A stretch of DNA of 64,000 bases from positions 55,001 to 119,000 of the forward strand of contig NZ_CVSB01000045.1 of assembly GCF_001179845.1 (NCBI RefSeq), written 5' to 3'. The notes beneath the pieces are model-generated. The model ran no database searches, was not told the DNA's origin, and saw nothing but the letters and a program-made list of their open reading frames with translations. The position numbers and the translations under genes are program-made. This document shows positions 1 through 64,000 of the stretch, one piece after another; positions within the stretch are counted from its first letter, which is position 1, and each line of letters starts with the position of its first letter. Source of the stretch: Candidatus Pelagibacter communis. GTDB lineage: Bacteria; Pseudomonadota; Alphaproteobacteria; Pelagibacterales; Pelagibacteraceae.

Positions 1-378
1 TTCTCTATTAATTAATTGCCAATTCAAAGGAGATCCACCTCTATATTTTGGTAATTTGCCAGCATGGCAATTAATTATTCCATATCTTGGTAAGTTTAAA
101 AAATCTTTTGGAAATATATAAGGAAAGCCACATATTATTCCTAGATCTATTTTTTTTAGATTATTTTTGATATTTGTTTTTCTTAAATTTGCAATTATTT
201 GACTTGGTATATTAAATTTTTTGATTTTTTTTATAATTGATTTATTTAAAAACTTTTTTGAGAGAAAAATTTTATCGATTTTAATTTTTTTATTTAAAAA
301 CTTGGTTAATTCATATCCTCTATTACCATTAATAAATAGCGATATTTTAAATTGTATTTCTTTATTGAAATTATTCAT
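1..378 (-). CDS. Formyltransferase-family protein (3' end lies outside window)
   Basis: The reverse strand is open from an ATG at 378 to the window edge, giving about 126 residues of the N-terminal part. It ends in the motif NCHAGKLPKYRGG followed by PLNW. This matches the formyltetrahydrofolate-dependent transferase fold shared by methionyl-tRNA formyltransferase and sugar N-formyltransferases, where an Asn/His pair and the LPxYRG loop sit at the active site. The gene diverges from spsF across 53 bp and lies in a glycan cluster, so I infer transfer of a formyl group to an amino sugar rather than a role in translation. The first ~100 residues are lysine-rich and diverged. The C-terminal part cannot be seen, so the substrate class is unresolved. 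Confidence 0.8.
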   Translation of the reverse strand, partial: MNNFNKEIQFKISLFINGNRGYELTKFLNKKIKIDKIFLSKKFLNKSIIKKIKKFNIPSQIIANLRKTNIKNNLKKIDLGIICGFPYIFPKDFLNLPRYGIINCHAGKLPKYRGGSPLNWQLINRE

Positions 379-431
379 GTTGTGTCTTAATCATTAATAC
401 TATTTTAAAATAAATAAATTTAAAACCATTT

Positions 432-1115
432 TTGACTACAGCAATTATACAAGTGAGGCTAAATTCCAAAAGATTGCCAGGTAAGGCATTGCTAAAAATT
501 AATGATAAACCAGTTTTACAGAATATTATAGAGAGATTGAAAAAATCAAAATCTGTAAAAAAGATAATTGTATCAACCTCTAACAAAAAAAGTGATGATC
601 CAATAGTTAGTTTTTGCAAAAAGAATAAGATATCAGTTTTTAAAGGCTCATTAAATAATGTTTTTAATAGAATAAAAATGACGTCAAAAAAGTTTAAATT
701 AGATTATTTTTTAAGAGTTTGCGCTGATAGTCCATTAATTGATCCTGTTATAATTGATAGATGTATGAAAAAATTTCTCAAAGGAAATTATGATATTGTA
801 ACAAACAAATTTCCAAGATCTTATCCAAAAGGACAAACTGTTGAAATTATTAGGGTTCGTGCTTTAAATAAGATTAATGAAAAAATTTTAACTTCTGATC
901 AAATAGAACATTTTACTAAATATTTTTATGATAATCCAAAAAAATTTAGAATCTACAATTTAAAGTTATCAAATCAAAAAAGATTCATCTCGATGGCATT
1001 AGATAGTAAAAATAACTTTGACTTTTTGAAAAAACTTACAAAAAAATATAAAGAAAAGATCAATGATTTATCTTTAAATCAATTAATTCAAATTTATGAA
1101 AAAAAAAATATTTAA
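432..1115 (+). CDS. SpsF/NeuA-type cytidylyltransferase family protein
   Basis: This 227-residue protein begins with the nucleotidyltransferase signature QVRLNSKRLPGKAL (RLPGK at 14-18) and has a second motif RVCADSPLID near 95-104. Both are typical of the SpsF / CMP-KDO synthetase-like family, which makes CMP-activated acidic sugars or related nucleotide sugars. No ATG exists near the N-terminus. TTG at 432 is chosen because it puts the conserved beta-strand at residue 4; no Shine-Dalgarno is visible. The next gene starts 20 bp before this one ends, and an aminotransferase and a NeuB-like synthase follow. I infer that it activates the product of that pathway, but the nucleotide and sugar are not proven by sequence. 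Confidence 0.85.
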   Translation: MTTAIIQVRLNSKRLPGKALLKINDKPVLQNIIERLKKSKSVKKIIVSTSNKKSDDPIVSFCKKNKISVFKGSLNNVFNRIKMTSKKFKLDYFLRVCADSPLIDPVIIDRCMKKFLKGNYDIVTNKFPRSYPKGQTVEIIRVRALNKINEKILTSDQIEHFTKYFYDNPKKFRIYNLKLSNQKRFISMALDSKNNFDFLKKLTKKYKEKINDLSLNQLIQIYEKKNI

Positions 1116-2091
1116 AGCTGGAGTAATAGGCTTGGGTGTAGGCATGCATCATGTTAAAGCTTTAAAAAATCATCCAAATTGTATTGTAAAAAAAGTATAT
1201 GATTTTAATAAATCAAAAAAATTAAACTTTAAAAAAAATTTTCCAAATATTGAATTTGTTAAAAATGAAAATGAAATATTCCAAGATAAAGAAATTAATA
1301 TTATTTCTTTAGCTAGCTATGATAATTTTCACTACGATCAAATACTCAAGTGTATTAAAAATAAAAAAAATATTATTGTAGAAAAACCAATTTGTCTAAA
1401 TCAAAAACAGCTTAGTTCAATAAATAATTTATTAAAAAAAACAAATTTAAAAATTACATCAAATATGGTTTTAAGAACTACAGGTTTATTTAGAGAAATA
1501 AAAAAAAAAATATCAAATAAAAAAATTATTTCTATAGAGGCTGATTATTTATGGGGAAGATCATTTAAATTATATCAGTGGAGATCAAAATTAAAAGAGT
1601 ATTCAATAATTCATGGATGCGCTATTCATGTTATTGATTTAATTTTATGGTTATTAAATAAAAAACCAATCTCAGTTTATGCAAAAGGAAATAATATTGG
1701 AATTAATACGAAAAAATTTAAAAAACATTCTTATGTAATAATTTTATTAAAATACAATAATAACTTAATTGTAAAGATCACAGCTAACGCAAGCTCAATG
1801 TATCCTCATTTTCATGAATTAAAAATTTTTTCAAAGAATTCAACAATTACCCATAATTTACAAGGATCTTATGAAATTAAAGGAAACAAAAAAATAAAAA
1901 AACTTTCATCAAAATATCCAGATAAAAAAAACAGATTAAATTTAATTCATAGTTTTGTAGACAATTTAAAAAATAGATATACTAAATCTATTGTTGATAA
2001 AAAAGACATAATGAATTCTATGAGCATATCTTTAGCAGCTGAAAAATCTTTGAAAATGGGAAAAGAGATAAAAATAAAATATGAAAATTAA
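1096..2091 (+). CDS. Gfo/Idh/MocA-family NAD(P)-dependent oxidoreductase
   Basis: The 331-residue protein has an N-terminal Rossmann motif GVIGLGVGMHH (residues 9-19) and the family's catalytic EKP at 96-98, followed by the usual alpha/beta C-terminal substrate domain. Members oxidise or reduce sugar hydroxyls, commonly in nucleotide-sugar or inositol metabolism. The ATG lies inside the 3' end of the cytidylyltransferase gene, and the stop overlaps the start of the aminotransferase by 11 bp, so the three are probably translationally coupled. A keto-sugar made here would be a natural substrate for the following DegT aminotransferase. The gene is very AT-rich and contains an 11-A run at 1500-1510. 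Confidence 0.88.
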   Translation: MKKKIFKAGVIGLGVGMHHVKALKNHPNCIVKKVYDFNKSKKLNFKKNFPNIEFVKNENEIFQDKEINIISLASYDNFHYDQILKCIKNKKNIIVEKPICLNQKQLSSINNLLKKTNLKITSNMVLRTTGLFREIKKKISNKKIISIEADYLWGRSFKLYQWRSKLKEYSIIHGCAIHVIDLILWLLNKKPISVYAKGNNIGINTKKFKKHSYVIILLKYNNNLIVKITANASSMYPHFHELKIFSKNSTITHNLQGSYEIKGNKKIKKLSSKYPDKKNRLNLIHSFVDNLKNRYTKSIVDKKDIMNSMSISLAAEKSLKMGKEIKIKYEN

Positions 2092-3172
2092 TTTTTCTAG
2101 TAATAAAATAAAAAAACAGGATATCAAACAAGTTGAAAAAATCCTTAAAAGTGGATGGTTAACTCATGGTAAAAATACAATCAATTTTGAAAATGAATTT
2201 AAGAAATTTACAGGAGCAAAGTTTGCAATCACTGTCTCAAGTTGTACTGCTGGATTACATTTATCTTGCATGGCCCTACAATTAAAAAAAGGTGATGAGG
2301 TAATTGTTCCATCTCAAACTCATGTAGCAACTGCTCATGCAGTTAAATTGACTGGGGCAACTCCAATATTTTGTGATATTAATTACCTCACAGGCTTAAT
2401 AAATCCAGAAAAGATTAAAAAAATTATTACCAAAAAAACTAAAGCTATTATTTTAGTACATATGAATGGTTTTTCTTGTGAAATTAATGAAATAAAAAAA
2501 ATTTGTAAAAGAAAAAAAATTAAGATTATTGAAGATTGCGCACATGGTTTAGGCTCTATGTATAATAAAAAGCATGTTGGAAATTTTGGTATCGCAGGAG
2601 TTTTCTCTTTTTATCCAACAAAGCAAATTACCACTGGAGAAGGTGGAATGCTAATAACAAATAATAAACAATTTGCAAAAAAAATAAGGTCTATCAAAGC
2701 TTTCGGAATTGATAAGGATATTACCCAAAGAAAAATTCCTGGATACTATGATGTTAAGGACTTAGGGATAAACTATCGTATGACCGACTTTCAGGCTGCA
2801 ATTGGTTATAAACAATTAAAAAGGTATCCTAAGGAACTTAAATTAAGAAAACAAAATGCAAAATATTTGTACTCACTTTTACAAAATTTAAAACATATAA
2901 AAATACCTAAATTTAATGAAGACTATTCTTATTTTATTTTTCCTATACATTCGACAAAAAGAAATAATTTAATGAAAAAATTAAAAGATAAAAAAATTGG
3001 CTTTAGTATACATTATGCTAAAGCGCTTCATCAAATGTCATATTATAAAAAAAAATCTTTTAAAATGATCAATGCAGAAAGATATGCTAAGACCAATATT
3101 TCCCTACCTATTTATGGAGCACTATCTAAAAATAAATTAAATTATATCTATAAGGCTTTAAATGAAATTTAA
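2081..3172 (+). CDS. DegT/DnrJ/EryC1/StrS-family sugar aminotransferase
   Basis: This is a 363-residue PLP-dependent enzyme of fold type I. Visible marks are the GWLTHG entry motif near 25-30, the aspartate of IEDCAHG at about 152, and the Schiff-base lysine K181 in the segment FYPTKQITTGEGG. The family transfers an amino group from glutamate to a keto-sugar, as in PseC, LegC or ArnB. Length is normal and no key residue is missing. It overlaps the Gfo/Idh gene and is followed 126 bp later by a NeuB-like synthase, the order expected for making an amino-sugar precursor of a nonulosonic acid. The exact sugar cannot be assigned. Confidence 0.92.
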   Translation: MKINFSSNKIKKQDIKQVEKILKSGWLTHGKNTINFENEFKKFTGAKFAITVSSCTAGLHLSCMALQLKKGDEVIVPSQTHVATAHAVKLTGATPIFCDINYLTGLINPEKIKKIITKKTKAIILVHMNGFSCEINEIKKICKRKKIKIIEDCAHGLGSMYNKKHVGNFGIAGVFSFYPTKQITTGEGGMLITNNKQFAKKIRSIKAFGIDKDITQRKIPGYYDVKDLGINYRMTDFQAAIGYKQLKRYPKELKLRKQNAKYLYSLLQNLKHIKIPKFNEDYSYFIFPIHSTKRNNLMKKLKDKKIGFSIHYAKALHQMSYYKKKSFKMINAERYAKTNISLPIYGALSKNKLNYIYKALNEI

Positions 3173-3263
3173 AAAAAAATTGTTTCTAATTGAAAGCTTA
3201 GATTTTTTAGTTAATAATTTATTAATTAAGTTTAGGCAAAATCATGAACTTCTTAAGCTATAA
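3162..3263 (+). CDS. Possible 33-residue small ORF, unrecognised
   Basis: An ATG overlapping the end of the aminotransferase in another frame opens a 33-residue reading frame that ends in TAA at 3261-3263. It is hydrophobic in the middle (FLIESLDFLVNNLLIK) with basic ends. I recognise no family. It occupies most of the 126-bp gap before the NeuB-like gene. In DNA this AT-rich a frame this short can be open by chance, so it may be a decayed fragment, a small coupled peptide or nothing. Confidence 0.15.
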   Translation: MKFKKKLFLIESLDFLVNNLLIKFRQNHELLKL

Positions 3264-3298
3264 AAAAAAATTTAAAATGATGCTAAACTTTTAGGAAA

Positions 3299-4303
3299 AT
3301 GAATTTTCTAAATAAATTTAAAAGAATTAAAAAACCTTTAATAATCGCTGAGATTGGGAATAATCATGAAGGAAATTTTAATAATGCTTTGAAACTAATA
3401 GATGCAGCTAAAAAATCAGGAGTGGATGCTGTTAAATTTCAGACTTTTAAAACTGATCTTTATTATTCTAAACATGACAAAGAAAGAGTTAAAAGGCTAA
3501 AAAAATTTGAATTATCATTTGAACAATTCTCAAAATTAGCCAAATTTGCAAAAAAAAAAAATTTGTTATTTATTTCAACTCCATTAGATTTAAAGAGCCT
3601 AGATCATTTAAAAAAAATTGTTGATATCATTAAAATATCTTCAGGAGACAACAATTTTCATGATTTAATTAAAAATTCTGTTAAGTCAAATAAAGAGCTA
3701 ATAATATCAACTGGACTTACCTCGTTAAGAGAAATAGAAGGTTTAAAAAAATTTATTCAAGATTTGAATTTTATTAAAAAAACTTATTTTCTTCATTGTG
3801 TTGCCAATTATCCCGTAGATCCTAAAAATGCAAATTTAAATTTTATATTAAAATTAAAAAAAATTTTTAAAGATAATATTGGTTACTCAGATCATACAAT
3901 TGGTATTGATGCATGTTTAATCTCATTTTCATTAGGATCTTTAATTATTGAGAAACATTTTACATTAGATAAATCATTCTCAAATTTCAGAGATCATGCA
4001 ATTTCTGCCGATCCAAAGGACATGAGTGAATTAGTAAAAAAAATTGAGATTTATAGAAAGTTGATGAATAACAAAAAAGAAAAATATTTAAGTTGTGAAA
4101 ATAAAGAACGAACTTTGTTTAGAAGATCTTATTATTTTAACAAAAACTTGTTGAAAAATACAATTATTAGATCAAATGATATAATTCCATTAAGGCCTGG
4201 TAATGGAATTAAATTAAATAAAAAACATCTTATAATAAATAAAAAAACAGTAAAAAATGTTAAAAAAGGATCAATAATAAAACTTTCAGATTTAAAAAAT
4301 TAA
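3299..4303 (+). CDS. NeuB-type N-acetylneuraminate/pseudaminate/legionaminate synthase family
   Basis: The 334-residue protein carries the NeuB TIM-barrel marks: AEIGNNHEG at 17-25, the GYSDHT strand at 195-200 and EKHFTLD at 218-224. A C-terminal antifreeze-like SAF domain follows (about residues 275-334, with LRPGNGI). The family condenses phosphoenolpyruvate with a six-carbon amino sugar to give a nine-carbon acidic sugar. Length is close to the usual 330-350. It follows the aminotransferase and precedes an AsnB-type gene by 6 bp. It contains a 12-A run at 3550-3561. Which of sialic, pseudaminic or legionaminic-like acid is made cannot be told from these motifs. Confidence 0.9.
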   Translation: MNFLNKFKRIKKPLIIAEIGNNHEGNFNNALKLIDAAKKSGVDAVKFQTFKTDLYYSKHDKERVKRLKKFELSFEQFSKLAKFAKKKNLLFISTPLDLKSLDHLKKIVDIIKISSGDNNFHDLIKNSVKSNKELIISTGLTSLREIEGLKKFIQDLNFIKKTYFLHCVANYPVDPKNANLNFILKLKKIFKDNIGYSDHTIGIDACLISFSLGSLIIEKHFTLDKSFSNFRDHAISADPKDMSELVKKIEIYRKLMNNKKEKYLSCENKERTLFRRSYYFNKNLLKNTIIRSNDIIPLRPGNGIKLNKKHLIINKKTVKNVKKGSIIKLSDLKN

Positions 4304-4309
4304 TTTTAT

Positions 4310-6124
4310 ATGTGTGGAATAGCAGGTTTCTATGGATCAAAATTACCAACTCGAAATAATATAAATATATCTAGCAAGTTAATAAGACATAGAGGTCCAG
4401 ATGCCAAAGGTGTCAAAATTATAAAAAATGATAAATTAGTTTTAATTCATAGAAGATTATCAATTATTGATATTGATCAAAGATCAAATCAACCAATGGA
4501 ATATGAAAATACTATCTTAATATTTAACGGAGAAATTTATAATTACATTGAAATTAAAAAACAATTAATTTCAATGGGACACACATTTAAAACAAATTCT
4601 GACACAGAAGTATTAATTCATGCTCTTAAACAATGGAAAGAAAAGGCAGTAGACTTTTTGGAAGGAATGTGGGCATTTGCTTGGTACGATAACAATACAA
4701 AAAAATTAATTTTATCAAGAGATAGATTTGGGGAAAAACCCTTATATTATTTTTTAAAAGATAAAAATTTTTTTTTTAGTTCTGAAATAAAATCTTTATC
4801 AGCGCTTTCATCTAAAAAATTTAAAATTAACTTTGAAAAAGTAGAGGAATTTTTAAAAAATGGTTATAAGTCTTCATTTAAGGACAAAAATTTATTTTTT
4901 AAAGATGTATTTCAAATTAAACCAGGATCACTTTTTATTGTCTATAAAAATAAAAAAACAAAAAGTATTGATTATTGGAAAAAAAAAAGAAAAATTTCGA
5001 ATAAAAAAATAACATATAGAAAAATAGTAGAAAAGAATAAAACTAATCTAATTAGATCTGTTAAATTAAGAACACGATCAGATGTCCCAATTGGTTTTTG
5101 TATGAGTAGTGGAGTTGATTCTAATGGATTAATTTCAATAGCAAAGAAAAAATTAAAACAAAATATAATTGGTTATAATATATATAGTAAAAATAAAAAT
5201 TATGATGAATACGGACTTACTAATAAATCTGCAAAAAAACTAAATATTAAATTAAAGTTAGTAAAAGTCCCAAGAACAAACTTTCTCAGAAATTTAAAAA
5301 AAATTATACAAAACAGAGGATATCCATTATTTACAATCTCCTATTTTTTACATTGGTTTATGATGAAACAAATGAAAAAAGATAGAATCAAAGTATCAAT
5401 AAGTGGTTCAGCTGCGGATGAAATTTATTCTGGTTATATTGATCATTTTAATCAATATTTTTATCAAATTAAAAGTGACAAAGCTCTTCTTAATAAAACT
5501 AAATCTGATTGGCAAAGATATTTTCTAAAATTTATACAAAATAAAAATTTAAGAAAATATGATTTATATTTTAAAAATAAAAATTTTAGAGACCACATTT
5601 ATGATAAATATCCAAATGAAATTTTTGTTAATCAAAAGAAATCAAGATTTAATGAAAAAAAATTTTCAAATGATTTATTGAGAAATAGAATGATGAATGA
5701 ATTATATCATGAAATTGTTCCAGTTATACTTCATGAAGATGATTTAAATTCTATGAATTTTTCAATTGAAAATAGAACTCCTTATCTTGATAGCAAGATA
5801 TATGATTTTATTCAATCTATACCAACTAAACATTTAGTAAAAAATGGATTTTTAAAATCAATATTAAGAGAATCTCTTAATAAAATAGCTCCTAATTTTA
5901 TAATTAAAAATCGAAAAAAGATTGGATTTAATGCATCAATTTATGATTATATCAATATTAGATCAAAAAGTTTTAAATCAATTATTGAAAGCAAATCAAA
6001 AATATTTAACATAATTAATCGTAAAAAATTTTATGAATTTATTTTAAAAAATAAATCACCTGAAAATAGCAAACTTATATTTCGTTTTCTTTCAGCAAAA
6101 TTTTTTTTAGACCAAAATACCTAA
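4310..6124 (+). CDS. asnB: AsnB-like glutamine-dependent amidotransferase
   Basis: This 604-residue protein starts MCGIAGF, so Cys2 is the glutaminase nucleophile after Met removal. The class II glutaminase domain has RHRGPDA, NGEIYNY and DTEVL, and the ATP-pyrophosphatase domain has SSGVDS at 266-271 and ENRTPYLD further on. The chemistry is ATP-dependent amide formation from a carboxylate using glutamine. In glycan clusters such proteins (for example WbpS) amidate uronic or other acidic sugars, whereas elsewhere they make asparagine. The location 6 bp after a NeuB-like gene favours carboxyl amidation of a surface sugar, but an asparagine synthetase role is not excluded. The PP-loop has SSG where SGG is usual. 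Confidence 0.88.
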   Translation: MCGIAGFYGSKLPTRNNINISSKLIRHRGPDAKGVKIIKNDKLVLIHRRLSIIDIDQRSNQPMEYENTILIFNGEIYNYIEIKKQLISMGHTFKTNSDTEVLIHALKQWKEKAVDFLEGMWAFAWYDNNTKKLILSRDRFGEKPLYYFLKDKNFFFSSEIKSLSALSSKKFKINFEKVEEFLKNGYKSSFKDKNLFFKDVFQIKPGSLFIVYKNKKTKSIDYWKKKRKISNKKITYRKIVEKNKTNLIRSVKLRTRSDVPIGFCMSSGVDSNGLISIAKKKLKQNIIGYNIYSKNKNYDEYGLTNKSAKKLNIKLKLVKVPRTNFLRNLKKIIQNRGYPLFTISYFLHWFMMKQMKKDRIKVSISGSAADEIYSGYIDHFNQYFYQIKSDKALLNKTKSDWQRYFLKFIQNKNLRKYDLYFKNKNFRDHIYDKYPNEIFVNQKKSRFNEKKFSNDLLRNRMMNELYHEIVPVILHEDDLNSMNFSIENRTPYLDSKIYDFIQSIPTKHLVKNGFLKSILRESLNKIAPNFIIKNRKKIGFNASIYDYINIRSKSFKSIIESKSKIFNIINRKKFYEFILKNKSPENSKLIFRFLSAKFFLDQNT

Positions 6125-6233
6125 TTATAATTAGGGAACTAAATGTAATTAATATACTTTATAAAGTGTTTGATGATAAATATGAAATTGTATTTTATAA
6201 TAAAATCAATAAAAGAGTTGTGGAGTAAAATAA

Positions 6234-7274
6234 ATGTTTGATCTTAAAAAACTTAAGGGCAAGAGTGTTGCTCTAGTTGGTGGAGCGGGCTTTATTGGAC
6301 ATAATTTAGCACTGAAACTGAAAGAATTGGGAGCAGAACCATATGTAATAGATGGATTGCAAGTAAATAACATTGGCTATTATACTAGTGATTATGAAAA
6401 AAATATAAATGCAGAACGATATATTGCTTTTATTAATGAGAGACTTTCATTGCTCCGTAAAGCAAAGATAGGTCTAAAAATAATTGATGTTCGTGATTAT
6501 CATGCCATTAGTCATGCTATCAATGAAATAAAACCAGAAACTGTAGTTCATTTAGCTGCGATAGCACATGCCAACAGGTCTAATAAAGATCCATTTTCAA
6601 CTTTTGATCATAGTTTGAGAACATTAGAAAATGTTCTAGATGTAACCCGTTCTAAAGGCATTCATGTAATCTACTTTTCTTCCTCAATGGTCTATGGAAA
6701 TTTTGATGGTGAAACTGTCACAGAAGACAGGGAGTGTAATCCAATGGGAATTTATGGAGCTTTAAAGTATGGTGCTGAAAAACTTGTTATTGGATATAAC
6801 CAGGTTTTTAATCTTCCTTATACTATTATTCGTCCCTCAGCTCTTTATGGTGAGCGTTGTGTAAGTAGAAGAGTAGGTCAGGCTTTTATTGAAAATGCTC
6901 TTGTTGGAGAAGATTTGACAGTAAATGGAGATGGTAAAGAAGGTCTAGACTTTACTTACATCAATGATCTTGTACAAGGTATTATTTTATCAATAATCAA
7001 ATCAGATAGTATAAATCAAATTTTTAATATTACTTTCGGCGCAGCTCGTTCCATTAATCAATTAGCTGAGATTGTTATGGAAAAATTTCCAGGAATTAAG
7101 CTGCATCACAAAAAACGAGATGGTCTGATGCCAGAAAGAGGAACTTTAAGTATTGCAAAAGCGCAAAAGTTGCTTGGATATACCCCTCAACATCCTGTTG
7201 AGAAAGGATTTGTTCAATATATTGATTGGTATAAGAATTTCGCTGAGAGCAACCCACAGTTTTTCAAAAAGTGA
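6234..7274 (+). CDS. NAD-dependent SDR sugar epimerase/dehydratase
   Basis: A 346-residue extended SDR with GGAGFIG at 16-22, an SSS stretch near 149-151 and the catalytic Y174-x3-K178. Members epimerise, dehydrate or decarboxylate nucleotide sugars; the sugar is not evident. A GGAG Shine-Dalgarno sits 8 bases before ATG 6234. The base composition differs from its neighbours: 26 G/C of 60 at 6241-6300 against 10 of 60 at 5941-6000, with several CGT arginine codons where the flanking genes mostly use AGA. This suggests recent transfer from a less AT-rich genome. The last four bases GTGA also form the start of the next gene. Confidence 0.9.
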   Translation: MFDLKKLKGKSVALVGGAGFIGHNLALKLKELGAEPYVIDGLQVNNIGYYTSDYEKNINAERYIAFINERLSLLRKAKIGLKIIDVRDYHAISHAINEIKPETVVHLAAIAHANRSNKDPFSTFDHSLRTLENVLDVTRSKGIHVIYFSSSMVYGNFDGETVTEDRECNPMGIYGALKYGAEKLVIGYNQVFNLPYTIIRPSALYGERCVSRRVGQAFIENALVGEDLTVNGDGKEGLDFTYINDLVQGIILSIIKSDSINQIFNITFGAARSINQLAEIVMEKFPGIKLHHKKRDGLMPERGTLSIAKAQKLLGYTPQHPVEKGFVQYIDWYKNFAESNPQFFKK

Positions 7275-8659
7275 ATATTTACATAAAAATAGAGGTAAAA
7301 CGTAGAGAACTTGAATCAAGGTTATTACTAGCGATGGCCGCAGCTGAAAGAGGTCATCAAGTTTTACTTGGAGCAAGTAACTTAACATTAGATTTAGTCA
7401 AACAAAAAAAATTAAAACCAGGGATAATATTTGAAAAAAGTATTGTGCCATCAAAAAAAAGAATTAATCAACTGAGGGCTTATAAAAAAAATAATTGTAA
7501 AATTACTGTTATTGATGAAGAAGGTGGATTTATTAATAATAACTTTACTACTGAATTTTTAAAAGAAAGATTCTCTGCACAATCAGTAGCACTTACGGAT
7601 AAGGTTTTTACATGGGGAACTAGAGACTATAAAAAGTTTATTAATTACTTTAAGAAATTTAAAAATAAGTTTTCTCGAACTGGGAATCCGAGAATAGATT
7701 TTTGGAGAAAAGAGTTTAATTGTTACTATAAAAATCAAAAATTAAATCAGATTAAACCAAAGGATAATTTTATATTACTTGCATCAAATTTTGGAGCAAT
7801 GGTTCATGAGCATAGGATTTGGCAAGAAATAAGTTTGCTTAGAGAACTTAATAATTTTAAAAGAGGACGTGATGAATTTTTATTTTATGAGTATAAGTCT
7901 TATAAAATAAGATTAGCTGCAAAATTTGTAAAAGCATTTAGAAAAATATCAAAAAAATTTAAAAATTTAAAAATAGTAATCCGACCTCATCCTACAGAAA
8001 GTGTAAAAGCCTGGAAATCAATAATAGGTGATCATAAAAATATCTATGTTATAAATGATGGATCAATAGGCAAATGGATAAGAAAAGCAAAATTAGTGGT
8101 GCATAATAGCTGCACTAGTGGAATCGAGTCGTATATTGCAAATGTACCAACTATTGCTTACAGACCTTTAAAGTCAAATTTTGATTTAAAATTCCCAAAT
8201 GCTTTATCAATTAACATTTATGATGAAGAAAATTTGATTAAAAAAATTGAACAAATTATCAAAAAGAATAAAAATTTTTATAATAAAGATAAAAAACTAA
8301 ATAATTATTTTTATAACTTAGAAAATAATTTTGCATTTGAAAATATAGTAAATGAATGGGAAAAAATTGATGATGGTAGATTATCTGAAAAAAATAATTT
8401 TTTAAAATTGAAAGTTATTGCGAACAGTAAAGAACTAAAAGGAAAAATAATTAATAGAGTTTTCTCTAAAACTGCAAACAAATCATCTTCTAACAGCGCA
8501 ACATATAAATTTCCAAAAATAACAAATAATGAATTAATGACATTAACTAATGGAATAAAAAATACCTTAAAAAGATTTAAAAAAGTAAATGTAGAGCTAT
8601 TTTCGGATAGATTAATTTTAGTAAATAAAAAAAATAATAACAATGACAATTCTTGGTAA
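7271..8659 (+). CDS. Surface carbohydrate biosynthesis protein (glycosyltransferase-like)
   Basis: This 462-residue protein begins KIEVKRRELESRLLLA, the hallmark of proteins annotated as surface carbohydrate biosynthesis. Later parts (VIRPHPTES, then HNSCTSGIESY) resemble the nucleotide-sugar binding C-terminal half of GT-B or CDP-glycerol-transferase-like enzymes. The GTG start overlaps the stop of the epimerase gene by four bases, and the 3' end overlaps the ABC transporter start by 17, so the three are likely coupled. The gene is typically AT-rich (6 G/C of 60 at 7921-7980), unlike the genes on either side. The acceptor and donor sugars are unknown; the assignment rests on overall resemblance. 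Confidence 0.7.
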   Translation: MNIYIKIEVKRRELESRLLLAMAAAERGHQVLLGASNLTLDLVKQKKLKPGIIFEKSIVPSKKRINQLRAYKKNNCKITVIDEEGGFINNNFTTEFLKERFSAQSVALTDKVFTWGTRDYKKFINYFKKFKNKFSRTGNPRIDFWRKEFNCYYKNQKLNQIKPKDNFILLASNFGAMVHEHRIWQEISLLRELNNFKRGRDEFLFYEYKSYKIRLAAKFVKAFRKISKKFKNLKIVIRPHPTESVKAWKSIIGDHKNIYVINDGSIGKWIRKAKLVVHNSCTSGIESYIANVPTIAYRPLKSNFDLKFPNALSINIYDEENLIKKIEQIIKKNKNFYNKDKKLNNYFYNLENNFAFENIVNEWEKIDDGRLSEKNNFLKLKVIANSKELKGKIINRVFSKTANKSSSNSATYKFPKITNNELMTLTNGIKNTLKRFKKVNVELFSDRLILVNKKNNNNDNSW

Positions 8660-10433
8660 ACTCATATTTATTTTAACACCAAAGGAACGGAAAAGTGCAT
8701 CATTTTTATTATTGATGATTTTATTGATGGCATTGATTGATGTGATTGGTGTGGCTTCTATTTTGCCATTTATGTCAGTTCTTGTTAATCCAAGTCTTAT
8801 TGAAACAAATTTTATTTTAATTAAAATGTTTGAATTTTTTAAGAGTTTTGGAATAGAAAATAAGGAACAATTTCTATTTCTTCTTGGTACCATAGTATTT
8901 GTTATACTAATAACTTCACTTATTTTTAAAGCCATCACAACCTACTTCCAGATAAGATTTAAAGAAATGGTACAATATAGTCTTAGCAAACGTTTGGTGG
9001 AAAAATATTTACATCAACCTTACGAATGGTTTTTGAGCAATCATACTGCTGAAGCAGGAAAGACAATTTTATCAGAAGTATCCAATGTATGTTCATCAGG
9101 TATTAGACCATTATTTGAACTTATTTCTAGAGCTATAGTTTCAATTTTAATTATCATTTTATTATTTTTAACTGATCCAAAACTAACCCTTGGGGTTGGT
9201 TTTCTAATTGGAGGAATTTATTATCTTATTTTCTTTTTCTCAAAAAAATATCTTAATTTAATTGGAGAGGAAAACTTGCAACAAAATCATCTACGTTATA
9301 AATCAATAATAGATGCGTTTGGTGCTTCTAAAGAAGTTAAAGTTAGAGGATTAGAGAAAAATTTTATCAAAAATTTCTCTGTACCATCAAAAATCTTTGC
9401 AGTAAATAAGGCTTTTGTTGGACTTGTTAGTTTATTGCCACGATATATTCTTGAAGCAACAGCTTTTGGAGGAATTATATTAATAATTCTTTATAAAATG
9501 TCTCAGTCAGGAACTTTTAGTACAGCTTTACCAATAATAAGTTTGTATGTATTCGCTGGTTATCGATTAATGCCAGCAGCTCAAAATATTTATGCATCCT
9601 TTTCTCAAATTACCTTTACTGGTCCTTCGATTGAAAAGTTATATACTGACATTAACAATCTAAATCCAATAGATTTAGATCAAGATGAAAGTGTCTTACC
9701 TTTGAATAAAAAAATTTCTCTAAAAAATATTTGCTACAGCTATCCCAATGCATCTAGAACGGCATTAAAAAATATTAGCTTAAATATATCTGTAAAAAAT
9801 ACTATAGGTCTTGTAGGCGCTACTGGAAGTGGCAAAACAACAATTGTTGATATAATTTTAGGATTATTAGAAGCTCAAAAAGGAAATTTAGAAATAGATG
9901 GAAAAATTATAAATAAACAAAACACTAAATCTTGGCAACGTTCTATTGGTTATGTCCCTCAACAAATTTATCTTTCAGATGATACTATTGCAGCAAATAT
10001 TGCTTTTGGACAAGAGCCAAAAGATATTAACGATGAAGAAATTCAAAAAGTTTCTAAAATTGCAAATTTACATGAGTTCATAATGAATGAATTACCAAAT
10101 CAATACCAAACTATTATTGGGGAGAGAGGTGTTAGATTGTCAGGCGGTCAACGTCAAAGAATTGGAATTGCAAGAGCACTATATTTTAATCCTCAAGTAT
10201 TAATTTTAGATGAAGCAACTAGTGCATTAGACAATCTTACTGAAAAACATGTTATGGATGCAGTAAATAATCTTAGTAAACATAAAACAATCATAATGAT
10301 TGCACATCGTTTAAGTACAGTCAAAAATTGTGATAAAATTTTTTTATTTGAAAAAGGAGAATTAAAAAATGAAGGCACATTCGACGAGTTAATCAATAAG
10401 AATGAAAATTTTAAGAAATCTGTTATCAATTGA
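8643..10433 (+). CDS. ABC transporter, fused permease-ATPase (PglK/MsbA-like glycan flippase)
   Basis: In this 596-residue half-transporter, residues 1-330 hold about six membrane helices with the PglK-like opening GVASILPFMSVL. The ATPase domain has Walker A GATGSGKTT at 392-400, signature LSGGQRQR at 499-506, Walker B LILDEATSALD and the H-loop AHRLSTV. It likely works as a homodimer in the inner membrane. In a glycan cluster with a WecA-like priming enzyme, the best inference is flipping of a lipid-linked oligosaccharide to the periplasm; export of lipid A or another lipid is possible. Codons are less AT-biased than most of the island (20 G/C of 60 at 9001-9060), matching the epimerase gene. 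Confidence 0.88.
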   Translation: MTILGKLIFILTPKERKSASFLLLMILLMALIDVIGVASILPFMSVLVNPSLIETNFILIKMFEFFKSFGIENKEQFLFLLGTIVFVILITSLIFKAITTYFQIRFKEMVQYSLSKRLVEKYLHQPYEWFLSNHTAEAGKTILSEVSNVCSSGIRPLFELISRAIVSILIIILLFLTDPKLTLGVGFLIGGIYYLIFFFSKKYLNLIGEENLQQNHLRYKSIIDAFGASKEVKVRGLEKNFIKNFSVPSKIFAVNKAFVGLVSLLPRYILEATAFGGIILIILYKMSQSGTFSTALPIISLYVFAGYRLMPAAQNIYASFSQITFTGPSIEKLYTDINNLNPIDLDQDESVLPLNKKISLKNICYSYPNASRTALKNISLNISVKNTIGLVGATGSGKTTIVDIILGLLEAQKGNLEIDGKIINKQNTKSWQRSIGYVPQQIYLSDDTIAANIAFGQEPKDINDEEIQKVSKIANLHEFIMNELPNQYQTIIGERGVRLSGGQRQRIGIARALYFNPQVLILDEATSALDNLTEKHVMDAVNNLSKHKTIIMIAHRLSTVKNCDKIFLFEKGELKNEGTFDELINKNENFKKSVIN

Positions 10434-10592
10434 TTAAAAAATTTCAAAAGCTTATGATTAAGTTATAATTGTAAGAAACTTTGATAAGTATGATTGCAAT
10501 TTTCTTAAAAAAATTTTAGATATGTTTTTGATATCAAAGGAGTTTTTTTAAGAAATAATAGTTTCAAAAAATATAATACAAGTTTAATTTTT
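10434..10592 (+). other. Intergenic 159 bp with palindrome and candidate -10 box
   Basis: No gene is visible here. The stretch contains the 12-bp palindrome TTTGATATCAAA (10527-10538), followed at once by a purine-rich AAAGGAG not linked to any useful start codon, and a TATAAT at 10572-10577 that could be the -10 element for the downstream glycosyltransferase at 10593. No good -35 is spaced correctly, so the promoter call is weak. Confidence 0.25.
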
Positions 10593-11372
10593 ATGAAAAA
10601 ATTACCTTATGTCACAATTATCATTCCATACAAAAATAATCTAGAATATTTGTTTATTGCACTGAAATCTATCTTCAAACAATCTTATAAAAACTTTAAG
10701 ATTTTAATCGTATATGATGATGAAGATAAATCTGATTTATTTAAAATTAAAAAATTTTTTAAGAACACTTTGTTTAAAAGAAAGATATCTTATAAAATAA
10801 TAGTCAATAAGCATAGTTTAGGTGCTGGATATGCAAGAAATGTTGGCATAAAAAAAAGTAATACCAAATATTTGGCCTTTTTAGACTCCGATGATATTTG
10901 GGATAAAAATAAACTAAATATTCAAATTAATTTTATGGAAAAAAATAATATTTTATTTTCTCACACTTCTTACCACGTAATTAATTCAAATAATAAAATT
11001 ATTTCATCTAGATCTGCAAGGAATGAAATTATATTTAAGGATCTAATTAAATCATGTGATATAGGTTTATCGACAGTAATTGTGAGTTCAAGTTTACTTG
11101 GCAAAGATAAACTTATTTTTCCACGAATAAAAACTAAAGAGGATTATGTTTTATGGTTACAAATAGTAAAAAAAATTAAAACTATAAGAGGACTTAATAT
11201 TAAACTTACTTACTATCGTAAAACAAAAAACTCACTTTCATCAGATAAATTGCTTAGCTTAATTAATGGATACAAAGTTTATAGAAATTATATGAATTAT
11301 GGATTGATTAAATCATTATTTTATTTATTTATCTTATCTATAAATTCTCTAAAAAAGACGATTATAAATTAA
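10593..11372 (+). CDS. Glycosyltransferase family 2
   Basis: The 259-residue GT-A protein opens with VTIIIPYKNNLEYL and carries the metal-binding DSDD at 98-101, followed by IWDKNKL as in many inverting GT2 enzymes. It transfers a sugar from a nucleotide donor to a growing glycan on the cytoplasmic face. There is no clear transmembrane anchor, though the last 30 residues are hydrophobic and could associate with the membrane. It is convergent with the WecA-like gene, with only 8 bp between stop codons and no terminator. Donor and acceptor are unknown. Confidence 0.88.
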   Translation: MKKLPYVTIIIPYKNNLEYLFIALKSIFKQSYKNFKILIVYDDEDKSDLFKIKKFFKNTLFKRKISYKIIVNKHSLGAGYARNVGIKKSNTKYLAFLDSDDIWDKNKLNIQINFMEKNNILFSHTSYHVINSNNKIISSRSARNEIIFKDLIKSCDIGLSTVIVSSSLLGKDKLIFPRIKTKEDYVLWLQIVKKIKTIRGLNIKLTYYRKTKNSLSSDKLLSLINGYKVYRNYMNYGLIKSLFYLFILSINSLKKTIIN

Positions 11373-11380
11373 AATTAAAC

Positions 11381-12376
11381 TCAATTATTATATTTTTTAA
11401 TTGTAAGCAATCTTAATACAAAGAATATAGCAAAGCCTATTATAAAAATACTTAACGATAACAATTTAGAAATTTCACTTATTTTATAACCAAGAAAAAT
11501 AATTAAAGAATTAACTAATAAAAATAAAATTATAGATAACAATCTATTTCCATGTAATATTTTATACATTATATGATGCAAGTGAGTATTGTCTGGTTCA
11601 AAGATAGATTTTTTGTTTATTAATCTATTAATACTTACAAAAAGAAAATCATAAACTGGGTACCACAATGGCCAAATTAAAATTGCTGGGTGAATATTGA
11701 AGCTGTTGTAAAGCTCAATAGTCGTAAAACTTATAAAAAAACCAATAAATAAACTACCAGAGTCTCCACTAAAAACTTTAAATTTATTTTTTGAGGGGAG
11801 TAAATTTAAAATTAGATTTAAAAAACCTGCTATTGCAAAAAATTTTAACAAGTTTTTTGTTTCTATGTCATCAATTAAAAAAATATAATATAGAAGACAA
11901 CTTAAAAAAAAGGTCAAAAGTAAACCATCTATTCCATCAATATAATTTGTAGCATTAATTAGTAATCCAATTGCTAGTAACAAAAATGGAATTTTAAATT
12001 TTCCTAATTCTATATTTCCTAAGTATTCATATTGACCTAAGTCACTAATAGATATTCCATTAAAAATTAAATAAATAGATGGAATTATTATCAATACAAT
12101 TTTGGATGAAGGGCTTAAATTTATCCTATCATCTACAAAACCTGTTAAACAAACAAAAAAACCTATTGATACGATGAATTCTATATTATAGTTCAGCTCA
12201 CTTAAAGATATTATGCTTAAAAAAAATAAATAAATAATTAATCCACCAGTATTTATGGTTGGTGTTCTATGAATTCCTCTTTTGTTGGGTTTATCAAAAT
12301 AGCCTAAATATATTGATAGAAATATAGTACTCGAACAAATTAAAATATATATTGTGAGAAATTTTAGAATTAACAT
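11381..12376 (-). CDS. WecA/MraY-family undecaprenyl-phosphate sugar-1-phosphate transferase
   Basis: A 331-residue polytopic membrane protein of the polyprenyl-phosphate N-acetylhexosamine-1-phosphate transferase family. Visible family marks are the DD pair at 82-83 (FVDDRINLSPSSK), the NATNYIDGIDGL motif at 141-152 and the cytoplasmic HLHH segment near residue 270. These bind Mg2+ and the nucleotide sugar. The protein has roughly ten membrane helices. It would start glycan assembly by moving a sugar-1-phosphate onto undecaprenyl phosphate. It diverges from gmd across 103 bp, which must hold both promoters. It may act on UDP-GlcNAc or another UDP-HexNAc; the sequence alone does not decide. 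Confidence 0.9.
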   Translation of the reverse strand: MLILKFLTIYILICSSTIFLSIYLGYFDKPNKRGIHRTPTINTGGLIIYLFFLSIISLSELNYNIEFIVSIGFFVCLTGFVDDRINLSPSSKIVLIIIPSIYLIFNGISISDLGQYEYLGNIELGKFKIPFLLLAIGLLINATNYIDGIDGLLLTFFLSCLLYYIFLIDDIETKNLLKFFAIAGFLNLILNLLPSKNKFKVFSGDSGSLFIGFFISFTTIELYNSFNIHPAILIWPLWYPVYDFLFVSINRLINKKSIFEPDNTHLHHIMYKILHGNRLLSIILFLLVNSLIIFLGYKISEISKLLSLSIFIIGFAIFFVLRLLTIKKYNN

Positions 12377-12479
12377 TTTTTATTTAATAATCGACTAATC
12401 TTAAAAATAAAAATTTTATAACATCTGTTTATAGTGTATTAGTTTTATCTATTAATAATTAAATAAAATATATTATAAA

Positions 12480-13523
12480 ATGAATAAAAAAGCTCTTATA
12501 ACAGGAATAACTGGCCAAGATGGTTCATATTTAGCTGAATATTTGTTAGATAAAGGTTATATAGTTCACGGAATTAAGAGAAAGTCTTCATCGTTCAATA
12601 CAAGCAGGATAGATCACATATATAAAGATTCACATTTATCTTCTAATTTATTTCTACATTATGGAGATTTGACCGATGCAAGTAGCTTAGTAAATGTATT
12701 AAATAAAATTAAACCTAATGAGATATATAATTTAGCTGCTCAAAGTCACGTTGGACATTCATTTGAAATACCAGAGTATACTTCTGAGGTAACAGGCCTA
12801 GGCACTTTAAGAGTTTTAGAGGCAATGAGATTTTTAAATTTAAAAAAAACTAAATTTTATCAAGCTAGTACCTCAGAACTATTTGGACAAAAACCTAATA
12901 GATCAAACTCATTTAATGAAAATTCAATTATGATTCCTAAATCGCCTTATGGTGTTTCAAAACTTTATTCATATTGGATAACGAAAGTTTATAGAGAAGC
13001 ATATAATTTTTATGCCTGTAATGGAATTTTATTCAATCATGAAAGTCCTAGGAGAGGCGAAACTTTTGTTACGAGAAAAATTACAATGTTTTTTGCTAAA
13101 AAAATATTAGGATCTAAAGAAATTTTATATTTAGGAAATTTAAATGCAAAGAGAGACTGGGGTCACGCAAAAGATTATACAGAGATGCAATGGAAAATTT
13201 TACAACAATCAAAACCTGATGATTATGTAATTGCTACTGGCAAAACAACAAGCATAAGAGAATTTGTTAATTTATGCTGTAAGTATCTGAAATTAAAGAT
13301 TTTATGGAGTGGAAAAGGAATTAAAGAAAAAGCATACTTAATTAAAAATGGTAAAAAGGAACTGATTATTAAAATTGATAAAAAGTATTATAGACCTTTA
13401 GAAATAGATTATTTAAAAGGTAATCCAAAAAAGGCTTTAAAAAAATTAAATTATAAATTGAAACATAGTTTAAAAGATTTAGTGAAAGAGATGATTGACT
13501 CTGATATTAAACTGCTGAAATAA
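12480..13523 (+). CDS. gmd: GDP-mannose 4,6-dehydratase
   Basis: This 347-residue extended SDR converts GDP-mannose to GDP-4-keto-6-deoxymannose, the first step to GDP-L-fucose. It shows GITGQDGSYLAEYL at 9-22, the catalytic triad region TSELFG (131-136) and Y157-x3-K161 in SPYGVSK, plus the substrate loop HESPRRGETFVTRKI, all typical of Gmd. Length matches the family. It is followed two bases later by fcl, forming a complete two-enzyme GDP-fucose module. The region near residues 275-305 (KEKAYLIKNGKKELI) is lysine-rich but in the usual position of the C-terminal substrate domain. Confidence 0.95.
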   Translation: MNKKALITGITGQDGSYLAEYLLDKGYIVHGIKRKSSSFNTSRIDHIYKDSHLSSNLFLHYGDLTDASSLVNVLNKIKPNEIYNLAAQSHVGHSFEIPEYTSEVTGLGTLRVLEAMRFLNLKKTKFYQASTSELFGQKPNRSNSFNENSIMIPKSPYGVSKLYSYWITKVYREAYNFYACNGILFNHESPRRGETFVTRKITMFFAKKILGSKEILYLGNLNAKRDWGHAKDYTEMQWKILQQSKPDDYVIATGKTTSIREFVNLCCKYLKLKILWSGKGIKEKAYLIKNGKKELIIKIDKKYYRPLEIDYLKGNPKKALKKLNYKLKHSLKDLVKEMIDSDIKLLK

Positions 13524-13525
13524 AA

Positions 13526-14470
13526 GTGAAGAAATCTGATAATATTTTTATTGCTGGTCACAAGGGCCTTGTGGGAAATGCGGTTTATAAATTACTGCAA
13601 AGAAAAGGTTTTAAAAATTTAATTACTATCGATAAAAAAAAAATTGACTTGAGAAACTCAACTTTAGTAGACAATTTTTTCAAAAACAAGAATATTGATT
13701 ATATGGTAATGGCTGCTGCAAAAGCAGGAGGTATAATTGCTAATAGTTCAAATCAAAAAGATTTTTTTTTAGACAATATAGAAATCCAAAATTCATTACT
13801 TAAACTTGCATTAAAAAAAAAAATAAAAAGAACAATATATTTAGGTACCTCTTGTATTTATCCAAAATTTTCTAAAGTACCTATAAAAGAAGAAAGCTTA
13901 TTAGCTGGTAATTTAGAAAAAACTAATCAGTGTTATGCTATTGCAAAAATAGCTGGTATTAAGTTATGTGAAGCTTTGTTTGAAGATTATAATTTAGATA
14001 TAGTATGCTTAATGCCAACCAATGTTTATGGAGACAATGATAATTTTAACAAAGTTACTGGCCATGTAATTCCAGCTATAATATCTAAAATCGAGGAAGC
14101 AAAAAAATCTAACAAAAAAAGCGTTAAACTACTTGGCACAGGCAAACCATTAAGAGAATTTATACACACCGAGGATTTGGCTGAATCAATTGTAAAATGT
14201 TTATTTATAAGTAAAAAAGTTTTAAAAAAAAAATATAAATTTAAGCTTCCAGTGATAAATGTTGGCACAAATGACGAAATATCAATTAAAAATTTATCAA
14301 AATTAATTGCAAAGTTTGCAAGATATAAAGGTAAGATAGAATTTGACCATAAATCTCCAGATGGAACTTATAGAAAAGGACTTAATTCAAGTAAAATGAG
14401 AGATCTTGGTTGGTATCCACGAATTAAACTAAAGGATGGTTTAAAAAAAGTTATTGAAAAAAGGTTATAA
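13526..14470 (+). CDS. fcl: GDP-L-fucose synthase
   Basis: The 314-residue SDR has GHKGLVGNAV at 11-20, the characteristic LGTSCIYPK segment near 106-114 and catalytic Y137-x3-K141. The family performs 3,5-epimerisation and NADPH-dependent 4-reduction of GDP-4-keto-6-deoxymannose to GDP-L-fucose. The GTG start at 13526 is two bases past the gmd stop, so the pair is surely one operon. It is convergent with a minus-strand glycosyltransferase, with 8 bp between stops. No key residue is missing. The fucose is presumably used by one of the glycosyltransferases in this island. Confidence 0.95.
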   Translation: MKKSDNIFIAGHKGLVGNAVYKLLQRKGFKNLITIDKKKIDLRNSTLVDNFFKNKNIDYMVMAAAKAGGIIANSSNQKDFFLDNIEIQNSLLKLALKKKIKRTIYLGTSCIYPKFSKVPIKEESLLAGNLEKTNQCYAIAKIAGIKLCEALFEDYNLDIVCLMPTNVYGDNDNFNKVTGHVIPAIISKIEEAKKSNKKSVKLLGTGKPLREFIHTEDLAESIVKCLFISKKVLKKKYKFKLPVINVGTNDEISIKNLSKLIAKFARYKGKIEFDHKSPDGTYRKGLNSSKMRDLGWYPRIKLKDGLKKVIEKRL

Positions 14471-14478
14471 GTTATCGT

Positions 14479-15159
14479 CTACTTTTTTTGAAAAACCTTA
14501 AAATAAAAAAATAATTTTAGCATTTCAATTAAAATCAGAAAGCCATCTCTAAAAGCATTTACCTTTTTTTTTCCAGCTATTCTTTTTTTTTCATATGAAG
14601 GTAAGCACTTATATTTCATCAAGGATATTTGCATTTTAATTGGTAATTCAACACAAAATCTAAAATCATTAGATTTAATTTGTAAAGATTTAAAAGAAGA
14701 TGTTCTTCCCATAAGATATGTATATAAAATATCACTTATTTTTAGGGAAAATAATATATTGCCAAGTTTAGAAAAAAACTTATTTCCAATATAAGTTATT
14801 ATTGTATCGTCTTCACTACCTGCTCCAGTTTCGTATCTTGTAGTATAAACAAAGTCATTTTCCTTAAGTAGCTCATACATTTTAAACAGATCCATATGTT
14901 CAAATGATCCATCAGCATTAAAAATACAAAAATACTTTGTTTTGCAGTCATTAATAGCTTCCTTTAGTGAGTTACCATACCCCTTTCCTGATTGATAGAA
15001 TATTTCAATATTTTTATCATTAATAGAATCTATTGTTGCTTGATCATCAGTTTGAAGAGAAACTTTGATCTTACAAGTTAAATTTTTTAAACTATCAAGT
15101 ACTTGAGGCAAAGAATCACTTTCATCTTTAGCTGGAATAATTAAAGTAAGATCATTCAT
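14479..15159 (-). CDS. DPM1-like family 2 glycosyltransferase
   Basis: A 226-residue GT-A protein with LTLIIPAKDESDSLPQVL at the N-terminus, GKGYGNSLKEAI at about 78-89, the NADGS acid motif near 101-105 and a late KKRIAGKKKV that resembles the R-G-SK end of dolichol-phosphate-mannose synthase-like enzymes. Such enzymes load a sugar on polyprenyl phosphate. It has no obvious membrane helix except a hydrophobic stretch near the C-terminus. It lies 8 bp downstream of a multi-membrane GT-C-like gene on the same strand, which would use such a lipid donor. The substrate assignment is inferred from these resemblances. Confidence 0.8.
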   Translation of the reverse strand: MNDLTLIIPAKDESDSLPQVLDSLKNLTCKIKVSLQTDDQATIDSINDKNIEIFYQSGKGYGNSLKEAINDCKTKYFCIFNADGSFEHMDLFKMYELLKENDFVYTTRYETGAGSEDDTIITYIGNKFFSKLGNILFSLKISDILYTYLMGRTSSFKSLQIKSNDFRFCVELPIKMQISLMKYKCLPSYEKKRIAGKKKVNAFRDGFLILIEMLKLFFYFKVFQKK

Positions 15160-15167
15160 TATTGTTA

Positions 15168-16421
15168 TTAAACTAATATATTTCTTATCATAATATTTGA
15201 TATTAGATAAATAGAAAAATACAAATAGCTTATATTTAAAGTTTTTAAATTTAAATTATTTTGATTAATAGCACCTTTAAACAATAATACTAATAAAAAT
15301 AGAATTGTAGGACTGAAATTTGCTTGCCATAAAGTTAATTGTGGATGAGAAAAAATTAAACATAAAAAAAGTATAAAATTTGAGGAGTTTAATTTAAAAA
15401 TTTCTAATAGGTAAAGATATGTAAAATAACTTAGAATAAATAGAAGAATATTATTCTTAAATAGTAAATTTGAAAGGTTATAAAAAAAGCCACCACCAGA
15501 GTTTGTATATTCATATGATAATGAAAAATCAAAAAAGTAAATTATTATCAAAAAAATTAAGCTGGTAAAAATAAATTTAAAAGTTAATTTTGAAAAATCA
15601 AATTTAACTTTATTTAAATTTATCAATATAAAAGGAAATAAATAAAATAAGAATATTGAAATAATCAGTATTATTTTATTTGACAAATTTTCTAAAGAAA
15701 AAGAATTATAACTCAAATCATGAATATTATTATTAAAAATAAAGTTTACATCTAGATAAAACAAATAAAGAAAAAAAGGTAAGGATAAAATTGTATTAAG
15801 TAAGGAAATTATTAATATTTTTTTACTAAATGGAAATTTTTTTGAAAATTGCATATAAAAATAAATTACAAAAACCCCAAAATTGGGGCTACTGTAAGCC
15901 GCAAGAGCTAAAAAAAAAGTATTTAAAAGAGCATTTTTAAAAGGTCTTACATTTGTTGTAAATTTTAAGTAATAAAATATTGCAATAATAAAAAACAGAA
16001 TGCCTAGAAGATGGGGATCAGTCCAAATAGAATATGATCTAAATGTTGGAAATAGTAATATGATTGACGCTAATAATTTTAGATTATCTTTTGAAACGTC
16101 TCTAAATTTTATTTTAAGACATTTATAAAAATAGATGGGAATTAATAAGTAGACGTGTAAGAAAAATATTCTTCTCCCTAGTTCTCCAAAGTCAAATACA
16201 ATTGAACCTAATATATATAAAAATGGTGATTGTCTATGACCCAAATCATTATAATTTAATAAATTGAATAAAAAGTCATTATGAAATTTTTCATTAAGAT
16301 ACTTAAGAGCCTGATAATCAGTAAATGCAGCACCTAAAGAGTCTTCTCCATAATAGAATCCAGCTATTAACGAAAAATATAATAATAATATAAAAATAAA
16401 TATTTTTTTTTTTAGTATCAT
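15168..16421 (-). CDS. Polytopic membrane protein, GT-C-like glycosyltransferase or polymerase candidate
   Basis: This 417-residue protein has about ten hydrophobic helices. After the first helix comes a ~45-residue loop containing TDYQALKYL and then GHRQSPFLYILG, which resembles the first periplasmic loop of GT-C enzymes (acidic residue, later an H-x-P segment). I do not recognise a specific family. It is upstream of, and co-oriented with, the DPM1-like gene, 8 bp apart. It could use polyprenyl-phosphate sugars in the periplasm, or could be a Wzy-like polymerase. It is the only large integral membrane protein in the island other than the flippase and the WecA-like enzyme. Confidence 0.6.
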   Translation of the reverse strand: MILKKKIFIFILLLYFSLIAGFYYGEDSLGAAFTDYQALKYLNEKFHNDFLFNLLNYNDLGHRQSPFLYILGSIVFDFGELGRRIFFLHVYLLIPIYFYKCLKIKFRDVSKDNLKLLASIILLFPTFRSYSIWTDPHLLGILFFIIAIFYYLKFTTNVRPFKNALLNTFFLALAAYSSPNFGVFVIYFYMQFSKKFPFSKKILIISLLNTILSLPFFLYLFYLDVNFIFNNNIHDLSYNSFSLENLSNKIILIISIFLFYLFPFILINLNKVKFDFSKLTFKFIFTSLIFLIIIYFFDFSLSYEYTNSGGGFFYNLSNLLFKNNILLFILSYFTYLYLLEIFKLNSSNFILFLCLIFSHPQLTLWQANFSPTILFLLVLLFKGAINQNNLNLKTLNISYLYFSIYLISNIMIRNILV

Positions 16422-16483
16422 TTATAAAATTTATAAATCAAAAAAAAAATATTAATAGAATATTTATCGATGGTAATTGATTA

Positions 16484-16579
16484 ATGTTGTTTTTAAAAAT
16501 ATATAGTTGTTTAGTTAATTTTATTTATTTTGATGAAAGAACAAATAGATATTTAAAAGCAAAAGATAATAACAATTAA
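16484..16579 (+). CDS. Possible 31-residue small ORF, unrecognised
   Basis: Within the 182-bp gap between divergent genes an ATG at 16484 opens 31 codons that end in TAA at 16577-16579, 24 bases before the next glycosyltransferase. The product has a hydrophobic first half and a charged second half (DERTNRYLKAKDNNN). No family is recognised and no Shine-Dalgarno is seen. It may be a leader peptide, a gene remnant or chance; the same gap must also hold promoters for both flanking genes. Confidence 0.15.
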   Translation: MLFLKIYSCLVNFIYFDERTNRYLKAKDNNN

Positions 16580-16603
16580 TAATGATTTGAAAAACTTTGT
16601 CTG

Positions 16604-17380
16604 ATGAAAAAAAATTTTGTTTCAATTTTAATTACAAATTTTAATAAAGGTAAATATTTAGAAAAAACGATTAATTCTTGCTTAATTCAAGAGTATAAAA
16701 ATAAAGAAATATTAGTTTTTGATGATTGTTCTACAGATAATTCGTTGAAAATTTTGAAAAAATTTAAAAACATTACAGTAGTAAAAAATAAAATTAAAAA
16801 ATTTAAAAGCTCTCCTCTCAATCAAATTCATGGTGTATGTCAACTTTTCAAAATATCAAAAGGAAATCTTATTTTTTTACTAGATAGCGATGATCAATTT
16901 AAAAAAAATAAGATAATTGAGATTAACAAAATTTTTCAACGAAATGAAAAAATAAATTTCATTCAAGATACTCCATTTGAATCTTTTAAAAAAAAAAAAA
17001 AATTATTAAAAAAAAAACAACATTTTTTTTCAATTTGGCCAAGTTTTTATCCTACTAGCTGTATTGTATTTAGAAGAAATCTTTTTGTTAATTTTTTAAA
17101 AGTTATAGAAAAAAATAAATTTTCTAATCTTGAAATTGACGCAAGATTATCAATTTATGCTCATATAAAAAAACAATTTTTTATTACAAAAAAATGTTTA
17201 ACCATTTATAATTTTGATGAAACTGGAATTTCATCAAAATACAAAAAGTTTAGTAAATATTGGTGGAAAAAAAGAAACGAAGCCTTTACTTACATGATAT
17301 TTTTGATGAAAAAATTTAATATTAAATTATATCTTGGTCCAGATTATTATTTAACAAAAATAATTAATTTATTCATATAA
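16604..17380 (+). CDS. Glycosyltransferase family 2 with long poly-A tracts
   Basis: The 258-residue GT-A protein begins FVSILITNFNKGKYLEKTI and has DDCSTDN at 40-46 and the metal-binding DSDD at 94-97. It is a cytosolic sugar transferase of unknown specificity. The coding strand carries a run of 15 A at 16988-17002 and another of 10 A at 17008-17017, encoding a lysine-rich patch near residues 128-140. Both runs are in frame in this sequence. Such tracts are prone to replication or transcription slippage, so the gene could be phase-variable, or the run could hide an assembly error. It is followed by an SDR gene 35 bp downstream. Confidence 0.85.
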   Translation: MKKNFVSILITNFNKGKYLEKTINSCLIQEYKNKEILVFDDCSTDNSLKILKKFKNITVVKNKIKKFKSSPLNQIHGVCQLFKISKGNLIFLLDSDDQFKKNKIIEINKIFQRNEKINFIQDTPFESFKKKKKLLKKKQHFFSIWPSFYPTSCIVFRRNLFVNFLKVIEKNKFSNLEIDARLSIYAHIKKQFFITKKCLTIYNFDETGISSKYKKFSKYWWKKRNEAFTYMIFLMKKFNIKLYLGPDYYLTKIINLFI

Positions 17381-17415
17381 ATATATGTTACAAAACTAAA
17401 AACTAAAAAAATAAT

Positions 17416-18300
17416 TTGAAAAATATAATTGTAATTACCGGTGGTGCAGGGTTTGTTGGATCAAATTTAATTGAATATTTCGTAAATAAAACAAATTATA
17501 AAATAATAAGTATAGATAATTATTCTTCTGGTAGTAAAAAAAATCACATCCTAAATAAAAGAATAAAATATATTAATGGTCACACTAAAGAAATTAATAA
17601 AATTTTAAATCTTTATAAAAAAAATATTAAAACCATCTTCCATTTTGGTGAATTTTCAAGAATTTATCAAAGCTTTTTGCATATGAATAAATGTATACAG
17701 TCTAATACAATAGGTTCTGTTGCAGTATTCAATTTTTGTTTAGAAAATAAAATTAAATTAATATATTCAGCTACTTCTGCTTCTCTAGGTAATTCTGGGA
17801 GAGATAAAAACTTATCTCCATATGCATTTACTAAGTCTAAAAATATAGAATTTCTAGAGAATTTAAAAAAATGGTTTAAATTCAAATATGAAGTAATTTT
17901 TTTTTACAATGTTTATGGCCCTAGACAAATTACCACCGGAAACATGGCAACCGTAATTGGCATATTTGAAGATTGCTTCATTAAAGGTAAAGCACTACCT
18001 GTTGTCAAGCCTGGTACTCAGTCTAGAAGATTTACTCATATAAAAGATACAGTTGAAGTATGCTTTAAAGCCTGGAAAGCTAATAAGTGTAGATATTATA
18101 GCATTTCTAATAATACTAGTTTGACAATAATAGAAGTGGCAAAGTTGTTTAACTCTAAAATAAAATACTTGTCTCCAAGAAAAGGTGAAAGATATGCGTC
18201 TGCCTTATCAGGAATGAGCTTGAACAACAAAGTTTATAAAAACTTAGGAAAGATCCAATTGAAGGATTACATTTTTGAATTCCTTAAAAAACACACTTAA
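17416..18300 (+). CDS. NAD-dependent SDR epimerase (UDP-glucose 4-epimerase-like)
   Basis: This 294-residue extended SDR has the nucleotide-binding motif GGAGFVG at 9-15, an active-site serine region SATSASLG and Y136-x3-K140, with the later VYGPRQ and RRFTHIKD segments typical of sugar-nucleotide epimerases. TTG at 17416 is taken as start because the Rossmann strand follows directly; no closer ATG exists. It is slightly short for the family (usually 300-330). It is the last gene of the glycan island, ending 62 bp before the 5S rRNA. The likely role is conversion of a UDP- or GDP-sugar used by the glycosyltransferases upstream. Confidence 0.88.
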   Translation: MKNIIVITGGAGFVGSNLIEYFVNKTNYKIISIDNYSSGSKKNHILNKRIKYINGHTKEINKILNLYKKNIKTIFHFGEFSRIYQSFLHMNKCIQSNTIGSVAVFNFCLENKIKLIYSATSASLGNSGRDKNLSPYAFTKSKNIEFLENLKKWFKFKYEVIFFYNVYGPRQITTGNMATVIGIFEDCFIKGKALPVVKPGTQSRRFTHIKDTVEVCFKAWKANKCRYYSISNNTSLTIIEVAKLFNSKIKYLSPRKGERYASALSGMSLNNKVYKNLGKIQLKDYIFEFLKKHT

Positions 18301-18329
18301 TTTCTAACTAAATTTACTATAAATCCTTA

Positions 18330-18357
18330 TTTACAAGTAAATTTAATAATGTATAAA
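18330..18357 (+). promoter_or_regulatory. Candidate sigma-70 promoter of 5S rRNA
   Basis: TTTACA at 18330-18335 and TATAAA at 18352-18357 are separated by 16 bp, five of six matches to each consensus hexamer. The predicted start, 6-7 bases downstream, coincides with the 5' end of the 5S rRNA stem. This fits a 5S gene that is not behind a 16S-23S operon and needs its own transcription start. Confidence 0.5.
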
Positions 18358-18362
18358 ACTAT

Positions 18363-18478
18363 CGCCGGTGATTATTGCGTAGGTGTTATACCCGATCCCA
18401 TATCGAACTCGGTAGTCAAGCCCTACAGCGCCAATGGTACTTTGTCTTAAGGCATGGAAGAGTAGGACGTTGCCGGCA
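18363..18478 (+). rRNA. rrf: 5S ribosomal RNA
   Basis: About 115 nt with the 5S hallmarks: 5' GCCGG (18364-18368) pairs with 3' CCGGC (18473-18477) to form helix I, and the interior holds the conserved CCCGATCCCATATCGAACTCGG loop segments, here split as CCCGATCCC and CGAACTCGG. No 23S or 16S sequence lies upstream; instead a sugar epimerase gene ends 62 bp before it. The rpmJ start lies only about 14 bases after the 3' end with no hairpin terminator, so the mature 3' end must be made by processing. Exact ends are uncertain by a few bases. Confidence 0.95.
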
Positions 18479-18491
18479 TTAAAACATAATT

Positions 18492-18617
18492 ATGAAAATT
18501 AAAAGCTCATTAAAATCAATAAAAAAAAGAGATCTCAATTCTAAACTTGTTAGAAGAAGAGGCAGAGTTTACGTAATAAATAAAACTAATCCAAAATTTA
18601 AAGCAAGACAAAAGTAA
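18492..18617 (+). CDS. rpmJ: 50S ribosomal protein L36, cysteine-free form
   Basis: The 41-residue protein reads [14 protein letters not shown] then [20 protein letters not shown], the alphaproteobacterial L36 type. It has no cysteine or histidine zinc site, so it is the zinc-independent version. L36 is the smallest large-subunit protein and binds 23S rRNA. It begins 14 bases after 5S rRNA and is probably on the same transcript. No Shine-Dalgarno is seen. A tiny cytochrome-oxidase-associated membrane peptide follows after 5 bp. Confidence 0.95.
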
Positions 18618-18622
18618 TTTTT

Positions 18623-18733
18623 ATGGATAACAAAAACCATAAAGATACCTGGAACAATTTTACAAAATTTGTGTTGTGGGGAACTGTCGCTGTTATATGT
18701 GTTTTGGTATTAATGGCAATATTTCTTTTGTAA
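18623..18733 (+). CDS. aa3-type cytochrome c oxidase subunit IV-like small membrane protein
   Basis: This 36-residue protein has a polar start (DNKNHKDTWNNFTKF) and one membrane helix (VLWGTVAVICVLVLMAIFLL) to its C-terminus. The sequence HKDTWNNFTKF followed by a single helix is the pattern of the bacterial aa3-type cytochrome oxidase subunit IV family, which in alphaproteobacteria often sits just before pntA. It would lie in the inner membrane beside the oxidase core. It sits 5 bp after rpmJ and 9 bp before pntA. The family call rests on this short pattern plus context. Confidence 0.75.
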   Translation: MDNKNHKDTWNNFTKFVLWGTVAVICVLVLMAIFLL

Positions 18734-18742
18734 GGTTTCCGA

Positions 18743-19831
18743 ATGAGAATTGGATCTATATTAGAAAATCAAAATCTTGAAAAGAGAATTGCCATAACAC
18801 CTGAGTTAGTAAAAAAATATACTTCTCTTGGTTTTGAAGTAAATTTAATTGAAAATTATGGTTCTCATCTTGGTATAAAAGATGAGCAATTCAAAGATAT
18901 GGGTGTTAAAATTTCAAAAGATGAATCAGAAGTTTTAAATGTTTCTGACATAATTGTTCAGCTTGGAATGTTGTCTGATGATAAAATTTCTAAAATTAAA
19001 GAAGATCAAACATTAATTGGAGTTTTAAACCCTTACAAAAATAAAGAGCAATTAGAAAACTTAGCCAAAAAAAAAATCAATCTTTTTTCTCTTGAATTAC
19101 TTCCAAGAATTACTAGGGCTCAATCAATGGATATATTGTCTTCACAAGCGAACCTTGCTGGTTATAAAGCAGTTATAGAGTCTTTTGCCAATTTTGAAAA
19201 AGCTATACCAATGATGATGACGGCAGCAGGCACTGTCCCCGCCGCAAAGGTTTTAGTGGTTGGCGCAGGTGTTGCAGGGTTACAAGCAATTGCTACGGCG
19301 AAAAGAATGGGTGCGATAGTTTTTGCTACGGATGTAAGAATGGCATCAAAAGAACAAGTTGAAAGTTTAGGTGGTAAATTTTTAACTGTAGAAGGTTCAG
19401 AGAATTTAGAAACTGAGGGAGGTTATGCAAAGGAAGCATCTGAAGATTTTAGACAAAAACAAGAAGAACTTTTATCTGAAACTTTAAAAAAAATTGATAT
19501 AGTAATTTGTACAGCCCTAATACCAGGTAAAAAAGCTCCATTGATAATTAAAGATAAAATGATTGAGAATATGCAATCAGGATCAGTAATTTATGATCTC
19601 GCAGCAATTCAAGGGGGGAATACTGCATTTACAGAAGTGGATAAAATTATAGAAAAAAACGGAATAAAAATAATGGGTGAGAGTAATATTTTAAATAAGC
19701 TACCTGTTTCTGCTTCAAACTTATATGCCAAAAATGTCTTTAATTTTGTTGATAATTTAATCGACAAAGAGACTAAAAAAATAAATATTAATTTAGAAGA
19801 TGAAATTATAGAAAAAACATTAATAAAGTAA
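18743..19831 (+). CDS. pntAA: NAD(P) transhydrogenase subunit alpha, part 1 (NAD-binding domain I)
   Basis: The 362-residue soluble domain I of proton-translocating transhydrogenase. It opens MRIGSILENQNLEKRIAITP, as in the alanine dehydrogenase/PNT N-terminal family, and has the NAD-binding Rossmann VLVVGAGVAGLQAIATAK near 170-187. Together with the two following genes it forms the three-polypeptide transhydrogenase common in alphaproteobacteria, using proton motive force to reduce NADP+ with NADH. Spacing to the next gene is 3 bp. In cells without an obvious oxidative NADPH source this is a main supply of NADPH; that is inference from family knowledge. Confidence 0.95.
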   Translation: MRIGSILENQNLEKRIAITPELVKKYTSLGFEVNLIENYGSHLGIKDEQFKDMGVKISKDESEVLNVSDIIVQLGMLSDDKISKIKEDQTLIGVLNPYKNKEQLENLAKKKINLFSLELLPRITRAQSMDILSSQANLAGYKAVIESFANFEKAIPMMMTAAGTVPAAKVLVVGAGVAGLQAIATAKRMGAIVFATDVRMASKEQVESLGGKFLTVEGSENLETEGGYAKEASEDFRQKQEELLSETLKKIDIVICTALIPGKKAPLIIKDKMIENMQSGSVIYDLAAIQGGNTAFTEVDKIIEKNGIKIMGESNILNKLPVSASNLYAKNVFNFVDNLIDKETKKININLEDEIIEKTLIK

Positions 19832-19834
19832 TTT

Positions 19835-20143
19835 ATGGAAATAGATCCTTTAATATTTAGATTAAGTATATTTATCCTCTCAATATTTGTGGGATATTAT
19901 GTTGTATGGAGTGTTACACCATCTTTACACACACCATTAATGTCAGTCACTAATGCAATTTCCTCTGTAATTATTGTTGGAGCTATCATTGCAGGTTTAT
20001 CAGGAAATTCTGATAATGTATTCAATACTTCAAGTATATTTGGTTTTTTAGCTATAGCTTTAGCTGCAATTAACATTTTTGGTGGATTTCTTGTAACTCA
20101 AAGAATGTTGGCAATGTACAAGAAAAAGAAAAAAGGCAAATAA
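19835..20143 (+). CDS. pntAB: NAD(P) transhydrogenase subunit alpha, part 2 (membrane)
   Basis: A 102-residue membrane subunit corresponding to the C-terminal helices of the E. coli PntA polypeptide. It contains about three helices, with VGYYVVWSVTPSLHTPLMSVTNAIS characteristic of PNTB_4TM-type segments (VTPSLHTPLMS and AISSVIIVGAI). It contributes to the proton channel with PntB. It is placed between the alpha-1 and beta genes with 3 and 2 bp spacers, confirming one operon. The C-terminus is a basic YKKKKKGK tail, consistent with a cytoplasmic end. Confidence 0.95.
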   Translation: MEIDPLIFRLSIFILSIFVGYYVVWSVTPSLHTPLMSVTNAISSVIIVGAIIAGLSGNSDNVFNTSSIFGFLAIALAAINIFGGFLVTQRMLAMYKKKKKGK

Positions 20144-20145
20144 TA

Positions 20146-21543
20146 ATGATATCTGCAAACTTATCAGCAATTTTTTATTTAGCATCAGGTGTTTTGTTTA
20201 TTCTTGCTCTCAGAGGCCTGTCTTCACCTGAAACATCTAGACAAGGTAATTTGTTTGGTATTTTAGGAATGATCATTGCTATAACAGTAACATTTTTATC
20301 AACAGGTAATTTTTCTACTGGATTTATATTTGTACTAATATTTATTTTAGCAGGTGGATCAATTGGTGCTTTTATTGCTTACAGAATACCAATGACAGCT
20401 ATGCCAGAATTAGTAGCTGGTTTTCATAGTCTTGTTGGACTTGCTGCTGTATTTGTCGCAATTTCTGCTTTTTTAAATCCTGAAGCGTTTAATCTAGGTA
20501 CTCCGGGAAATATAAAACTTGGTAGTTTAATCGAAATGTCAATTGGTGCTGCGGTTGGAGCTATAACTTTCTCTGGATCAGTAATTGCATTTTTAAAATT
20601 ACAGGGAATAATGTCTGGATCTCCAATTACATTTAAAGGCCAACATCCATTAAATGCAATTATATTGATGTCAATAGTTGTTTTAATTTACTTATTATGT
20701 TCAACTCAATCGTCTAATTTATTTTGGATACTATTAGCTGTTTCATTTTTAATAGGTTTTCTTTTAATTATACCAATTGGTGGAGCAGATATGCCCGTTG
20801 TAATTTCTATGCTTAACTCGTATTCAGGTTGGGCTGCAGCAGGTATTGGGTTTACTTTAGAAAATACAGCATTAATTATTACAGGTGCACTTGTTGGATC
20901 ATCAGGTGCAATTTTATCTTATATCATGTGTAAAGGAATGAATCGTTCTTTCTTTAATGTTATCTTGGGAGGATTTGGTGCAACAGAAGATGCCACAAGC
21001 AATTCTACCAAAGAACAAAGACCAGTTAAAAGTGGTAATGCAGATGACGCTGCTTTTTTAATGAAAAATGCTTCATCAGTCATAATTGTTCCTGGTTATG
21101 GAATGGCAGTTGCACAAGCTCAACATGCTTTAAGGGAAATGGTAGATACATTAAAGAAAAATGACATTAAAGTCTCTTATGCCATTCACCCTGTTGCTGG
21201 TAGAATGCCAGGGCACATGAATGTGTTATTAGCAGAAGCAAACGTGCCTTATGATGAGGTATTTGAATTAGAGGAAATAAATAACGATTTTGCAAATGCA
21301 GATGTTGCTTTTGTAATTGGAGCCAATGATGTGACTAACCCAGTTGCAAAAACCGATCCTCAAAGCCCAATTTATGGTATGCCTGTTCTTGATGTTGAAA
21401 AATGTAAATCTGTTTTATTTGTAAAAAGAAGTTTATCACCAGGCTATGCCGGTATTGATAATGATCTTTTTTATAAAGAAAATACCCTAATGTTGTTTGC
21501 TGATGCTAAAAAGATGACAGAGGATATTACAAAAAATCTATAG
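20146..21543 (+). CDS. pntB: NAD(P) transhydrogenase subunit beta
   Basis: The 465-residue beta subunit has about nine N-terminal membrane helices (residues 1-270), including the GFHSLVGLAAVFVA channel helix, then a soluble NADP-binding domain III with GYGMAVAQAQHALREM and the HPVAGRMPGHMNVLLAEA loop. This is the part that binds NADP(H) and couples hydride transfer to proton movement in the inner membrane. Length is normal. It completes the pnt operon; a transaldolase follows after 8 bp and may be cotranscribed. Confidence 0.97.
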   Translation: MISANLSAIFYLASGVLFILALRGLSSPETSRQGNLFGILGMIIAITVTFLSTGNFSTGFIFVLIFILAGGSIGAFIAYRIPMTAMPELVAGFHSLVGLAAVFVAISAFLNPEAFNLGTPGNIKLGSLIEMSIGAAVGAITFSGSVIAFLKLQGIMSGSPITFKGQHPLNAIILMSIVVLIYLLCSTQSSNLFWILLAVSFLIGFLLIIPIGGADMPVVISMLNSYSGWAAAGIGFTLENTALIITGALVGSSGAILSYIMCKGMNRSFFNVILGGFGATEDATSNSTKEQRPVKSGNADDAAFLMKNASSVIIVPGYGMAVAQAQHALREMVDTLKKNDIKVSYAIHPVAGRMPGHMNVLLAEANVPYDEVFELEEINNDFANADVAFVIGANDVTNPVAKTDPQSPIYGMPVLDVEKCKSVLFVKRSLSPGYAGIDNDLFYKENTLMLFADAKKMTEDITKNL

Positions 21544-21551
21544 GTAATAAT

Positions 21552-22253
21552 TTGAATACTAAAATATTTTGTGACATTGCAGAACTAGACAAAATTAAAA
21601 AATTTAATAAAAAAAAAATTGTTAAAGGTTTTACAACCAACCCAAGCCTAATGAGAAAAGCTGGAGCAAAAGATTACAAATTGTATTCAAAAAAAATTCT
21701 TGAAATTTGCAAGAATAAACCTGTATCATTTGAAGTATTTGCTGACGAATACAAAGAAATGAAAATTCAAGCAATGAAGATAAATACTTGGGGAAAAAAT
21801 GTTTATGTAAAAGTCCCAGTTACAAATTCTAAAGGTAAATTTATGGGAAGAATTATCAAAGAATTGAATAATCAAAATATAAAAATTAATATTACAGCTG
21901 TTTATAATGCCAAACAAACAGAAAAAATTTTAAAGCTCATTAATAAAAAAACAAAAGTGATCATTTCTATTTTTGCCGGAAGAGCAGGTGACACTGGAAA
22001 AGATCCAGTTCCAGAATTTATAAAAAGTATTAAATTATCAAAAAAGTTTAAGAATGTTGAAATATTATGGGCAAGTGTTAGAGAGCCCTATAATTATTTA
22101 CAAGCAAAACAACTAGGTTGTCATATAATTACAGTACCCCCAGTAATTATTGAAAAGATAGAAAATTTTGGAAAATCATTTGATCAATTGACAAGAGAAA
22201 CAGTTAAAGCTTTCTTAGTCGATAGTAAAAAATCTAATTTTAATATTTACTAA
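21552..22253 (+). CDS. Transaldolase-family protein (Fsa/TalC type)
   Basis: The 233-residue TIM-barrel protein has the family entry FCDIAELDKIKKF, the GFTTNPSLMRKAG loop near 26-38, the Schiff-base lysine in VYVKVPVT, and GRAGDTGKDP near the phosphate site. The short length puts it in the TalC/Fsa group, which moves a dihydroxyacetone unit between sugar phosphates or cleaves fructose-6-phosphate. TTG at 21552 is chosen as it gives the conserved N-terminal strand; there is no Shine-Dalgarno. With tkt at 30457 it would complete the non-oxidative pentose phosphate path. Its 3' end overlaps the convergent GT4 gene by 14 bp. Confidence 0.88.
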   Translation: MNTKIFCDIAELDKIKKFNKKKIVKGFTTNPSLMRKAGAKDYKLYSKKILEICKNKPVSFEVFADEYKEMKIQAMKINTWGKNVYVKVPVTNSKGKFMGRIIKELNNQNIKINITAVYNAKQTEKILKLINKKTKVIISIFAGRAGDTGKDPVPEFIKSIKLSKKFKNVEILWASVREPYNYLQAKQLGCHIITVPPVIIEKIENFGKSFDQLTRETVKAFLVDSKKSNFNIY

Positions 22254-23364
22254 TTTTATTCAGATAAGCTAGATACTTAGGACATACGTCTTTATATAAA
22301 AAGCGGCTAATTTTTCTTTTCGAATATCTTACCATTGCCACACTATTTTTATAGTCAACTACAGCCTTTTTAATTTTTTTAGCTAATTCTTTATGATCTT
22401 TTACTTTGATTTGGTAGCCACCTTTTTTGCCAAGAAGAATTTCATTTGGCCCACTTTTACAATTAGTGTATATACATGGAACCTCATTATTTACTGCATC
22501 TATAAACACATTTCCAAGACCTTCGTATAGAGAGGTTAAAATAAATAATTTTGAAGTAAAAAAATATTTGTTAGTATTTTTTATCCAGCCTTTGAGTATA
22601 ATTTTTTTATCACAATCTAACTTTTTAATTAACTGCTTAAGTTCCTCTTTTTCAGGACCGTCTCCAAGAATAATTAGTTTATAGCCAGGATTATCTTTTG
22701 AAAATATAGAGAAACCTCTTATTAGCGTCTCAAAATTTTTTTGTTTAACAAGTCTTCCAATTGATAGAATTAAATTTTTTTTTTTATAATTAGGCTTTTT
22801 TTTTATTTTAAGTAAATAAGGATTATAAATTGTTTTTATTTTATTTTTATTAATTAAAAATAATTTTAAAGATTTTCTTGATCCATGTGAGTTAGTTAAT
22901 ATCCCATCTGCAAAATTATAAATTATAAATCTTAAAAAAAAAACTATAATAGAAGAAATATAATTGTCGGCATATACTGTTGATGAAATAGGATCTTCTG
23001 AATTCCTAGCAACAATTTTAGTTTTATAAAATTTTGAAACCAATATAGAAACCATGCTACTTTGCATAGAAAAAACTACAGTATTTTCTCTTTTATTATT
23101 CTTTATAGTTTTAATTAATTTTTTTATTGAAAACAAAGAAGTAAGTAATCTATAGGGTAAGAAAGAGTTAGTAAATTTCGTATCTGTCTTTATTAATTTA
23201 AATTTTTTTTTATTAAGTCCAAGTCCTGTTGTATTTATTTTGTTTGAAATTAAACTAATTTTTATTCCTTTATTTGTAAAATATTTTACTAAATGTCTTA
23301 AATTTACTTCAATTCCACCTTTTTCCATTGAAGGGTAATATAAAATGACGTGAGTTAATTTCAT
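22240..23364 (-). CDS. Glycosyltransferase family 4
   Basis: This 374-residue GT-B enzyme has an N-terminal GGIEVNLRHLVKYF loop typical of acceptor domains and a C-terminal Glycos_transf_1 domain: SIGRLVKQKNFETLI, LGDGPEKEELK and the donor-binding TSLYEGLGNVFIDA with its paired glutamates. It transfers a sugar from a nucleotide donor with retention. It overlaps the upstream FkbM methyltransferase gene by four bases (ATGA) and overlaps the convergent transaldolase by 14 bp. It lies outside the main glycan island, downstream of tRNA-fMet. The sugar is unknown; a role in lipopolysaccharide or capsule assembly is inferred. Confidence 0.9.
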   Translation of the reverse strand: MKLTHVILYYPSMEKGGIEVNLRHLVKYFTNKGIKISLISNKINTTGLGLNKKKFKLIKTDTKFTNSFLPYRLLTSLFSIKKLIKTIKNNKRENTVVFSMQSSMVSILVSKFYKTKIVARNSEDPISSTVYADNYISSIIVFFLRFIIYNFADGILTNSHGSRKSLKLFLINKNKIKTIYNPYLLKIKKKPNYKKKNLILSIGRLVKQKNFETLIRGFSIFSKDNPGYKLIILGDGPEKEELKQLIKKLDCDKKIILKGWIKNTNKYFFTSKLFILTSLYEGLGNVFIDAVNNEVPCIYTNCKSGPNEILLGKKGGYQIKVKDHKELAKKIKKAVVDYKNSVAMVRYSKRKISRFLYKDVCPKYLAYLNKISKY

Positions 23365-24164
23365 TTCTTTTTAAAAACCATATTTATATTTGAATCTTTT
23401 AAATTTATTACTTTATCAAGTTTTATTAGTTTAAAATTAGGCAAAATTGTTTGTAATTTTTTTTTAGCATTATAATTATTTTCTGTTTCAATATACATTA
23501 TTGAAATCTCATTATAAATTTGTGATTTCTTTATCTCTTTGATAACCTTAAGCTGATGACCCTCAACGTCAATTTTTACTATTAAATTATAAGGTTTAAA
23601 TTTTTTATATATCATATTAAAAAATTTGTAATTTTTTGTGATTACTTTTTGACTTTTGTAATTTTTTTTATCTTTTTTATCTATCAGCCTTGAAACACCG
23701 CTATGATTTGTTTTAATACTTAAATCTGCAATTCCGTTAAAATTACTAATAGCTAAATTATAAAGAACGCAATTTTTTGAAGATAAATTTTTTTTCAATT
23801 TTTTAAAAATTAATTTAGAGGGTTCAACAGAAATAATTTTTTTACAATTTTTATTATTTTTAGCTATTAAAGAGAATATTCCAATATTTGCACCTATATC
23901 TAAAAAAAAAAAATCTTTTCTATATTCTTTAATTAATGAGTCGAAATAGTTTCCATATGCTCCACCACATGCAAACCTAAATGTTGCGTCTTTAAAATCA
24001 ATATTATTTAATTTAACTGAATAGTAAGAATAACAGAAATCTCCTAAACTAAGATTTTTTATAAAAAAATTATAAAGAAATGTTTTTTTATAAAATATGA
24101 TATCTACAATGTATTTTATAATTTTATGTAATAAAAAATTGAAGAAAATTTTAAATTTTTTCAT
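23361..24164 (-). CDS. FkbM-family SAM-dependent methyltransferase
   Basis: A 267-residue protein whose central region has the SAM-binding motif FLDIGANIGIFSL near 87-99, then the acidic IISVEPS of motif II and a VKIDVEGHQLKVIKEI segment, the hallmark of FkbM methyltransferases. Such enzymes O-methylate sugars of surface glycans or other small molecules. The N-terminal 50 residues are basic and hydrophobic, with no clear signal peptide. ATG 24164 is only five bases past the CCA end of tRNA-fMet, so the mRNA is presumably released by tRNA processing. It is coupled with the following GT4 gene. Confidence 0.9.
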   Translation of the reverse strand: MKKFKIFFNFLLHKIIKYIVDIIFYKKTFLYNFFIKNLSLGDFCYSYYSVKLNNIDFKDATFRFACGGAYGNYFDSLIKEYRKDFFFLDIGANIGIFSLIAKNNKNCKKIISVEPSKLIFKKLKKNLSSKNCVLYNLAISNFNGIADLSIKTNHSGVSRLIDKKDKKNYKSQKVITKNYKFFNMIYKKFKPYNLIVKIDVEGHQLKVIKEIKKSQIYNEISIMYIETENNYNAKKKLQTILPNFKLIKLDKVINLKDSNINMVFKKK

Positions 24165-24169
24165 TAATT

Positions 24170-24246
<77 letters not shown>

Positions 24247-24252
24247 TTATTT

Positions 24253-24447
24253 TTAAATTCTATTTTTAAGTTTGTTTAACTTTTTAACTCTTTTAATATT
24301 TTCTTGCAGAATTCTTTTTTTCTTCTCAGAAGGTTTTTCATAAGTATTTTTTAGTTTAATAACTTTAAAAAAACCATCTCTCTGGAGTTTTCTTTTTAAA
24401 ACTCTTAAAGCTTGTTCAATATTATTATCTTTTACTTCTATTTTAAT
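24253..24447 (-). CDS. rpsU: 30S ribosomal protein S21, probable ATT start
   Basis: The product (64 residues from this start) has the S21 pattern KDNNIEQALRVLKRKLQRDGFF and YEKPSEKKKR with a basic tail. S21 sits near the anti-Shine-Dalgarno region of 16S rRNA. Alignment to other S21 proteins (M-x-V-x-V-x-DNN) puts the initiator at the ATT at 24447-24445. A perfect GGAGGT (24457-24452) sits four bases before it. The only usual start codon nearby, TTG at 24459, overlaps that GGAGG and has no ribosome site of its own. A 7-bp hairpin lies directly upstream. The gene leads into tRNA-fMet and follows trcR on the minus strand. Confidence 0.9.
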   Translation of the reverse strand: MKIEVKDNNIEQALRVLKRKLQRDGFFKVIKLKNTYEKPSEKKKRILQENIKRVKKLNKLKNRI

Positions 24448-24451
24448 AACT

Positions 24452-24457
24452 ACCTCC
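24452..24457 (-). promoter_or_regulatory. Strong Shine-Dalgarno of rpsU that decides its start
   Basis: GGAGGT on the minus strand is one of the best ribosome-binding sites in the window, where most genes have none. Its spacing of four bases (AGTT) to the ATT at 24447 supports non-AUG initiation there. Confidence 0.6.
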
Positions 24458-24459
24458 AA

Positions 24460-24482
24460 AAAAGTGGTTAATTAGCACTTTT
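24460..24482 (-). promoter_or_regulatory. Hairpin immediately upstream of the rpsU ribosome site
   Basis: On the minus strand AAAAGTG (24482-24476) pairs with CACTTTT (24466-24460) over a 9-base loop, followed at once by TT and the GGAGG of rpsU. It could mark the 5' end of the rpsU leader, attenuate read-through from trcR, or control access to the ribosome site. The stem is short and A-T rich, so function is uncertain. Confidence 0.35.
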
Positions 24483-24515
24483 ATAAATTTATGTCTATTT
24501 ATTTTATTCATTGTA

Positions 24516-25091
24516 CTAGTTGGATATTAGTTTTTTTTGTTTTTCTTTTTCTTTTTTTTCTCTTTTAATTCTTCTTTCTGCCTTCTCTAATGCTTCAAGC
24601 AAATCTTTTTGACTAAATAAGTTTAGAGCAACAGGGTCTTTTGGATTTAAATTATTATAATTCCAATAACTTTTGTTTCTAATTGAGGTAACAGAATTTT
24701 TTGTTACACCAACTAATTTTGCAATTTGAGAGTCTTTAAGCATACTATGTTGTCTAATTAGCCATAAAGCTGAGTCAGGTTTATCTTGCCTTTTAGAGAG
24801 AGGAATATATTTTTTAATTTTTTTTTCTGTATTAGAGATTTCTATATCTGAACTTTTAATTTGAAGAGCTCTATTTTCATCTTTGGAAGATAACTCAATT
24901 TCTTCTCTAGATAATTGTCCTGAGATAATTGGATTATAGGCTTTAATTCCTTTTGCAACTTCTCCATCAGCAATCCCCTGAATTTCTACTTCATGAAGAT
25001 TACAGAAATCTGCAATTTGTTTAAAAGTCAAAGTAGTATTTTCTACAAGCCAAACAGCAGTAGCCATTGGCATTAAAGGAGTATTTGACAT
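24516..25091 (-). CDS. trcR: DUF1013 family cell-cycle transcriptional regulator TrcR
   Basis: The 191-residue protein starts SNTPLMPMATAVWLVENTTL, has a first HTH-like segment (LTFKQIADFCNLHEVEIQGIADG) and a second repeat DSALWLIRQHSMLKDSQIAKLVGVTKNSVTSIRN near 105-140. These match the alphaproteobacterial DUF1013 family, known as TrcR, a CtrA/GcrA-linked regulator in some relatives. A charged coiled tail ends the protein. It is immediately downstream of rpmE, with start and stop codons adjoining. In this reduced lineage its targets are unknown. This is one of few regulators in the window. Confidence 0.88.
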   Translation of the reverse strand: MSNTPLMPMATAVWLVENTTLTFKQIADFCNLHEVEIQGIADGEVAKGIKAYNPIISGQLSREEIELSSKDENRALQIKSSDIEISNTEKKIKKYIPLSKRQDKPDSALWLIRQHSMLKDSQIAKLVGVTKNSVTSIRNKSYWNYNNLNPKDPVALNLFSQKDLLEALEKAERRIKREKKEKEKQKKLISN

Positions 25092-25322
25092 CTAATTTTT
25101 CTTATCTGATTTGAAGTTTTGAAATTTTTTATTAAATTTACTTATTCTACCTTTATCCATTAACTTTTGCTTTCCACCAGTCCAGGCCGCATGTGATTTA
25201 GGGTCTATCTCTAATTTTAATATATCTCCTTCAGCACCCCAAGTTGATTTAGTTTCAAACTGAGTACCATCAGTCATTTCAACTTTAATAGTGTGGTAGT
25301 TTGGATGTATGTCTTTTTTCAT
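25092..25322 (-). CDS. rpmE: 50S ribosomal protein L31, cysteine-free form
   Basis: This 76-residue L31 opens [20 protein letters not shown] and has the family's [28 protein letters not shown] end. It contains no cysteine, so it lacks the CxxC zinc ribbon of zinc-binding L31 and belongs to the zinc-independent group. L31 bridges the two ribosomal subunits. It is followed directly by trcR and preceded by suhB after 35 bp on the same strand. Length is normal. Confidence 0.95.
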
Positions 25323-25357
25323 ATCGAGACTTATAGCAAAAGAAACCTAGAACACAA

Positions 25358-26098
25358 TTAAAAGTTCTTTAATTTTTCAAGCATTTTATCATTAATTGCA
25401 CTACTTGATGCTCGAATATCTATATTGTTCTGATCGAATTTATCTAAATCATTAACTATTCCACCTGCCTCCTCTACACACAAGGCTCCTGCTGCCACGT
25501 CCCAAATATTAATTTTATTATGAAAAAAACCATCTAATCTTCCTGAAGCTACATAAGCCAAGTCTAAAGCCGCACATCCGCTGTATCTCATATTTAAATT
25601 GCTGAATTTGACTCCTTCATGGTTACTTGAAAACAAACATTCATCAATTAAATTTTTGTTTGATACTCGTAATCTTTGATTGTTTAGATATGCTCCTTTG
25701 TTTTTTTCTGCATAAAACATTTCATCTTTAATAGGATCATAAATCAAACCACTAATTATTTCTTTTTTAGATTCAAGAGCTAAACAAATTGCAAAATGAG
25801 GAATACCATGTAGAAAATTTGTTGTACCATCTATTGGATCAATAATCCAAATATTATCTTTATCTTTGTTTTCAATTGAACCAATTTCTTCTGATAAAAA
25901 AGAATAATTTTTTTTTGTTTTAGAAAGTTCTTCAATTAGAATTTTTTCTACATGTTTATCAGTTTTTGTAACAAAATCTCGGGGTCCTTTTTTAGATACC
26001 TGTAGTTTCTCAACTTCTCCAAAATCTCTTATTACAGACTTTGAGGCTTTTTCAGCTGCTTTGATCATAATATTTAAATTTGAAGATATAGAGATCAT
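25358..26098 (-). CDS. suhB: Inositol monophosphatase family protein
   Basis: A 246-residue metal-dependent phosphatase with the family motifs EEIGS near 70-74, WIIDPIDGTTNF (D87, D90) and WDVAAGALCVEEAGG near the C-terminus. These residues bind Mg2+ and the phosphate ester. SuhB-type proteins hydrolyse inositol phosphates and also act in rRNA antitermination in E. coli; which role applies here is not visible. The stop lies 35 bp before rpmE, and the start is one base from the efp stop on the same strand, so it is in the tkt-to-rpsU gene series. Confidence 0.92.
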   Translation of the reverse strand: MISISSNLNIMIKAAEKASKSVIRDFGEVEKLQVSKKGPRDFVTKTDKHVEKILIEELSKTKKNYSFLSEEIGSIENKDKDNIWIIDPIDGTTNFLHGIPHFAICLALESKKEIISGLIYDPIKDEMFYAEKNKGAYLNNQRLRVSNKNLIDECLFSSNHEGVKFSNLNMRYSGCAALDLAYVASGRLDGFFHNKINIWDVAAGALCVEEAGGIVNDLDKFDQNNIDIRASSSAINDKMLEKLKNF

Positions 26099-26099
26099 T

Positions 26100-26660
26100 T
26101 TAGATTTTTTTAATGTATTCTAAATTTCTAGTATCAACTATGATTTCATCGCCTGCTTCAATAAAAGGAGGAACTTGAATATTTAAACCATTATCAAGAG
26201 TTGCTGGTTTGTAAGATGATGACACAGTTTGTCCTTTAAGAGCTGCATCAGTAGTTTCAATTTTACACTGTACTTGGTTAGGTAATTCAATAGATAGTGG
26301 GTTTTCGTTATAAAAACTTACAGAAACTTCTAAGTTTTCAGTTAAAAGTTTACCTTTCTCACCTACAGTTTCTTTTTTTATTTCTATTTGTTCAAATGTT
26401 TTTGGATCCATAAAAAAATAATTTGTTTCATCACTATATAGATAATTGTAAGTCTTTTCCTCCAGTGACGCTTTTTCTACCGTTTCACTTGATCTAAATC
26501 TTTCATTTAATTTTGTATTTTTATTTAAGCTTTTCATTTCAACTTGAGCAAAAGCGCCACCTTTTCCTGGTTTTACATGTTGAGTTTTCAAAACTTGCCA
26601 TAAATCATTTTTATATTCTAAGAGCATTCCAACTCTTATTTCTCCAGCATTAATTTTCAT
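26100..26660 (-). CDS. efp: Translation elongation factor P
   Basis: The 186-residue protein has three EF-P beta-barrel domains. It shows VKPGKGGAFAQVEMKSL in domain I, with K33 at the position modified with beta-lysine or rhamnose-type groups in other bacteria, and the C-terminal signature GLNIQVPPFIEAGDEIIVDTR here split as LNIQVPPFIEAGD and IIVDTR. EF-P rescues ribosomes stalled at polyproline. A lysine at this position points to lysylation if any, but no epmA or epmB gene is in the window. It overlaps thiE by four bases (ATGA). Confidence 0.96.
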   Translation of the reverse strand: MKINAGEIRVGMLLEYKNDLWQVLKTQHVKPGKGGAFAQVEMKSLNKNTKLNERFRSSETVEKASLEEKTYNYLYSDETNYFFMDPKTFEQIEIKKETVGEKGKLLTENLEVSVSFYNENPLSIELPNQVQCKIETTDAALKGQTVSSSYKPATLDNGLNIQVPPFIEAGDEIIVDTRNLEYIKKI

Positions 26661-27277
26661 TTTAATCTTTCTATAGCTTGTAACGGTTTATATATTTTAT
26701 TTTTCCAAATGTAGCCTGAAATAGCTAAAAAATTTGCATTATTCAATAATAGATTTTTATAATTAACAGCATTAATTCCACCAATAGCTACAGTTGGTAT
26801 TTTTGTAAATTTTTTAACTTGATTTAAAATTTTTATAGAGGCTACATGCTTAGTTTTTTTAGTTTTAGATTCATTAAAAGCGCCAAAAGCAATGTAATCA
26901 GCTTTAGCTTTAATTGCTTTTTTTGCTAAATTCATAGAATTATTACAAGTAATTCCTATAATTTTTTTACCAAGTATTTTTTTTGCAATTTTAATATTCA
27001 TATCTTTTTGACCCAGATGGCAACCATCTGCGTTTAATTTTAAAGCAAGTAAAGGATCATCGTTAATTATAAATTTTACTTTATTTTTTTTACAAATATT
27101 CTTAATTTTTTTTCCAATTATAATTTTCTTTTTAAGAGAATGATTTTTAAGTCTAAGTTGAAAAAAACTTACTTTTCCAGTTTTTAAAACTAATTTTAAA
27201 TTTTTATAGAAAGAATTAGGAATTTTGTTAGGAGAAATAAGATAAATAAATTTTTTTTTAATTATTTTCAAGCTCAC
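26657..27277 (-). CDS. thiE: Thiamine-phosphate synthase
   Basis: This 206-residue TIM-barrel protein has the ThiE landmarks FFQLRLKNHS near the N-terminus, FIINDDPLLALKLNADGCHLGQ (DD and HLGQ bind metal and pyrophosphate), and VAIGGINAVNY near the C-terminus. It joins HMP pyrophosphate to the thiazole phosphate to make thiamine phosphate. SAR11 strains are known to need HMP from outside, so ThiE plus ThiD (46200) would finish thiamine from imported HMP. It overlaps fba by 20 bp at its start and efp by 4 bp at its end. No riboswitch precedes it. Confidence 0.9.
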   Translation of the reverse strand: MSLKIIKKKFIYLISPNKIPNSFYKNLKLVLKTGKVSFFQLRLKNHSLKKKIIIGKKIKNICKKNKVKFIINDDPLLALKLNADGCHLGQKDMNIKIAKKILGKKIIGITCNNSMNLAKKAIKAKADYIAFGAFNESKTKKTKHVASIKILNQVKKFTKIPTVAIGGINAVNYKNLLLNNANFLAISGYIWKNKIYKPLQAIERLK

Positions 27278-28268
27278 TAGACCATTTTCCTTGAGCAGCT
27301 AAAGTACACATTTTAGCCCTATGATTAAAAGTAGTTTGAGCTGCCTCTACATTTTTAATATCATTAGACCAAACTTTTAAAGCACTTTGTTGAAGAGCTC
27401 TTCCATATGAATAGGTCATTATAAAATTGGTATTGTTGTTTTTATTTATTAAATTTAAATTTTCTGTAGCTTCAATTTCAGATTGCCCTCCAGATAAAAA
27501 AGCTATTCCAGGAACTTCATTAGGTACACAATTTTTAAGGCATTCCAATGTTTTGATAGAAACTTCTTCACTAGTAATTTTATTTTCTAATAGGTTGCCA
27601 GACAAAATCATATTTGGTTTTAAAATAATTCCCGATAAATCAACTTTGTGTAAAATTAGTTCCTCAAAACATTTTTTGATTACTTCTGATGTTTTATTAA
27701 AACAAACTTCTGCAGAATGGTTTCCATCCATTAATACCTCGGGTTCTACTATCGGAACCATTCCATTTTCCTGAACTAGTGCAGAGTATCTAGCAAGTGC
27801 ATGAGCATTACTACTTATTGCCAGTTTGCTTGGATAATTTTCACCAATAGAATAGACACCTCTCCATTTTGTAAATCTTGCTCCAAGATCATAATATATT
27901 TTTAATCTATCTCTAAGGCCATCTAATCCTTCTGTGACTTTTTCTTTAGGAGAATTTGCTAAATCTTTTGCGCCAGTATCAACTTTAATTCCAGGAACTG
28001 CACCTGAACTAGATATTAAATTTGGTATTGATTTTCCTGTACTTGAAATTTGATTGATGGTTTCATCGTAAAGAATAACACCACCTATATAATCCTTCAT
28101 TCCATCTGATGAAAAAAGAATTTCTCTGAAGGAAAGTCTGTTTTCTGGAGTTGATTTGACATTTACTGCTTCAAGTCTTTTAGTCATAGTTCCATTGCTC
28201 TCATCAGCCGCTAGTATACCTTTGCCGTTGGAAATTATTTTAAGTGCAATATTATTTAATTCAGACAT
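27258..28268 (-). CDS. fba: Class I fructose-bisphosphate aldolase
   Basis: A 336-residue class I aldolase, the Schiff-base type also found in animals and plants. Marks are GKGILAADESNGTMTKRL near the N-terminus, WRGVYSIG, VEPEVLMDG and ILKPNMILSG with the substrate and Schiff-base lysines, and FLSGGQSEIEA. It cleaves or forms fructose-1,6-bisphosphate between glyceraldehyde-3-phosphate and dihydroxyacetone phosphate. It is one base from pgk, in the series tkt-gap-pgk-fba. No phosphofructokinase is present in the window, so direction may be gluconeogenic; that is inference. Confidence 0.95.
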   Translation of the reverse strand: MSELNNIALKIISNGKGILAADESNGTMTKRLEAVNVKSTPENRLSFREILFSSDGMKDYIGGVILYDETINQISSTGKSIPNLISSSGAVPGIKVDTGAKDLANSPKEKVTEGLDGLRDRLKIYYDLGARFTKWRGVYSIGENYPSKLAISSNAHALARYSALVQENGMVPIVEPEVLMDGNHSAEVCFNKTSEVIKKCFEELILHKVDLSGIILKPNMILSGNLLENKITSEEVSIKTLECLKNCVPNEVPGIAFLSGGQSEIEATENLNLINKNNNTNFIMTYSYGRALQQSALKVWSNDIKNVEAAQTTFNHRAKMCTLAAQGKWSSELENN

Positions 28269-28269
28269 T

Positions 28270-29448
28270 TTAATTTAATGCGGTTATACCAGGAAGGTTT
28301 TTACCTTCAAGATATTCTAAAAATGCTCCACCTGCAGTTGAAACAAAATTAAACTCATTAACAGCTTTTAAATTATTTAATAAAGAAACTGTGTCTCCAC
28401 CACCAGCAACTGAAAAAATTTTGTTTGCTTTATTGTTTTCAACTATTTTTTTTGCTATTTGAATACTTCCATAAGCAAAATTTGGATTTTCAAAATATCC
28501 TGCGGGTCCATTCCAAAGTATAGTTTTACTATCATCAATAATATTTGTTATTTTTTCTATAGTTTTTGGACCTATATCTAATATCATTTCATCAGATAAT
28601 ATTTTACTCAATTCTTGCTTTTGAGGAGACCCATTTAAATCTTTAGATACAATTACATCTTCTGGATAGATTATTTTACATTTTTCTTTTTTTGATAGAG
28701 AGATGATTTCTTCTACTATTTTATCGCAATTTTTTTCTTTAATAGATTTGCCAACACTATTTCCAAAATATTCTATAAAATTATTAGCCATACCCCCAAC
28801 AATTATAATATTATCAAATTTAGGAATTAAATTTTTAATAACATTAATCTTAGTTGAAATTTTAGACCCACCAATAATACAAGTAATCGGTCTGGTAATT
28901 TCAGAAGTTATCTTATTAAGTGCATTCACTTCTAAGTCTAGCTGCAACCCAGAAAATGAGGGTAAGAATTTTGGAATTTCACAAATTGAGGCATGAGCTC
29001 TATGCGAACAAGAAAAAGCATCATTTACATATATATCTCCAAGACTCGATAGATGTTCTGCAAACTTATTATCATTTTGCTCTTCTTCAGAATAAAATCT
29101 AATATTTTCTAAAATAAAAATATCCTCATTATACTCATTTAAGAAATCTTTACTTTTTAATTCTTTAATATTTTCAGTAATAAGTTTTACTTTTTTTTTT
29201 AATTTATTTTGTAATTCTGTACGAATTGGTTCCAGAGAAAGCTCTATATCTGTTTTACCTTTTGGTCTTCCAACATGAGATAAAATTATAATTTTAGCTT
29301 TTTCTTTAATCAAAAAATTTAATGTAGGAAGAATTTTATCAATTCTTGTTGTGTCTGTTATTTTTCCTCTATTTATAGGAACATTTAAATCTAGTCTTAA
29401 TAATATTTTTTTATTGATAAGATTTTTTTCATTTATAATACTTCTCAT
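28270..29448 (-). CDS. pgk: Phosphoglycerate kinase
   Basis: The 392-residue two-domain kinase has the N-terminal LLRLDLNVPINRGKITDTTRI and LSHVGRPKG motifs for 3-phosphoglycerate, and a C-terminal nucleotide domain with ILWNGPAGYFE and VAGGGDTVSLL. It interconverts 1,3-bisphosphoglycerate and 3-phosphoglycerate with ATP formation. Length is standard. It overlaps gap by one base at its start and precedes fba on the minus strand, forming a lower-glycolysis block. All key motifs are present. Confidence 0.97.
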   Translation of the reverse strand: MRSIINEKNLINKKILLRLDLNVPINRGKITDTTRIDKILPTLNFLIKEKAKIIILSHVGRPKGKTDIELSLEPIRTELQNKLKKKVKLITENIKELKSKDFLNEYNEDIFILENIRFYSEEEQNDNKFAEHLSSLGDIYVNDAFSCSHRAHASICEIPKFLPSFSGLQLDLEVNALNKITSEITRPITCIIGGSKISTKINVIKNLIPKFDNIIIVGGMANNFIEYFGNSVGKSIKEKNCDKIVEEIISLSKKEKCKIIYPEDVIVSKDLNGSPQKQELSKILSDEMILDIGPKTIEKITNIIDDSKTILWNGPAGYFENPNFAYGSIQIAKKIVENNKANKIFSVAGGGDTVSLLNNLKAVNEFNFVSTAGGAFLEYLEGKNLPGITALN

Positions 29449-30455
29449 TAAGAGATTTTATGCAAAGTTTCAGCGATATCACACATTCGATTAGAAAAGC
29501 CCCATTCATTATCATACCATGCTGATATTTTACCCATATTACCTCCAACCACATTTGTTAAAGAAGCATCTACTATTGCAGAAGCAGGATGATGATTAAA
29601 ATCTATAGATACTAATTTTTCATGAGTAACTTCTAAGATATTTTTTAATTTATTTTTTGATGCTTCTTCAAAGGCATCATTAATTTTTTTTATACTAATA
29701 TCTTTTTTTGTACAAAAAACTAATTCAACCAGAGAAACATTAGGAGTAGGCACTCTCATCGCAACACCTTCCAGTTTCCCTTTGAGGTTTGGTATTATTT
29801 CTCCTATTGCTTTCGAAGCTCCTGTTGAGGTAGGAACTATCGATTGACTGGCAGATCTTGCTCTTCTTGGATCCTTGTGAGAATTATCTAAAATTCTTTG
29901 ATCACTAGTAAATGCATGAATAGTAGTCATAAAACCTTTTTCGATTTCAAAACTTTCATCAAGAACGCTGGTTACTGGTGCTAGACAATTTGTAGTGCAT
30001 GATGCAGCAGATATTATTTTATCTTCTTTAGTAATTATATTTTCATTAACACCAAATACTATTGTTTTATCAGCATTTTTACATGGAGCAGAAACGATCA
30101 CTTTTTTTGCACCATTTTCTATATGAGGAAAGAGTTTTTCTTTCGAATTAAATTTTCCAGTACATTCGAAAACATAATCAACATCATGTTTTTTCCAATT
30201 TATGTCTTCAATTTTTGTTTCTTGAGAAAATGTAATTTTATTTTTATTAATTATTAAATGATTTAGATCAAAATCTAAATCAGCATTTAATTTTCCATGT
30301 ACAGAATCATATTTGATTAATTTAGATGTAGTTTCCGAATTTGACCTGTTGTTTATATGATTAATTTTTAATTTTTTATTTTTACTTTCGACAATTGATC
30401 TAACAACCATACGACCAATCCGTCCCATTCCATTAATTCCAATTTTAATTGTCAT
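29448..30455 (-). CDS. gap: Glyceraldehyde-3-phosphate dehydrogenase
   Basis: This 335-residue enzyme has IGINGMGRIGRMV at 5-17 for NAD binding and the catalytic SAASCTTNCLAP with C153, then the HAFTSDQRILD loop. It oxidises glyceraldehyde-3-phosphate with phosphate to 1,3-bisphosphoglycerate. It sits one base after tkt's stop and shares a base with pgk. The SxTTNCLAP loop is standard; the co-enzyme preference (NAD or NADP) cannot be read with certainty. The gene is in the same minus-strand operon as pgk and fba. Confidence 0.97.
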   Translation of the reverse strand: MTIKIGINGMGRIGRMVVRSIVESKNKKLKINHINNRSNSETTSKLIKYDSVHGKLNADLDFDLNHLIINKNKITFSQETKIEDINWKKHDVDYVFECTGKFNSKEKLFPHIENGAKKVIVSAPCKNADKTIVFGVNENIITKEDKIISAASCTTNCLAPVTSVLDESFEIEKGFMTTIHAFTSDQRILDNSHKDPRRARSASQSIVPTSTGASKAIGEIIPNLKGKLEGVAMRVPTPNVSLVELVFCTKKDISIKKINDAFEEASKNKLKNILEVTHEKLVSIDFNHHPASAIVDASLTNVVGGNMGKISAWYDNEWGFSNRMCDIAETLHKIS

Positions 30456-30456
30456 T

Positions 30457-32415
30457 TTATTTATTTAATAATTTTTTAGTGATTTTTTTAATGTTTGTAC
30501 TTTCTAGTCCAAAATATTTATAAATATCTTTATAGGGTGCACTTTTTCCGAATTCATCAATTCCAAAAGCAATACCGTTATCACCTACATATTTTTTCCA
30601 ACAATCGCTTGATCCAGCTTCAATGGATATTTTAAATTTTGTTTCTTCTAAAACTTTATTTTTATAAGATTTTGATTGTAATTCAAAAAGTTCCATACAA
30701 GGCATTGATATCACCTTGGAATATATTTTATCTTTGGCTAATTTATGGCTAACCTCTAATGCTAGATTAACTTCAGATCCACTCGCTAATATTGTTAGAT
30801 TAATTTTTTTATTTGTTCTTAAAACCTCATAAGCACCTAATGAGCATAAGTTTTTATTTGGGTATGTTTTTCTCACTGGATTTAAATTTTGTCTTGTTAA
30901 AGATAGTACGCTAGGTGTTTTTGAGCTTTTTAATGCATGTTCCCAACACTCGATAGTTTCAATTCTATCAGCAGGTCTGAATACATTTAGGTTAGGTATA
31001 GCCCGTAAGCCCGAAAGCTGTTCTATAGGTTGATGGGTAGGACCATCTTCTCCAAGCCCAATAGAGTCATGAGTCATTACATAAATGACTCTTTTTTTCA
31101 TCAAGGCAGACAATCTGATCGAAGGTTTGCAATAATCAGAAAATATTAAAAAAGTACCTCCATAAGGAATTAGATTACTGTGAAGTGCGATACCATTCAT
31201 AACTCCACTCATTGCGTGTTCTCTCACTCCATAGTGAATGTAGTCACCAGTAAAATCTCCTGGTTTAATTATTTTATGGTTTTTAGTTTTTGTATTATTT
31301 GATCCCGCTAAATCAGCAGAGCCACCAATTAAATTATTTTTTTGTTTTGTTAATGCATTCAATGTCATTTCTGAACATTTTCTAGTAGCTAAATTTTTTG
31401 GCTCCTTTATTGCATTCTCTTTTTCTTTCTTAAGCACCGTAGTAAAGTTATTTTTTAAAGTTTGATTAAATTTTATTTTTTTTCTTTTTAATGCTTTGTT
31501 CCATTTTTTTTCTAAAATTTCACCTCTTTCGCCAATTTTTCTCCATTTGTTTAAAATGTGATTTGGGATATCAAAAGGTTTGGTTTTCCAATTTAAGGCT
31601 TTTCTTACAAGCTTGATTTCATTTACTCCCAATGGACTTCCATGGGACGATGCTTTTCCTGATTTATTCGGTGAACCATATCCAATCTTTGTTTTACAAG
31701 AAATCACAGTAGGTTTTTTAGCTTTTTGAACTTTTTTTAGTGCTTTAAAAATTTCTTTTTCATTATGACCGTTGATAGAAATATAATCCCAACCATATCC
31801 TTCAAATCTTTTTTTAAAATTATCTGAAACTGCGAGATTTGTTGGACCATCAATGGAAATTGAATTGTTATCAAATAGCATAACTAAATTTTTAAGTTTT
31901 AAATGTCCTGCTAAACTCATCGCTTCATGACTTATTCCTTCCATTAAGCATCCATCTCCAGCTAAAACATAAGTTTTGTGATTAATTAAATCTTTACCTA
32001 TTTTATTTTTTAAAATTTCTTCAGCTATTGCAAAACCAACTGCATTAGATATACCTTGTCCAAGAGGACCTGTTGTAGTTTCAATACCTGTTTTCGGATG
32101 ATATTCAGGATGTCCAGCACAAATAGAATTAAGCTGCCTGAATTTTTTAATATTATTAATTGATATGCTTTTATATCCAGTTAGGTAAAGCAAAGAATAT
32201 AAAAGCATAGAACCATGACCAGCAGACAAAACAAATCTATCTCTATTTAACCAATCTGGATTCTTTGGATTAAATCTTAAAAAATTTTTGAATAACACTG
32301 TTGCAACATCTGCCATACCCATTGGCATTCCTGGGTGACCTGAATTTGCTTTTTGAACAGCATCAATTGATAAAAATCTGATGCAATTAGCTAAATCATT
32401 GTGTAGTTTGCTCAA
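30457..32415 (-). CDS. tkt: Transketolase
   Basis: The 652-residue thiamine-diphosphate enzyme has N-terminal [13 protein letters not shown] and the TPP-binding [16 protein letters not shown], the central pyrimidine domain with [26 protein letters not shown], and a C-terminal domain ending in GESTNI-like sequence. It transfers two-carbon units between sugar phosphates. It heads the minus-strand glycolysis series, diverging across 53 bp from the coiled-coil/zapA genes. It needs thiamine diphosphate, whose last steps are encoded by thiE in the same series. Length is as expected (usually 650-670). Confidence 0.97.
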
Positions 32416-32468
32416 AATTATCCTGACTAGACTAAGAAGAATCTATTTAATAATATAAATATATATAT

Positions 32469-32792
32469 ATGAATTCTATAAACGAAAAAGAAAAAAAATT
32501 AAATATTGCATTAGAGGAATTAAAAAATTTAGATCTAACAAATCCTGAATTACAAAAAAATATCGAAAATTTAAGCACAAAACAAAATCAATTAGAAATT
32601 GAAAAAACAAAGATTGAAGAAAAATATAAAACGTTGCTTGAGGAACATGAAAATTTATCAAAAAAACTTGAGGATTTAATAAATAAAGAAAAGCTGGAAG
32701 AAAGAAAACAAATCGAATTTTCTGAAAAAATTGACGAACTTAATCAAGAAACTGACACACTATTGGATGAAATAGATAAATGGCAAATGTAA
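32469..32792 (+). CDS. Small coiled-coil protein upstream of zapA (DUF4164-like)
   Basis: A 107-residue, highly charged protein that is almost all heptad-like coiled coil (LEEHENLSKKLEDLINKEK and similar), with no membrane helix or signal peptide. Small coiled-coil proteins, often assigned to DUF4164, lie just upstream of zapA in many alphaproteobacteria. The 3' end overlaps zapA by 13 bp, suggesting coupled translation and a role with ZapA at the division site. The family call is from position and character rather than a clear motif. Confidence 0.6.
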   Translation: MNSINEKEKKLNIALEELKNLDLTNPELQKNIENLSTKQNQLEIEKTKIEEKYKTLLEEHENLSKKLEDLINKEKLEERKQIEFSEKIDELNQETDTLLDEIDKWQM

Positions 32793-33226
32793 GTATAAAA
32801 TTTAACAATAAAGAGTTTTTGCTCGCTTGTGAAGATGGACAAGAGGAGCACTTAGAAGAATTGTTAATTCAGATTAACAAAAAGTTTAATAATTTAAAAA
32901 ATGATTTGGGAAATCTAGGCGAAAATAAATTATTATTAATTACAGCTGTAAAAATAATGGATGAATATTACGAAACTAAGAAAAAAGTAGATCAAAAAAA
33001 AGAAGAATTAAATGATCTATCAAAAAAATTTAAAGAACTAAAATCTTTAATTTACGATTATAGGGATACAAAAGAATCTGAAATTGAAAAACTAAATCTT
33101 GATCACGAAAATTTAAAACAAGAAATTGACGATAATCAAAAAAAATACGAAAATTTAATTGATGAAGCTGCGGATCAAATATCAAATTTTGTAAAAAAAG
33201 CAAAATTAGAAAACATTTCAAAGTAG
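32780..33226 (+). CDS. zapA: Cell division protein ZapA
   Basis: The 148-residue protein has a globular N-terminal ZapA domain (VSIKFNNKEFLLACEDGQEEHLEELL, then LLLITAVKIMDEYYE) and a long C-terminal coiled coil (about 70-148). ZapA cross-links FtsZ filaments at the division ring in the cytoplasm. It is longer than the ~105-residue E. coli protein because of the extended coiled coil, as in several alphaproteobacteria. It precedes the 5-formyl-THF cyclo-ligase gene by 4 bp, a conserved neighbourhood in many bacteria, but without the 6S RNA gene often found between. Confidence 0.85.
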   Translation: MANVSIKFNNKEFLLACEDGQEEHLEELLIQINKKFNNLKNDLGNLGENKLLLITAVKIMDEYYETKKKVDQKKEELNDLSKKFKELKSLIYDYRDTKESEIEKLNLDHENLKQEIDDNQKKYENLIDEAADQISNFVKKAKLENISK

Positions 33227-33230
33227 GTCT

Positions 33231-33776
33231 GTGAGCAAATCTAAGCTAAGAAGTAAAATTTTAAATCTTAGAAAAAAAAATTCGAATAAAAAACTTAGTC
33301 TCAATCCTGACAGAATTTATCGATTTTTAAATAAAAATAAAATTAATTTCAAAAATGTAGGAGGGTATTACCCTTGTAATTATGAAATTGATGACTTGGA
33401 TACGCTTTATTTTTTAAGAAACAAAAAGGCAAATATTTCCTTACCAATAATTAGAGAAAATAACCAAATGGATTTTTTTGAATGGACAAATAAAGATCCT
33501 TTAAAAATTAATAAGTATGGAATTGCTGAGCCAACTTTAGGAAAGAAAATTTACCCAGATATAATATTTGTTCCTTTAGTAGCTTATGATGATGATTTGA
33601 ATAGACTGGGCTATGGTGGAGGATTTTATGATCGTTATTTAGAAAAAGTATCTAAAATTAAAAAAATATTTAAAATTGGATTAGGATTTTCATACCAGGA
33701 GATAAAAAAAATACCTATCAATAAGTATGATAAAAAACTTGATTTAATAATAACCGAGAAAAAAATTATACAATGA
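33231..33776 (+). CDS. 5-formyltetrahydrofolate cyclo-ligase
   Basis: This 181-residue protein has the family's N-terminal KSKLRSKILNLRKK, a central Y-P-C/N-Y-E-I strand and the nucleotide-binding signature RLGYGGGFYDRYL near 127-139. It converts 5-formyl-THF to 5,10-methenyl-THF using ATP, recycling folate. The GTG start at 33231 follows zapA by 4 bp, and its end overlaps the next gene by four (ATGA). Its place next to zapA is a widely conserved pairing. The symbol varies between organisms, so none is given. Confidence 0.92.
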   Translation: MSKSKLRSKILNLRKKNSNKKLSLNPDRIYRFLNKNKINFKNVGGYYPCNYEIDDLDTLYFLRNKKANISLPIIRENNQMDFFEWTNKDPLKINKYGIAEPTLGKKIYPDIIFVPLVAYDDDLNRLGYGGGFYDRYLEKVSKIKKIFKIGLGFSYQEIKKIPINKYDKKLDLIITEKKIIQ

Positions 33777-34576
33777 GAATTTTATTTTTAGGAGATGTTG
33801 TTGGAATTTCAGGATGTTCAAAATTAACAAGTAATTTATTAAATGAAATTGACAAAAATAAAATCGATTTTGTAATAGTAAACGGTGAAAATGCAGCAGT
33901 TCAAGGTGTAGGGCTAACTAAAGAAATATGTAAGGATTTTTTTAATTGTGGAGTTGATGTTATTACAACCGGCAATCATGTTTGGGATCAAAAAGAAATT
34001 ATGGAATTTATTGATAAAGAAGAAAGATTATTAAGACCTAAGAATTTATTTGAACCTGCACCAGGAAAAGGTTTTCAGATTTATAAAATAAAGAATGATA
34101 TAAAAATTGGAGTTCTTAATCTGATGGGCAACGTTTTTATGAAAAAGTGTGAAGATGTTTTTGAAGCTTCTCAAAAATTTTTAAAAGAAAATGAAATGAA
34201 AAAGGATTTTGATTTACTTGTAGTTGATTTCCATGGTGAAATTACTAGCGAAAAAAATGCTATAGGACATCTATTTGATGGAAAGGCAACTCTAGTGGTT
34301 GGAACCCATACTCATATCCCAACAAATGATGCCAGAATACTTAATAATGGCACTGGATATCAAACCGATGCAGGTATGTGTGGGGATTATGACTCAGTGA
34401 TTGGAATGAATAAAGAAAATTCCTTGAATAGATTTTTAAAAAAGAATTCAGTGAAACACTTTCCTGCTACTGGAGATGCTACTTTGTGTGGTGTTATAGT
34501 AGATTGTGATATAAAAACAGGTTTAGCAATAGACATCAAAAGCTATGTATACGGAGATCAACTAAAAAATATTTAA
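33773..34576 (+). CDS. YmdB-family metallophosphoesterase
   Basis: The 267-residue protein opens MRILFLGDVVGISG and contains VNGENAAVQGVGLT, ITTGNHVWDQKEI, VDFHGEITSEK and VGTHTHIPTNDARIL, the metal-ligating motifs of the YmdB-type phosphoesterases (TIGR00282 group). Relatives hydrolyse cyclic nucleotides or phosphodiesters; in Bacillus YmdB is a 2',3'/3',5'-cNMP phosphodiesterase. The substrate here is unknown. It overlaps the folate gene by four bases and precedes yebC by 5 bp. All expected metal ligands (D8, N and H residues) are present. Confidence 0.9.
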   Translation: MRILFLGDVVGISGCSKLTSNLLNEIDKNKIDFVIVNGENAAVQGVGLTKEICKDFFNCGVDVITTGNHVWDQKEIMEFIDKEERLLRPKNLFEPAPGKGFQIYKIKNDIKIGVLNLMGNVFMKKCEDVFEASQKFLKENEMKKDFDLLVVDFHGEITSEKNAIGHLFDGKATLVVGTHTHIPTNDARILNNGTGYQTDAGMCGDYDSVIGMNKENSLNRFLKKNSVKHFPATGDATLCGVIVDCDIKTGLAIDIKSYVYGDQLKNI

Positions 34577-34581
34577 AGATC

Positions 34582-35307
34582 ATGGCAGGACATTCACATT
34601 GGGCAGGAATAAAACATAAAAAAGGTAAGGCTGATAAGCAAAGATCAAAGATATTTTCAAAATTATCTAAAGAGATTACTGTTGCAGCAAAACTTGGTGA
34701 CAAAGATCCAGCAATGAACCCTAGACTAAGATCTGCAGTACAGGCTGCTAGATCTGCAAATATGCCTAAAGATAATATTGAAAGAGCAATAGATAAATCT
34801 TCTGCAGCTACAGGAGCAAATTTTGAAAATTTAAGATACGAGGGGTTTGGACCAGAAAAGATTGCTGTTATAATTGAAACTTTAACAGACAACAAAAATA
34901 GGACCGCATCAAATATTAGAACTATTTTTCAAAAAAGTGGTGGGAGTTTAGGAACTCAAGGTTCAGCATCTCACAATTTTCAACAATTGGGTATAATCAA
35001 AATTGATAAAAAAGAGATATCTGATGAAAAAATTTTAGATTTAGCGATTGAGTCAGGAGCTGATGAATGTTTTTCTTATGAGGATTATCATGAGGTTCAG
35101 TGTCAAATGAGCGAAATATATAATGTAAAAAAAAATCTTGAGAAAATTATTGTGAATTTTATTTCTACAGAAATTGAATGGGTCCCATTAAATAGTGTTG
35201 AGGTAAATAAAGAAAATAAAGATAATGTTGTAGATTTTTTAGAAACTCTTGAGGAAGATGACGATGTTCAGAACGTTTATTCAAACGTTAATTTAGGAGG
35301 TATTTAA
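34582..35307 (+). CDS. yebC: YebC/PmpR-family regulatory protein
   Basis: A 241-residue protein with the family start MAGHSHWAGIKHKKGKADKQRSKIFSKLSKEI, recognisable in parts GHSHW, KGKADKQR and FSKLSKEI, then NPRLRSAVQAAR and YEGFGPEKIAVIIETLTDN. YebC proteins are DNA-binding regulators in some bacteria and have also been linked to relief of ribosome stalling. It overlaps the RuvC-like gene by one base, the usual yebC-ruvC order. Length is normal. Confidence 0.95.
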   Translation: MAGHSHWAGIKHKKGKADKQRSKIFSKLSKEITVAAKLGDKDPAMNPRLRSAVQAARSANMPKDNIERAIDKSSAATGANFENLRYEGFGPEKIAVIIETLTDNKNRTASNIRTIFQKSGGSLGTQGSASHNFQQLGIIKIDKKEISDEKILDLAIESGADECFSYEDYHEVQCQMSEIYNVKKNLEKIIVNFISTEIEWVPLNSVEVNKENKDNVVDFLETLEEDDDVQNVYSNVNLGGI

Positions 35308-35801
35308 TGATGATTATTGGAATTGATCCAGGCATATCAGGTTCAATCTGTTTTTTTCAAGATGGTATAATAAAAGACGTAATTGAAATGCCAACCATGA
35401 CAGATGGTAAGAAGAATAAAAGACAAGTAAATAGTGCTCAAATATTTAATGAAATTAGTGAAAGGATAAACAAATTTGATAAAAAAAACATAAAAGTTGT
35501 AATTGAACAAGTTTCTGCAATGCCTGGACAAGGCGTTACTAGCATGTTTAATTTTGGTCAATCTTTTGGTATTTTAAAAGGAATATGCAGCGCAATGCAT
35601 TTACCTGTTTATTATGTTAGGCCTGCTAAGTGGAAAAAATATTTTAACCTTATTAATTCAGAAAAAGATGCGAGCAGAACAAGAGCTATTGAAATTTTTC
35701 CATATTTTTCATCACAATTGTCAAAAAAAAAAGATAACAACAAGGCAGATGCTATTCTAATAGCTAGTTTTTTCTACGAAACTTATCAAAAAGAGGAATA
35801 A
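35307..35801 (+). CDS. RuvC-like Holliday junction resolvase, phage-type variant
   Basis: This 164-residue RNase H-fold protein has IGIDPG (D7), VVIEQVSAMPGQG (E67) and a C-terminal KKKDNNKADAILIA (D143, D148), giving the four acidic residues of a resolvase. The MPGQGVTSMFNFGQSFG and VRPAKWKK motifs match resolvases I associate with phages and prophages rather than the classic bacterial RuvC. The acid pair is spaced D-x4-D instead of the E. coli D-x2-D. It sits right after yebC, where ruvC normally lies, but ruvA, ruvB and ybgC do not follow; tolQ does. The function, cutting Holliday junctions, is inferred. Confidence 0.8.
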   Translation: MMIIGIDPGISGSICFFQDGIIKDVIEMPTMTDGKKNKRQVNSAQIFNEISERINKFDKKNIKVVIEQVSAMPGQGVTSMFNFGQSFGILKGICSAMHLPVYYVRPAKWKKYFNLINSEKDASRTRAIEIFPYFSSQLSKKKDNNKADAILIASFFYETYQKEE

Positions 35802-35825
35802 TCAATTTAAATTAAAAGACAAAAT

Positions 35826-35847
35826 CATGACACATTTACGTGTGATG
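35826..35847 (+). promoter_or_regulatory. Small hairpin just upstream of tolQ
   Basis: CATGACAC (35826-35833) pairs with GTGTGATG (35840-35847) with one mismatch over a 6-base loop, ending seven bases before the tolQ ATG. No T-run follows, so it is not a terminator. It might affect tolQ translation or mRNA processing; chance cannot be excluded. Confidence 0.25.
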
Positions 35848-35854
35848 AGTAAGT

Positions 35855-36529
35855 ATGGAAGCAGATATAGCAGCAAAAGCAGTTGAATTAGGAACAAATA
35901 CTGATTTTTCATTATTCAGTTTATTTTTTAGAGCAGACATAATTGTTAAGTCTGTAATGATTATATTAATATTGTGCTCAATATATTCTTGGGCTGTAAT
36001 TATTGAAAAGTTTCGTTTATTTAAAAAAATAACTAAATCTTCAGAAGAATTTGAAGAAAAATTTTGGAATTCTAAATCTGCCGAAACTTTTTACAATAGT
36101 TTACCTAGTAAACTTGAGGATCCAATGTCACTTGTGTTTCAAGATGCAATGGAAGGTTTACTTAAAAAAAAAACAAGAACTAACATTAGTGAAAGAATGA
36201 GCGCTTCTCTAGAAGCTGGAATTGAAAAACAAATGACAAAAATTGAAAAAGGTTTTACTTTTTTGGCAACAGTAGGTTCAACAGCACCATTTATTGGTTT
36301 GTTTGGAACTGTTTGGGGAATTATGAATTCTTTTCAATCTATAGCTATTTCAAGAAACACAAGTCTTGCGATAGTTGCGCCGGGGATAGCCGAAGCTTTA
36401 TTTGCAACTGCTCTTGGTTTGTTGGCTGCAATACCAGCAGTAGTTGCTTACAACAAATTTAATAATGACTCTAAAAAATATTCTGAAAAATTAGAAAACT
36501 TCTCTAAAAGATTTTTAACTATAATCTAA
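35855..36529 (+). CDS. tolQ: Tol-Pal system inner membrane proton channel TolQ
   Basis: The 224-residue protein has three membrane helices, with the first near 32-50 and the two channel helices in GSTAPFIGLFGTVWGIMNSF and LGLLAAIPAVVAYN, the TolQ/ExbB signature. With TolR it converts proton motive force into movement of TolA, keeping the outer membrane drawn in at division. The gene begins the block tolQ-tolR-tolA-tolB-pal. Context in the tol cluster favours TolQ over ExbB. The start ATG at 35855 has no clear Shine-Dalgarno. Confidence 0.93.
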   Translation: MEADIAAKAVELGTNTDFSLFSLFFRADIIVKSVMIILILCSIYSWAVIIEKFRLFKKITKSSEEFEEKFWNSKSAETFYNSLPSKLEDPMSLVFQDAMEGLLKKKTRTNISERMSASLEAGIEKQMTKIEKGFTFLATVGSTAPFIGLFGTVWGIMNSFQSIAISRNTSLAIVAPGIAEALFATALGLLAAIPAVVAYNKFNNDSKKYSEKLENFSKRFLTII

Positions 36530-36532
36530 AAA

Positions 36533-36949
36533 ATGGCTTTTAAATTTAATCGCTCATCAAAAGAACCTATGAGTGAAATAAATGTTACTCCATTCGTTGA
36601 TGTTATGTTGGTATTATTAATTATATTTATGGTAACAGCACCATTATTAACGGTAGGTGTTCAAGTTGATTTACCAGAAAGTTCGGCAGACTCTTTACCT
36701 GAAGAAACAGAACCTTTAACGTTGTCAATTAACGCAAAAGGTGAAATTTTTATTCAAGAAGCAAAAGTTGAATACGATAATATTATTGCAAAAGTTTTAG
36801 CCGTTTCAAAAAATAGAACTGATACCAGAATTTATGTTAGAGGTGATAAAACTATAAATTATGGGAGAGTTTTAGAAATAATGGGATTACTATCAGGATC
36901 TGGTTTTACTAAAGTAGCATTGATTTCAGAACCGTATAAACAAAGGTAA
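36533..36949 (+). CDS. tolR: Tol-Pal system protein TolR
   Basis: A 138-residue protein with one N-terminal membrane helix (VDVMLVLLIIFMVTAPLL) whose aspartate (NVTPFVDVM, D24) is the proton-path residue of TolR/ExbD. A periplasmic domain follows that ends in GDKTINYGRVLEIMGLL and GFTKVALISEP. It works as a dimer inside the TolQ ring. It is 3 bp after tolQ and 5 bp before tolA. Length is standard for the family. Confidence 0.95.
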   Translation: MAFKFNRSSKEPMSEINVTPFVDVMLVLLIIFMVTAPLLTVGVQVDLPESSADSLPEETEPLTLSINAKGEIFIQEAKVEYDNIIAKVLAVSKNRTDTRIYVRGDKTINYGRVLEIMGLLSGSGFTKVALISEPYKQR

Positions 36950-36954
36950 TTAAA

Positions 36955-37818
36955 GTGAATAGAAGTTTAATTATTTCTTCTGTTTTGCATGCTTTGTTAA
37001 TTTTTATTACAGCTATGAGTTTACCTTTTTTGGCAAAGAAACCACTTGATATTCCACCAATCGTATCGGTTGAGTTAATTCAAATAGCAGAAAAAACCAA
37101 TATTCCATTTGCACCTAAGGCTAAAAAAATAATTGAGAAAGTAAAAGAGAAAGAAAAAAAACTTGTTTCAGAGCAAGCTCCACCAAAAAAAATAGAAAAA
37201 ACGAAAACAAAAACTGTTCTGGCTCCTGATCAAAATAATAAAAAAATAGAGAATGAAACACCAGAGGCAATTCCACTTCCAGATAAAACTTTAAAAAAGG
37301 TTGAAACAAAAGAGGAAAAAAAACAAAATCCTGAAAAAGTAGATGATGAAGTTAAACAAGTATCAGAATTTGAAAAAAAAGATTTGTTTGATCCAAATAA
37401 TATTGCTGCTTTAATTGATAAATCAAAAGAAGAGAGTGCAGAAGTTTTAAAAACAAATGATGACATTACTCAAGATCAAGAAAGAAATGTAGAAAACACA
37501 GGTCTTACACTAAGCGAAGAGGATGCTCTTAAGGCTCAAATATTTGGGTGCTGGAGTATTCCATTAGGATTACCATACAATGAAAATTTATTGGTAAGAA
37601 TAAAGTTAAAATTAAAACCTGATGGAACAGTATCAAAAACAGAAATTTTGGACCATGCAAGAATGAATAAACCAGGCCAAGGATTTTACAAGGTTTTAGC
37701 AGAAAGTGCTTTGAGAGCTGTCAAGTTATGCCAACCATTAAGAGTTCCAACAACTGGATATGAAAGATGGAAAGAATTACAATTAAATTTTGATGCAAGA
37801 GAGATGTTAGAAGGGTAG
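36955..37818 (+). CDS. tolA: Tol-Pal system protein TolA
   Basis: This 287-residue protein has a single N-terminal membrane anchor (SLIISSVLHALLIFITAMSLPF), a long lysine/glutamate-rich helical spacer (about 55-175) and a C-terminal periplasmic domain (CWSIPLGLPY, VRIKLKLKPDG, ALRAVKLCQPLRVP) typical of alphaproteobacterial TolA, with a cysteine pair that may form a disulfide. TolA spans the periplasm and links the TolQR motor to Pal/TolB. It is shorter than the E. coli protein (421 residues), mostly in the spacer. The GTG start follows tolR by 5 bp. Confidence 0.9.
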   Translation: MNRSLIISSVLHALLIFITAMSLPFLAKKPLDIPPIVSVELIQIAEKTNIPFAPKAKKIIEKVKEKEKKLVSEQAPPKKIEKTKTKTVLAPDQNNKKIENETPEAIPLPDKTLKKVETKEEKKQNPEKVDDEVKQVSEFEKKDLFDPNNIAALIDKSKEESAEVLKTNDDITQDQERNVENTGLTLSEEDALKAQIFGCWSIPLGLPYNENLLVRIKLKLKPDGTVSKTEILDHARMNKPGQGFYKVLAESALRAVKLCQPLRVPTTGYERWKELQLNFDAREMLEG

Positions 37819-37827
37819 TATATTTAA

Positions 37828-39168
37828 ATGACAAAAAAAATTTTAATATTATTATTTATATTAATACCTATCAAAGCAAATGCTTTAATTGAAGTTGATA
37901 TAACTAGGGGAAATTTAAATCCACTTCCATTAGCAGTTTCTCCCCTATCAATTGATGAAGAATCTAGAAAAGGTTTTGAAAAAATACTTAAAAAAGAAAA
38001 TATTGGCTCCGAGATATCAAATATCGTTGAGAATAATTTGAGAACATCAGGATTATTTAATCCTCTAGACAAAAAGGCTTTTTTACAAGCTCCTGATATT
38101 GCAAATTTAAAACCCAGATTTGAAGATTGGAATTTAATTAAAGCTCAAGCACTTATTACTGGTAAAGTAAATTATGTTGACGATAAATTAAGAGTTGAGT
38201 TTCGATTATGGGACGTTTTAGCTGCTAAAGAAATGATGGCTTTAGCTTTTACCACAGTTCCTAATAATTGGAGAAGAGTAGGGCATATTATTTCTGATAA
38301 GGTTTACGAAAGGCTGACTGGAGAAAAAGGTTATTTTGATACAAGAATAATTTATGTCTCAGAAGAAGGACCAAAAACACAAAGAATAAAAAAATTAGCA
38401 ATCATGGATCAAGACGGAGCTAATAATAAATTTTTGACATTAGGGAATGAGTTAGTTTTAACACCACGATTTAACCCAGCAAGTCAAATGGTAACATATT
38501 TGTCTTACTTTAAAAATATGCCAAGGGTTTATTTATTAGATATAGAAACTGGTACACAAGAGGTAGTTGGAGATTTTCCTGGAATGACATTTGCACCACG
38601 TTTTTCACCTGACGGGAAAAAAATAATTATGAGTTTTGCTAAAGACGGAAAGTCAGATATTTACACTATGGATTTAGAAAATAGAATTGTTGAAAAAATT
38701 ACCAATCATCCATCAATTGACACCTCCCCATCTTATTCTCCTGATGGAAAATATATTACATTTAATTCTGACAGAAGTGGTTATCAGCAAATTTATGTAA
38801 TGAAGAATGATGGAAGTGATGTAAAAAGAATTTCTTTTGGTAACGGTTTATATGGAACACCTGTATGGTCTCCGAGAGGAGATTTAATTGCATTTACAAA
38901 ATTACATAAAGGAAAATTTTATATAGGCGTAATGAGAACCGATGGTAGTGGTGAAAGACTGTTAACTGAAAATTATTATCAGGAAGCACCATCTTGGTCT
39001 CCAAATGGAAGGGTATTAATATTTTATAGAGAGACAAAAACTAACTCCAAAGGAGAAGGCTTTTCAGCAAAATTGTGGTCTATAGATTTAACGGGTTATA
39101 ATGAGAGGGAAATAAAGACACCAACAGATGCTTCAGACCCATCATGGTCATCTTTATTAAGCAATTAA
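37828..39168 (+). CDS. tolB: Tol-Pal system periplasmic protein TolB
   Basis: The 446-residue protein has an N-terminal signal peptide ([17 protein letters not shown], cleavage after ANA likely), a TolB N-terminal domain and a six-bladed beta-propeller whose repeats read [24 protein letters not shown] and [10 protein letters not shown]. It binds Pal and TolA in the periplasm. The spacing to pal is about 98 bp and contains a long imperfect hairpin. Length is standard. Confidence 0.96.
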
Positions 39169-39186
39169 GAGATTAATTTCTGTAAA

Positions 39187-39239
39187 TTTCTTGATTTTTA
39201 CACTTGAAACCTCTATTTAGTTGTGAAAAAGTCAAGAAA
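39187..39239 (+). promoter_or_regulatory. 17-bp imperfect inverted repeat between tolB and pal
   Basis: TTTCTTGATTTTTACAC (39187-39203) pairs with GTGAAAAAGTCAAGAAA (39223-39239) with one G-U pair and one A-A mismatch, around a 19-base loop. No U-tract follows, so it is not an intrinsic terminator. The pal ribosome site begins 15 bases after it. It could stabilise a processed pal mRNA or bind a regulator. The loop also contains a possible -10 (TATTTA, 39214-39219), 17 bp after TTGATT at 39191. Confidence 0.5.
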
Positions 39240-39266
39240 TTGAAATTAGCAGCAAGGAGCAATTTA

Positions 39267-39755
39267 ATGAGATTAAACAAAATTTTAAAAAACACACTTT
39301 TAGTGTTAATGGCTTGTTTAGCACTTACAGCCTGTGCAACAAAAAAAGAAGTTTCAAATGTTCAAGGTCAAATGCAAGGTGATGTTTACACTGGAACAGA
39401 TACGGTTGAGTATCTTGCAGACGGTGTTCCAGACAGAGTATTCTTTGCAACAAACGAGTCTATATTAACAACAGCTTCAAGAGAAACTTTAAGAGCACAA
39501 GCTGGTTGGTTAAGAAAAAATCCAAGCATCAATGTAGTGCTTGAAGGACACGCTGATGAAAGAGGAACTAGGGAATATAACTTAGCGCTTGGTGAAAGAA
39601 GAGCTAACGCAGCTAAAGATTATTTAATGACTTATGGTATTTCATCTGACAGAATAACTGTTTTAAGTTATGGTAAAGAGAGACCAGTTGATTCTGGTTC
39701 AAACCCATTAGCTTGGTCAAAAAACAGAAGATCAGTAACTGTTAAAGCAAATTAA
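39267..39755 (+). CDS. pal: Peptidoglycan-associated lipoprotein Pal
   Basis: Starting at ATG 39267 the product is 162 residues: a lipoprotein signal with lipobox LTAC (C23 to be lipidated) and a C-terminal OmpA-like domain with VVLEGHADERGTREYN, the site that binds meso-diaminopimelate in peptidoglycan. This start is chosen over a TTG at 39204 because an AAGGAG sits 7 bases ahead (39254-39259) and the signal peptide then starts normally. Pal is anchored in the outer membrane and works with TolB. A strong terminator follows, unusual in this window. Confidence 0.96.
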   Translation: MRLNKILKNTLLVLMACLALTACATKKEVSNVQGQMQGDVYTGTDTVEYLADGVPDRVFFATNESILTTASRETLRAQAGWLRKNPSINVVLEGHADERGTREYNLALGERRANAAKDYLMTYGISSDRITVLSYGKERPVDSGSNPLAWSKNRRSVTVKAN

Positions 39756-39768
39756 TAATTTAAAATTT

Positions 39769-39808
39769 AAGACCCTAAAACCTTTATTGGATTTAGGGTC
39801 TTTTTTTT
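39769..39808 (+). terminator. Rho-independent terminator after pal
   Basis: AAGACCCTAAAACC (39769-39782) pairs with GGATTTAGGGTCTT (39789-39802) with one mismatch over a 6-base loop, then eight T in total at 39801-39808. It is the clearest intrinsic terminator I found in the window. It separates pal from cpoB. Confidence 0.92.
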
Positions 39809-39838
39809 GCCATTTTTATAATCATAAATCTAATTTAA

Positions 39839-40846
39839 ATGATGCTCATATTTAAATTAGTAATTTTAAAATTATTTTTAATCTTAAATTTCGTTTTTAT
39901 TAATATTTCTTTTGCAGATAACCATAATATTTATGAAACATTAGAAATAATAAAAAATGATCTTAAAACTCTTGAAAGAGCGGTTTATTCTGGATCTATA
40001 GAAGTGAAAGCAAGTACTAATGATAGTTCAGTTTCAAACTTGGACCAAAACTCAGAAGATGTTTTAACTAGACATCTATTAAAATTGTCAGAAGTTGAGG
40101 ATCAGTTTAGAGAACTTACTAATAAATTTGAAGAAATAAATTTTAAGTTAGACAAATTATCTACCCGTGTTTCAAAAATTCAAGCAGATAACCAAATAAG
40201 ATTTCAAGATATAGAGACAAACATTAGCTCTGGAAATATAAGTAGCGTAGAAAATCAATTAAGCTCAAAACCTAAGACTGATGAACAAAAAGTTTTACCT
40301 GGTAGTTCACAGCCCCAAGATTTAGGAACAATTTCATATAAAGATACAGAGACAAACGAAACTTCACAACAAATTCAATCTGTAGATACTACAGCTTCAA
40401 TTGTAACAGAAACTTTTCAGTCTGAAGAAAAAATACTTCCTCAAGATTTAAATCCAGTGGAGCAATATGAATTTGCAACAAGTTTTTTAAAAGTTGGAGA
40501 TTACAGTACAGCAGAAAGAGCTTTTAGAGAATTTGTTTTATCTAACCATGATCATGAGTTAGCGGGTAGTGCACAATACTGGTATGCAGAAACATTCAGA
40601 ATTAGACAATTATATACAGATGCAGCTTCTGCTTATTTAGAGGGTTACCAAAAATATCCTAAAGGAAAAAAAGCTCCAATTAATCTTTTAAAACTTGGAG
40701 TATCAATGGTTCAAATTGGTGAAAAAGACCAAGGATGTAAAATGATAAATGGTGTAGAATTACAATATCCTAATGCAAATCAGTCCGTAATACAAAAAGC
40801 AAAATATGAGTCCAAAAAATTTGAATGCATCAAACAAGACTCATAA
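39839..40846 (+). CDS. cpoB: Tol-Pal system-associated periplasmic protein CpoB/YbgF
   Basis: A 335-residue protein with an N-terminal signal sequence (LILNFVFINISFADN), an N-terminal coiled coil (about 85-125), a low-complexity Ser/Thr/Gln-rich linker, and a C-terminal TPR domain with EQYEFATSFLKVGDYSTAERAF and GSAQYWYAETF. This is the CpoB architecture, which couples Tol-Pal to peptidoglycan synthesis at division in E. coli. It is after the pal terminator, so it needs its own promoter. The 3' end overlaps tilS by 41 bp. The first two codons are both ATG. Confidence 0.9.
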   Translation: MMLIFKLVILKLFLILNFVFINISFADNHNIYETLEIIKNDLKTLERAVYSGSIEVKASTNDSSVSNLDQNSEDVLTRHLLKLSEVEDQFRELTNKFEEINFKLDKLSTRVSKIQADNQIRFQDIETNISSGNISSVENQLSSKPKTDEQKVLPGSSQPQDLGTISYKDTETNETSQQIQSVDTTASIVTETFQSEEKILPQDLNPVEQYEFATSFLKVGDYSTAERAFREFVLSNHDHELAGSAQYWYAETFRIRQLYTDAASAYLEGYQKYPKGKKAPINLLKLGVSMVQIGEKDQGCKMINGVELQYPNANQSVIQKAKYESKKFECIKQDS

Positions 40847-41834
40847 GTTTTTATTAAATCAATTAAAAGATAAACAAACTTCTAAAATTTATAAAAAATT
40901 TGAAGAAAATCTTAAATTAAATGAGGATTTTATAGTTGCGGTTTCTGGTGGACCAGACAGTCTAGCTTTATGTTTTTTATCAAAAATTTATTCGATTAAA
41001 AAACATCTAAAAGTAAAATATTTACACGTTGATCATAAACTTAGAAATAATTCAACAAAAGAGGCAAAATTTGTAAAATTACTTCTAAAAAAATTATCTA
41101 CTAATCTTGAGATTTTAAACTGGGTTGGAAAAAAACCAAAAAGCAACATCCAATCTATTGCAAGAGATAAAAGATATGCACTGATGATAAACAAGGCAAA
41201 AATATTAAAAATAAATAATATTTTATTAGCTCATCATAAAGATGACTTAATGGAGAATTTTTTTATTAGAATTTTAAGAGGCAGCGGTTTAAATGGCATG
41301 GTGTCATTTGATCAAAGAACCAACCTACAAAATATTAATTTGATAAGACCTTTGCTAAAATTTTCTAAAAAAAATTTAGAACATATTACCAAAAAAGTTT
41401 TTAAAAATTATGTTGAAGATCCCTCCAATAAAAATGATGAATTTAAAAGAGTAAAAATTAGAAATTTTATAAAAAACTTGGAATCAGAGGGATTGGATAA
41501 TGATAAATTTAGTCTAACGATTAAAAATTTAAAATTTGCTAACGAGTCAATTAAATACTTTGTAGAAAAAAATTTAAAAGACAATTCTACAATTTCAAAT
41601 ATGAATAAGTCTGTTATTTTGAATAAAAGTTTTTTTCTTCAACCAGAAGAAGTAGTTTTTAGGTCTCTAACAGAAGTGTTACAATCTGTTGGTAAAAAAT
41701 ACTACCCAGTAAGAGGAAAAAAAATTGATAACTTAATTTATCGAATTAAAAATGATAACTCATTCATGACCACTTTAGGAAACTGTGTAATAAAGAAGGT
41801 AAATAATTCAGTTTTAGTATCAAAAGAGCGTTAA
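40806..41834 (+). CDS. tilS: tRNA(Ile)-lysidine synthetase
   Basis: The 342-residue enzyme has the PP-loop VAVSGGPDSLAL (SGGPDS at 47-52) and the LAHHKDDLMENFFIRILRGSG segment of TilS. It modifies the CAT-anticodon tRNA-Ile to lysidine so that it reads AUA, using ATP and lysine. The C-terminal domain is short. The first 40 residues lie inside the cpoB reading frame (41 bp overlap), and no other ATG precedes the PP-loop. The pairing with ftsH downstream is conserved. In this genome ATA codons are common, so the enzyme is essential by inference. Confidence 0.93.
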   Translation: MSPKNLNASNKTHKFLLNQLKDKQTSKIYKKFEENLKLNEDFIVAVSGGPDSLALCFLSKIYSIKKHLKVKYLHVDHKLRNNSTKEAKFVKLLLKKLSTNLEILNWVGKKPKSNIQSIARDKRYALMINKAKILKINNILLAHHKDDLMENFFIRILRGSGLNGMVSFDQRTNLQNINLIRPLLKFSKKNLEHITKKVFKNYVEDPSNKNDEFKRVKIRNFIKNLESEGLDNDKFSLTIKNLKFANESIKYFVEKNLKDNSTISNMNKSVILNKSFFLQPEEVVFRSLTEVLQSVGKKYYPVRGKKIDNLIYRIKNDNSFMTTLGNCVIKKVNNSVLVSKER

Positions 41835-41897
41835 AGTTGATGAAATAACTGATATTTTGTCACTTGTTAATTTAATAATAATTCTTATTTTAAACTT

Positions 41898-43808
41898 ATG
41901 AATTTAAAAAATCTAGCAATGTGGGGAATTATAGTTTTTTTAACTATAGGTCTTTATAACATGTTTAAAAATCCTCAGTCTAATATCAGAGGTGGAAATC
42001 AAATAATATTTTCAGATTTTTTAAATTCAGTTGAAAACGGTGAGGTTCTAAAAGTTGAGATCCAAGGAAATAACATTAAAGGTGTTTATTCAAATGGAAA
42101 TTCCTTTTCAACCTATGCTCCTAATGATCCAAATCTAATAGAAAAATTATCTGAGAAAGGTGTAAGTATTTCAGCAGCACCTCTAGAGGAAAAAATGCCT
42201 TCATTGTTTGGTGTGCTCTTATCATGGTTTCCTATGTTACTGCTTATTGCAGTATGGATTTTCTTTATGAGACAAATGCAAGGTGGAAAAGGTGGAGCGA
42301 TGGGTTTTGGGAAATCAAAAGCAAAAATGATGAACGAACTTAAAGGTAAAGTTACGTTCAACGATGTTGCTGGTGTAGAAGAGGCTAAAGAGGAAGTAGA
42401 AGAAATAGTAGAATTTTTAAAAGATCCAAAAAAATTTAGTAGGTTAGGTGGAAAAATTCCAAGAGGTGCTTTGCTTGTTGGTCCTCCAGGAACTGGTAAG
42501 ACTTTATTGGCTAGAGCAATTGCAGGTGAAGCGGGCGTTCCGTTCTTCACAATTTCAGGTTCTGATTTCGTAGAGATGTTCGTTGGAGTAGGGGCATCTA
42601 GAGTTAGAGATATGTTTGAACAGGGTAAAAAAAATTCACCATGTATAATTTTTATTGATGAAATTGATGCTGTTGGAAGAAGTAGAGGAGCTGGTTTAGG
42701 TGGTGGAAATGATGAAAGAGAACAAACATTAAATCAGTTATTAGTTGAAATGGATGGTTTTGACACTAACGAAGGTGTTATTATTATTGCTGCAACAAAC
42801 AGACCAGATGTGCTTGATCCAGCCCTATTAAGACCAGGCAGATTTGACAGACAAGTAATTGTTCCTAGGCCCGATATTATAGGTAGAGAAAAAATACTTA
42901 AGGTTCATGCAAAAAAAATTAAAATTGCACCTGATGTTAATCTTAGAAATATAGCTAGAGGTACACCTGGTTTTTCAGGAGCAGATTTAGCAAATATAAT
43001 TAATGAATCAGCTTTATTAGCTTCAAGAAAAAATAAAAGAATTGTTACGATGATTGATATTGAAGAAGCTAGAGATAAAGTAATGATGGGGGCCGAAAGA
43101 AGATCAAAAGTAATTAGTGAAGATGATAAGCGTTTAACAGCTTATCATGAAGCTGGACATGCAATTGTAGGAATGAATGTTAAAATAAAGAATATTAAAA
43201 TGCATAAAGCTACAATTATTCCAAGAGGTATGGCAGGCGGTATGGTAATGTGGTTACCTGAAGTTGATGAAGATTATCAAACAAAAGATCAGTTTAAAGG
43301 TATGATTGCTATGGCTTTAGGAGGAAGAATAGCAGAGGAAAAAATTTTTGGAAAAGATTTTATTACAACAGGCGCTGGTGGTGGTGGTAGCTCAGATATT
43401 GGTAAAGTAACACAAATTGCTAAAGATATGGTAACAAAATATGGGATGTCAGATGAATTAGGACCAATTTCATTTGGAGATAATGAGGATGAGGTATTTT
43501 TAGGAAGATCAATAACAAAGACACAAAATATGTCAGAAGAAACTATTCAGAAAATCGATAATGAAATTAATAAAATTGTGAGAGAAGGATACGATAGAGC
43601 AGAAAAAATAATAGATGATAAGATAGATGACTTACATAAACTTGCAAAAGCTCTTATTACTTATGAAACTTTAACTTTTGAAGAAATAACAAATATTTTG
43701 GATAAAAATATTTATCCAACTGAAAAGTTTGATGTAAAAGATAATGCTAAAGATGACCAAGGCTCTTCTCTTGATGCAATGGGTTTAAAACCAAAATTAG
43801 TTCATTAG
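41898..43808 (+). CDS. ftsH: ATP-dependent zinc metalloprotease FtsH
   Basis: This 636-residue membrane AAA+ protease has two N-terminal helices (about 5-22 and 104-124), Walker A GPPGTGKT at 195-202, Walker B IIFIDEID at 250-257, the SRH with RPGRFDRQ, and the zinc-binding HEAGH at 417-421. It forms hexamers in the inner membrane and degrades misfolded membrane proteins and regulatory proteins such as sigma-32 (rpoH is at 48301). It follows tilS by 63 bp and precedes folP by 6 bp, the standard order. Confidence 0.97.
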
Positions 43809-43814
43809 TAAATA

Positions 43815-44867
43815 ATGCAAAGATATTACACAAGAGCGTGTAATTTCTATTTTGGCAATCAATCAAAATATTTAGTAAATAAAAAAAAATCAATTCCATT
43901 ACATGAAATTAAAGAAATATCTTTTTCTCATATTGAGATAATCACAAGAAAATCAAAAAAAACAATTTCTATAAATCAAATCAAGCACTTACCAAAAAAC
44001 TTAAAAAAAAAAATAAATGCAGATATCAATAAAATTAAATCAAAAAAAATAAATTTTTCTAATTTTAATTTTAAAAAAATTCCAAATATTTTAGGAGTAT
44101 TAAATCTTACACCCGACAGTTTTTCGGATGGAGGTAAATTTAATAAAAAAAATAAGGGTATCACTCATGCTATTAGTTTATACAAAAGTGGTGCATCTAT
44201 AGTAGATGTTGGTGGAGAATCTACAAGACCAGGATCGAAGCCTGTAAATGAAAAGGAAGAATGGAATAGAATTAATAACATATTAAAATTAATTGTTAAA
44301 AAAATACCAATATCTTTAGACACAAGAAAGTCTAGGATTATGGAAAAAGGTATCAGGATGGGAGTTAAACTGATTAATGATATTTCAGGGTTAAGTTATG
44401 ATCCCAAAACGATAAATATTTTAAAAAAGTATAAAATTCCATTTGTAATACAGCATTCAGTTGGGACACCAGAAAATATGCAAAAGAAGGCGAAATATAA
44501 AAATGAATTATTAGATATATATGATTATTTTGAAGATAAGATTAAGTTAATAAGGTCCAAGGGTATTAAACACAATAATATAATTTTAGATCCTGGAATT
44601 GGATTTGGAAAAAATTTGAAACATAATATGAATCTTATAAGAGGTGTTTCTATTTTTCATTCATTAGGTTTTCCTATACTAGTGGGTAATTCAAGAAAAA
44701 GATTTATTAAAGATATATCAAAAAAAAATGATAGCAAAACAAGGATCGGTGGAACTATGGCCTCTTCAATATATCTTTTAATGCAAGGAATTCAGATTTT
44801 AAGAATTCATGATGTCAATGAAGTTAAGCAAGGAATCAAAGTTTTTAATGAAATAGTCAAAAATTAA
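43815..44867 (+). CDS. folP: Dihydropteroate synthase with N-terminal extension
   Basis: A 350-residue protein with the DHPS barrel from about residue 90: ILGVLNLTPDSFSDGGKF, VDVGGESTRPGSKPV and IILDPGIGFGK, which bind pteridine pyrophosphate and p-aminobenzoate. It makes dihydropteroate in folate synthesis. The first ~85 residues (MQRYYTRACNFYF...) precede the catalytic domain; alphaproteobacterial FolP proteins often have such an extension. It overlaps glmM by one base. An 11-A run at 44003-44013 is in this extension. Confidence 0.93.
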   Translation: MQRYYTRACNFYFGNQSKYLVNKKKSIPLHEIKEISFSHIEIITRKSKKTISINQIKHLPKNLKKKINADINKIKSKKINFSNFNFKKIPNILGVLNLTPDSFSDGGKFNKKNKGITHAISLYKSGASIVDVGGESTRPGSKPVNEKEEWNRINNILKLIVKKIPISLDTRKSRIMEKGIRMGVKLINDISGLSYDPKTINILKKYKIPFVIQHSVGTPENMQKKAKYKNELLDIYDYFEDKIKLIRSKGIKHNNIILDPGIGFGKNLKHNMNLIRGVSIFHSLGFPILVGNSRKRFIKDISKKNDSKTRIGGTMASSIYLLMQGIQILRIHDVNEVKQGIKVFNEIVKN

Positions 44868-46198
44868 TGACAAAAAAATATTTTGGAACCGATGGAATAA
44901 GAGGAGCAGTCAATAGTAAATATATTAATGGAGATATGTTCTTTAAATTTGGACTTGCTAGTGGAACATACTTTAAATCTCAAAAAAAAAGAAAACAAAC
45001 GGCAATAATTGCAAAAGATACTAGATTGTCAGGATATACACTTGAGCCAGCTCTTGTCTCAGGTTTGGCTTCAGCTGGTATGCATGTTTATACTCTAGGA
45101 CCCTTACCAACTAATGGGTTGGCTATGCTAACAAAAGAAATGAAGGCTAATATGGGTATAATGATTACTGCCTCTCACAATCCACATTTTGACAATGGTT
45201 TAAAATTGTTTGGTCCTGATGGAATGAAATTATCAGATAAAATAGAAAAAAAAATTGAGGGACTTATAGATAAGAAAATCTCAAAAAACCTTTCGCATTC
45301 TGAAAAATTAGGGAGAGTTAAAAGATTAGAAACAGGTACTAAAAAATATATTAAAATATTAAAAAAAAATTTCACTAAAGAGTTCAACTTAAGAGGACTA
45401 AGAATAGTAATTGATTGTGCAAATGGCGCTGGTTATAAGGCAGGTCCTGAATTATTAAAATCATTAGGAGCTAAAGTCATAGCAATAGGAATTAAACCAA
45501 ATGGTTTAAACATTAATAAAAAATGTGGATCAACTTTTCCAAGAAAAATTAGATCTGCTGTAAAAAAATATAAAGCACATATAGGAATATCTTTAGATGG
45601 GGATGCTGATAGAATTATAATGTGTGATGAAAAAAGCAATATAATAGATGGAGATCAAATTATAGCTGCTTTAGCAACAAGATGGAAAAACAAAAAAATG
45701 TTAAAAGGGGGAGTTGTTGGAACATTAATGTCAAATTATGGGTTAGAAAAATATTTTAAATCAAAAAGAATAAAATTTTTAAGGGCAAATGTTGGAGATA
45801 GATATGTTAAAGAAAAAATGCAGAAATATAATTTTAATTTAGGTGGTGAACAATCAGGACATATTATTTTAGGTAAATTTGCAACCACAGGAGATGGTTT
45901 GCTAGTAGCTTTAGAAGCTCTTTTTGCTTTAAGAAAAGGAAAAAAGGCAAGTGAATTTTTTGATCAATTTAAGAAAACACCTCAGCTTTTAGAAAATATC
46001 GAGGTTAAAGATAAAAATATAATTAATAAACCAGAGATAAAAAAAATCATAAAAAATGCAGATAAATTAATCAAAGGTAATGGAAGAATTTTAGTAAGAA
46101 AATCAGGAACAGAATCTAAAATAAGAGTAATGGGAGAAAGTGAAAATAAAGCTCTTTTATATAAATGCGTGAACATGATTACGAAAAAAATTAAATAA
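44867..46198 (+). CDS. glmM: Phosphoglucosamine mutase
   Basis: The 443-residue enzyme has FGTDGIRG at 6-13, the phosphoserine motif TASHNPHFDNG (S103), the metal-binding DGDADR near 245, and the C-terminal RKSGTESKIRVM that binds the substrate phosphate. It converts glucosamine-6-phosphate to glucosamine-1-phosphate for UDP-GlcNAc, used in peptidoglycan and lipopolysaccharide. It shares a base with folP, in the ftsH-folP-glmM order common in proteobacteria. A thiD gene follows one base later. Confidence 0.97.
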   Translation: MTKKYFGTDGIRGAVNSKYINGDMFFKFGLASGTYFKSQKKRKQTAIIAKDTRLSGYTLEPALVSGLASAGMHVYTLGPLPTNGLAMLTKEMKANMGIMITASHNPHFDNGLKLFGPDGMKLSDKIEKKIEGLIDKKISKNLSHSEKLGRVKRLETGTKKYIKILKKNFTKEFNLRGLRIVIDCANGAGYKAGPELLKSLGAKVIAIGIKPNGLNINKKCGSTFPRKIRSAVKKYKAHIGISLDGDADRIIMCDEKSNIIDGDQIIAALATRWKNKKMLKGGVVGTLMSNYGLEKYFKSKRIKFLRANVGDRYVKEKMQKYNFNLGGEQSGHIILGKFATTGDGLLVALEALFALRKGKKASEFFDQFKKTPQLLENIEVKDKNIINKPEIKKIIKNADKLIKGNGRILVRKSGTESKIRVMGESENKALLYKCVNMITKKIK

Positions 46199-46199
46199 A

Positions 46200-47012
46200 T
46201 TGAAACCTAATTCTAAAATTTTAATTATTGCAGGATCTGATTCATCTGGTGGAGCAGGTATTCAAGCTGATATAAAAACTATTACTGCTCTAGGTTCTTA
46301 TGCAATGACAGCAATAACAGCAGTTACTTCTCAAAATACCACTGGTGTAAAATCAATTGTTGGAATTAATCCAAAAGAAATTTTTAATCAAATTATTTAT
46401 AGTTGCAAAGATATAAGACCTGATGCAGTAAAAATTGGTATGCTACATTCTTCAGAGGTTATTAGAATGGTACTGAAAGCTCTGGATGTAATTAAAGTTA
46501 AAAAAATCGTATTAGATCCAGTTATGGTTGCTAAAGGAGGGGCCAAACTTATAGATACTAAAGCTATTCAATTATTAAAATTAAAATTAATTAAAAAAGT
46601 ATCACTTATTACCCCCAATATCCCAGAGGCAGAAATTTTGACTAAAACAACAATTATAACAAAAGAGGATATGATTTTTGCTGCTAATAAACTTATGGGA
46701 TTAGGAGCCAAAAATGTACTTATAAAAGGTGGTCATTTAAAACATAAAAATGTAATAGATATTTTAATTAACAAAAAAGACATAAAGATCTTCAAAAGCG
46801 AGCGTTACAAATCAAAGAATACCCATGGTACAGGTTGTACATTATCTAGCTCAGTTACAACTTTTTTATCATGTGGAAAAACAGTAAAGAAATCTTGTGA
46901 GCTAGGAATTAAGTATGTAAATTCTGCAATTAAATCAAACCCGAAATATGGAAAAGGTCATGGCCCAATTAACCATCTCACTTCCTTAAAAGTAAACAGA
47001 AAATTTAAATAA
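46200..47012 (+). CDS. thiD: Hydroxymethylpyrimidine (phosphate) kinase
   Basis: The 270-residue ribokinase-family protein has [21 protein letters not shown] near the N-terminus, [11 protein letters not shown] in the centre and the anion-hole/catalytic segment [12 protein letters not shown] near 218-229. It phosphorylates HMP and HMP phosphate to HMP pyrophosphate for ThiE. The TTG start at 46200 follows the glmM stop by one base. The end overlaps purA by one base. With thiE at 26657, the cell can use imported HMP for thiamine. Confidence 0.93.
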
Positions 47013-48304
47013 TGAAAAATATAGTCGTTGTTGGATCTCAATGGGGTGACGAAGGTAAAGGAAAAATTGTTGATTGGTTATCTGAACAGGCTGATGTGGT
47101 AATAAGGTTTCAAGGAGGTCATAATGCTGGCCATACTTTAGTGATTGATGGTGTTACATACAAATTGAGATTACTGCCATCTGGAATAGTTAGAAAAGGT
47201 AAAATATCAATTATTGGCAACGGAGTTGTTGTAGATCCTTGGGCTCTATTAGAGGAAATAGAAGAAATAAAATCTAAAGGCGTAGATGTAAATGTACATA
47301 ATTTTATTATCTCAGAGTCTGCAAATTTAATTTTGCCTTTTCATAGAGAAATGGATGAGATTAGAGAGGATGCGGCAGGAAAAAGCAAAATAGGAACCAC
47401 AAGACGTGGAATTGGACCAGCATATGAAGATAAAGTTGGAAGAAGATCTATAAGAGTTATGGATCTAAGATCTGAAAAAAATTTAGATCAAAGACTCGAC
47501 TCTGTACTAGTTCATCATAATGCAATTAGAAAAGGCCTAGGAAAAAAAATTTTTGAAAAAGATCAGCTTAAATCTGATTTGCTTAAAATAGCACCCAAAA
47601 TATTAGAATTTTCTCAGCCAGTTTGGCTAAAGATTGATCAATTTAAAAAACAAAAAAAGAGAATTTTATTCGAAGGAGCCCAAGGTATTTTACTTGATGT
47701 AGATCATGGAACTTATCCTTTTGTAACTTCATCTAATACTGTTGCCTCAAGCGCAGCGACAGGAACTGGTTGTGGCCCTAATTCTATAAATTATGTTCTT
47801 GGAATTACAAAAGCTTATACAACAAGAGTTGGGGAAGGTCCTTTTCCTACAGAGTTAACAGATGATGTTGGTGAACTTTTAGGAACACGTGGAAAAGAAT
47901 TTGGAACTGTTACAAGTAGAAAAAGAAGATGCGGATGGTTTGATGGTGTTTTGGTAAGGCAAACTATTAAAGTTTCAGGGATTGATGGTATTGCTTTAAC
48001 GAAATTAGATGTACTCGATGAGTTAGATGAAATTAAAATGTGTGTTGCTTATGAGCTTGATGGTAAAAGATTAGATTATTTACCTGCTGCTGTAGAAGAT
48101 CAAATAAAAATAAAACCAATTTATGAAACTTTTCCAGGTTGGAAAGCTTCTACAAGTGGAGTTAAAAATCTAGACTCATTACCCGAAAATGCAAAAAAAT
48201 ATATTTTTGCAGTAGAGGATTTTATTGGTGCAAAAGTATCAAGTATCTCAACTAGTCCAGAAAGAGATGATACTATTTTAATTGAAAACCCTTTTGAAGT
48301 TTAG
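47012..48304 (+). CDS. purA: Adenylosuccinate synthetase
   Basis: This 430-residue GTP-dependent enzyme has [15 protein letters not shown] at 9-23, GGHNAGHT, the [15 protein letters not shown] loop and GEGPFPTEL. It joins IMP and aspartate to give adenylosuccinate on the AMP route. It overlaps thiD at its start by one base. Its TAG stop overlaps the stop of the convergent rpoH gene by 4 bp, leaving no room for a terminator. Length is standard. Confidence 0.98.
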
Positions 48305-49194
48305 TTTGCAGGTAAAAGATTTTTTGATTTAGCTAATAGAAGCATGTGCTTTTGAAGTTTTTCAAATGCTTTATTTTCTATTTGTCTAACTCTTTCTCTG
48401 CTAATTTTATATTTTTTACTTAAATCTTCTAGTGTAGTTGGGTCATCATTTAGTCTTCTAGAGTATAAAATTTCTCTTTCTCTATCGTTAAGAACTTTAA
48501 TAGAGTCTTTTAATAAATCTTTTCTTTGTTCCATTTCCTCGTGGTGAGCAAATTTTAAGTCATGATCAAGTTCTTTATCAACCAACCAGTCTTGCCATTC
48601 ATCGCCATCTTCTCCAACTTGAGCATTTAGTGAGAACTCCTTTCCAGAAAGTCTTCTATTCATTGAAACAACTTCTTCTTTACTTACATCGAGCTTATTA
48701 GCTATATGATCAACGTGTTCATCTCTTAAGTCACCTTCAGTTTCTGGAGAAATTTGATTTTTAATTTTCTTTAGATTAAAAAATAATTTTTTTTGAGCAG
48801 TAGTAGTTCCAATTTTGACAAGACTCCAAGATCTTAAAATATATTCTTGAATAGAAGCCTTTATCCACCACATTGCATAAGTTGCCAATCTAAAACCTTT
48901 TTCTGGTTCAAATTTCTTAACAGCTTGCATAAGACCTACATTTCCCTCTGAAATCATTTCATTAATAGGCAAACCATATCCTTTGTAGCCCATAGCAATC
49001 TTTGCAACTAATCTTAAATGACTAGTAACTAGTTTTTCTGCAGCTTTAATATTACCAGTCGTTTTCCAATTTTTTGCTAGCATATATTCCTCTTCTGCAG
49101 CTAACATCGGAAATTTTTTAATTTGTTCTAAATATGCAGAAAGCCCACCTTCATTAGAAAGGGTTGGCAGATTATTGCTCATTGTTGTGCTCAT
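48301..49194 (-). CDS. rpoH: Heat-shock sigma factor RpoH (sigma-32)
   Basis: The 297-residue sigma-70 family protein has region 2 ([39 protein letters not shown]), the RpoH box [12 protein letters not shown] at 134-145, which is specific for sigma-32, and region 4 with [16 protein letters not shown]. It directs RNA polymerase to heat-shock promoters and is normally destroyed by FtsH, also in this window. It follows rluD on the same strand with a 41-bp gap, the alphaproteobacterial order. The first residues contain two Met (M1, M5), so the true start may be either. Confidence 0.95.
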
Positions 49195-49235
49195 AGCAGT
49201 GTTTATTTAATTAATTATACCTAATTTTCAATAAT

Positions 49236-50216
49236 TTATTCTTTAGTGTTTCTAAGCATTTTTAGAATATTATTTAGATCTTGTGGCAAAAGTGAGGAAA
49301 AAATCATCTCTTTCTTAGTGCGCGGATGAATAAATCCTAAAGTTTTTGCATGCAGGAATTGTCTATTTAATTTAGTAATTGAATTTTGGATATCAAAATC
49401 AATATTTTTTAATTTTTTATATTTTTTTTTATATTTGTCATCTCCAACTAGACTATTACCTTTAAAGTTCATATGAACTCTTATCTGATGTGTTCTCCCT
49501 GTTTCTAATCTACATTCAACTAAACTTAATGTTGGTGTTTTTTGATTTTCAAAAATTTCAAGTGTTTTATAATTTGTTATAGCTTTCTTACCTTTAGAAC
49601 TACTAACTTCCATTAGTTGTCTATTTTTTGAACTACGAGTTATAAATGTTTCAATCCTTCCTGAGGAGGGTCTTAATTTTCCCCATATTAAAAGTTGGTA
49701 CTCTCTTATAATTGTATGATCACTAAATTGTTTTGATAAATTTTCATGAGTTTCATTGTTTTTTGCAATTACAACTAAACCAGATGTGTTTTTATCAATT
49801 CTATGAACAATACCAGGTCTTAACTCGTCACCTATATTGGATAAAGAGTCCTTATCATAATGCATCAGTGCATTAACAATTGTTTTATCATAATTTCCAG
49901 CTCCTGGATGCATGATTATTCCGGCAGGTTTATTAATTACTAATAGATCATCATCTTCGTATATTATTTCTAATTTAAATTCGTAAGGTTTAAGGGATGC
50001 TATTTCAGGCTCTGGAATCTTAAGATTTATAGTATCACCAATTGAAACTTTTTTTGACGGACTTTTAATTATTTCATTATTTAGTGTTAACTTTTCTTTT
50101 AAAATTAAATTTTTAATTCTAGTTCTACTAATTAATTCCTCTCTTTTGTTAATTAAAATATCAACCCTTAAATTCTTCTCATCTTCTTTGACTATAAAAT
50201 TAATGTTTTTTTCCAT
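49236..50216 (-). CDS. rluD: 23S rRNA pseudouridine synthase RluD
   Basis: A 326-residue protein with an N-terminal S4-like domain (RVDILINKREELISRTRIKNLI) and a RsuA/RluD catalytic domain with VHRIDKNTSGL, where D141 is the catalytic aspartate, then GRTHQIRVHM. It changes uridines in helix 69 of 23S rRNA to pseudouridine. It precedes rpoH on the minus strand. It diverges from tRNA-Arg across only 23 bp, so the promoters of both must overlap. Confidence 0.93.
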   Translation of the reverse strand: MEKNINFIVKEDEKNLRVDILINKREELISRTRIKNLILKEKLTLNNEIIKSPSKKVSIGDTINLKIPEPEIASLKPYEFKLEIIYEDDDLLVINKPAGIIMHPGAGNYDKTIVNALMHYDKDSLSNIGDELRPGIVHRIDKNTSGLVVIAKNNETHENLSKQFSDHTIIREYQLLIWGKLRPSSGRIETFITRSSKNRQLMEVSSSKGKKAITNYKTLEIFENQKTPTLSLVECRLETGRTHQIRVHMNFKGNSLVGDDKYKKKYKKLKNIDFDIQNSITKLNRQFLHAKTLGFIHPRTKKEMIFSSLLPQDLNNILKMLRNTKE

Positions 50217-50220
50217 AAAA

Positions 50221-50226
50221 TATAAT
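50221..50226 (+). promoter_or_regulatory. Candidate -10 box of tRNA-Arg
   Basis: A perfect TATAAT lies 13 bases before the 5' end of tRNA-Arg, within the 23-bp gap to rluD. No good -35 is seen 16-18 bp upstream, and that position would be inside the rluD coding start. Confidence 0.35.
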
Positions 50227-50239
50227 ATTAATACTATAT

Positions 50240-50316
50240 GCGCTTGTAGCTCAACTGGATAGAGCGCCTGACTTCGGATCAGGAGGTTCTGGGTTCGACT
50301 CCTAGCAGGCGCACCA
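50240..50316 (+). tRNA. tRNA-Arg (anticodon TCG)
   Basis: A 77-nt cloverleaf with encoded CCA: acceptor GCGCTTG/CAGGCGC (one T-G pair), D-arm with AGCTCAACTGGATAGAGC, anticodon stem CCTGA/TCAGG around loop CTTCGGA (TCG), and T-arm TTCTGGGTTCGACTCC split by the TTCGACT loop. It reads CGA arginine codons. It is isolated between rluD (divergent) and the ABC permease (convergent, starting 2 bp later), leaving no space for a terminator. Confidence 0.96.
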
Positions 50317-50318
50317 GT

Positions 50319-51125
50319 TTATTCACCTATATTTATTAAAGTTCCTTTATCTCTTGCTTTGTCAAAGGAGTAATAAAATACTAATATTGACAAAATTAAA
50401 TAAAACCCATTCAGATAGATTGCATTAATAATATTTTCATAATTTACCATTCCATTGACCAAGATATTTCTGGTCTCCTCAAAAATATAAACCAAAGGAA
50501 GTGCGAAAGCGATTGATTGGAAGATTCCGGGTAGTGTTTCAACTGGATAGTAAATACAGCCAAAAGGTGCTAATAAAAACATAGTAGACCACGCAATATT
50601 CTCAAAAGATGGTCCAAATCTTAACAATCCTGCTGAAACAAACAGACCAAGTGTTATTCCGAATAAGTACAGACTTAAGAAAAGAAATGCCAAAGGAAGA
50701 CCAAGTTTTAGCAAAGATATACCAAACAATGGAGAAGTTAATAGTATAGCTGGGATTAAACCAATTAATGCTCTTATTAAAGCAGTAAAAACTAGAGAGA
50801 CAATTATTTCACTAATTTTCATCGGTGCAATAAATAAGTTTGTAAAATTTCTGCTCCAAATTTCCTCCAAAAATAACATATTAAAGCCAATACTGGTTCT
50901 AAATAAAAAATCATAAAGAATCGCACATGAAAGAATAACTCCTACTGCACCACTGTAATAAGAGCTATGAGCTGCAAAAAAATTAGAAATAAATCCCCAA
51001 AGAGTAATTTGGATTGAAGGCCAATAAATTAAATCTAATATTCTTGGAAATGATCTAGTTATTAAATAAAAGTGTCTTAAAAAAAGACCATATATTCTAA
51101 TTAAATTCATTTTATTTTCTCGCAA
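50319..51125 (-). CDS. ABC-2 type transporter permease
   Basis: The 268-residue membrane protein has about six helices in the ABC-2 pattern (WPSIQITLWGFISNFF, then IILSCAILYDFLFR and SIAFALPLVYIFEETRNI), typical of exporter permeases such as NodJ/DrrB types. It pairs with the ATPase encoded just upstream, which overlaps its start by 14 bp; a second ATG five residues in could be used. The transported substrate is unknown; the family exports polysaccharides, lipids or drugs. Confidence 0.85.
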   Translation of the reverse strand: MRENKMNLIRIYGLFLRHFYLITRSFPRILDLIYWPSIQITLWGFISNFFAAHSSYYSGAVGVILSCAILYDFLFRTSIGFNMLFLEEIWSRNFTNLFIAPMKISEIIVSLVFTALIRALIGLIPAILLTSPLFGISLLKLGLPLAFLFLSLYLFGITLGLFVSAGLLRFGPSFENIAWSTMFLLAPFGCIYYPVETLPGIFQSIAFALPLVYIFEETRNILVNGMVNYENIINAIYLNGFYLILSILVFYYSFDKARDKGTLINIGE

Positions 51126-51834
51126 TTTCTAAAAATACTTCCTCTAAGTTTCTTCTTCCATATTTTGTTATTAACTCTTCAGGAGTTCCTCTATCCACTA
51201 TTAAACCATCTTTCATCATCAAAACAGAACTACATAATCTTTTTACTTCTTCCATATTGTGGGAGGCAAGCAAAACTGATATTTTTTTCTTCTTTTTGTA
51301 ATCTTCTAAAAACGATCTTACAAAATCACCAGTTTCAGGGTCTAGTGAAGCAGTGGGTTCATCCAACAAAAGTACTGTTGGATCATTTATTAAAGCTTTA
51401 GCAAGACTTACCCTGTTTTTTTGTCCAGAAGAAAGCTCTCCAGTAATTTTGTTTAAAAGGTCTTTTAATCTAAGTTTATTTGCAAGGTGATCTATTCGGT
51501 CATTTAAATTTTGAATGTTATATAATTTTCCATAAACAATTAAATTTTGTTTAACTTTAAGTTTTTTAGGTAATTCAATATATGGTGAAATAAAATTCAT
51601 TTTATGAAGAAGAGAGATTTTATTTTTTTCAATATTCTCTCCGTTGATTAAAACCTCACCACTACTTGGTTTTAATAACCCTAAAATCATTCCAATAGTT
51701 GTAGTTTTTCCACATCCATTAGGTCCTAATAAACCAACCATTTCATTTTCATTAATTTTAAAATTTATATTAGCCACCGCTTCTTTATCTTTATATTTTT
51801 TTGATAGATTGATTACTTCAATAGAATTTGTCAT
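51112..51834 (-). CDS. ABC-2 exporter ATP-binding protein
   Basis: A 240-residue ATPase with Walker A GPNGCGKTTT, signature ELSSGQKNRVSLAKAL, Walker B VLLLDEPTASLD and the switch histidine in LLASHNMEEV. It belongs to the CcmA/NatA-type group that powers ABC-2 exporters. It is coupled with the downstream permease by a 14-bp overlap and shares a base with the Sua5/YrdC gene upstream on the same strand. Signature has SSGQ in place of the more common SGGQ. The substrate is not known. Confidence 0.88.
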   Translation of the reverse strand: MTNSIEVINLSKKYKDKEAVANINFKINENEMVGLLGPNGCGKTTTIGMILGLLKPSSGEVLINGENIEKNKISLLHKMNFISPYIELPKKLKVKQNLIVYGKLYNIQNLNDRIDHLANKLRLKDLLNKITGELSSGQKNRVSLAKALINDPTVLLLDEPTASLDPETGDFVRSFLEDYKKKKKISVLLASHNMEEVKRLCSSVLMMKDGLIVDRGTPEELITKYGRRNLEEVFLEIARK

Positions 51835-52766
51835 TAATATTTGGAGGCTCTCTTTAATCTATCATTAATTGTTTTGCCAAGACCTTTGTTTGGAATCGTC
51901 TCAACTGCAATCTTTTTAAAACCATCGTTTTTAATTTTTCTTAAAGTTGAATATAAATTCTTTGCAGCTTCATCTATATTTTTCACTTTGGATAAATAAT
52001 AATAGTTTTTTAATTTTGATTTTCTTTTTTTTAATAATAAATAAGCCTCATCTTTTTTTGGTTTTTTAACATTGACTCTTAAAGGTATCCCAGGTGAGTA
52101 ATGTAACGGAAATAAACCAGGTGATAATTTTTTTTTTGAATTTGTATTAATTAATAATTTTTTTTTTAAAACATTTTCTATTTTTTTAGTATCTAGGCCT
52201 CCATATCTTAAAAGTGAGGGCTTTTCTAAAAGATTTAGTATTGTGGACTCAACCCCAATTTTACTTTTTCCTCCATTTAAAATATATTTTATTTTTGAAC
52301 CAAATTCTTCTTTTACATCAGATGGTTTAACTGAACTTAATCTTGAGGATATATTTGCACTAGGTGCCGCTACTGGATAATCTAAATTTTTTAATAAACT
52401 TCTTAATAATTTATGTTTAGGGAATCGTACGGCAATACTTTTTTTATTATTAGTGACAAATTTTGATATTTTTGATTTATTTTTTAATTTCAGAACATAA
52501 GTTATCGGACCTGGAGAAAATTTTTTGTAAAGTTTTACTAAATTATCATTTATATCACAGTCTTCTTTAAGTCTTTGAATATCGTAATAATGGACAATTA
52601 GAGGATTGTTTAATGGTCTTTTTTTAAGACTAAATATTTTCTTAACTGCATTATTCGAGTAAGCGTTTGCAGCCAATCCATAAACAGTTTCTGTTGGTAC
52701 CGCAACACAATGATTATTATCTAAATATTTTTTTGCTTTTTTGATATTTGATTGAATAAATTTCAT
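51834..52766 (-). CDS. L-threonylcarbamoyladenylate synthase (Sua5/YrdC family)
   Basis: This 310-residue protein has the YrdC fold with CVAVPTETVYGLAANAYS, KKRPLNNPLIVHY, KFSPGPITYVL and APSANISSRLS, then a C-terminal Sua5-type domain (about 210-310, with LSPGLFPLHYSPGIPLR). It makes threonylcarbamoyl-AMP, the donor for the t6A modification of ANN-reading tRNAs. It diverges from xseB across 20 bp. The C-terminal domain marks it as the two-domain Sua5 type and not the short YrdC type. Confidence 0.93.
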   Translation of the reverse strand: MKFIQSNIKKAKKYLDNNHCVAVPTETVYGLAANAYSNNAVKKIFSLKKRPLNNPLIVHYYDIQRLKEDCDINDNLVKLYKKFSPGPITYVLKLKNKSKISKFVTNNKKSIAVRFPKHKLLRSLLKNLDYPVAAPSANISSRLSSVKPSDVKEEFGSKIKYILNGGKSKIGVESTILNLLEKPSLLRYGGLDTKKIENVLKKKLLINTNSKKKLSPGLFPLHYSPGIPLRVNVKKPKKDEAYLLLKKRKSKLKNYYYLSKVKNIDEAAKNLYSTLRKIKNDGFKKIAVETIPNKGLGKTINDRLKRASKY

Positions 52767-52786
52767 GTATTAATAATTATTATTAT

Positions 52787-53035
52787 ATGAAAGATAAAAT
52801 ATTACCACTTGATTATGATCAGTACTCAGTTGAAGAACTTACAGAAAAAGCAAATAAGATTATAGAGTCTCTAGAGAAGGAAAATGATTTAAACAATTCA
52901 GTTGACAGCTATCAAGAACTTCTAAAATTAAATAACATTATTGAAAAGAAATTTCATAAAAATTTTAAATCTATTGGGGAAGAGACAAATAAAAAGATAA
53001 AAGAGATAACTAAAAAAAATGAAAAAACAGCTTAA
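52787..53035 (+). CDS. xseB: Exodeoxyribonuclease VII small subunit
   Basis: An 82-residue helical protein of the XseB family: YSVEELTEKANKIIESLEKEND then SVDSYQELLKLNNIIEKK, the two-helix hairpin of this subunit, and a lysine-rich tail. It assembles with XseA to degrade single-stranded DNA. Its position directly upstream of ispA (17-bp overlap) and dxs is the classical xseB-ispA-dxs order, which supports the call despite low sequence complexity. XseA is not in the window. Confidence 0.85.
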   Translation: MKDKILPLDYDQYSVEELTEKANKIIESLEKENDLNNSVDSYQELLKLNNIIEKKFHKNFKSIGEETNKKIKEITKKNEKTA

Positions 53036-53891
53036 TAAAATAGCTAAGGATACAAATATATTCCTTAAAAAATATATTAATTCACAGAAATATTCTCAGC
53101 TAATGCCACCCATGAAGTATGGTTTGTTTCCAGGTGGAAAAAAAATAAGATCTAAAATCTTAATCGACTTAGGGTCATTATTTTCAATAGATTATAAAAC
53201 ATTGATAATAGTTGGGTCGGCCGTTGAATGTATTCATGCTTATTCTCTTATTCATGATGATCTACCCTGCATGGATGATGATGATATAAGAAGAGGAAAA
53301 CCTTCGGCTCACATTAAATTTGGTGAGTCTACCGCAGTTCTAGCAGGAAATTCGTTACTGACTTTAGCTTTTGAAATTTTATCAAGTCCTAAATTGAAAT
53401 TAAATGAAAAGATAAAGATCAACCTAATCAAAAAATTATCAGAATGTTCAGGACATTTAGGAATAGCTGGTGGGCAATATTTAGATTTAAGTTATGAGAG
53501 AAAGAAAATATCAAGGAACAAAATATTAGAAATGGAAATAAAAAAAACTGGAATGTTATTTAGTTTTTGTTGTGCAGCTCCAGCAATAATTAAGAAAAAA
53601 ACAATCCAAGAAATTAAATTTTTTGAAAATATTGGATCGAAAATTGGTCTTTTATTCCAAATAGCTGATGATTTAATTGATCTGAAAAGTAATTCTAAGG
53701 AAGCCGGGAAAAAAACAGGAAAAGATCAAAAAAAAGGCAAGGCAACACTTATAAATTTAATAGGCTATGATGACTCACTTAAGTATTGTGATAAGATAAT
53801 AAAAGATATTATTAAGGATTTAAGAAAATATGGTTCAAGATCTGAAAAAATAAATGAAACATTAGGCTATATATTGAATAGAAAAAAATGA
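53019..53891 (+). CDS. ispA: Polyprenyl synthetase (farnesyl diphosphate synthase)
   Basis: The 290-residue trans-prenyl transferase has the first aspartate-rich motif [19 protein letters not shown] and the second [10 protein letters not shown], plus GGKKIRSKI for isopentenyl diphosphate binding. Context (xseB-ispA-dxs) supports farnesyl diphosphate synthase. It supplies C15 prenyl chains for ubiquinone (ispB at 57550) and undecaprenyl phosphate used by the glycan enzymes in this window. The end overlaps dxs by four bases (ATGA). Confidence 0.93.
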
Positions 53892-55804
53892 AAAAAAATT
53901 ATCAATTTTTAAATAATATCAACTTTCCATCTGATTTAAGAAAAGTTTCTGAAAATAATTTACAAAAAGTAGCAGATGAGGTTAGGGAGGAAATGATAAG
54001 TGCTGTTTCAGAAACAGGAGGTCACCTTGGTGCTGGTTTGGGAGTGGTTGAATTGACAGTTGCACTTCATTATGTTTTTGATACCCCAAATGATAAATTA
54101 ATATGGGATGTTGGCCATCAATCTTACCCACATAAAATTTTAACTGGAAGAAAAGATAAAATTAGAACTTTACGACAGGGCGATGGTTTATCAGGCTTTA
54201 CAAAAAGATCTGAAAGTGAGTATGACCCATTTGGAGCAGCACATAGTTCAACATCTATTTCATCTGCATTAGGAATTGCAGAGGCAAATAAATTAGAAAA
54301 TAAGTCTTCCAATGTAATAGCTGTAATAGGTGATGGAGCAATTAGCGCAGGTATGGCTTATGAAGCCATGAATAATGCTGGGGCATCTAAAACAAAAATA
54401 ATTGTTATTTTAAATGATAACGACATGTCAATTGCAAAACCAGTTGGAGCAATGAGAACTTACTTGGCAAAATTATTTACGGGTAAAATATATTTTAGTC
54501 TTAGAGAAACCTTAAAATTAATTACATCTGCATTTTCAAAAAGATTTAGTGCTAAAGCAGGAAAGGCAGAGGATTTTTTCCGTTCAGCAGTTACTGGAGG
54601 TACATTGTTTAGTTCACTTGGTTTTTATTATGCAGGTCCTATAGATGGTCATGATTTATCAAGCCTAGTTCCAATTTTAAAAAATGCAAAAGAATCAAAA
54701 CATGAGGGCCCTATAATGATTCATATCAAAACTCAAAAAGGAAAAGGTTATTCTTATGCAGAAAAAGCAAATGATCATTATCATGGAGTATCAAAATTTA
54801 ATGTTGAGACTGGCGAACAAGTAAAGAGCAAATCAAACCTTCCAGCTTATACAAAAGTATTTGCAAACACGTTAGTTAAACATGCTAAAAAAGATAGCAA
54901 AATAGTAGGAATAACAGCAGCGATGCCTGGAGGGACTGGCATGGATATTTTTGGCAAAGAGTTTCCAAATAGAATGTTTGATGTTGGAATAGCGGAACAA
55001 CATGCTGTAACTTTTGCGGCTGGTCTCGCAACCGAGGGATACAAACCATATGCTGCAATTTATTCTACATTTTTACAGAGAGCATATGATCAAGTTGTCC
55101 ACGATGTTGCCATCCAAAGTTTACCAGTTAGATTTGCGATAGATAGAGCAGGATTAGTTGGTGCTGATGGGTCAACACATGCTGGTTCATTTGATATAAC
55201 TTACTTATCAACTTTACCAAACTTTGTAGTAATGGCAGCAAGTGATGAAGCTGAACTAGTTAAAATGATTAATACTTCAGTTGATATAAATGACAGACCT
55301 TCTGCAATTAGATATCCAAGAGGAACTGGAGTGGGTGCTGATCTCCCATCAATAGACGAAAAAATTGAAATTGGTAAAGGAAGAGTCGTTCAACAAGGGA
55401 CACAAGTTTGTATTTTAAACCTCGGTACTCGACTTGAGGAGTGCAAGTTAGCTGTAGAGGAATTAAAAGCAAAAGGGGTTTCAACAACTTTGATAGATGC
55501 CAGATTTGTAAAGCCTTTAGACGAAGAACTTATACTAAAATCTGCTAAGGAACATGAGCTTATGATAACTATTGAAGAGGGATCAATAGGTGGTTTCGGC
55601 TCTCATGTTAAAAATTTATTAGCTGAAAGAGGAGTATTTGATAAAGGATTAAAATTTAGATCACTGACTTTACCAGATGAATTCATTGAACAAGATGATC
55701 CAAAAAAAATGTACGATAAAGCTGGATTAAACAGTTCTCAAATTTTTAAGAAAATTGCTGATATTTTGTTTCAAAAGGGAACAATAAGAGTTGTGAAAAA
55801 TTAA
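53888..55804 (+). CDS. dxs: 1-deoxy-D-xylulose-5-phosphate synthase
   Basis: A 638-residue thiamine-diphosphate enzyme with [44 protein letters not shown] with the TPP-binding GDGx motif, [18 protein letters not shown] and a C-terminal transketolase-type domain. It joins pyruvate and glyceraldehyde-3-phosphate, the first step of the MEP isoprenoid pathway. It overlaps ispA and is convergent with aroC, with 6 bp between stops. It depends on thiamine, linking it to thiD/thiE. Confidence 0.97.
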
Positions 55805-55810
55805 TTTAAA

Positions 55811-56893
55811 CTAACTACATTGGGCTTTATTCATTAAGTAGTGGTCAAGTAAAACACAGTTCATCATAGCTTCACCAATTGGTACAGCTCTAATTCCTAC
55901 ACAAGGATCATGTCTACCTTTAACAGATATTGAAGTATTTTTCCCAAATTTATTTATAGTTTTTCTACTAGTTAAAATTGACGATGTTGGTTTGACAGCG
56001 AAAGATGCAATAATTTCTTGGCCCGTAGAAATTCCACCAAGAATTCCACCCGCTTTATTTGAATTGAATTTTAATTTATTTCCTTTTGAAGAAATTTCAT
56101 CTGAATTTTGCTCTCCACTTAATTGTGCTGAGTTCATTCCTGCTCCAATATTTACACCTTTAACTGCATTAATACTCATTAGACCTGAAGCTATGTCAGT
56201 ATCCAATTTTGAATAAATTGGAGCACCTAAACCAACTGGGATACCTCTCGCTCTTATTTCAATCACTGCTCCACATGAGGATCCTGATTTTCTTACACCA
56301 AGCAAATATTTTTCCCATAATTTAATCATTGATTTATCTGGACAAAAAAATGGATTTTTTGAAATTACTTTATCGTTCCATTGATTTGTATCACATCCAA
56401 GAATTCCTAGCTGAGTTACCGCACCAATTACTTTAAATTTTTTACCTAATTTTTTTTGAAGTACAACTTTTGCTATTGCACCGGCCGCAACTCTTGCTGC
56501 AGTTTCTCTAGCAGATGATCTGCCACCACCTCTATAGTCTCTAATTCCATATTTTTTAAAATAAGTAAAATCTGCATGACCTGGTCTGAACTTATCTTTA
56601 ATATTACTATAATCTTTGGATCTCATATCTTTGTTGTAGATTATGAGAGAAATAGGTGTTCCTGTAGTTTTACCCTCAAATACTCCTGACAATATTTGAA
56701 CTTTGTCATCCTCTTTTCTCTGAGTTGTAAATTTAGATTGTCCTGGTTTTCTTTTGTTTAATTCTGTTTGAATATCTTGCTCTTTAAGATTTATGTTTGG
56801 AGGACAACCATCAACAATACAACCAATTGCAGGTCCATGAGATTCTCCCCAAGTTGTGAAACGAAATAGCTTTCCAAAAGTATTAAATGACAT
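55811..56893 (-). CDS. aroC: Chorismate synthase
   Basis: The 360-residue protein has the family signatures [17 protein letters not shown] near the N-terminus, [33 protein letters not shown] (seen in parts RPGHADFTY and [10 protein letters not shown]) and [14 protein letters not shown] near the end ([14 protein letters not shown] here). It makes chorismate from EPSP with reduced FMN, the last common step of aromatic amino acid synthesis. It diverges from pdxH across 33 bp. Length is normal. Confidence 0.97.
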
Positions 56894-56926
56894 TATTTAT
56901 ATTATATAGATTATTTTGTTTAAATT

Positions 56927-57553
56927 ATGAATCAAAAAAATTCTTTAGGTCTTAATAGTTGCTTTCTTGATATAGATGATCCAATTCATTTATTTCATGA
57001 ATGGATGGAGGAAGCAAAGAAAACTGAGCCAAATGATCCAAACGCTGTTGCTTTGGCCACATCAGATAAAAACAACATTCCTTCAGTTAGAATGGTTTTA
57101 CTTAAAAATTTCAACAAAGACGGATTTGTATTTTATACAAATTTAAATAGTCAAAAGGGAAATGAATTAAAAGAAAATTCGTATGCTGCAATGTGTTTCC
57201 ATTGGAAAAGTCTCCTAAGACAAATAAGAATTAATGGAAAGGTTTCATTAGTTTCTGATCACGTTGCAGATGAATATTATTCATCTAGAGCGTATGAAAG
57301 TCGGATAGGAGCATGGGCTTCTAAGCAAAGTGAAGAATTAAATTCGCGAGAACAATTGTTAAAATCTATACAAGATTACAAAAAAAAATATAGCAACAAA
57401 TCAGATGTACCAAGACCAAGTCACTGGTCTGGATGGATTTTATCTCCAGATAGTATTGAATTTTGGCTAGATGGTGAGAACAGAATTCACGAGAGATTAA
57501 AATATAATAAAGATAACTCTGGGAAGTGGATAAAGTCTTTATTAAGTCCTTAA
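56927..57553 (+). CDS. pdxH: Pyridoxine/pyridoxamine 5'-phosphate oxidase
   Basis: A 208-residue FMN-dependent oxidase with PSVRMVLLKNFNKDGFVFYTN, the FMN-binding YAAMCFHWKSLLRQIRINGKV, and the C-terminal PRPSHWSGW and ENRIHERLKY motifs. It makes pyridoxal phosphate, the cofactor of the DegT aminotransferase and others. The stop overlaps the convergent ispB stop by 4 bp. The upstream 33 bp separate it from aroC, so both promoters share a very small region. Confidence 0.96.
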   Translation: MNQKNSLGLNSCFLDIDDPIHLFHEWMEEAKKTEPNDPNAVALATSDKNNIPSVRMVLLKNFNKDGFVFYTNLNSQKGNELKENSYAAMCFHWKSLLRQIRINGKVSLVSDHVADEYYSSRAYESRIGAWASKQSEELNSREQLLKSIQDYKKKYSNKSDVPRPSHWSGWILSPDSIEFWLDGENRIHERLKYNKDNSGKWIKSLLSP

Positions 57554-58563
57554 AAATTTCTTGATAAACTAAATGATGTTAATCTTTTAAGAATATTTTT
57601 TTCTTCAGAGTCTTTAAATACGCTTAGAGAATTTGAAGCTAAATTTATATAGTGTTGTGCTTTTTGATAGCATTCCTGGATTATTTTATACTTATTTATA
57701 AGAGCAATAATTTCATTAAAGTCATCTTTAGTTCTTAACTTTTTATTAAAAATGTTTGATAAAATTTTCTTTTCATCATTTCCTAATTTTTGAAAAAGTA
57801 AAATTATTGGTAAGGTAATTTTTCCTTCAAAAAAATCTTGACCAATTTTTTTACCAAATAGTTTGAGCTCAGCATTATAGTCTAGTGTGTCGTCTGCTAT
57901 TTGAAAAGTTAATCCCAAGTTTCTTCCATAAAATTCTAAAGCATCTTTTTCTTTATTTTCTGCATCAGATAAAATTGCACCAACTTTAGTTGCTGCTGCA
58001 AATAACTCAGCAGTTTTAGCTGAGATTATTTTTAAATATGTTTCTTCCAGCATATCAACTTCACCTTTGTGTTGAAGTTGTAGAACTTCTCCTTGAGCAA
58101 TTTTAGATGAAGTGGACGATAATAATTTTAAAACTTCTAGATTTCCGTCTTCTACCATCATTTCAAAACATCTACTCAATAGATAGTCTCCTATTAAAAC
58201 TGACGAATGATTATCCCAAACTTTGTTTAAAGTTTCTTTACCTCTTCTAACGGCACCTTCATCAATTACATCATCATGCATCAACGTTGCGCTGTGAATT
58301 AATTCAACACACGCAGCTAAATTTATATCTCTAGAGCCTTTAGAGTAACCGCACAATTTTGCACTACCCAATGTTAGTAAAGCTCTTAGTCTTTTTCCTC
58401 CAGTTTCTATATGATAATCTGTCATTTTTTGAACCAGCTGTACGTCACTAGATAATTTAGATTTTATTTTTTCTTCGGTTAAAACTAGTTTTTCTTCAAC
58501 CGAGTCTTTAAGCTGAAAATATGAATCATTTATCTGATTTTTAAGCTGTACAACTGTTCCCAT
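57550..58563 (-). CDS. ispB: Long-chain polyprenyl diphosphate synthase (octaprenyl/solanesyl type)
   Basis: This 337-residue trans-prenyl transferase has the first motif LMHDDVIDEGAVRRGKET and the second FQIADDTLDY, with GGKRLRALLTL for isopentenyl diphosphate. The short DDVID (DDxxD) and two small residues before it mark the long-chain type that makes the quinone side chain in contrast to the farnesyl type at 53019. It diverges from the S49 peptidase across 114 bp, in which I see no further gene. It overlaps pdxH at the stop codons. Confidence 0.9.
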   Translation of the reverse strand: MGTVVQLKNQINDSYFQLKDSVEEKLVLTEEKIKSKLSSDVQLVQKMTDYHIETGGKRLRALLTLGSAKLCGYSKGSRDINLAACVELIHSATLMHDDVIDEGAVRRGKETLNKVWDNHSSVLIGDYLLSRCFEMMVEDGNLEVLKLLSSTSSKIAQGEVLQLQHKGEVDMLEETYLKIISAKTAELFAAATKVGAILSDAENKEKDALEFYGRNLGLTFQIADDTLDYNAELKLFGKKIGQDFFEGKITLPIILLFQKLGNDEKKILSNIFNKKLRTKDDFNEIIALINKYKIIQECYQKAQHYINLASNSLSVFKDSEEKNILKRLTSFSLSRNF

Positions 58564-58677
58564 AAGATTTTTAAATTAGTATAATTTGTTTATATATATT
58601 ACTTATCAATTGACGCACCAGTTTCTTCAATTATAAGTAGTCTTTATATTCTATAAATAATTCTATAAGACTTACCT

Positions 58678-59484
58678 ATGTTCTCTTTTTTTAAAAAGAA
58701 AAAAATTGTTGCTCACTTAAAATTAAGTGGGGTTATTGGTAATGCAGGAAAATTTAAACAAGGTATTGATTTTGCAGGTCAAGAAGAACTAATTAAAAAG
58801 GCTTTTTCTCTGAAAAAAGCGGCATGTGTTGCTATATCAATCAATTCTCCAGGAGGATCACCAGTCCAATCTCATTTAATTTACAGTTTTATTAGAGAAC
58901 AAGCAAAAAAACACAAAAAAAAAGTTATTGTATTCGCTGAAGACGTGGCAGCCTCTGGAGGTTATTTGATTTCTTGTGCTGGGGACGAAATTTATGCAAA
59001 TTCAAGTTCAATAATCGGATCTATAGGAGTGATATATTCTTCTTTTGGATTTACTGAGTTGATAAAAAAAATTGGGGTTGAAAGAAGAGTTCATACTGCT
59101 GGCAAGAACAAAAGCACACTTGATCCATTTTTAGAAGAAAAAAACGAGGATATTGAAAGATTAAAAAGTATTCAATTGGATCTTCATAAAGACTTTATAG
59201 ATGTTGTTGAAAAAAGCAGAGGATCAAAATTAAACAAATCTGATGTGGAACTTTTTTCAGGTGAGTTTTGGTCAGGTAGTAAAGCAAAAAATTTAGGATT
59301 AATTGACGGAACAGGTAACGCACATGAAATATTAAAAGATAAATTTGGTGAAGATGTAATAATTAAAAAATTTGAAAAATCAAAAGGATGGTTAAGTCAA
59401 AAACTTTCTTCATCCAGCAATCAAGTAGATCAAATAGCAAGTATTTTAGATGAAAGATCAATTTGGCAAAGATATGGTTTCTAG
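58678..59484 (+). CDS. S49-family serine peptidase (SppA/SohB-like), no membrane anchor
   Basis: The 268-residue protein has the S49 motifs [12 protein letters not shown], the catalytic serine S93 in [12 protein letters not shown] and a lysine at about 145 in [11 protein letters not shown]. Relatives digest signal peptides or membrane-protein fragments. The first ~12 residues (FSFFKKKKI) are basic and there is no membrane helix or signal peptide, so this appears to be a soluble or peripheral form, unlike the anchored SppA of E. coli. It precedes glyQ with a small overlap. The substrate is unknown. Confidence 0.88.
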
Positions 59485-60355
59485 AGCAAAAAAAGAAAAA
59501 AAAAAAATTCAAACATTCCAAGATACAATTTTAAATCTTCAGAAATTTTGGAGTAAAAAGGGATGTATTATTTTGCAGCCTTATGATATGGAGGTTGGTG
59601 CAGGAACTTTTCATCCAGCTACTACCCTAAGATCACTTGGAAATAAACCATGGAAAGCGGCTTACGTACAACCATCAAGAAGACCTACAGATGGAAGATA
59701 TGGAGATAACCCAAATAGGTTACAACACTATTATCAATTTCAAGTTTTAATTAAACCTTCCCCTGAAAATATAAAAAAACTTTATCTAAATAGTTTATCT
59801 ACTATAGGAATAGATCATAATGATCATGATATAAGATTTGTTGAAGATGATTGGGAAAGTCCAACATTAGGTGCCGCAGGATTGGGATGGGAAGTATGGT
59901 GTGACGGAATGGAAATTACTCAATTCACCTATTTTCAACAAATGGCTGGATTTGATTGTAAACCTGTGTCAGTAGAAATCACCTATGGATTAGAAAGAAT
60001 TTGTATGTTCACGCAAAAACAAAAAAATGTTTATGATTTATTGTGGAATGATGAAGGTGTAAAATATCACGAAGTATTTCATCAAGCCGAAAAAGAATTT
60101 TCAGCATACAATTTTGAACACGCGAATGTAGAAACACTTTTGAAAATGTTTGAAATGCATGAATCCGAGGCAAAAGATTTGGTAGAAAAAAAAGTTTCTT
60201 TACCAGCATATGATCAATGTTTAAAAGCCAGTCATGTGTTTAATATTTTAGATGCAAGGGGTGCAATCAGTGTTGCACAAAGAGCAGGTTATATTGCTAG
60301 AATAAGAGATATTACAAAATCTGCAGCAGGCATTTGGTTAGATAGTCAAAAATAA
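59474..60355 (+). CDS. glyQ: Glycyl-tRNA synthetase alpha subunit
   Basis: The protein has the GlyQ signature [31 protein letters not shown], seen in parts [10 protein letters not shown] and [14 protein letters not shown], then [16 protein letters not shown] and [19 protein letters not shown]. It is the catalytic half of the alpha2beta2 bacterial enzyme that charges tRNA-Gly. ATG 59474 gives a typical short N-terminus (about 14 residues before FQ); an in-frame ATG at 59450 would add eight residues. Either way it overlaps the S49 peptidase gene. It shares one base with glyS. Confidence 0.96.
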
Positions 60356-62421
60356 TGTCAGAATTTTTTTTAGAATTATTTAGTGAAGAAATGCCTTCAA
60401 ATCTTCAACAAAATTTAAGGGAAGATTTACTTAAAAGTTTTAATGATTTTTTTTTAGAAAAATCAATTTTATTTAAAAAAAGCTCATCATGCTCAACACC
60501 AAACAGACTAGTGGTATTGTTTGAAGGAGTTCAAAAAAATGTTGTACTAAAATCTGAGGAGATTAAAGGTCCAAATATCAAGTCACCAGAGGTAGCACTA
60601 GAGGGGTTTGTTAGGTCAAATAAAATCTTAAAGAAGGATCTCTACCAAAAGAAAACAGATAAAGGAGAATTTTATTTTTTCAAGACAAAATCAAAAAAAT
60701 TACATACTCATGAATTGCTAGAGGAGTTTATCCCAATATTATTAAACAAAATTCAATGGAAAAAATCAATGTATTGGGGAACTTTTGACCTAAATTGGGG
60801 TAGGCCTTTAAAGTCAATTCTAGCTGTATTAGATAAAAAAAAGTTAAATTTTAATTTTCATCACCTAACATCTTCTAACTCAACTTTTATTGATAAGGAA
60901 TTTGAGGAAAATAAAAAGTCTTTCTTAGAATTTAAAAATTATAAAAGTTTTTTTAAAAAAATTGACATTATCATTGATCACAATGAAAGAAAAAAGTTAA
61001 TAGAAAAAAAATTCAACAATATATTAAAAAATAAAAATATTAAGATTCAACATAATTCTAGATTACTTAATGAAGTTGTAGATTTAACAGATCAACCAAA
61101 TATTCTTCTTTGTGAATTTGATAAAAAATTTTTAAATATTCCAAAAGAAATATTAATTATTACCATGCAATACCATCAAAAATATTTTCCTATATTTGAT
61201 AATAAAGAAAATATTACAAATGAGTTTTTAGTGGTTGCAAACAAAAAAGATAAAAAGGGATTAATTAAATTAGGAAATGAAAGAGTAGTTGAAGCAAGAT
61301 TAAGTGACGCAGAATTTTTTTGGAAAAAAGATAAATCTCAAAATATGGTCAAAAAAGTCACCGAATTAAAATCAATGAATTATTTTAAAGGATTAGGAAG
61401 TTATTTTGATAAAGCCCAAAGAATGAGAAAATTAGGTGGAATGATATCTGATGAACTTTTAATCAGTAAAGAAAAAGTCGAATTGTCAGCATCAATTTGT
61501 AAAGTTGATTTATTATCAGAACTAGTAGGTGAATTTCCAGAACTCCAAGGTGTAATGGGAGGTTATTTTGCTAACGCACAAGGTTTTGATAAAGATTTAG
61601 CTTTGGCAATAAGTGAGCAATATTTACCCACAGGTTCAGGTTCAAGAGTTCCAAAAAAACCATTTAGCATAGCACTTTCTTTGGCTGATAAGATAGATAC
61701 TTTAGTCGGTTTTTTTGGTTTAAATCAAAAACCAACAAGCTCTAAAGATCCGTATGCTCTAAGAAGATTAGCATTGGGGGTAATAAGAATAATAGTTGAA
61801 AATAAAAAAGATTTTAAAATAAAAGATTTAATTAATTATTCTTTAAGCCTTTATTTAGATCAAGGTTTTGAAATTGATAACCAATCTCTACAAAATGAAT
61901 TATCAGATTTTTTAATGGATAGATTAAAATATCATATGAAGGAAGAAAATATTAGAAATGATATAATTCAAGCATCAACCAGTTCTTTTAACTTAGATCA
62001 ATCTGTTATTATTTTTAATAAGGCTAAACATTTAAATAAAATTATTAACAAACCAAATGGTTTAGATATTATTGCAAGCTATAAAAGAGCCTCAAACATT
62101 TTAGACGGTGAATTAAAAAATAATAAAATAGAATTATCAAATACAACTGACCCTGGTATTTTTAAAACTGAGTTAGAAAAAAATCTATTTAAAAAAATCA
62201 GTGAATTAAGTAAATACTTCTCAGGCATTAGTAAAGATGAAAATTATGTTCAAACACTGGACAATTTAGCTAGCGTCAAAAGAGAGGTTTTTGACTTTTT
62301 TGATAATGTAATTGTGAACGAAGATGATCCGGTCATAAAGAAGAATAGGCTGGAACTAATCCAAATGATGTGTAAAACGTTCAACAATTATGTTAATTTT
62401 TCTCTAATCGACTCCCGTTAA
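60355..62421 (+). CDS. glyS: Glycyl-tRNA synthetase beta subunit
   Basis: The 688-residue beta subunit opens SEFFLELFSEEMPSNLQ and has the FEGVQKNV, WGRPLKSIL, QYHQKYFP and NERVVEARLSDAEFFWKKD motifs, then a C-terminal region with KAGRASNIL-like KRASNILD. It binds tRNA-Gly and works with GlyQ. It starts within the last codon of glyQ and ends one base into ppdK (TAATG). It is slightly lysine-rich, but the full domain set is present. Confidence 0.95.
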   Translation: MSEFFLELFSEEMPSNLQQNLREDLLKSFNDFFLEKSILFKKSSSCSTPNRLVVLFEGVQKNVVLKSEEIKGPNIKSPEVALEGFVRSNKILKKDLYQKKTDKGEFYFFKTKSKKLHTHELLEEFIPILLNKIQWKKSMYWGTFDLNWGRPLKSILAVLDKKKLNFNFHHLTSSNSTFIDKEFEENKKSFLEFKNYKSFFKKIDIIIDHNERKKLIEKKFNNILKNKNIKIQHNSRLLNEVVDLTDQPNILLCEFDKKFLNIPKEILIITMQYHQKYFPIFDNKENITNEFLVVANKKDKKGLIKLGNERVVEARLSDAEFFWKKDKSQNMVKKVTELKSMNYFKGLGSYFDKAQRMRKLGGMISDELLISKEKVELSASICKVDLLSELVGEFPELQGVMGGYFANAQGFDKDLALAISEQYLPTGSGSRVPKKPFSIALSLADKIDTLVGFFGLNQKPTSSKDPYALRRLALGVIRIIVENKKDFKIKDLINYSLSLYLDQGFEIDNQSLQNELSDFLMDRLKYHMKEENIRNDIIQASTSSFNLDQSVIIFNKAKHLNKIINKPNGLDIIASYKRASNILDGELKNNKIELSNTTDPGIFKTELEKNLFKKISELSKYFSGISKDENYVQTLDNLASVKREVFDFFDNVIVNEDDPVIKKNRLELIQMMCKTFNNYVNFSLIDSR

Positions 62422-64000
62422 TGAAAAAACTTATATTAAACTTTAATTCTAAGGAGAGTAAAAAAATTAAAAATCCTAAAAACTTTTTAGGAGGAAAAGG
62501 TGCTAATCTTTCTGAAATGGGGAGAATGGGTCTTCCAGTGCCTCCTGGTTTTACAATATCCACAAAAGTTTGTGAAATTTTTTATAAGGATAAAAAAAAA
62601 TTAAATAAAAATTTAATTTCTCAAATTAAAAAAGAATTAAAATTAATTGAAAAAGATGTTTCTAAAAAATTTGGAGACTTAAAAAATCCACTTTTGTTGT
62701 CTGTACGTTCTGGTGCAAGAGTATCAATGCCAGGTATGATGGATACTATTCTAAATCTAGGCCTGAACGATAAAACAGTTAAAGCTTTAGCAATTAAAAC
62801 CTCAAATGGAAGATTTGCTAAAGACAGTTATAGAAGATTTATTCAAATGTACGGTAATGTGGTAATGGGTGTAGAAGGTTATCATTTTGAGGAATTAATT
62901 GAAAATTATAAACTTACGAAAGGTGTTTTGTTAGATACAGATTTAGATGAAAGTGATTGGGATGGATTAATTGAAGACTTTAAAAGAACAGTAAGAGAAA
63001 AGGCAAAAAAAGATTTTCCCCAAGATGTTTATGAACAATTGTTAGGAGCAATATGTGCTGTATTTTTATCGTGGGAAAGTAACAGAGCAAAAGTTTATAG
63101 AAAATTAAATCAAATCCCAGCTGAGTGGGGAACTGCTGTAAATGTTCAATCAATGGTTTTTGGAAATATGGGAGATGATTGTGCAACAGGAGTTGTGTTT
63201 ACAAGAAATCCATCAGATGGATCAAATGAAATATATGGTGAGTATTTAATCAATGCGCAAGGTGAAGATGTTGTAGCGGGTACAAGGACACCTCAGTATA
63301 TTACTAAAAAAGCTAGACAAGATGCCAAAGTAAAAGAATTATCAATGGAAGAATCTATGCCTAAAGTTTTTAAAGAACTTCAAAAAATTTTAAAAAAATT
63401 AGAGATGCATTATAAAGATATGCAAGACGTAGAGTTTACAGTCGAAAATAGTAAACTATGGATGCTTCAAACAAGATCAGGAAAAAGAACAGCGAAATCA
63501 GCAGTCAAGATTGCAGTCAATATGGTTAAAGAAAAATTAATTTCTAAAAAAGAAGCTGTGTTAAGAATTGACCCAAACTCTTTAGATACGCTTTTGCACC
63601 CTACTTTGGATGAAAAAAGTTCAATTAATGTAATTGCAAATGGATTGCCAGCATCACCTGGTGCAGCAAGCGGTAAAGTAGTTTTTACATCAGAAGAGGC
63701 TGAAAGATTAACCGCAATGATGCAAGATACAATTTTGGTAAGAGTAGAGACTTCTCCAGAAGATATACAAGGAATGCATGCTGCTAAAGGAATTTTGACT
63801 GCCAGAGGAGGAATGACAAGTCATGCAGCTGTTGTTGCAAGAGGCATGGGAAGACCATGTGTATCAGGATCAAGTGAAATTGATATAAACTATGAAAATA
63901 GATCTTTTAAAACTTCTTCAATTGAGATTAAAGAAGGAGACATAATCACTATTGATGGCTCAACTGGAAGAATTATTGCTGGAAGCGTTTCAACTGTTAA
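62421..64000 (+). CDS. ppdK: Pyruvate phosphate dikinase (C-terminus beyond window)
   Basis: Open from ATG 62421 to the window end, 526 codons of a protein that is usually about 880 residues. It shows the N-terminal LGGKGANLSEMGRMGLPVPPGFTIST and the ATP-grasp region (SVRSGARVSMPGMMDTILNLG), then the swivelling phosphohistidine domain with ARGGMTSHAAVVARGMGRPC, whose His is the phosphoryl carrier. It interconverts pyruvate, ATP and Pi with phosphoenolpyruvate, AMP and PPi. It starts one base into the glyS stop. It could serve PEP supply for the NeuB-type synthase, but its main role is central carbon metabolism. Confidence 0.97.
   Translation, partial: MKKLILNFNSKESKKIKNPKNFLGGKGANLSEMGRMGLPVPPGFTISTKVCEIFYKDKKKLNKNLISQIKKELKLIEKDVSKKFGDLKNPLLLSVRSGARVSMPGMMDTILNLGLNDKTVKALAIKTSNGRFAKDSYRRFIQMYGNVVMGVEGYHFEELIENYKLTKGVLLDTDLDESDWDGLIEDFKRTVREKAKKDFPQDVYEQLLGAICAVFLSWESNRAKVYRKLNQIPAEWGTAVNVQSMVFGNMGDDCATGVVFTRNPSDGSNEIYGEYLINAQGEDVVAGTRTPQYITKKARQDAKVKELSMEESMPKVFKELQKILKKLEMHYKDMQDVEFTVENSKLWMLQTRSGKRTAKSAVKIAVNMVKEKLISKKEAVLRIDPNSLDTLLHPTLDEKSSINVIANGLPASPGAASGKVVFTSEEAERLTAMMQDTILVRVETSPEDIQGMHAAKGILTARGGMTSHAAVVARGMGRPCVSGSSEIDINYENRSFKTSSIEIKEGDIITIDGSTGRIIAGSVSTV

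Follow-up and report, generated by a model that had tools for sequence, protein, structure and literature searches.

A nonulosonate-type gene cassette of non-textbook content in hypervariable region 2 of a SAR11 genome

The cassette and its genomic setting

The window, a stretch of 64,000 nucleotides (C45:55001-119000) from a 1.14-Mb genome that is 92% complete, contains the features collected in Table 1. A previous sequence-only reading had placed six adjacent genes at its left end, from the formyltransferase to AsnB, and profile searches recovered all six at the expected place and in the expected families. SpsF, Gfo, DegT, NeuB and AsnB lie on the same strand, spaced by -20, -11, +126 and +6 bp, and therefore constitute a tight operon. 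The formyltransferase gene is divergent from SpsF, as it also is in the SAR11 genomes SCGC AAA795-D22 (locus L011) and AG-333-A19 (locus L012); in the window it is 53 bp from SpsF and runs past the left edge into an N-masked stretch. As a complete inventory the list of six fell short, since it missed the SDR at 6234-7274, which begins shortly beyond the interval of that reading and is a core gene in relatives. The cSDR gene overlaps the TIGR04396 gene by 4 bp. The TIGR04396 protein is 73-74% identical to its counterparts in L011 and L012, which adjoin the cassette there, and scores 94 bits against the BFO_1060 glycosyltransferase model, under the cut-off of 200. The same reading had seen no NeuC, LegB, PseB or standard NeuA in the window, and this was borne out; a 4,6-dehydratase, Gmd, does nevertheless occur, adjoining an Fcl-like gene and outside the conserved cassette.

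Table 1. Features of the window, with positions counted from its first nucleotide and profile scores where available.
Feature	Position	Strand	Evidence
Sugar N-formyltransferase, N-terminal 126 aa only	1..378	(-)	PF00551, 31.1 bits (cut-off 26.1)
SpsF-type cytidylyltransferase, TTG start, proposed CMP-sugar synthetase	432..1115	(+)	PF02348, 95 bits (cut-off 22.6)
Gfo/Idh/MocA dehydrogenase	1096..2091	(+)	PF01408, 64 bits
DegT-family PLP aminotransferase	2081..3172	(+)	PF01041, 383 bits
126-bp spacer, SDR site in relatives	3173..3298	.	SDR here in L011, L012, L044-L046, L049, L050
NeuB-family nonulosonate synthase	3299..4303	(+)	PF03102, 206 bits (cut-off 22.1); SAF, 23.0 bits (cut-off 21)
AsnB-type glutamine amidotransferase	4310..6124	(+)	TIGR01536, 389 bits (cut-off 267)
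cSDR, cassette-specific extended SDR, divergent copy, new position	6234..7274	(+)	cSDR family, 575 bits
TIGR04396 surface carbohydrate biosynthesis protein, candidate product transferase	7271..8659	(+)	295 bits (cut-off 125)
Gmd 4,6-dehydratase	12480-13523		507 bits (cut-off 415)

The closest named relatives of the window NeuB are found in Pelagibacter genomes. To the left of the window lie the 16S rRNA gene, two tRNA genes and the 5' end of the 23S rRNA gene (C45:49717), and the 5S rRNA gene is located at window position 18364. Hypervariable region 2 (HVR2) of SAR11 has been described as a cell-surface gene region that extends from the 23S to the 5S rRNA (PMC2217521). The window displays the same layout, with surface-polysaccharide genes between the two rRNA flanks, and the cassette is thus located in HVR2, although it is not described in that paper.

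The 5000 bases immediately to the left of the window (C45:50001-55000) read as N. Part of this stretch must be filled by most of the 23S rRNA gene and by the rest of the formyltransferase; with the 23S gene put at about 2.75 kb in all and the formyltransferase taken at the length of the L011 protein, about 2 kb would remain unread. The sequence-only reading had considered that the missing genes of a standard pathway might lie just to the left. At the equivalent position the two close relatives L011 and L012 carry ABC transporter, carbamoyltransferase and methyltransferase genes and none of the standard ones. A whole standard gene set hidden in about 2 kb is consequently unlikely; a single hidden gene is possible.

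Conservation and spread of the cassette

In L011 and L012, the order is formyltransferase (divergent), SpsF, Gfo, DegT, SDR, NeuB, AsnB, WbuX, a small protein and TIGR04396. The five genes of the window operon are 79-91% identical to those of the two relatives, with the order kept. The ten SDRs that were compared first have long invariant stretches in common and make up one family, termed cSDR. In relatives, the cSDR gene is positioned between DegT and NeuB, whereas the window copy sits behind AsnB; it is 56% identical to the L011 SDR and has a GC content of 34%, versus 20-27% for the other cassette genes. From this comparison, the window has apparently replaced its cSDR by a divergent one at a new site. 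When the 126-bp spacer between DegT and NeuB was scanned for traces of the SDR gene, the score was within the range of shuffled sequences.

Inspection of NeuB neighbourhoods revealed the run SpsF-Gfo-DegT-cSDR-NeuB in the SAR11 genomes G040, G045, G119, G157 and G005 (the loci of G119 and G045 end at contig ends) and in G284, a 6.5-Mb alphaproteobacterium, and a plasmid search located the cassette on p5 of Azospirillum brasilense MTCC4039. With the cSDR profile as the sole bait (threshold 1e-90), matches were obtained in 23 of 385 genomes sampled from the class, in 3 of 399 sampled from the phylum and, among 297 relatives, in 12, the sets being overlapping ones; eight cSDR-positive genomes belong to the genus of the window, its own genome counted. 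The common set retrieved by this bait is SpsF-Gfo-DegT-cSDR-acyltransferase-NeuB-AsnB-WbuX. Of the newly found loci, ten are strong and have intact flanks (G531, G472, G324, G330, G430, G315, G523, G241, G619 and G885). All ten carry NeuB, AsnB, WbuX, SpsF and Gfo, and nine of them carry DegT; the carrier without DegT is L196. No NeuC, PseG or LegB match above 60 bits was found within 20 kb at these ten loci. G619 falls in a different class of the phylum, and in G241 the neighbouring stretch (L047) carries the stronger NeuB along with a formyltransferase and a deacetylase. L197, L198, L199 and L201 have cSDRs of a second group that is more distant (347-356 bits), with many partners in common. 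Viral contigs searched for cSDR yielded distant SDRs only (best 43%), and a search of open-access texts returned no description of the cassette.

The cassette therefore recurs in further SAR11 genomes, across diverse Alphaproteobacteria and, outside that class, in a single genome. Because the order is kept in two other SAR11 genomes and the set recurs in distant Alphaproteobacteria, the adjacency of the genes is not a matter of chance. It is very improbable that two sugars are involved, one made by SpsF, Gfo, DegT and cSDR and the other by NeuB, AsnB and WbuX, with genes that are neighbours merely because all serve the surface. Such an arrangement would agree with the patchwork nature of HVR2, with the presence of AsnB near other SAR11 NeuB genes and with L198, where the two groups stand on opposite strands, but NeuB lies <=20 kb from cSDR in 10 of 10 independently found loci, mostly in a single run. 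The cassette is a nonulosonate-type one, of a known general kind and with non-textbook gene content.

NeuB and the standard nonulosonate enzymes

The window NeuB scores above the cut-offs of both NeuB-family domains and keeps 15 catalytic and metal-binding positions of the meningococcal enzyme: E25, K53, Q55, T110, K129, S132, S154, Y186, S213, D214, H215, E234, H236, D247 and the C-terminal R314 (Neisseria meningitidis numbering). E134 of meningococcal NeuB is replaced by Asp, as in 6ncs and L055. The protein stays below both curated equivalog cut-offs, with 259.9 bits against 399.65 for the sialic acid synthase model (TIGR03569) and 207 against 340.25 for PseI (TIGR03586). In the NeuB tree, it is placed outside the sialic and Pse clades, each of which is supported at 100/100, on a backbone that is not resolved; the cassette NeuBs take two changes on the trees, and one change in 27% of bootstraps. 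The placement as a nonulosonate synthase on which the sequence-only reading depended thus holds at the level of the family, yet it does not extend to either of the named clades.

The genome of the window (92% complete, 5 kb masked) was searched for the enzymes that supply NeuB in known pathways. No Epimerase_2 protein of the NeuC/WecB type (PF02350) was found in it, with controls positive in 11 of 14, and no AGE (PF07221); PseG (TIGR03590) gave partial matches of only 41 and 19 bits there, far from the cut-off of 153.55. NanE produced nothing convincing in the same genome, only marginal matches (26-31 bits) in a 360-aa frame that we take for another TIM barrel, and a PF02719 search of the rest of the genome returned generic SDRs only. 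Among the other carriers, G157 has an Epimerase_2 and G284 a PseG, each elsewhere in the genome than the cassette. A conventional pathway of the sialic, Pse or Leg type is rejected, since its defining enzymes are absent from the available sequence and NeuB falls outside the named clades. The departure from textbook routes claimed earlier is supported, as neither NeuC nor a genuine PseG was found in this genome or at the other cassette loci.

Known systems resemble the cassette in part. The legionaminic pathway encoded by sps in Bacillus subtilis uses the aminotransferase SpsC, the NeuB-family synthase SpsE and the cytidylyltransferase SpsF to form a CMP-nonulosonate (PMC7439481), and all three enzymes have equivalents in the cassette. 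That pathway also employs the UDP-GlcNAc 4,6-dehydratase SpsM, an acetyltransferase and SpsG, and counterparts of SpsM and SpsG were not found here, whereas the paper (PMC7439481) names no Gfo/Idh, cSDR, AsnB or WbuX step. The PseBCHGIF and LegBCHGIF pathways follow the same logic of amination, N-acylation, condensation with PEP and CMP activation, and formyl and acetamidino variants of pseudaminic and legionaminic products are known (PMC6388019), but PseB/LegB and PseG/LegG are missing here, and the window NeuB is outside the PseI clade. The sialic pathway (NeuC, NeuB, NeuA) has the NeuB family and its catalytic residues in common with the cassette. The cassette lacks NeuC and a standard NeuA, and its NeuB in the window has none of N184, N74 and F288, which the meningococcal and S. 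meliloti enzymes have in common.

A candidate pathway and its alternatives

The interpretation that we place first, at somewhat less than even confidence, is that the cassette makes a CMP-activated, N-formylated amino-nonulosonate for the HVR2 surface polysaccharide with neither an NDP-sugar hydrolase of the NeuC/PseG type nor a 4,6-dehydratase. Gfo/Idh and cSDR would oxidise and/or epimerise a non-nucleotide-linked sugar, DegT would aminate the resulting ketone, and the formyltransferase, or a GNAT acetyltransferase in other carriers, would acylate the amine. NeuB would then condense the aldose with phosphoenolpyruvate and SpsF would attach CMP, while AsnB, together with WbuX where present, may introduce an amide or amidine at a late stage, and the TIGR04396 protein may be the transferase of the product. 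In the kanosamine route (NtdC-NtdA-NtdB; PMC8788734), a dehydrogenase and a PLP aminotransferase likewise act on a sugar that is not nucleotide-linked. That route concerns C3 of glucose 6-phosphate and proceeds without NeuB, SpsF or an SDR, and the analogy is one of logic, with no claim of membership. Amination outside the nucleotide-linked pool, as in that route, is favoured, if only tentatively. Several observations were counted against this best explanation, namely the NeuB scores under both curated cut-offs (260/400 for sialic and 207/340 for Pse), the nearness of DegT to nucleotide-sugar aminotransferases and of the cSDR fold to UDP-sugar epimerases, the completeness of 92% with about 2 kb masked beside the formyltransferase, the Epimerase_2 of G157 and the PseG of G284, the absence of DegT from L196, and a tree that does not resolve the cassette NeuBs as a single clade.

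The Gfo profile is closest to inositol dehydrogenases and far from WbpB/WlbA. The nearest folds of its AlphaFold model (pLDDT 90) are also inositol dehydrogenases, and the matches include RgNanOx and YjhC, which are Gfo/Idh enzymes of sialic acid derivatives. The closest solved structures to DegT are the NDP-sugar aminotransferases ArnB and QdtB; it scores 323 bits against PseC, below the cut-off of 423.5, and its matches include the Kdo8N transaminase 5k8b, at 140 bits versus 203 for closer aminotransferases. For SpsF, the best PDB match is the cytidylyltransferase 6oew, and the protein remains under the KdsB and PseF equivalog cut-offs (32 bits of 206 for PseF).

The matches to RgNanOx, YjhC and 5k8b, as well as the grouping of Gfo, DegT, cSDR and SpsF apart from NeuB in L198 and L201, are consistent with late amination. 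NeuB would first make a simple nonulosonate, Gfo/cSDR would oxidise and DegT aminate the free acid, and formylation and CMP activation would come last. KdnB and KdnA oxidise and aminate a free acid in this manner for 8-amino-Kdo. We nonetheless regard this order as improbable, since no source of free ManNAc was found in the genome of the window, DegT is closer to aminotransferases other than 5k8b, and the acyltransferase is usually located between cSDR and NeuB.

The motif S-S-S-[MT]-V-Y-G is present in 26 of 26 cSDR copies and reads SSSMVYG in the window. In the NDP-sugar SDRs GalE and RmlB, the residue in contact with the nucleotide phosphate is the Arg of R-D-[FWY]. This Arg is found in nine of nine reference SDRs and is replaced by Leu in all 26 cSDR copies, which sets the family apart from NDP-sugar extended SDRs. 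The Glu of the 4,6-dehydratase motif is also lacking, and cSDR is thereby ruled out as the missing 4,6-dehydratase; its score against the LegB model is 96 bits (cut-off 475). The nearest folds of the cSDR model (pLDDT 89) are UDP-sugar epimerases, a likeness in the model that any extended SDR might show.

This fold bears on a Leg- or Pse-like route that would operate on a UDP- or GDP-sugar: Gfo and cSDR would prepare the sugar, DegT aminate it, the formyltransferase acylate it and an unrecognised hydrolase free it, after which NeuB and SpsF would act. The proximity of DegT to ArnB, QdtB and PseC, the ArnA-like character of the formyltransferase and the about 2 kb hidden beside the window point the same way. 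We consider the route unlikely, because PF02350 proteins and a genuine PseG are absent from the genome of the window and from the cassette loci of ten other genomes, the phosphate-contacting Arg is missing in every cSDR copy, and Gfo is far from WbpB/WlbA.

In the favoured route on a non-nucleotide-linked sugar, the N-acyl step would belong to the formyltransferase. The window fragment keeps N-x-H and shares 85% identity with its L011 relative, which is intact at 286 aa; the catalytic Asp is kept in intact relatives. Several carriers have an acyltransferase gene between cSDR and NeuB: a GNAT acetyltransferase in most of the ten new loci as well as in A. brasilense, and a formyltransferase in L050, L189 and L195. 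In L045, a GNAT acetyltransferase adjoins SpsF, and a polysaccharide-deacetylase-type gene is present in L048, L050, L189, L199 and L201. In Geobacillus, a swap between formyl and acetyl in a single slot was reported for a different sugar pathway (PMC5109656). Because GNAT acetyltransferases and formyltransferases alternate in the cassette, the formyltransferase probably acylates the amine made by DegT, and the alternation lends support to the N-formylation that had been proposed from the window.

On a broader scale, it is possible, though doubtful, that the cassette represents a further class of nonulosonate biosynthesis across Alphaproteobacteria, in which Gfo/Idh, cSDR and DegT aminate a sugar that is never nucleotide-linked, a hydrolysing epimerase is needless and the choice of N-acyl group, acetyl or formyl, depends on a single exchangeable gene. 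SAR11 cells rank with the most abundant of the ocean, and their cell-surface chemistry is, to our knowledge, largely unknown. A recurrent cassette in which NeuB and a cytidylyltransferase occur without any known NeuB-supplying enzyme makes it a testable question which sugar feeds NeuB. Detection of nonulosonate clusters by means of NeuC, PseB/PseG or LegB would overlook or mislabel this cassette.

The amidation that had also been proposed relied on AsnB, which is indeed present, whereas the genome of the window (92% complete) lacks WbuX, the N-acetyl-sugar amidotransferase. All seven of the other SAR11 carriers that were searched have WbuX. Given this distribution, an amidine is plausible in the relatives and conjectural for the genome of the window. 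The window AsnB has the N-terminal Cys glutaminase and the synthetase domain of an AsnB-type amidotransferase, and its PP-loop reads SSGVDS, versus SGGxDS in more distant carriers.

Candidate transferase and amidation genes

The TIGR04396 protein encoded in the window is 462 aa long and was also matched, weakly, by the BFO_1060 glycosyltransferase model. Its size is similar to that of the Tannerella nonulosonate transferases, which have about 445 aa (PMC6388019), and because of this resemblance the protein may be the transferase of the cassette product.

The gene of the WbuX N-acetyl-sugar amidotransferase was not found in the genome to which the window belongs, and is present in the other SAR11 cassette carriers (7/7). 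The PP-loop of AsnB reads SSG[VI]DS in the window and in the SAR11 relatives SCGC AAA795-D22 and AG-333-A19, and SGGxDS in other carriers. In both relatives, a conserved protein of ~120 aa that lacks a Pfam match is encoded 3' of WbuX; such a protein recurs in many cassette loci.

Positions of the features discussed
Feature	Locus	Position
AsnB	Window	4310-6124
TIGR04396 protein	Window	7271-8659
Gmd + Fcl-like gene	Window	12480-14470
pntA sRNA motif (RF01810)	Window	18619-18680
~120-aa protein	SCGC AAA795-D22 (L011)	13339-13701
~120-aa protein	AG-333-A19 (L012)	13966-14331
DUF4910/DUF2172 + unmatched 360-aa proteins	SAR11 genome G157 (L049)	7112-9458
Gfo/Idh, two overlapping annotated pieces	Azospirillum brasilense MTCC4039 p5 (L084)	6675-7681

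Departures from the cassette layout

In G157, the interval between the cassette-specific extended SDR and NeuB holds the DUF4910/DUF2172 and 360-aa proteins, at the place of the acyltransferase in other carriers. No DegT gene was detectable at the cassette locus of genome G885 (L196), and the split Gfo/Idh annotation in A. brasilense possibly reflects a frameshift.

Genes outside the cassette

Two further SAR11 NeuB genes (L054 and L057) are situated outside the cassette, and their proteins form a pair of their own in the NeuB tree (support 100/100). Gmd, a 4,6-dehydratase matched over cut-off (507 bits), likewise stands outside the conserved cassette; together with the Fcl-like gene it constitutes a predicted GDP-fucose-type pathway in the same hypervariable region 2. 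The pntA motif (90 bits) is flanked on one side by the 5S gene and on the other by the gene starting at 18743 of the window.
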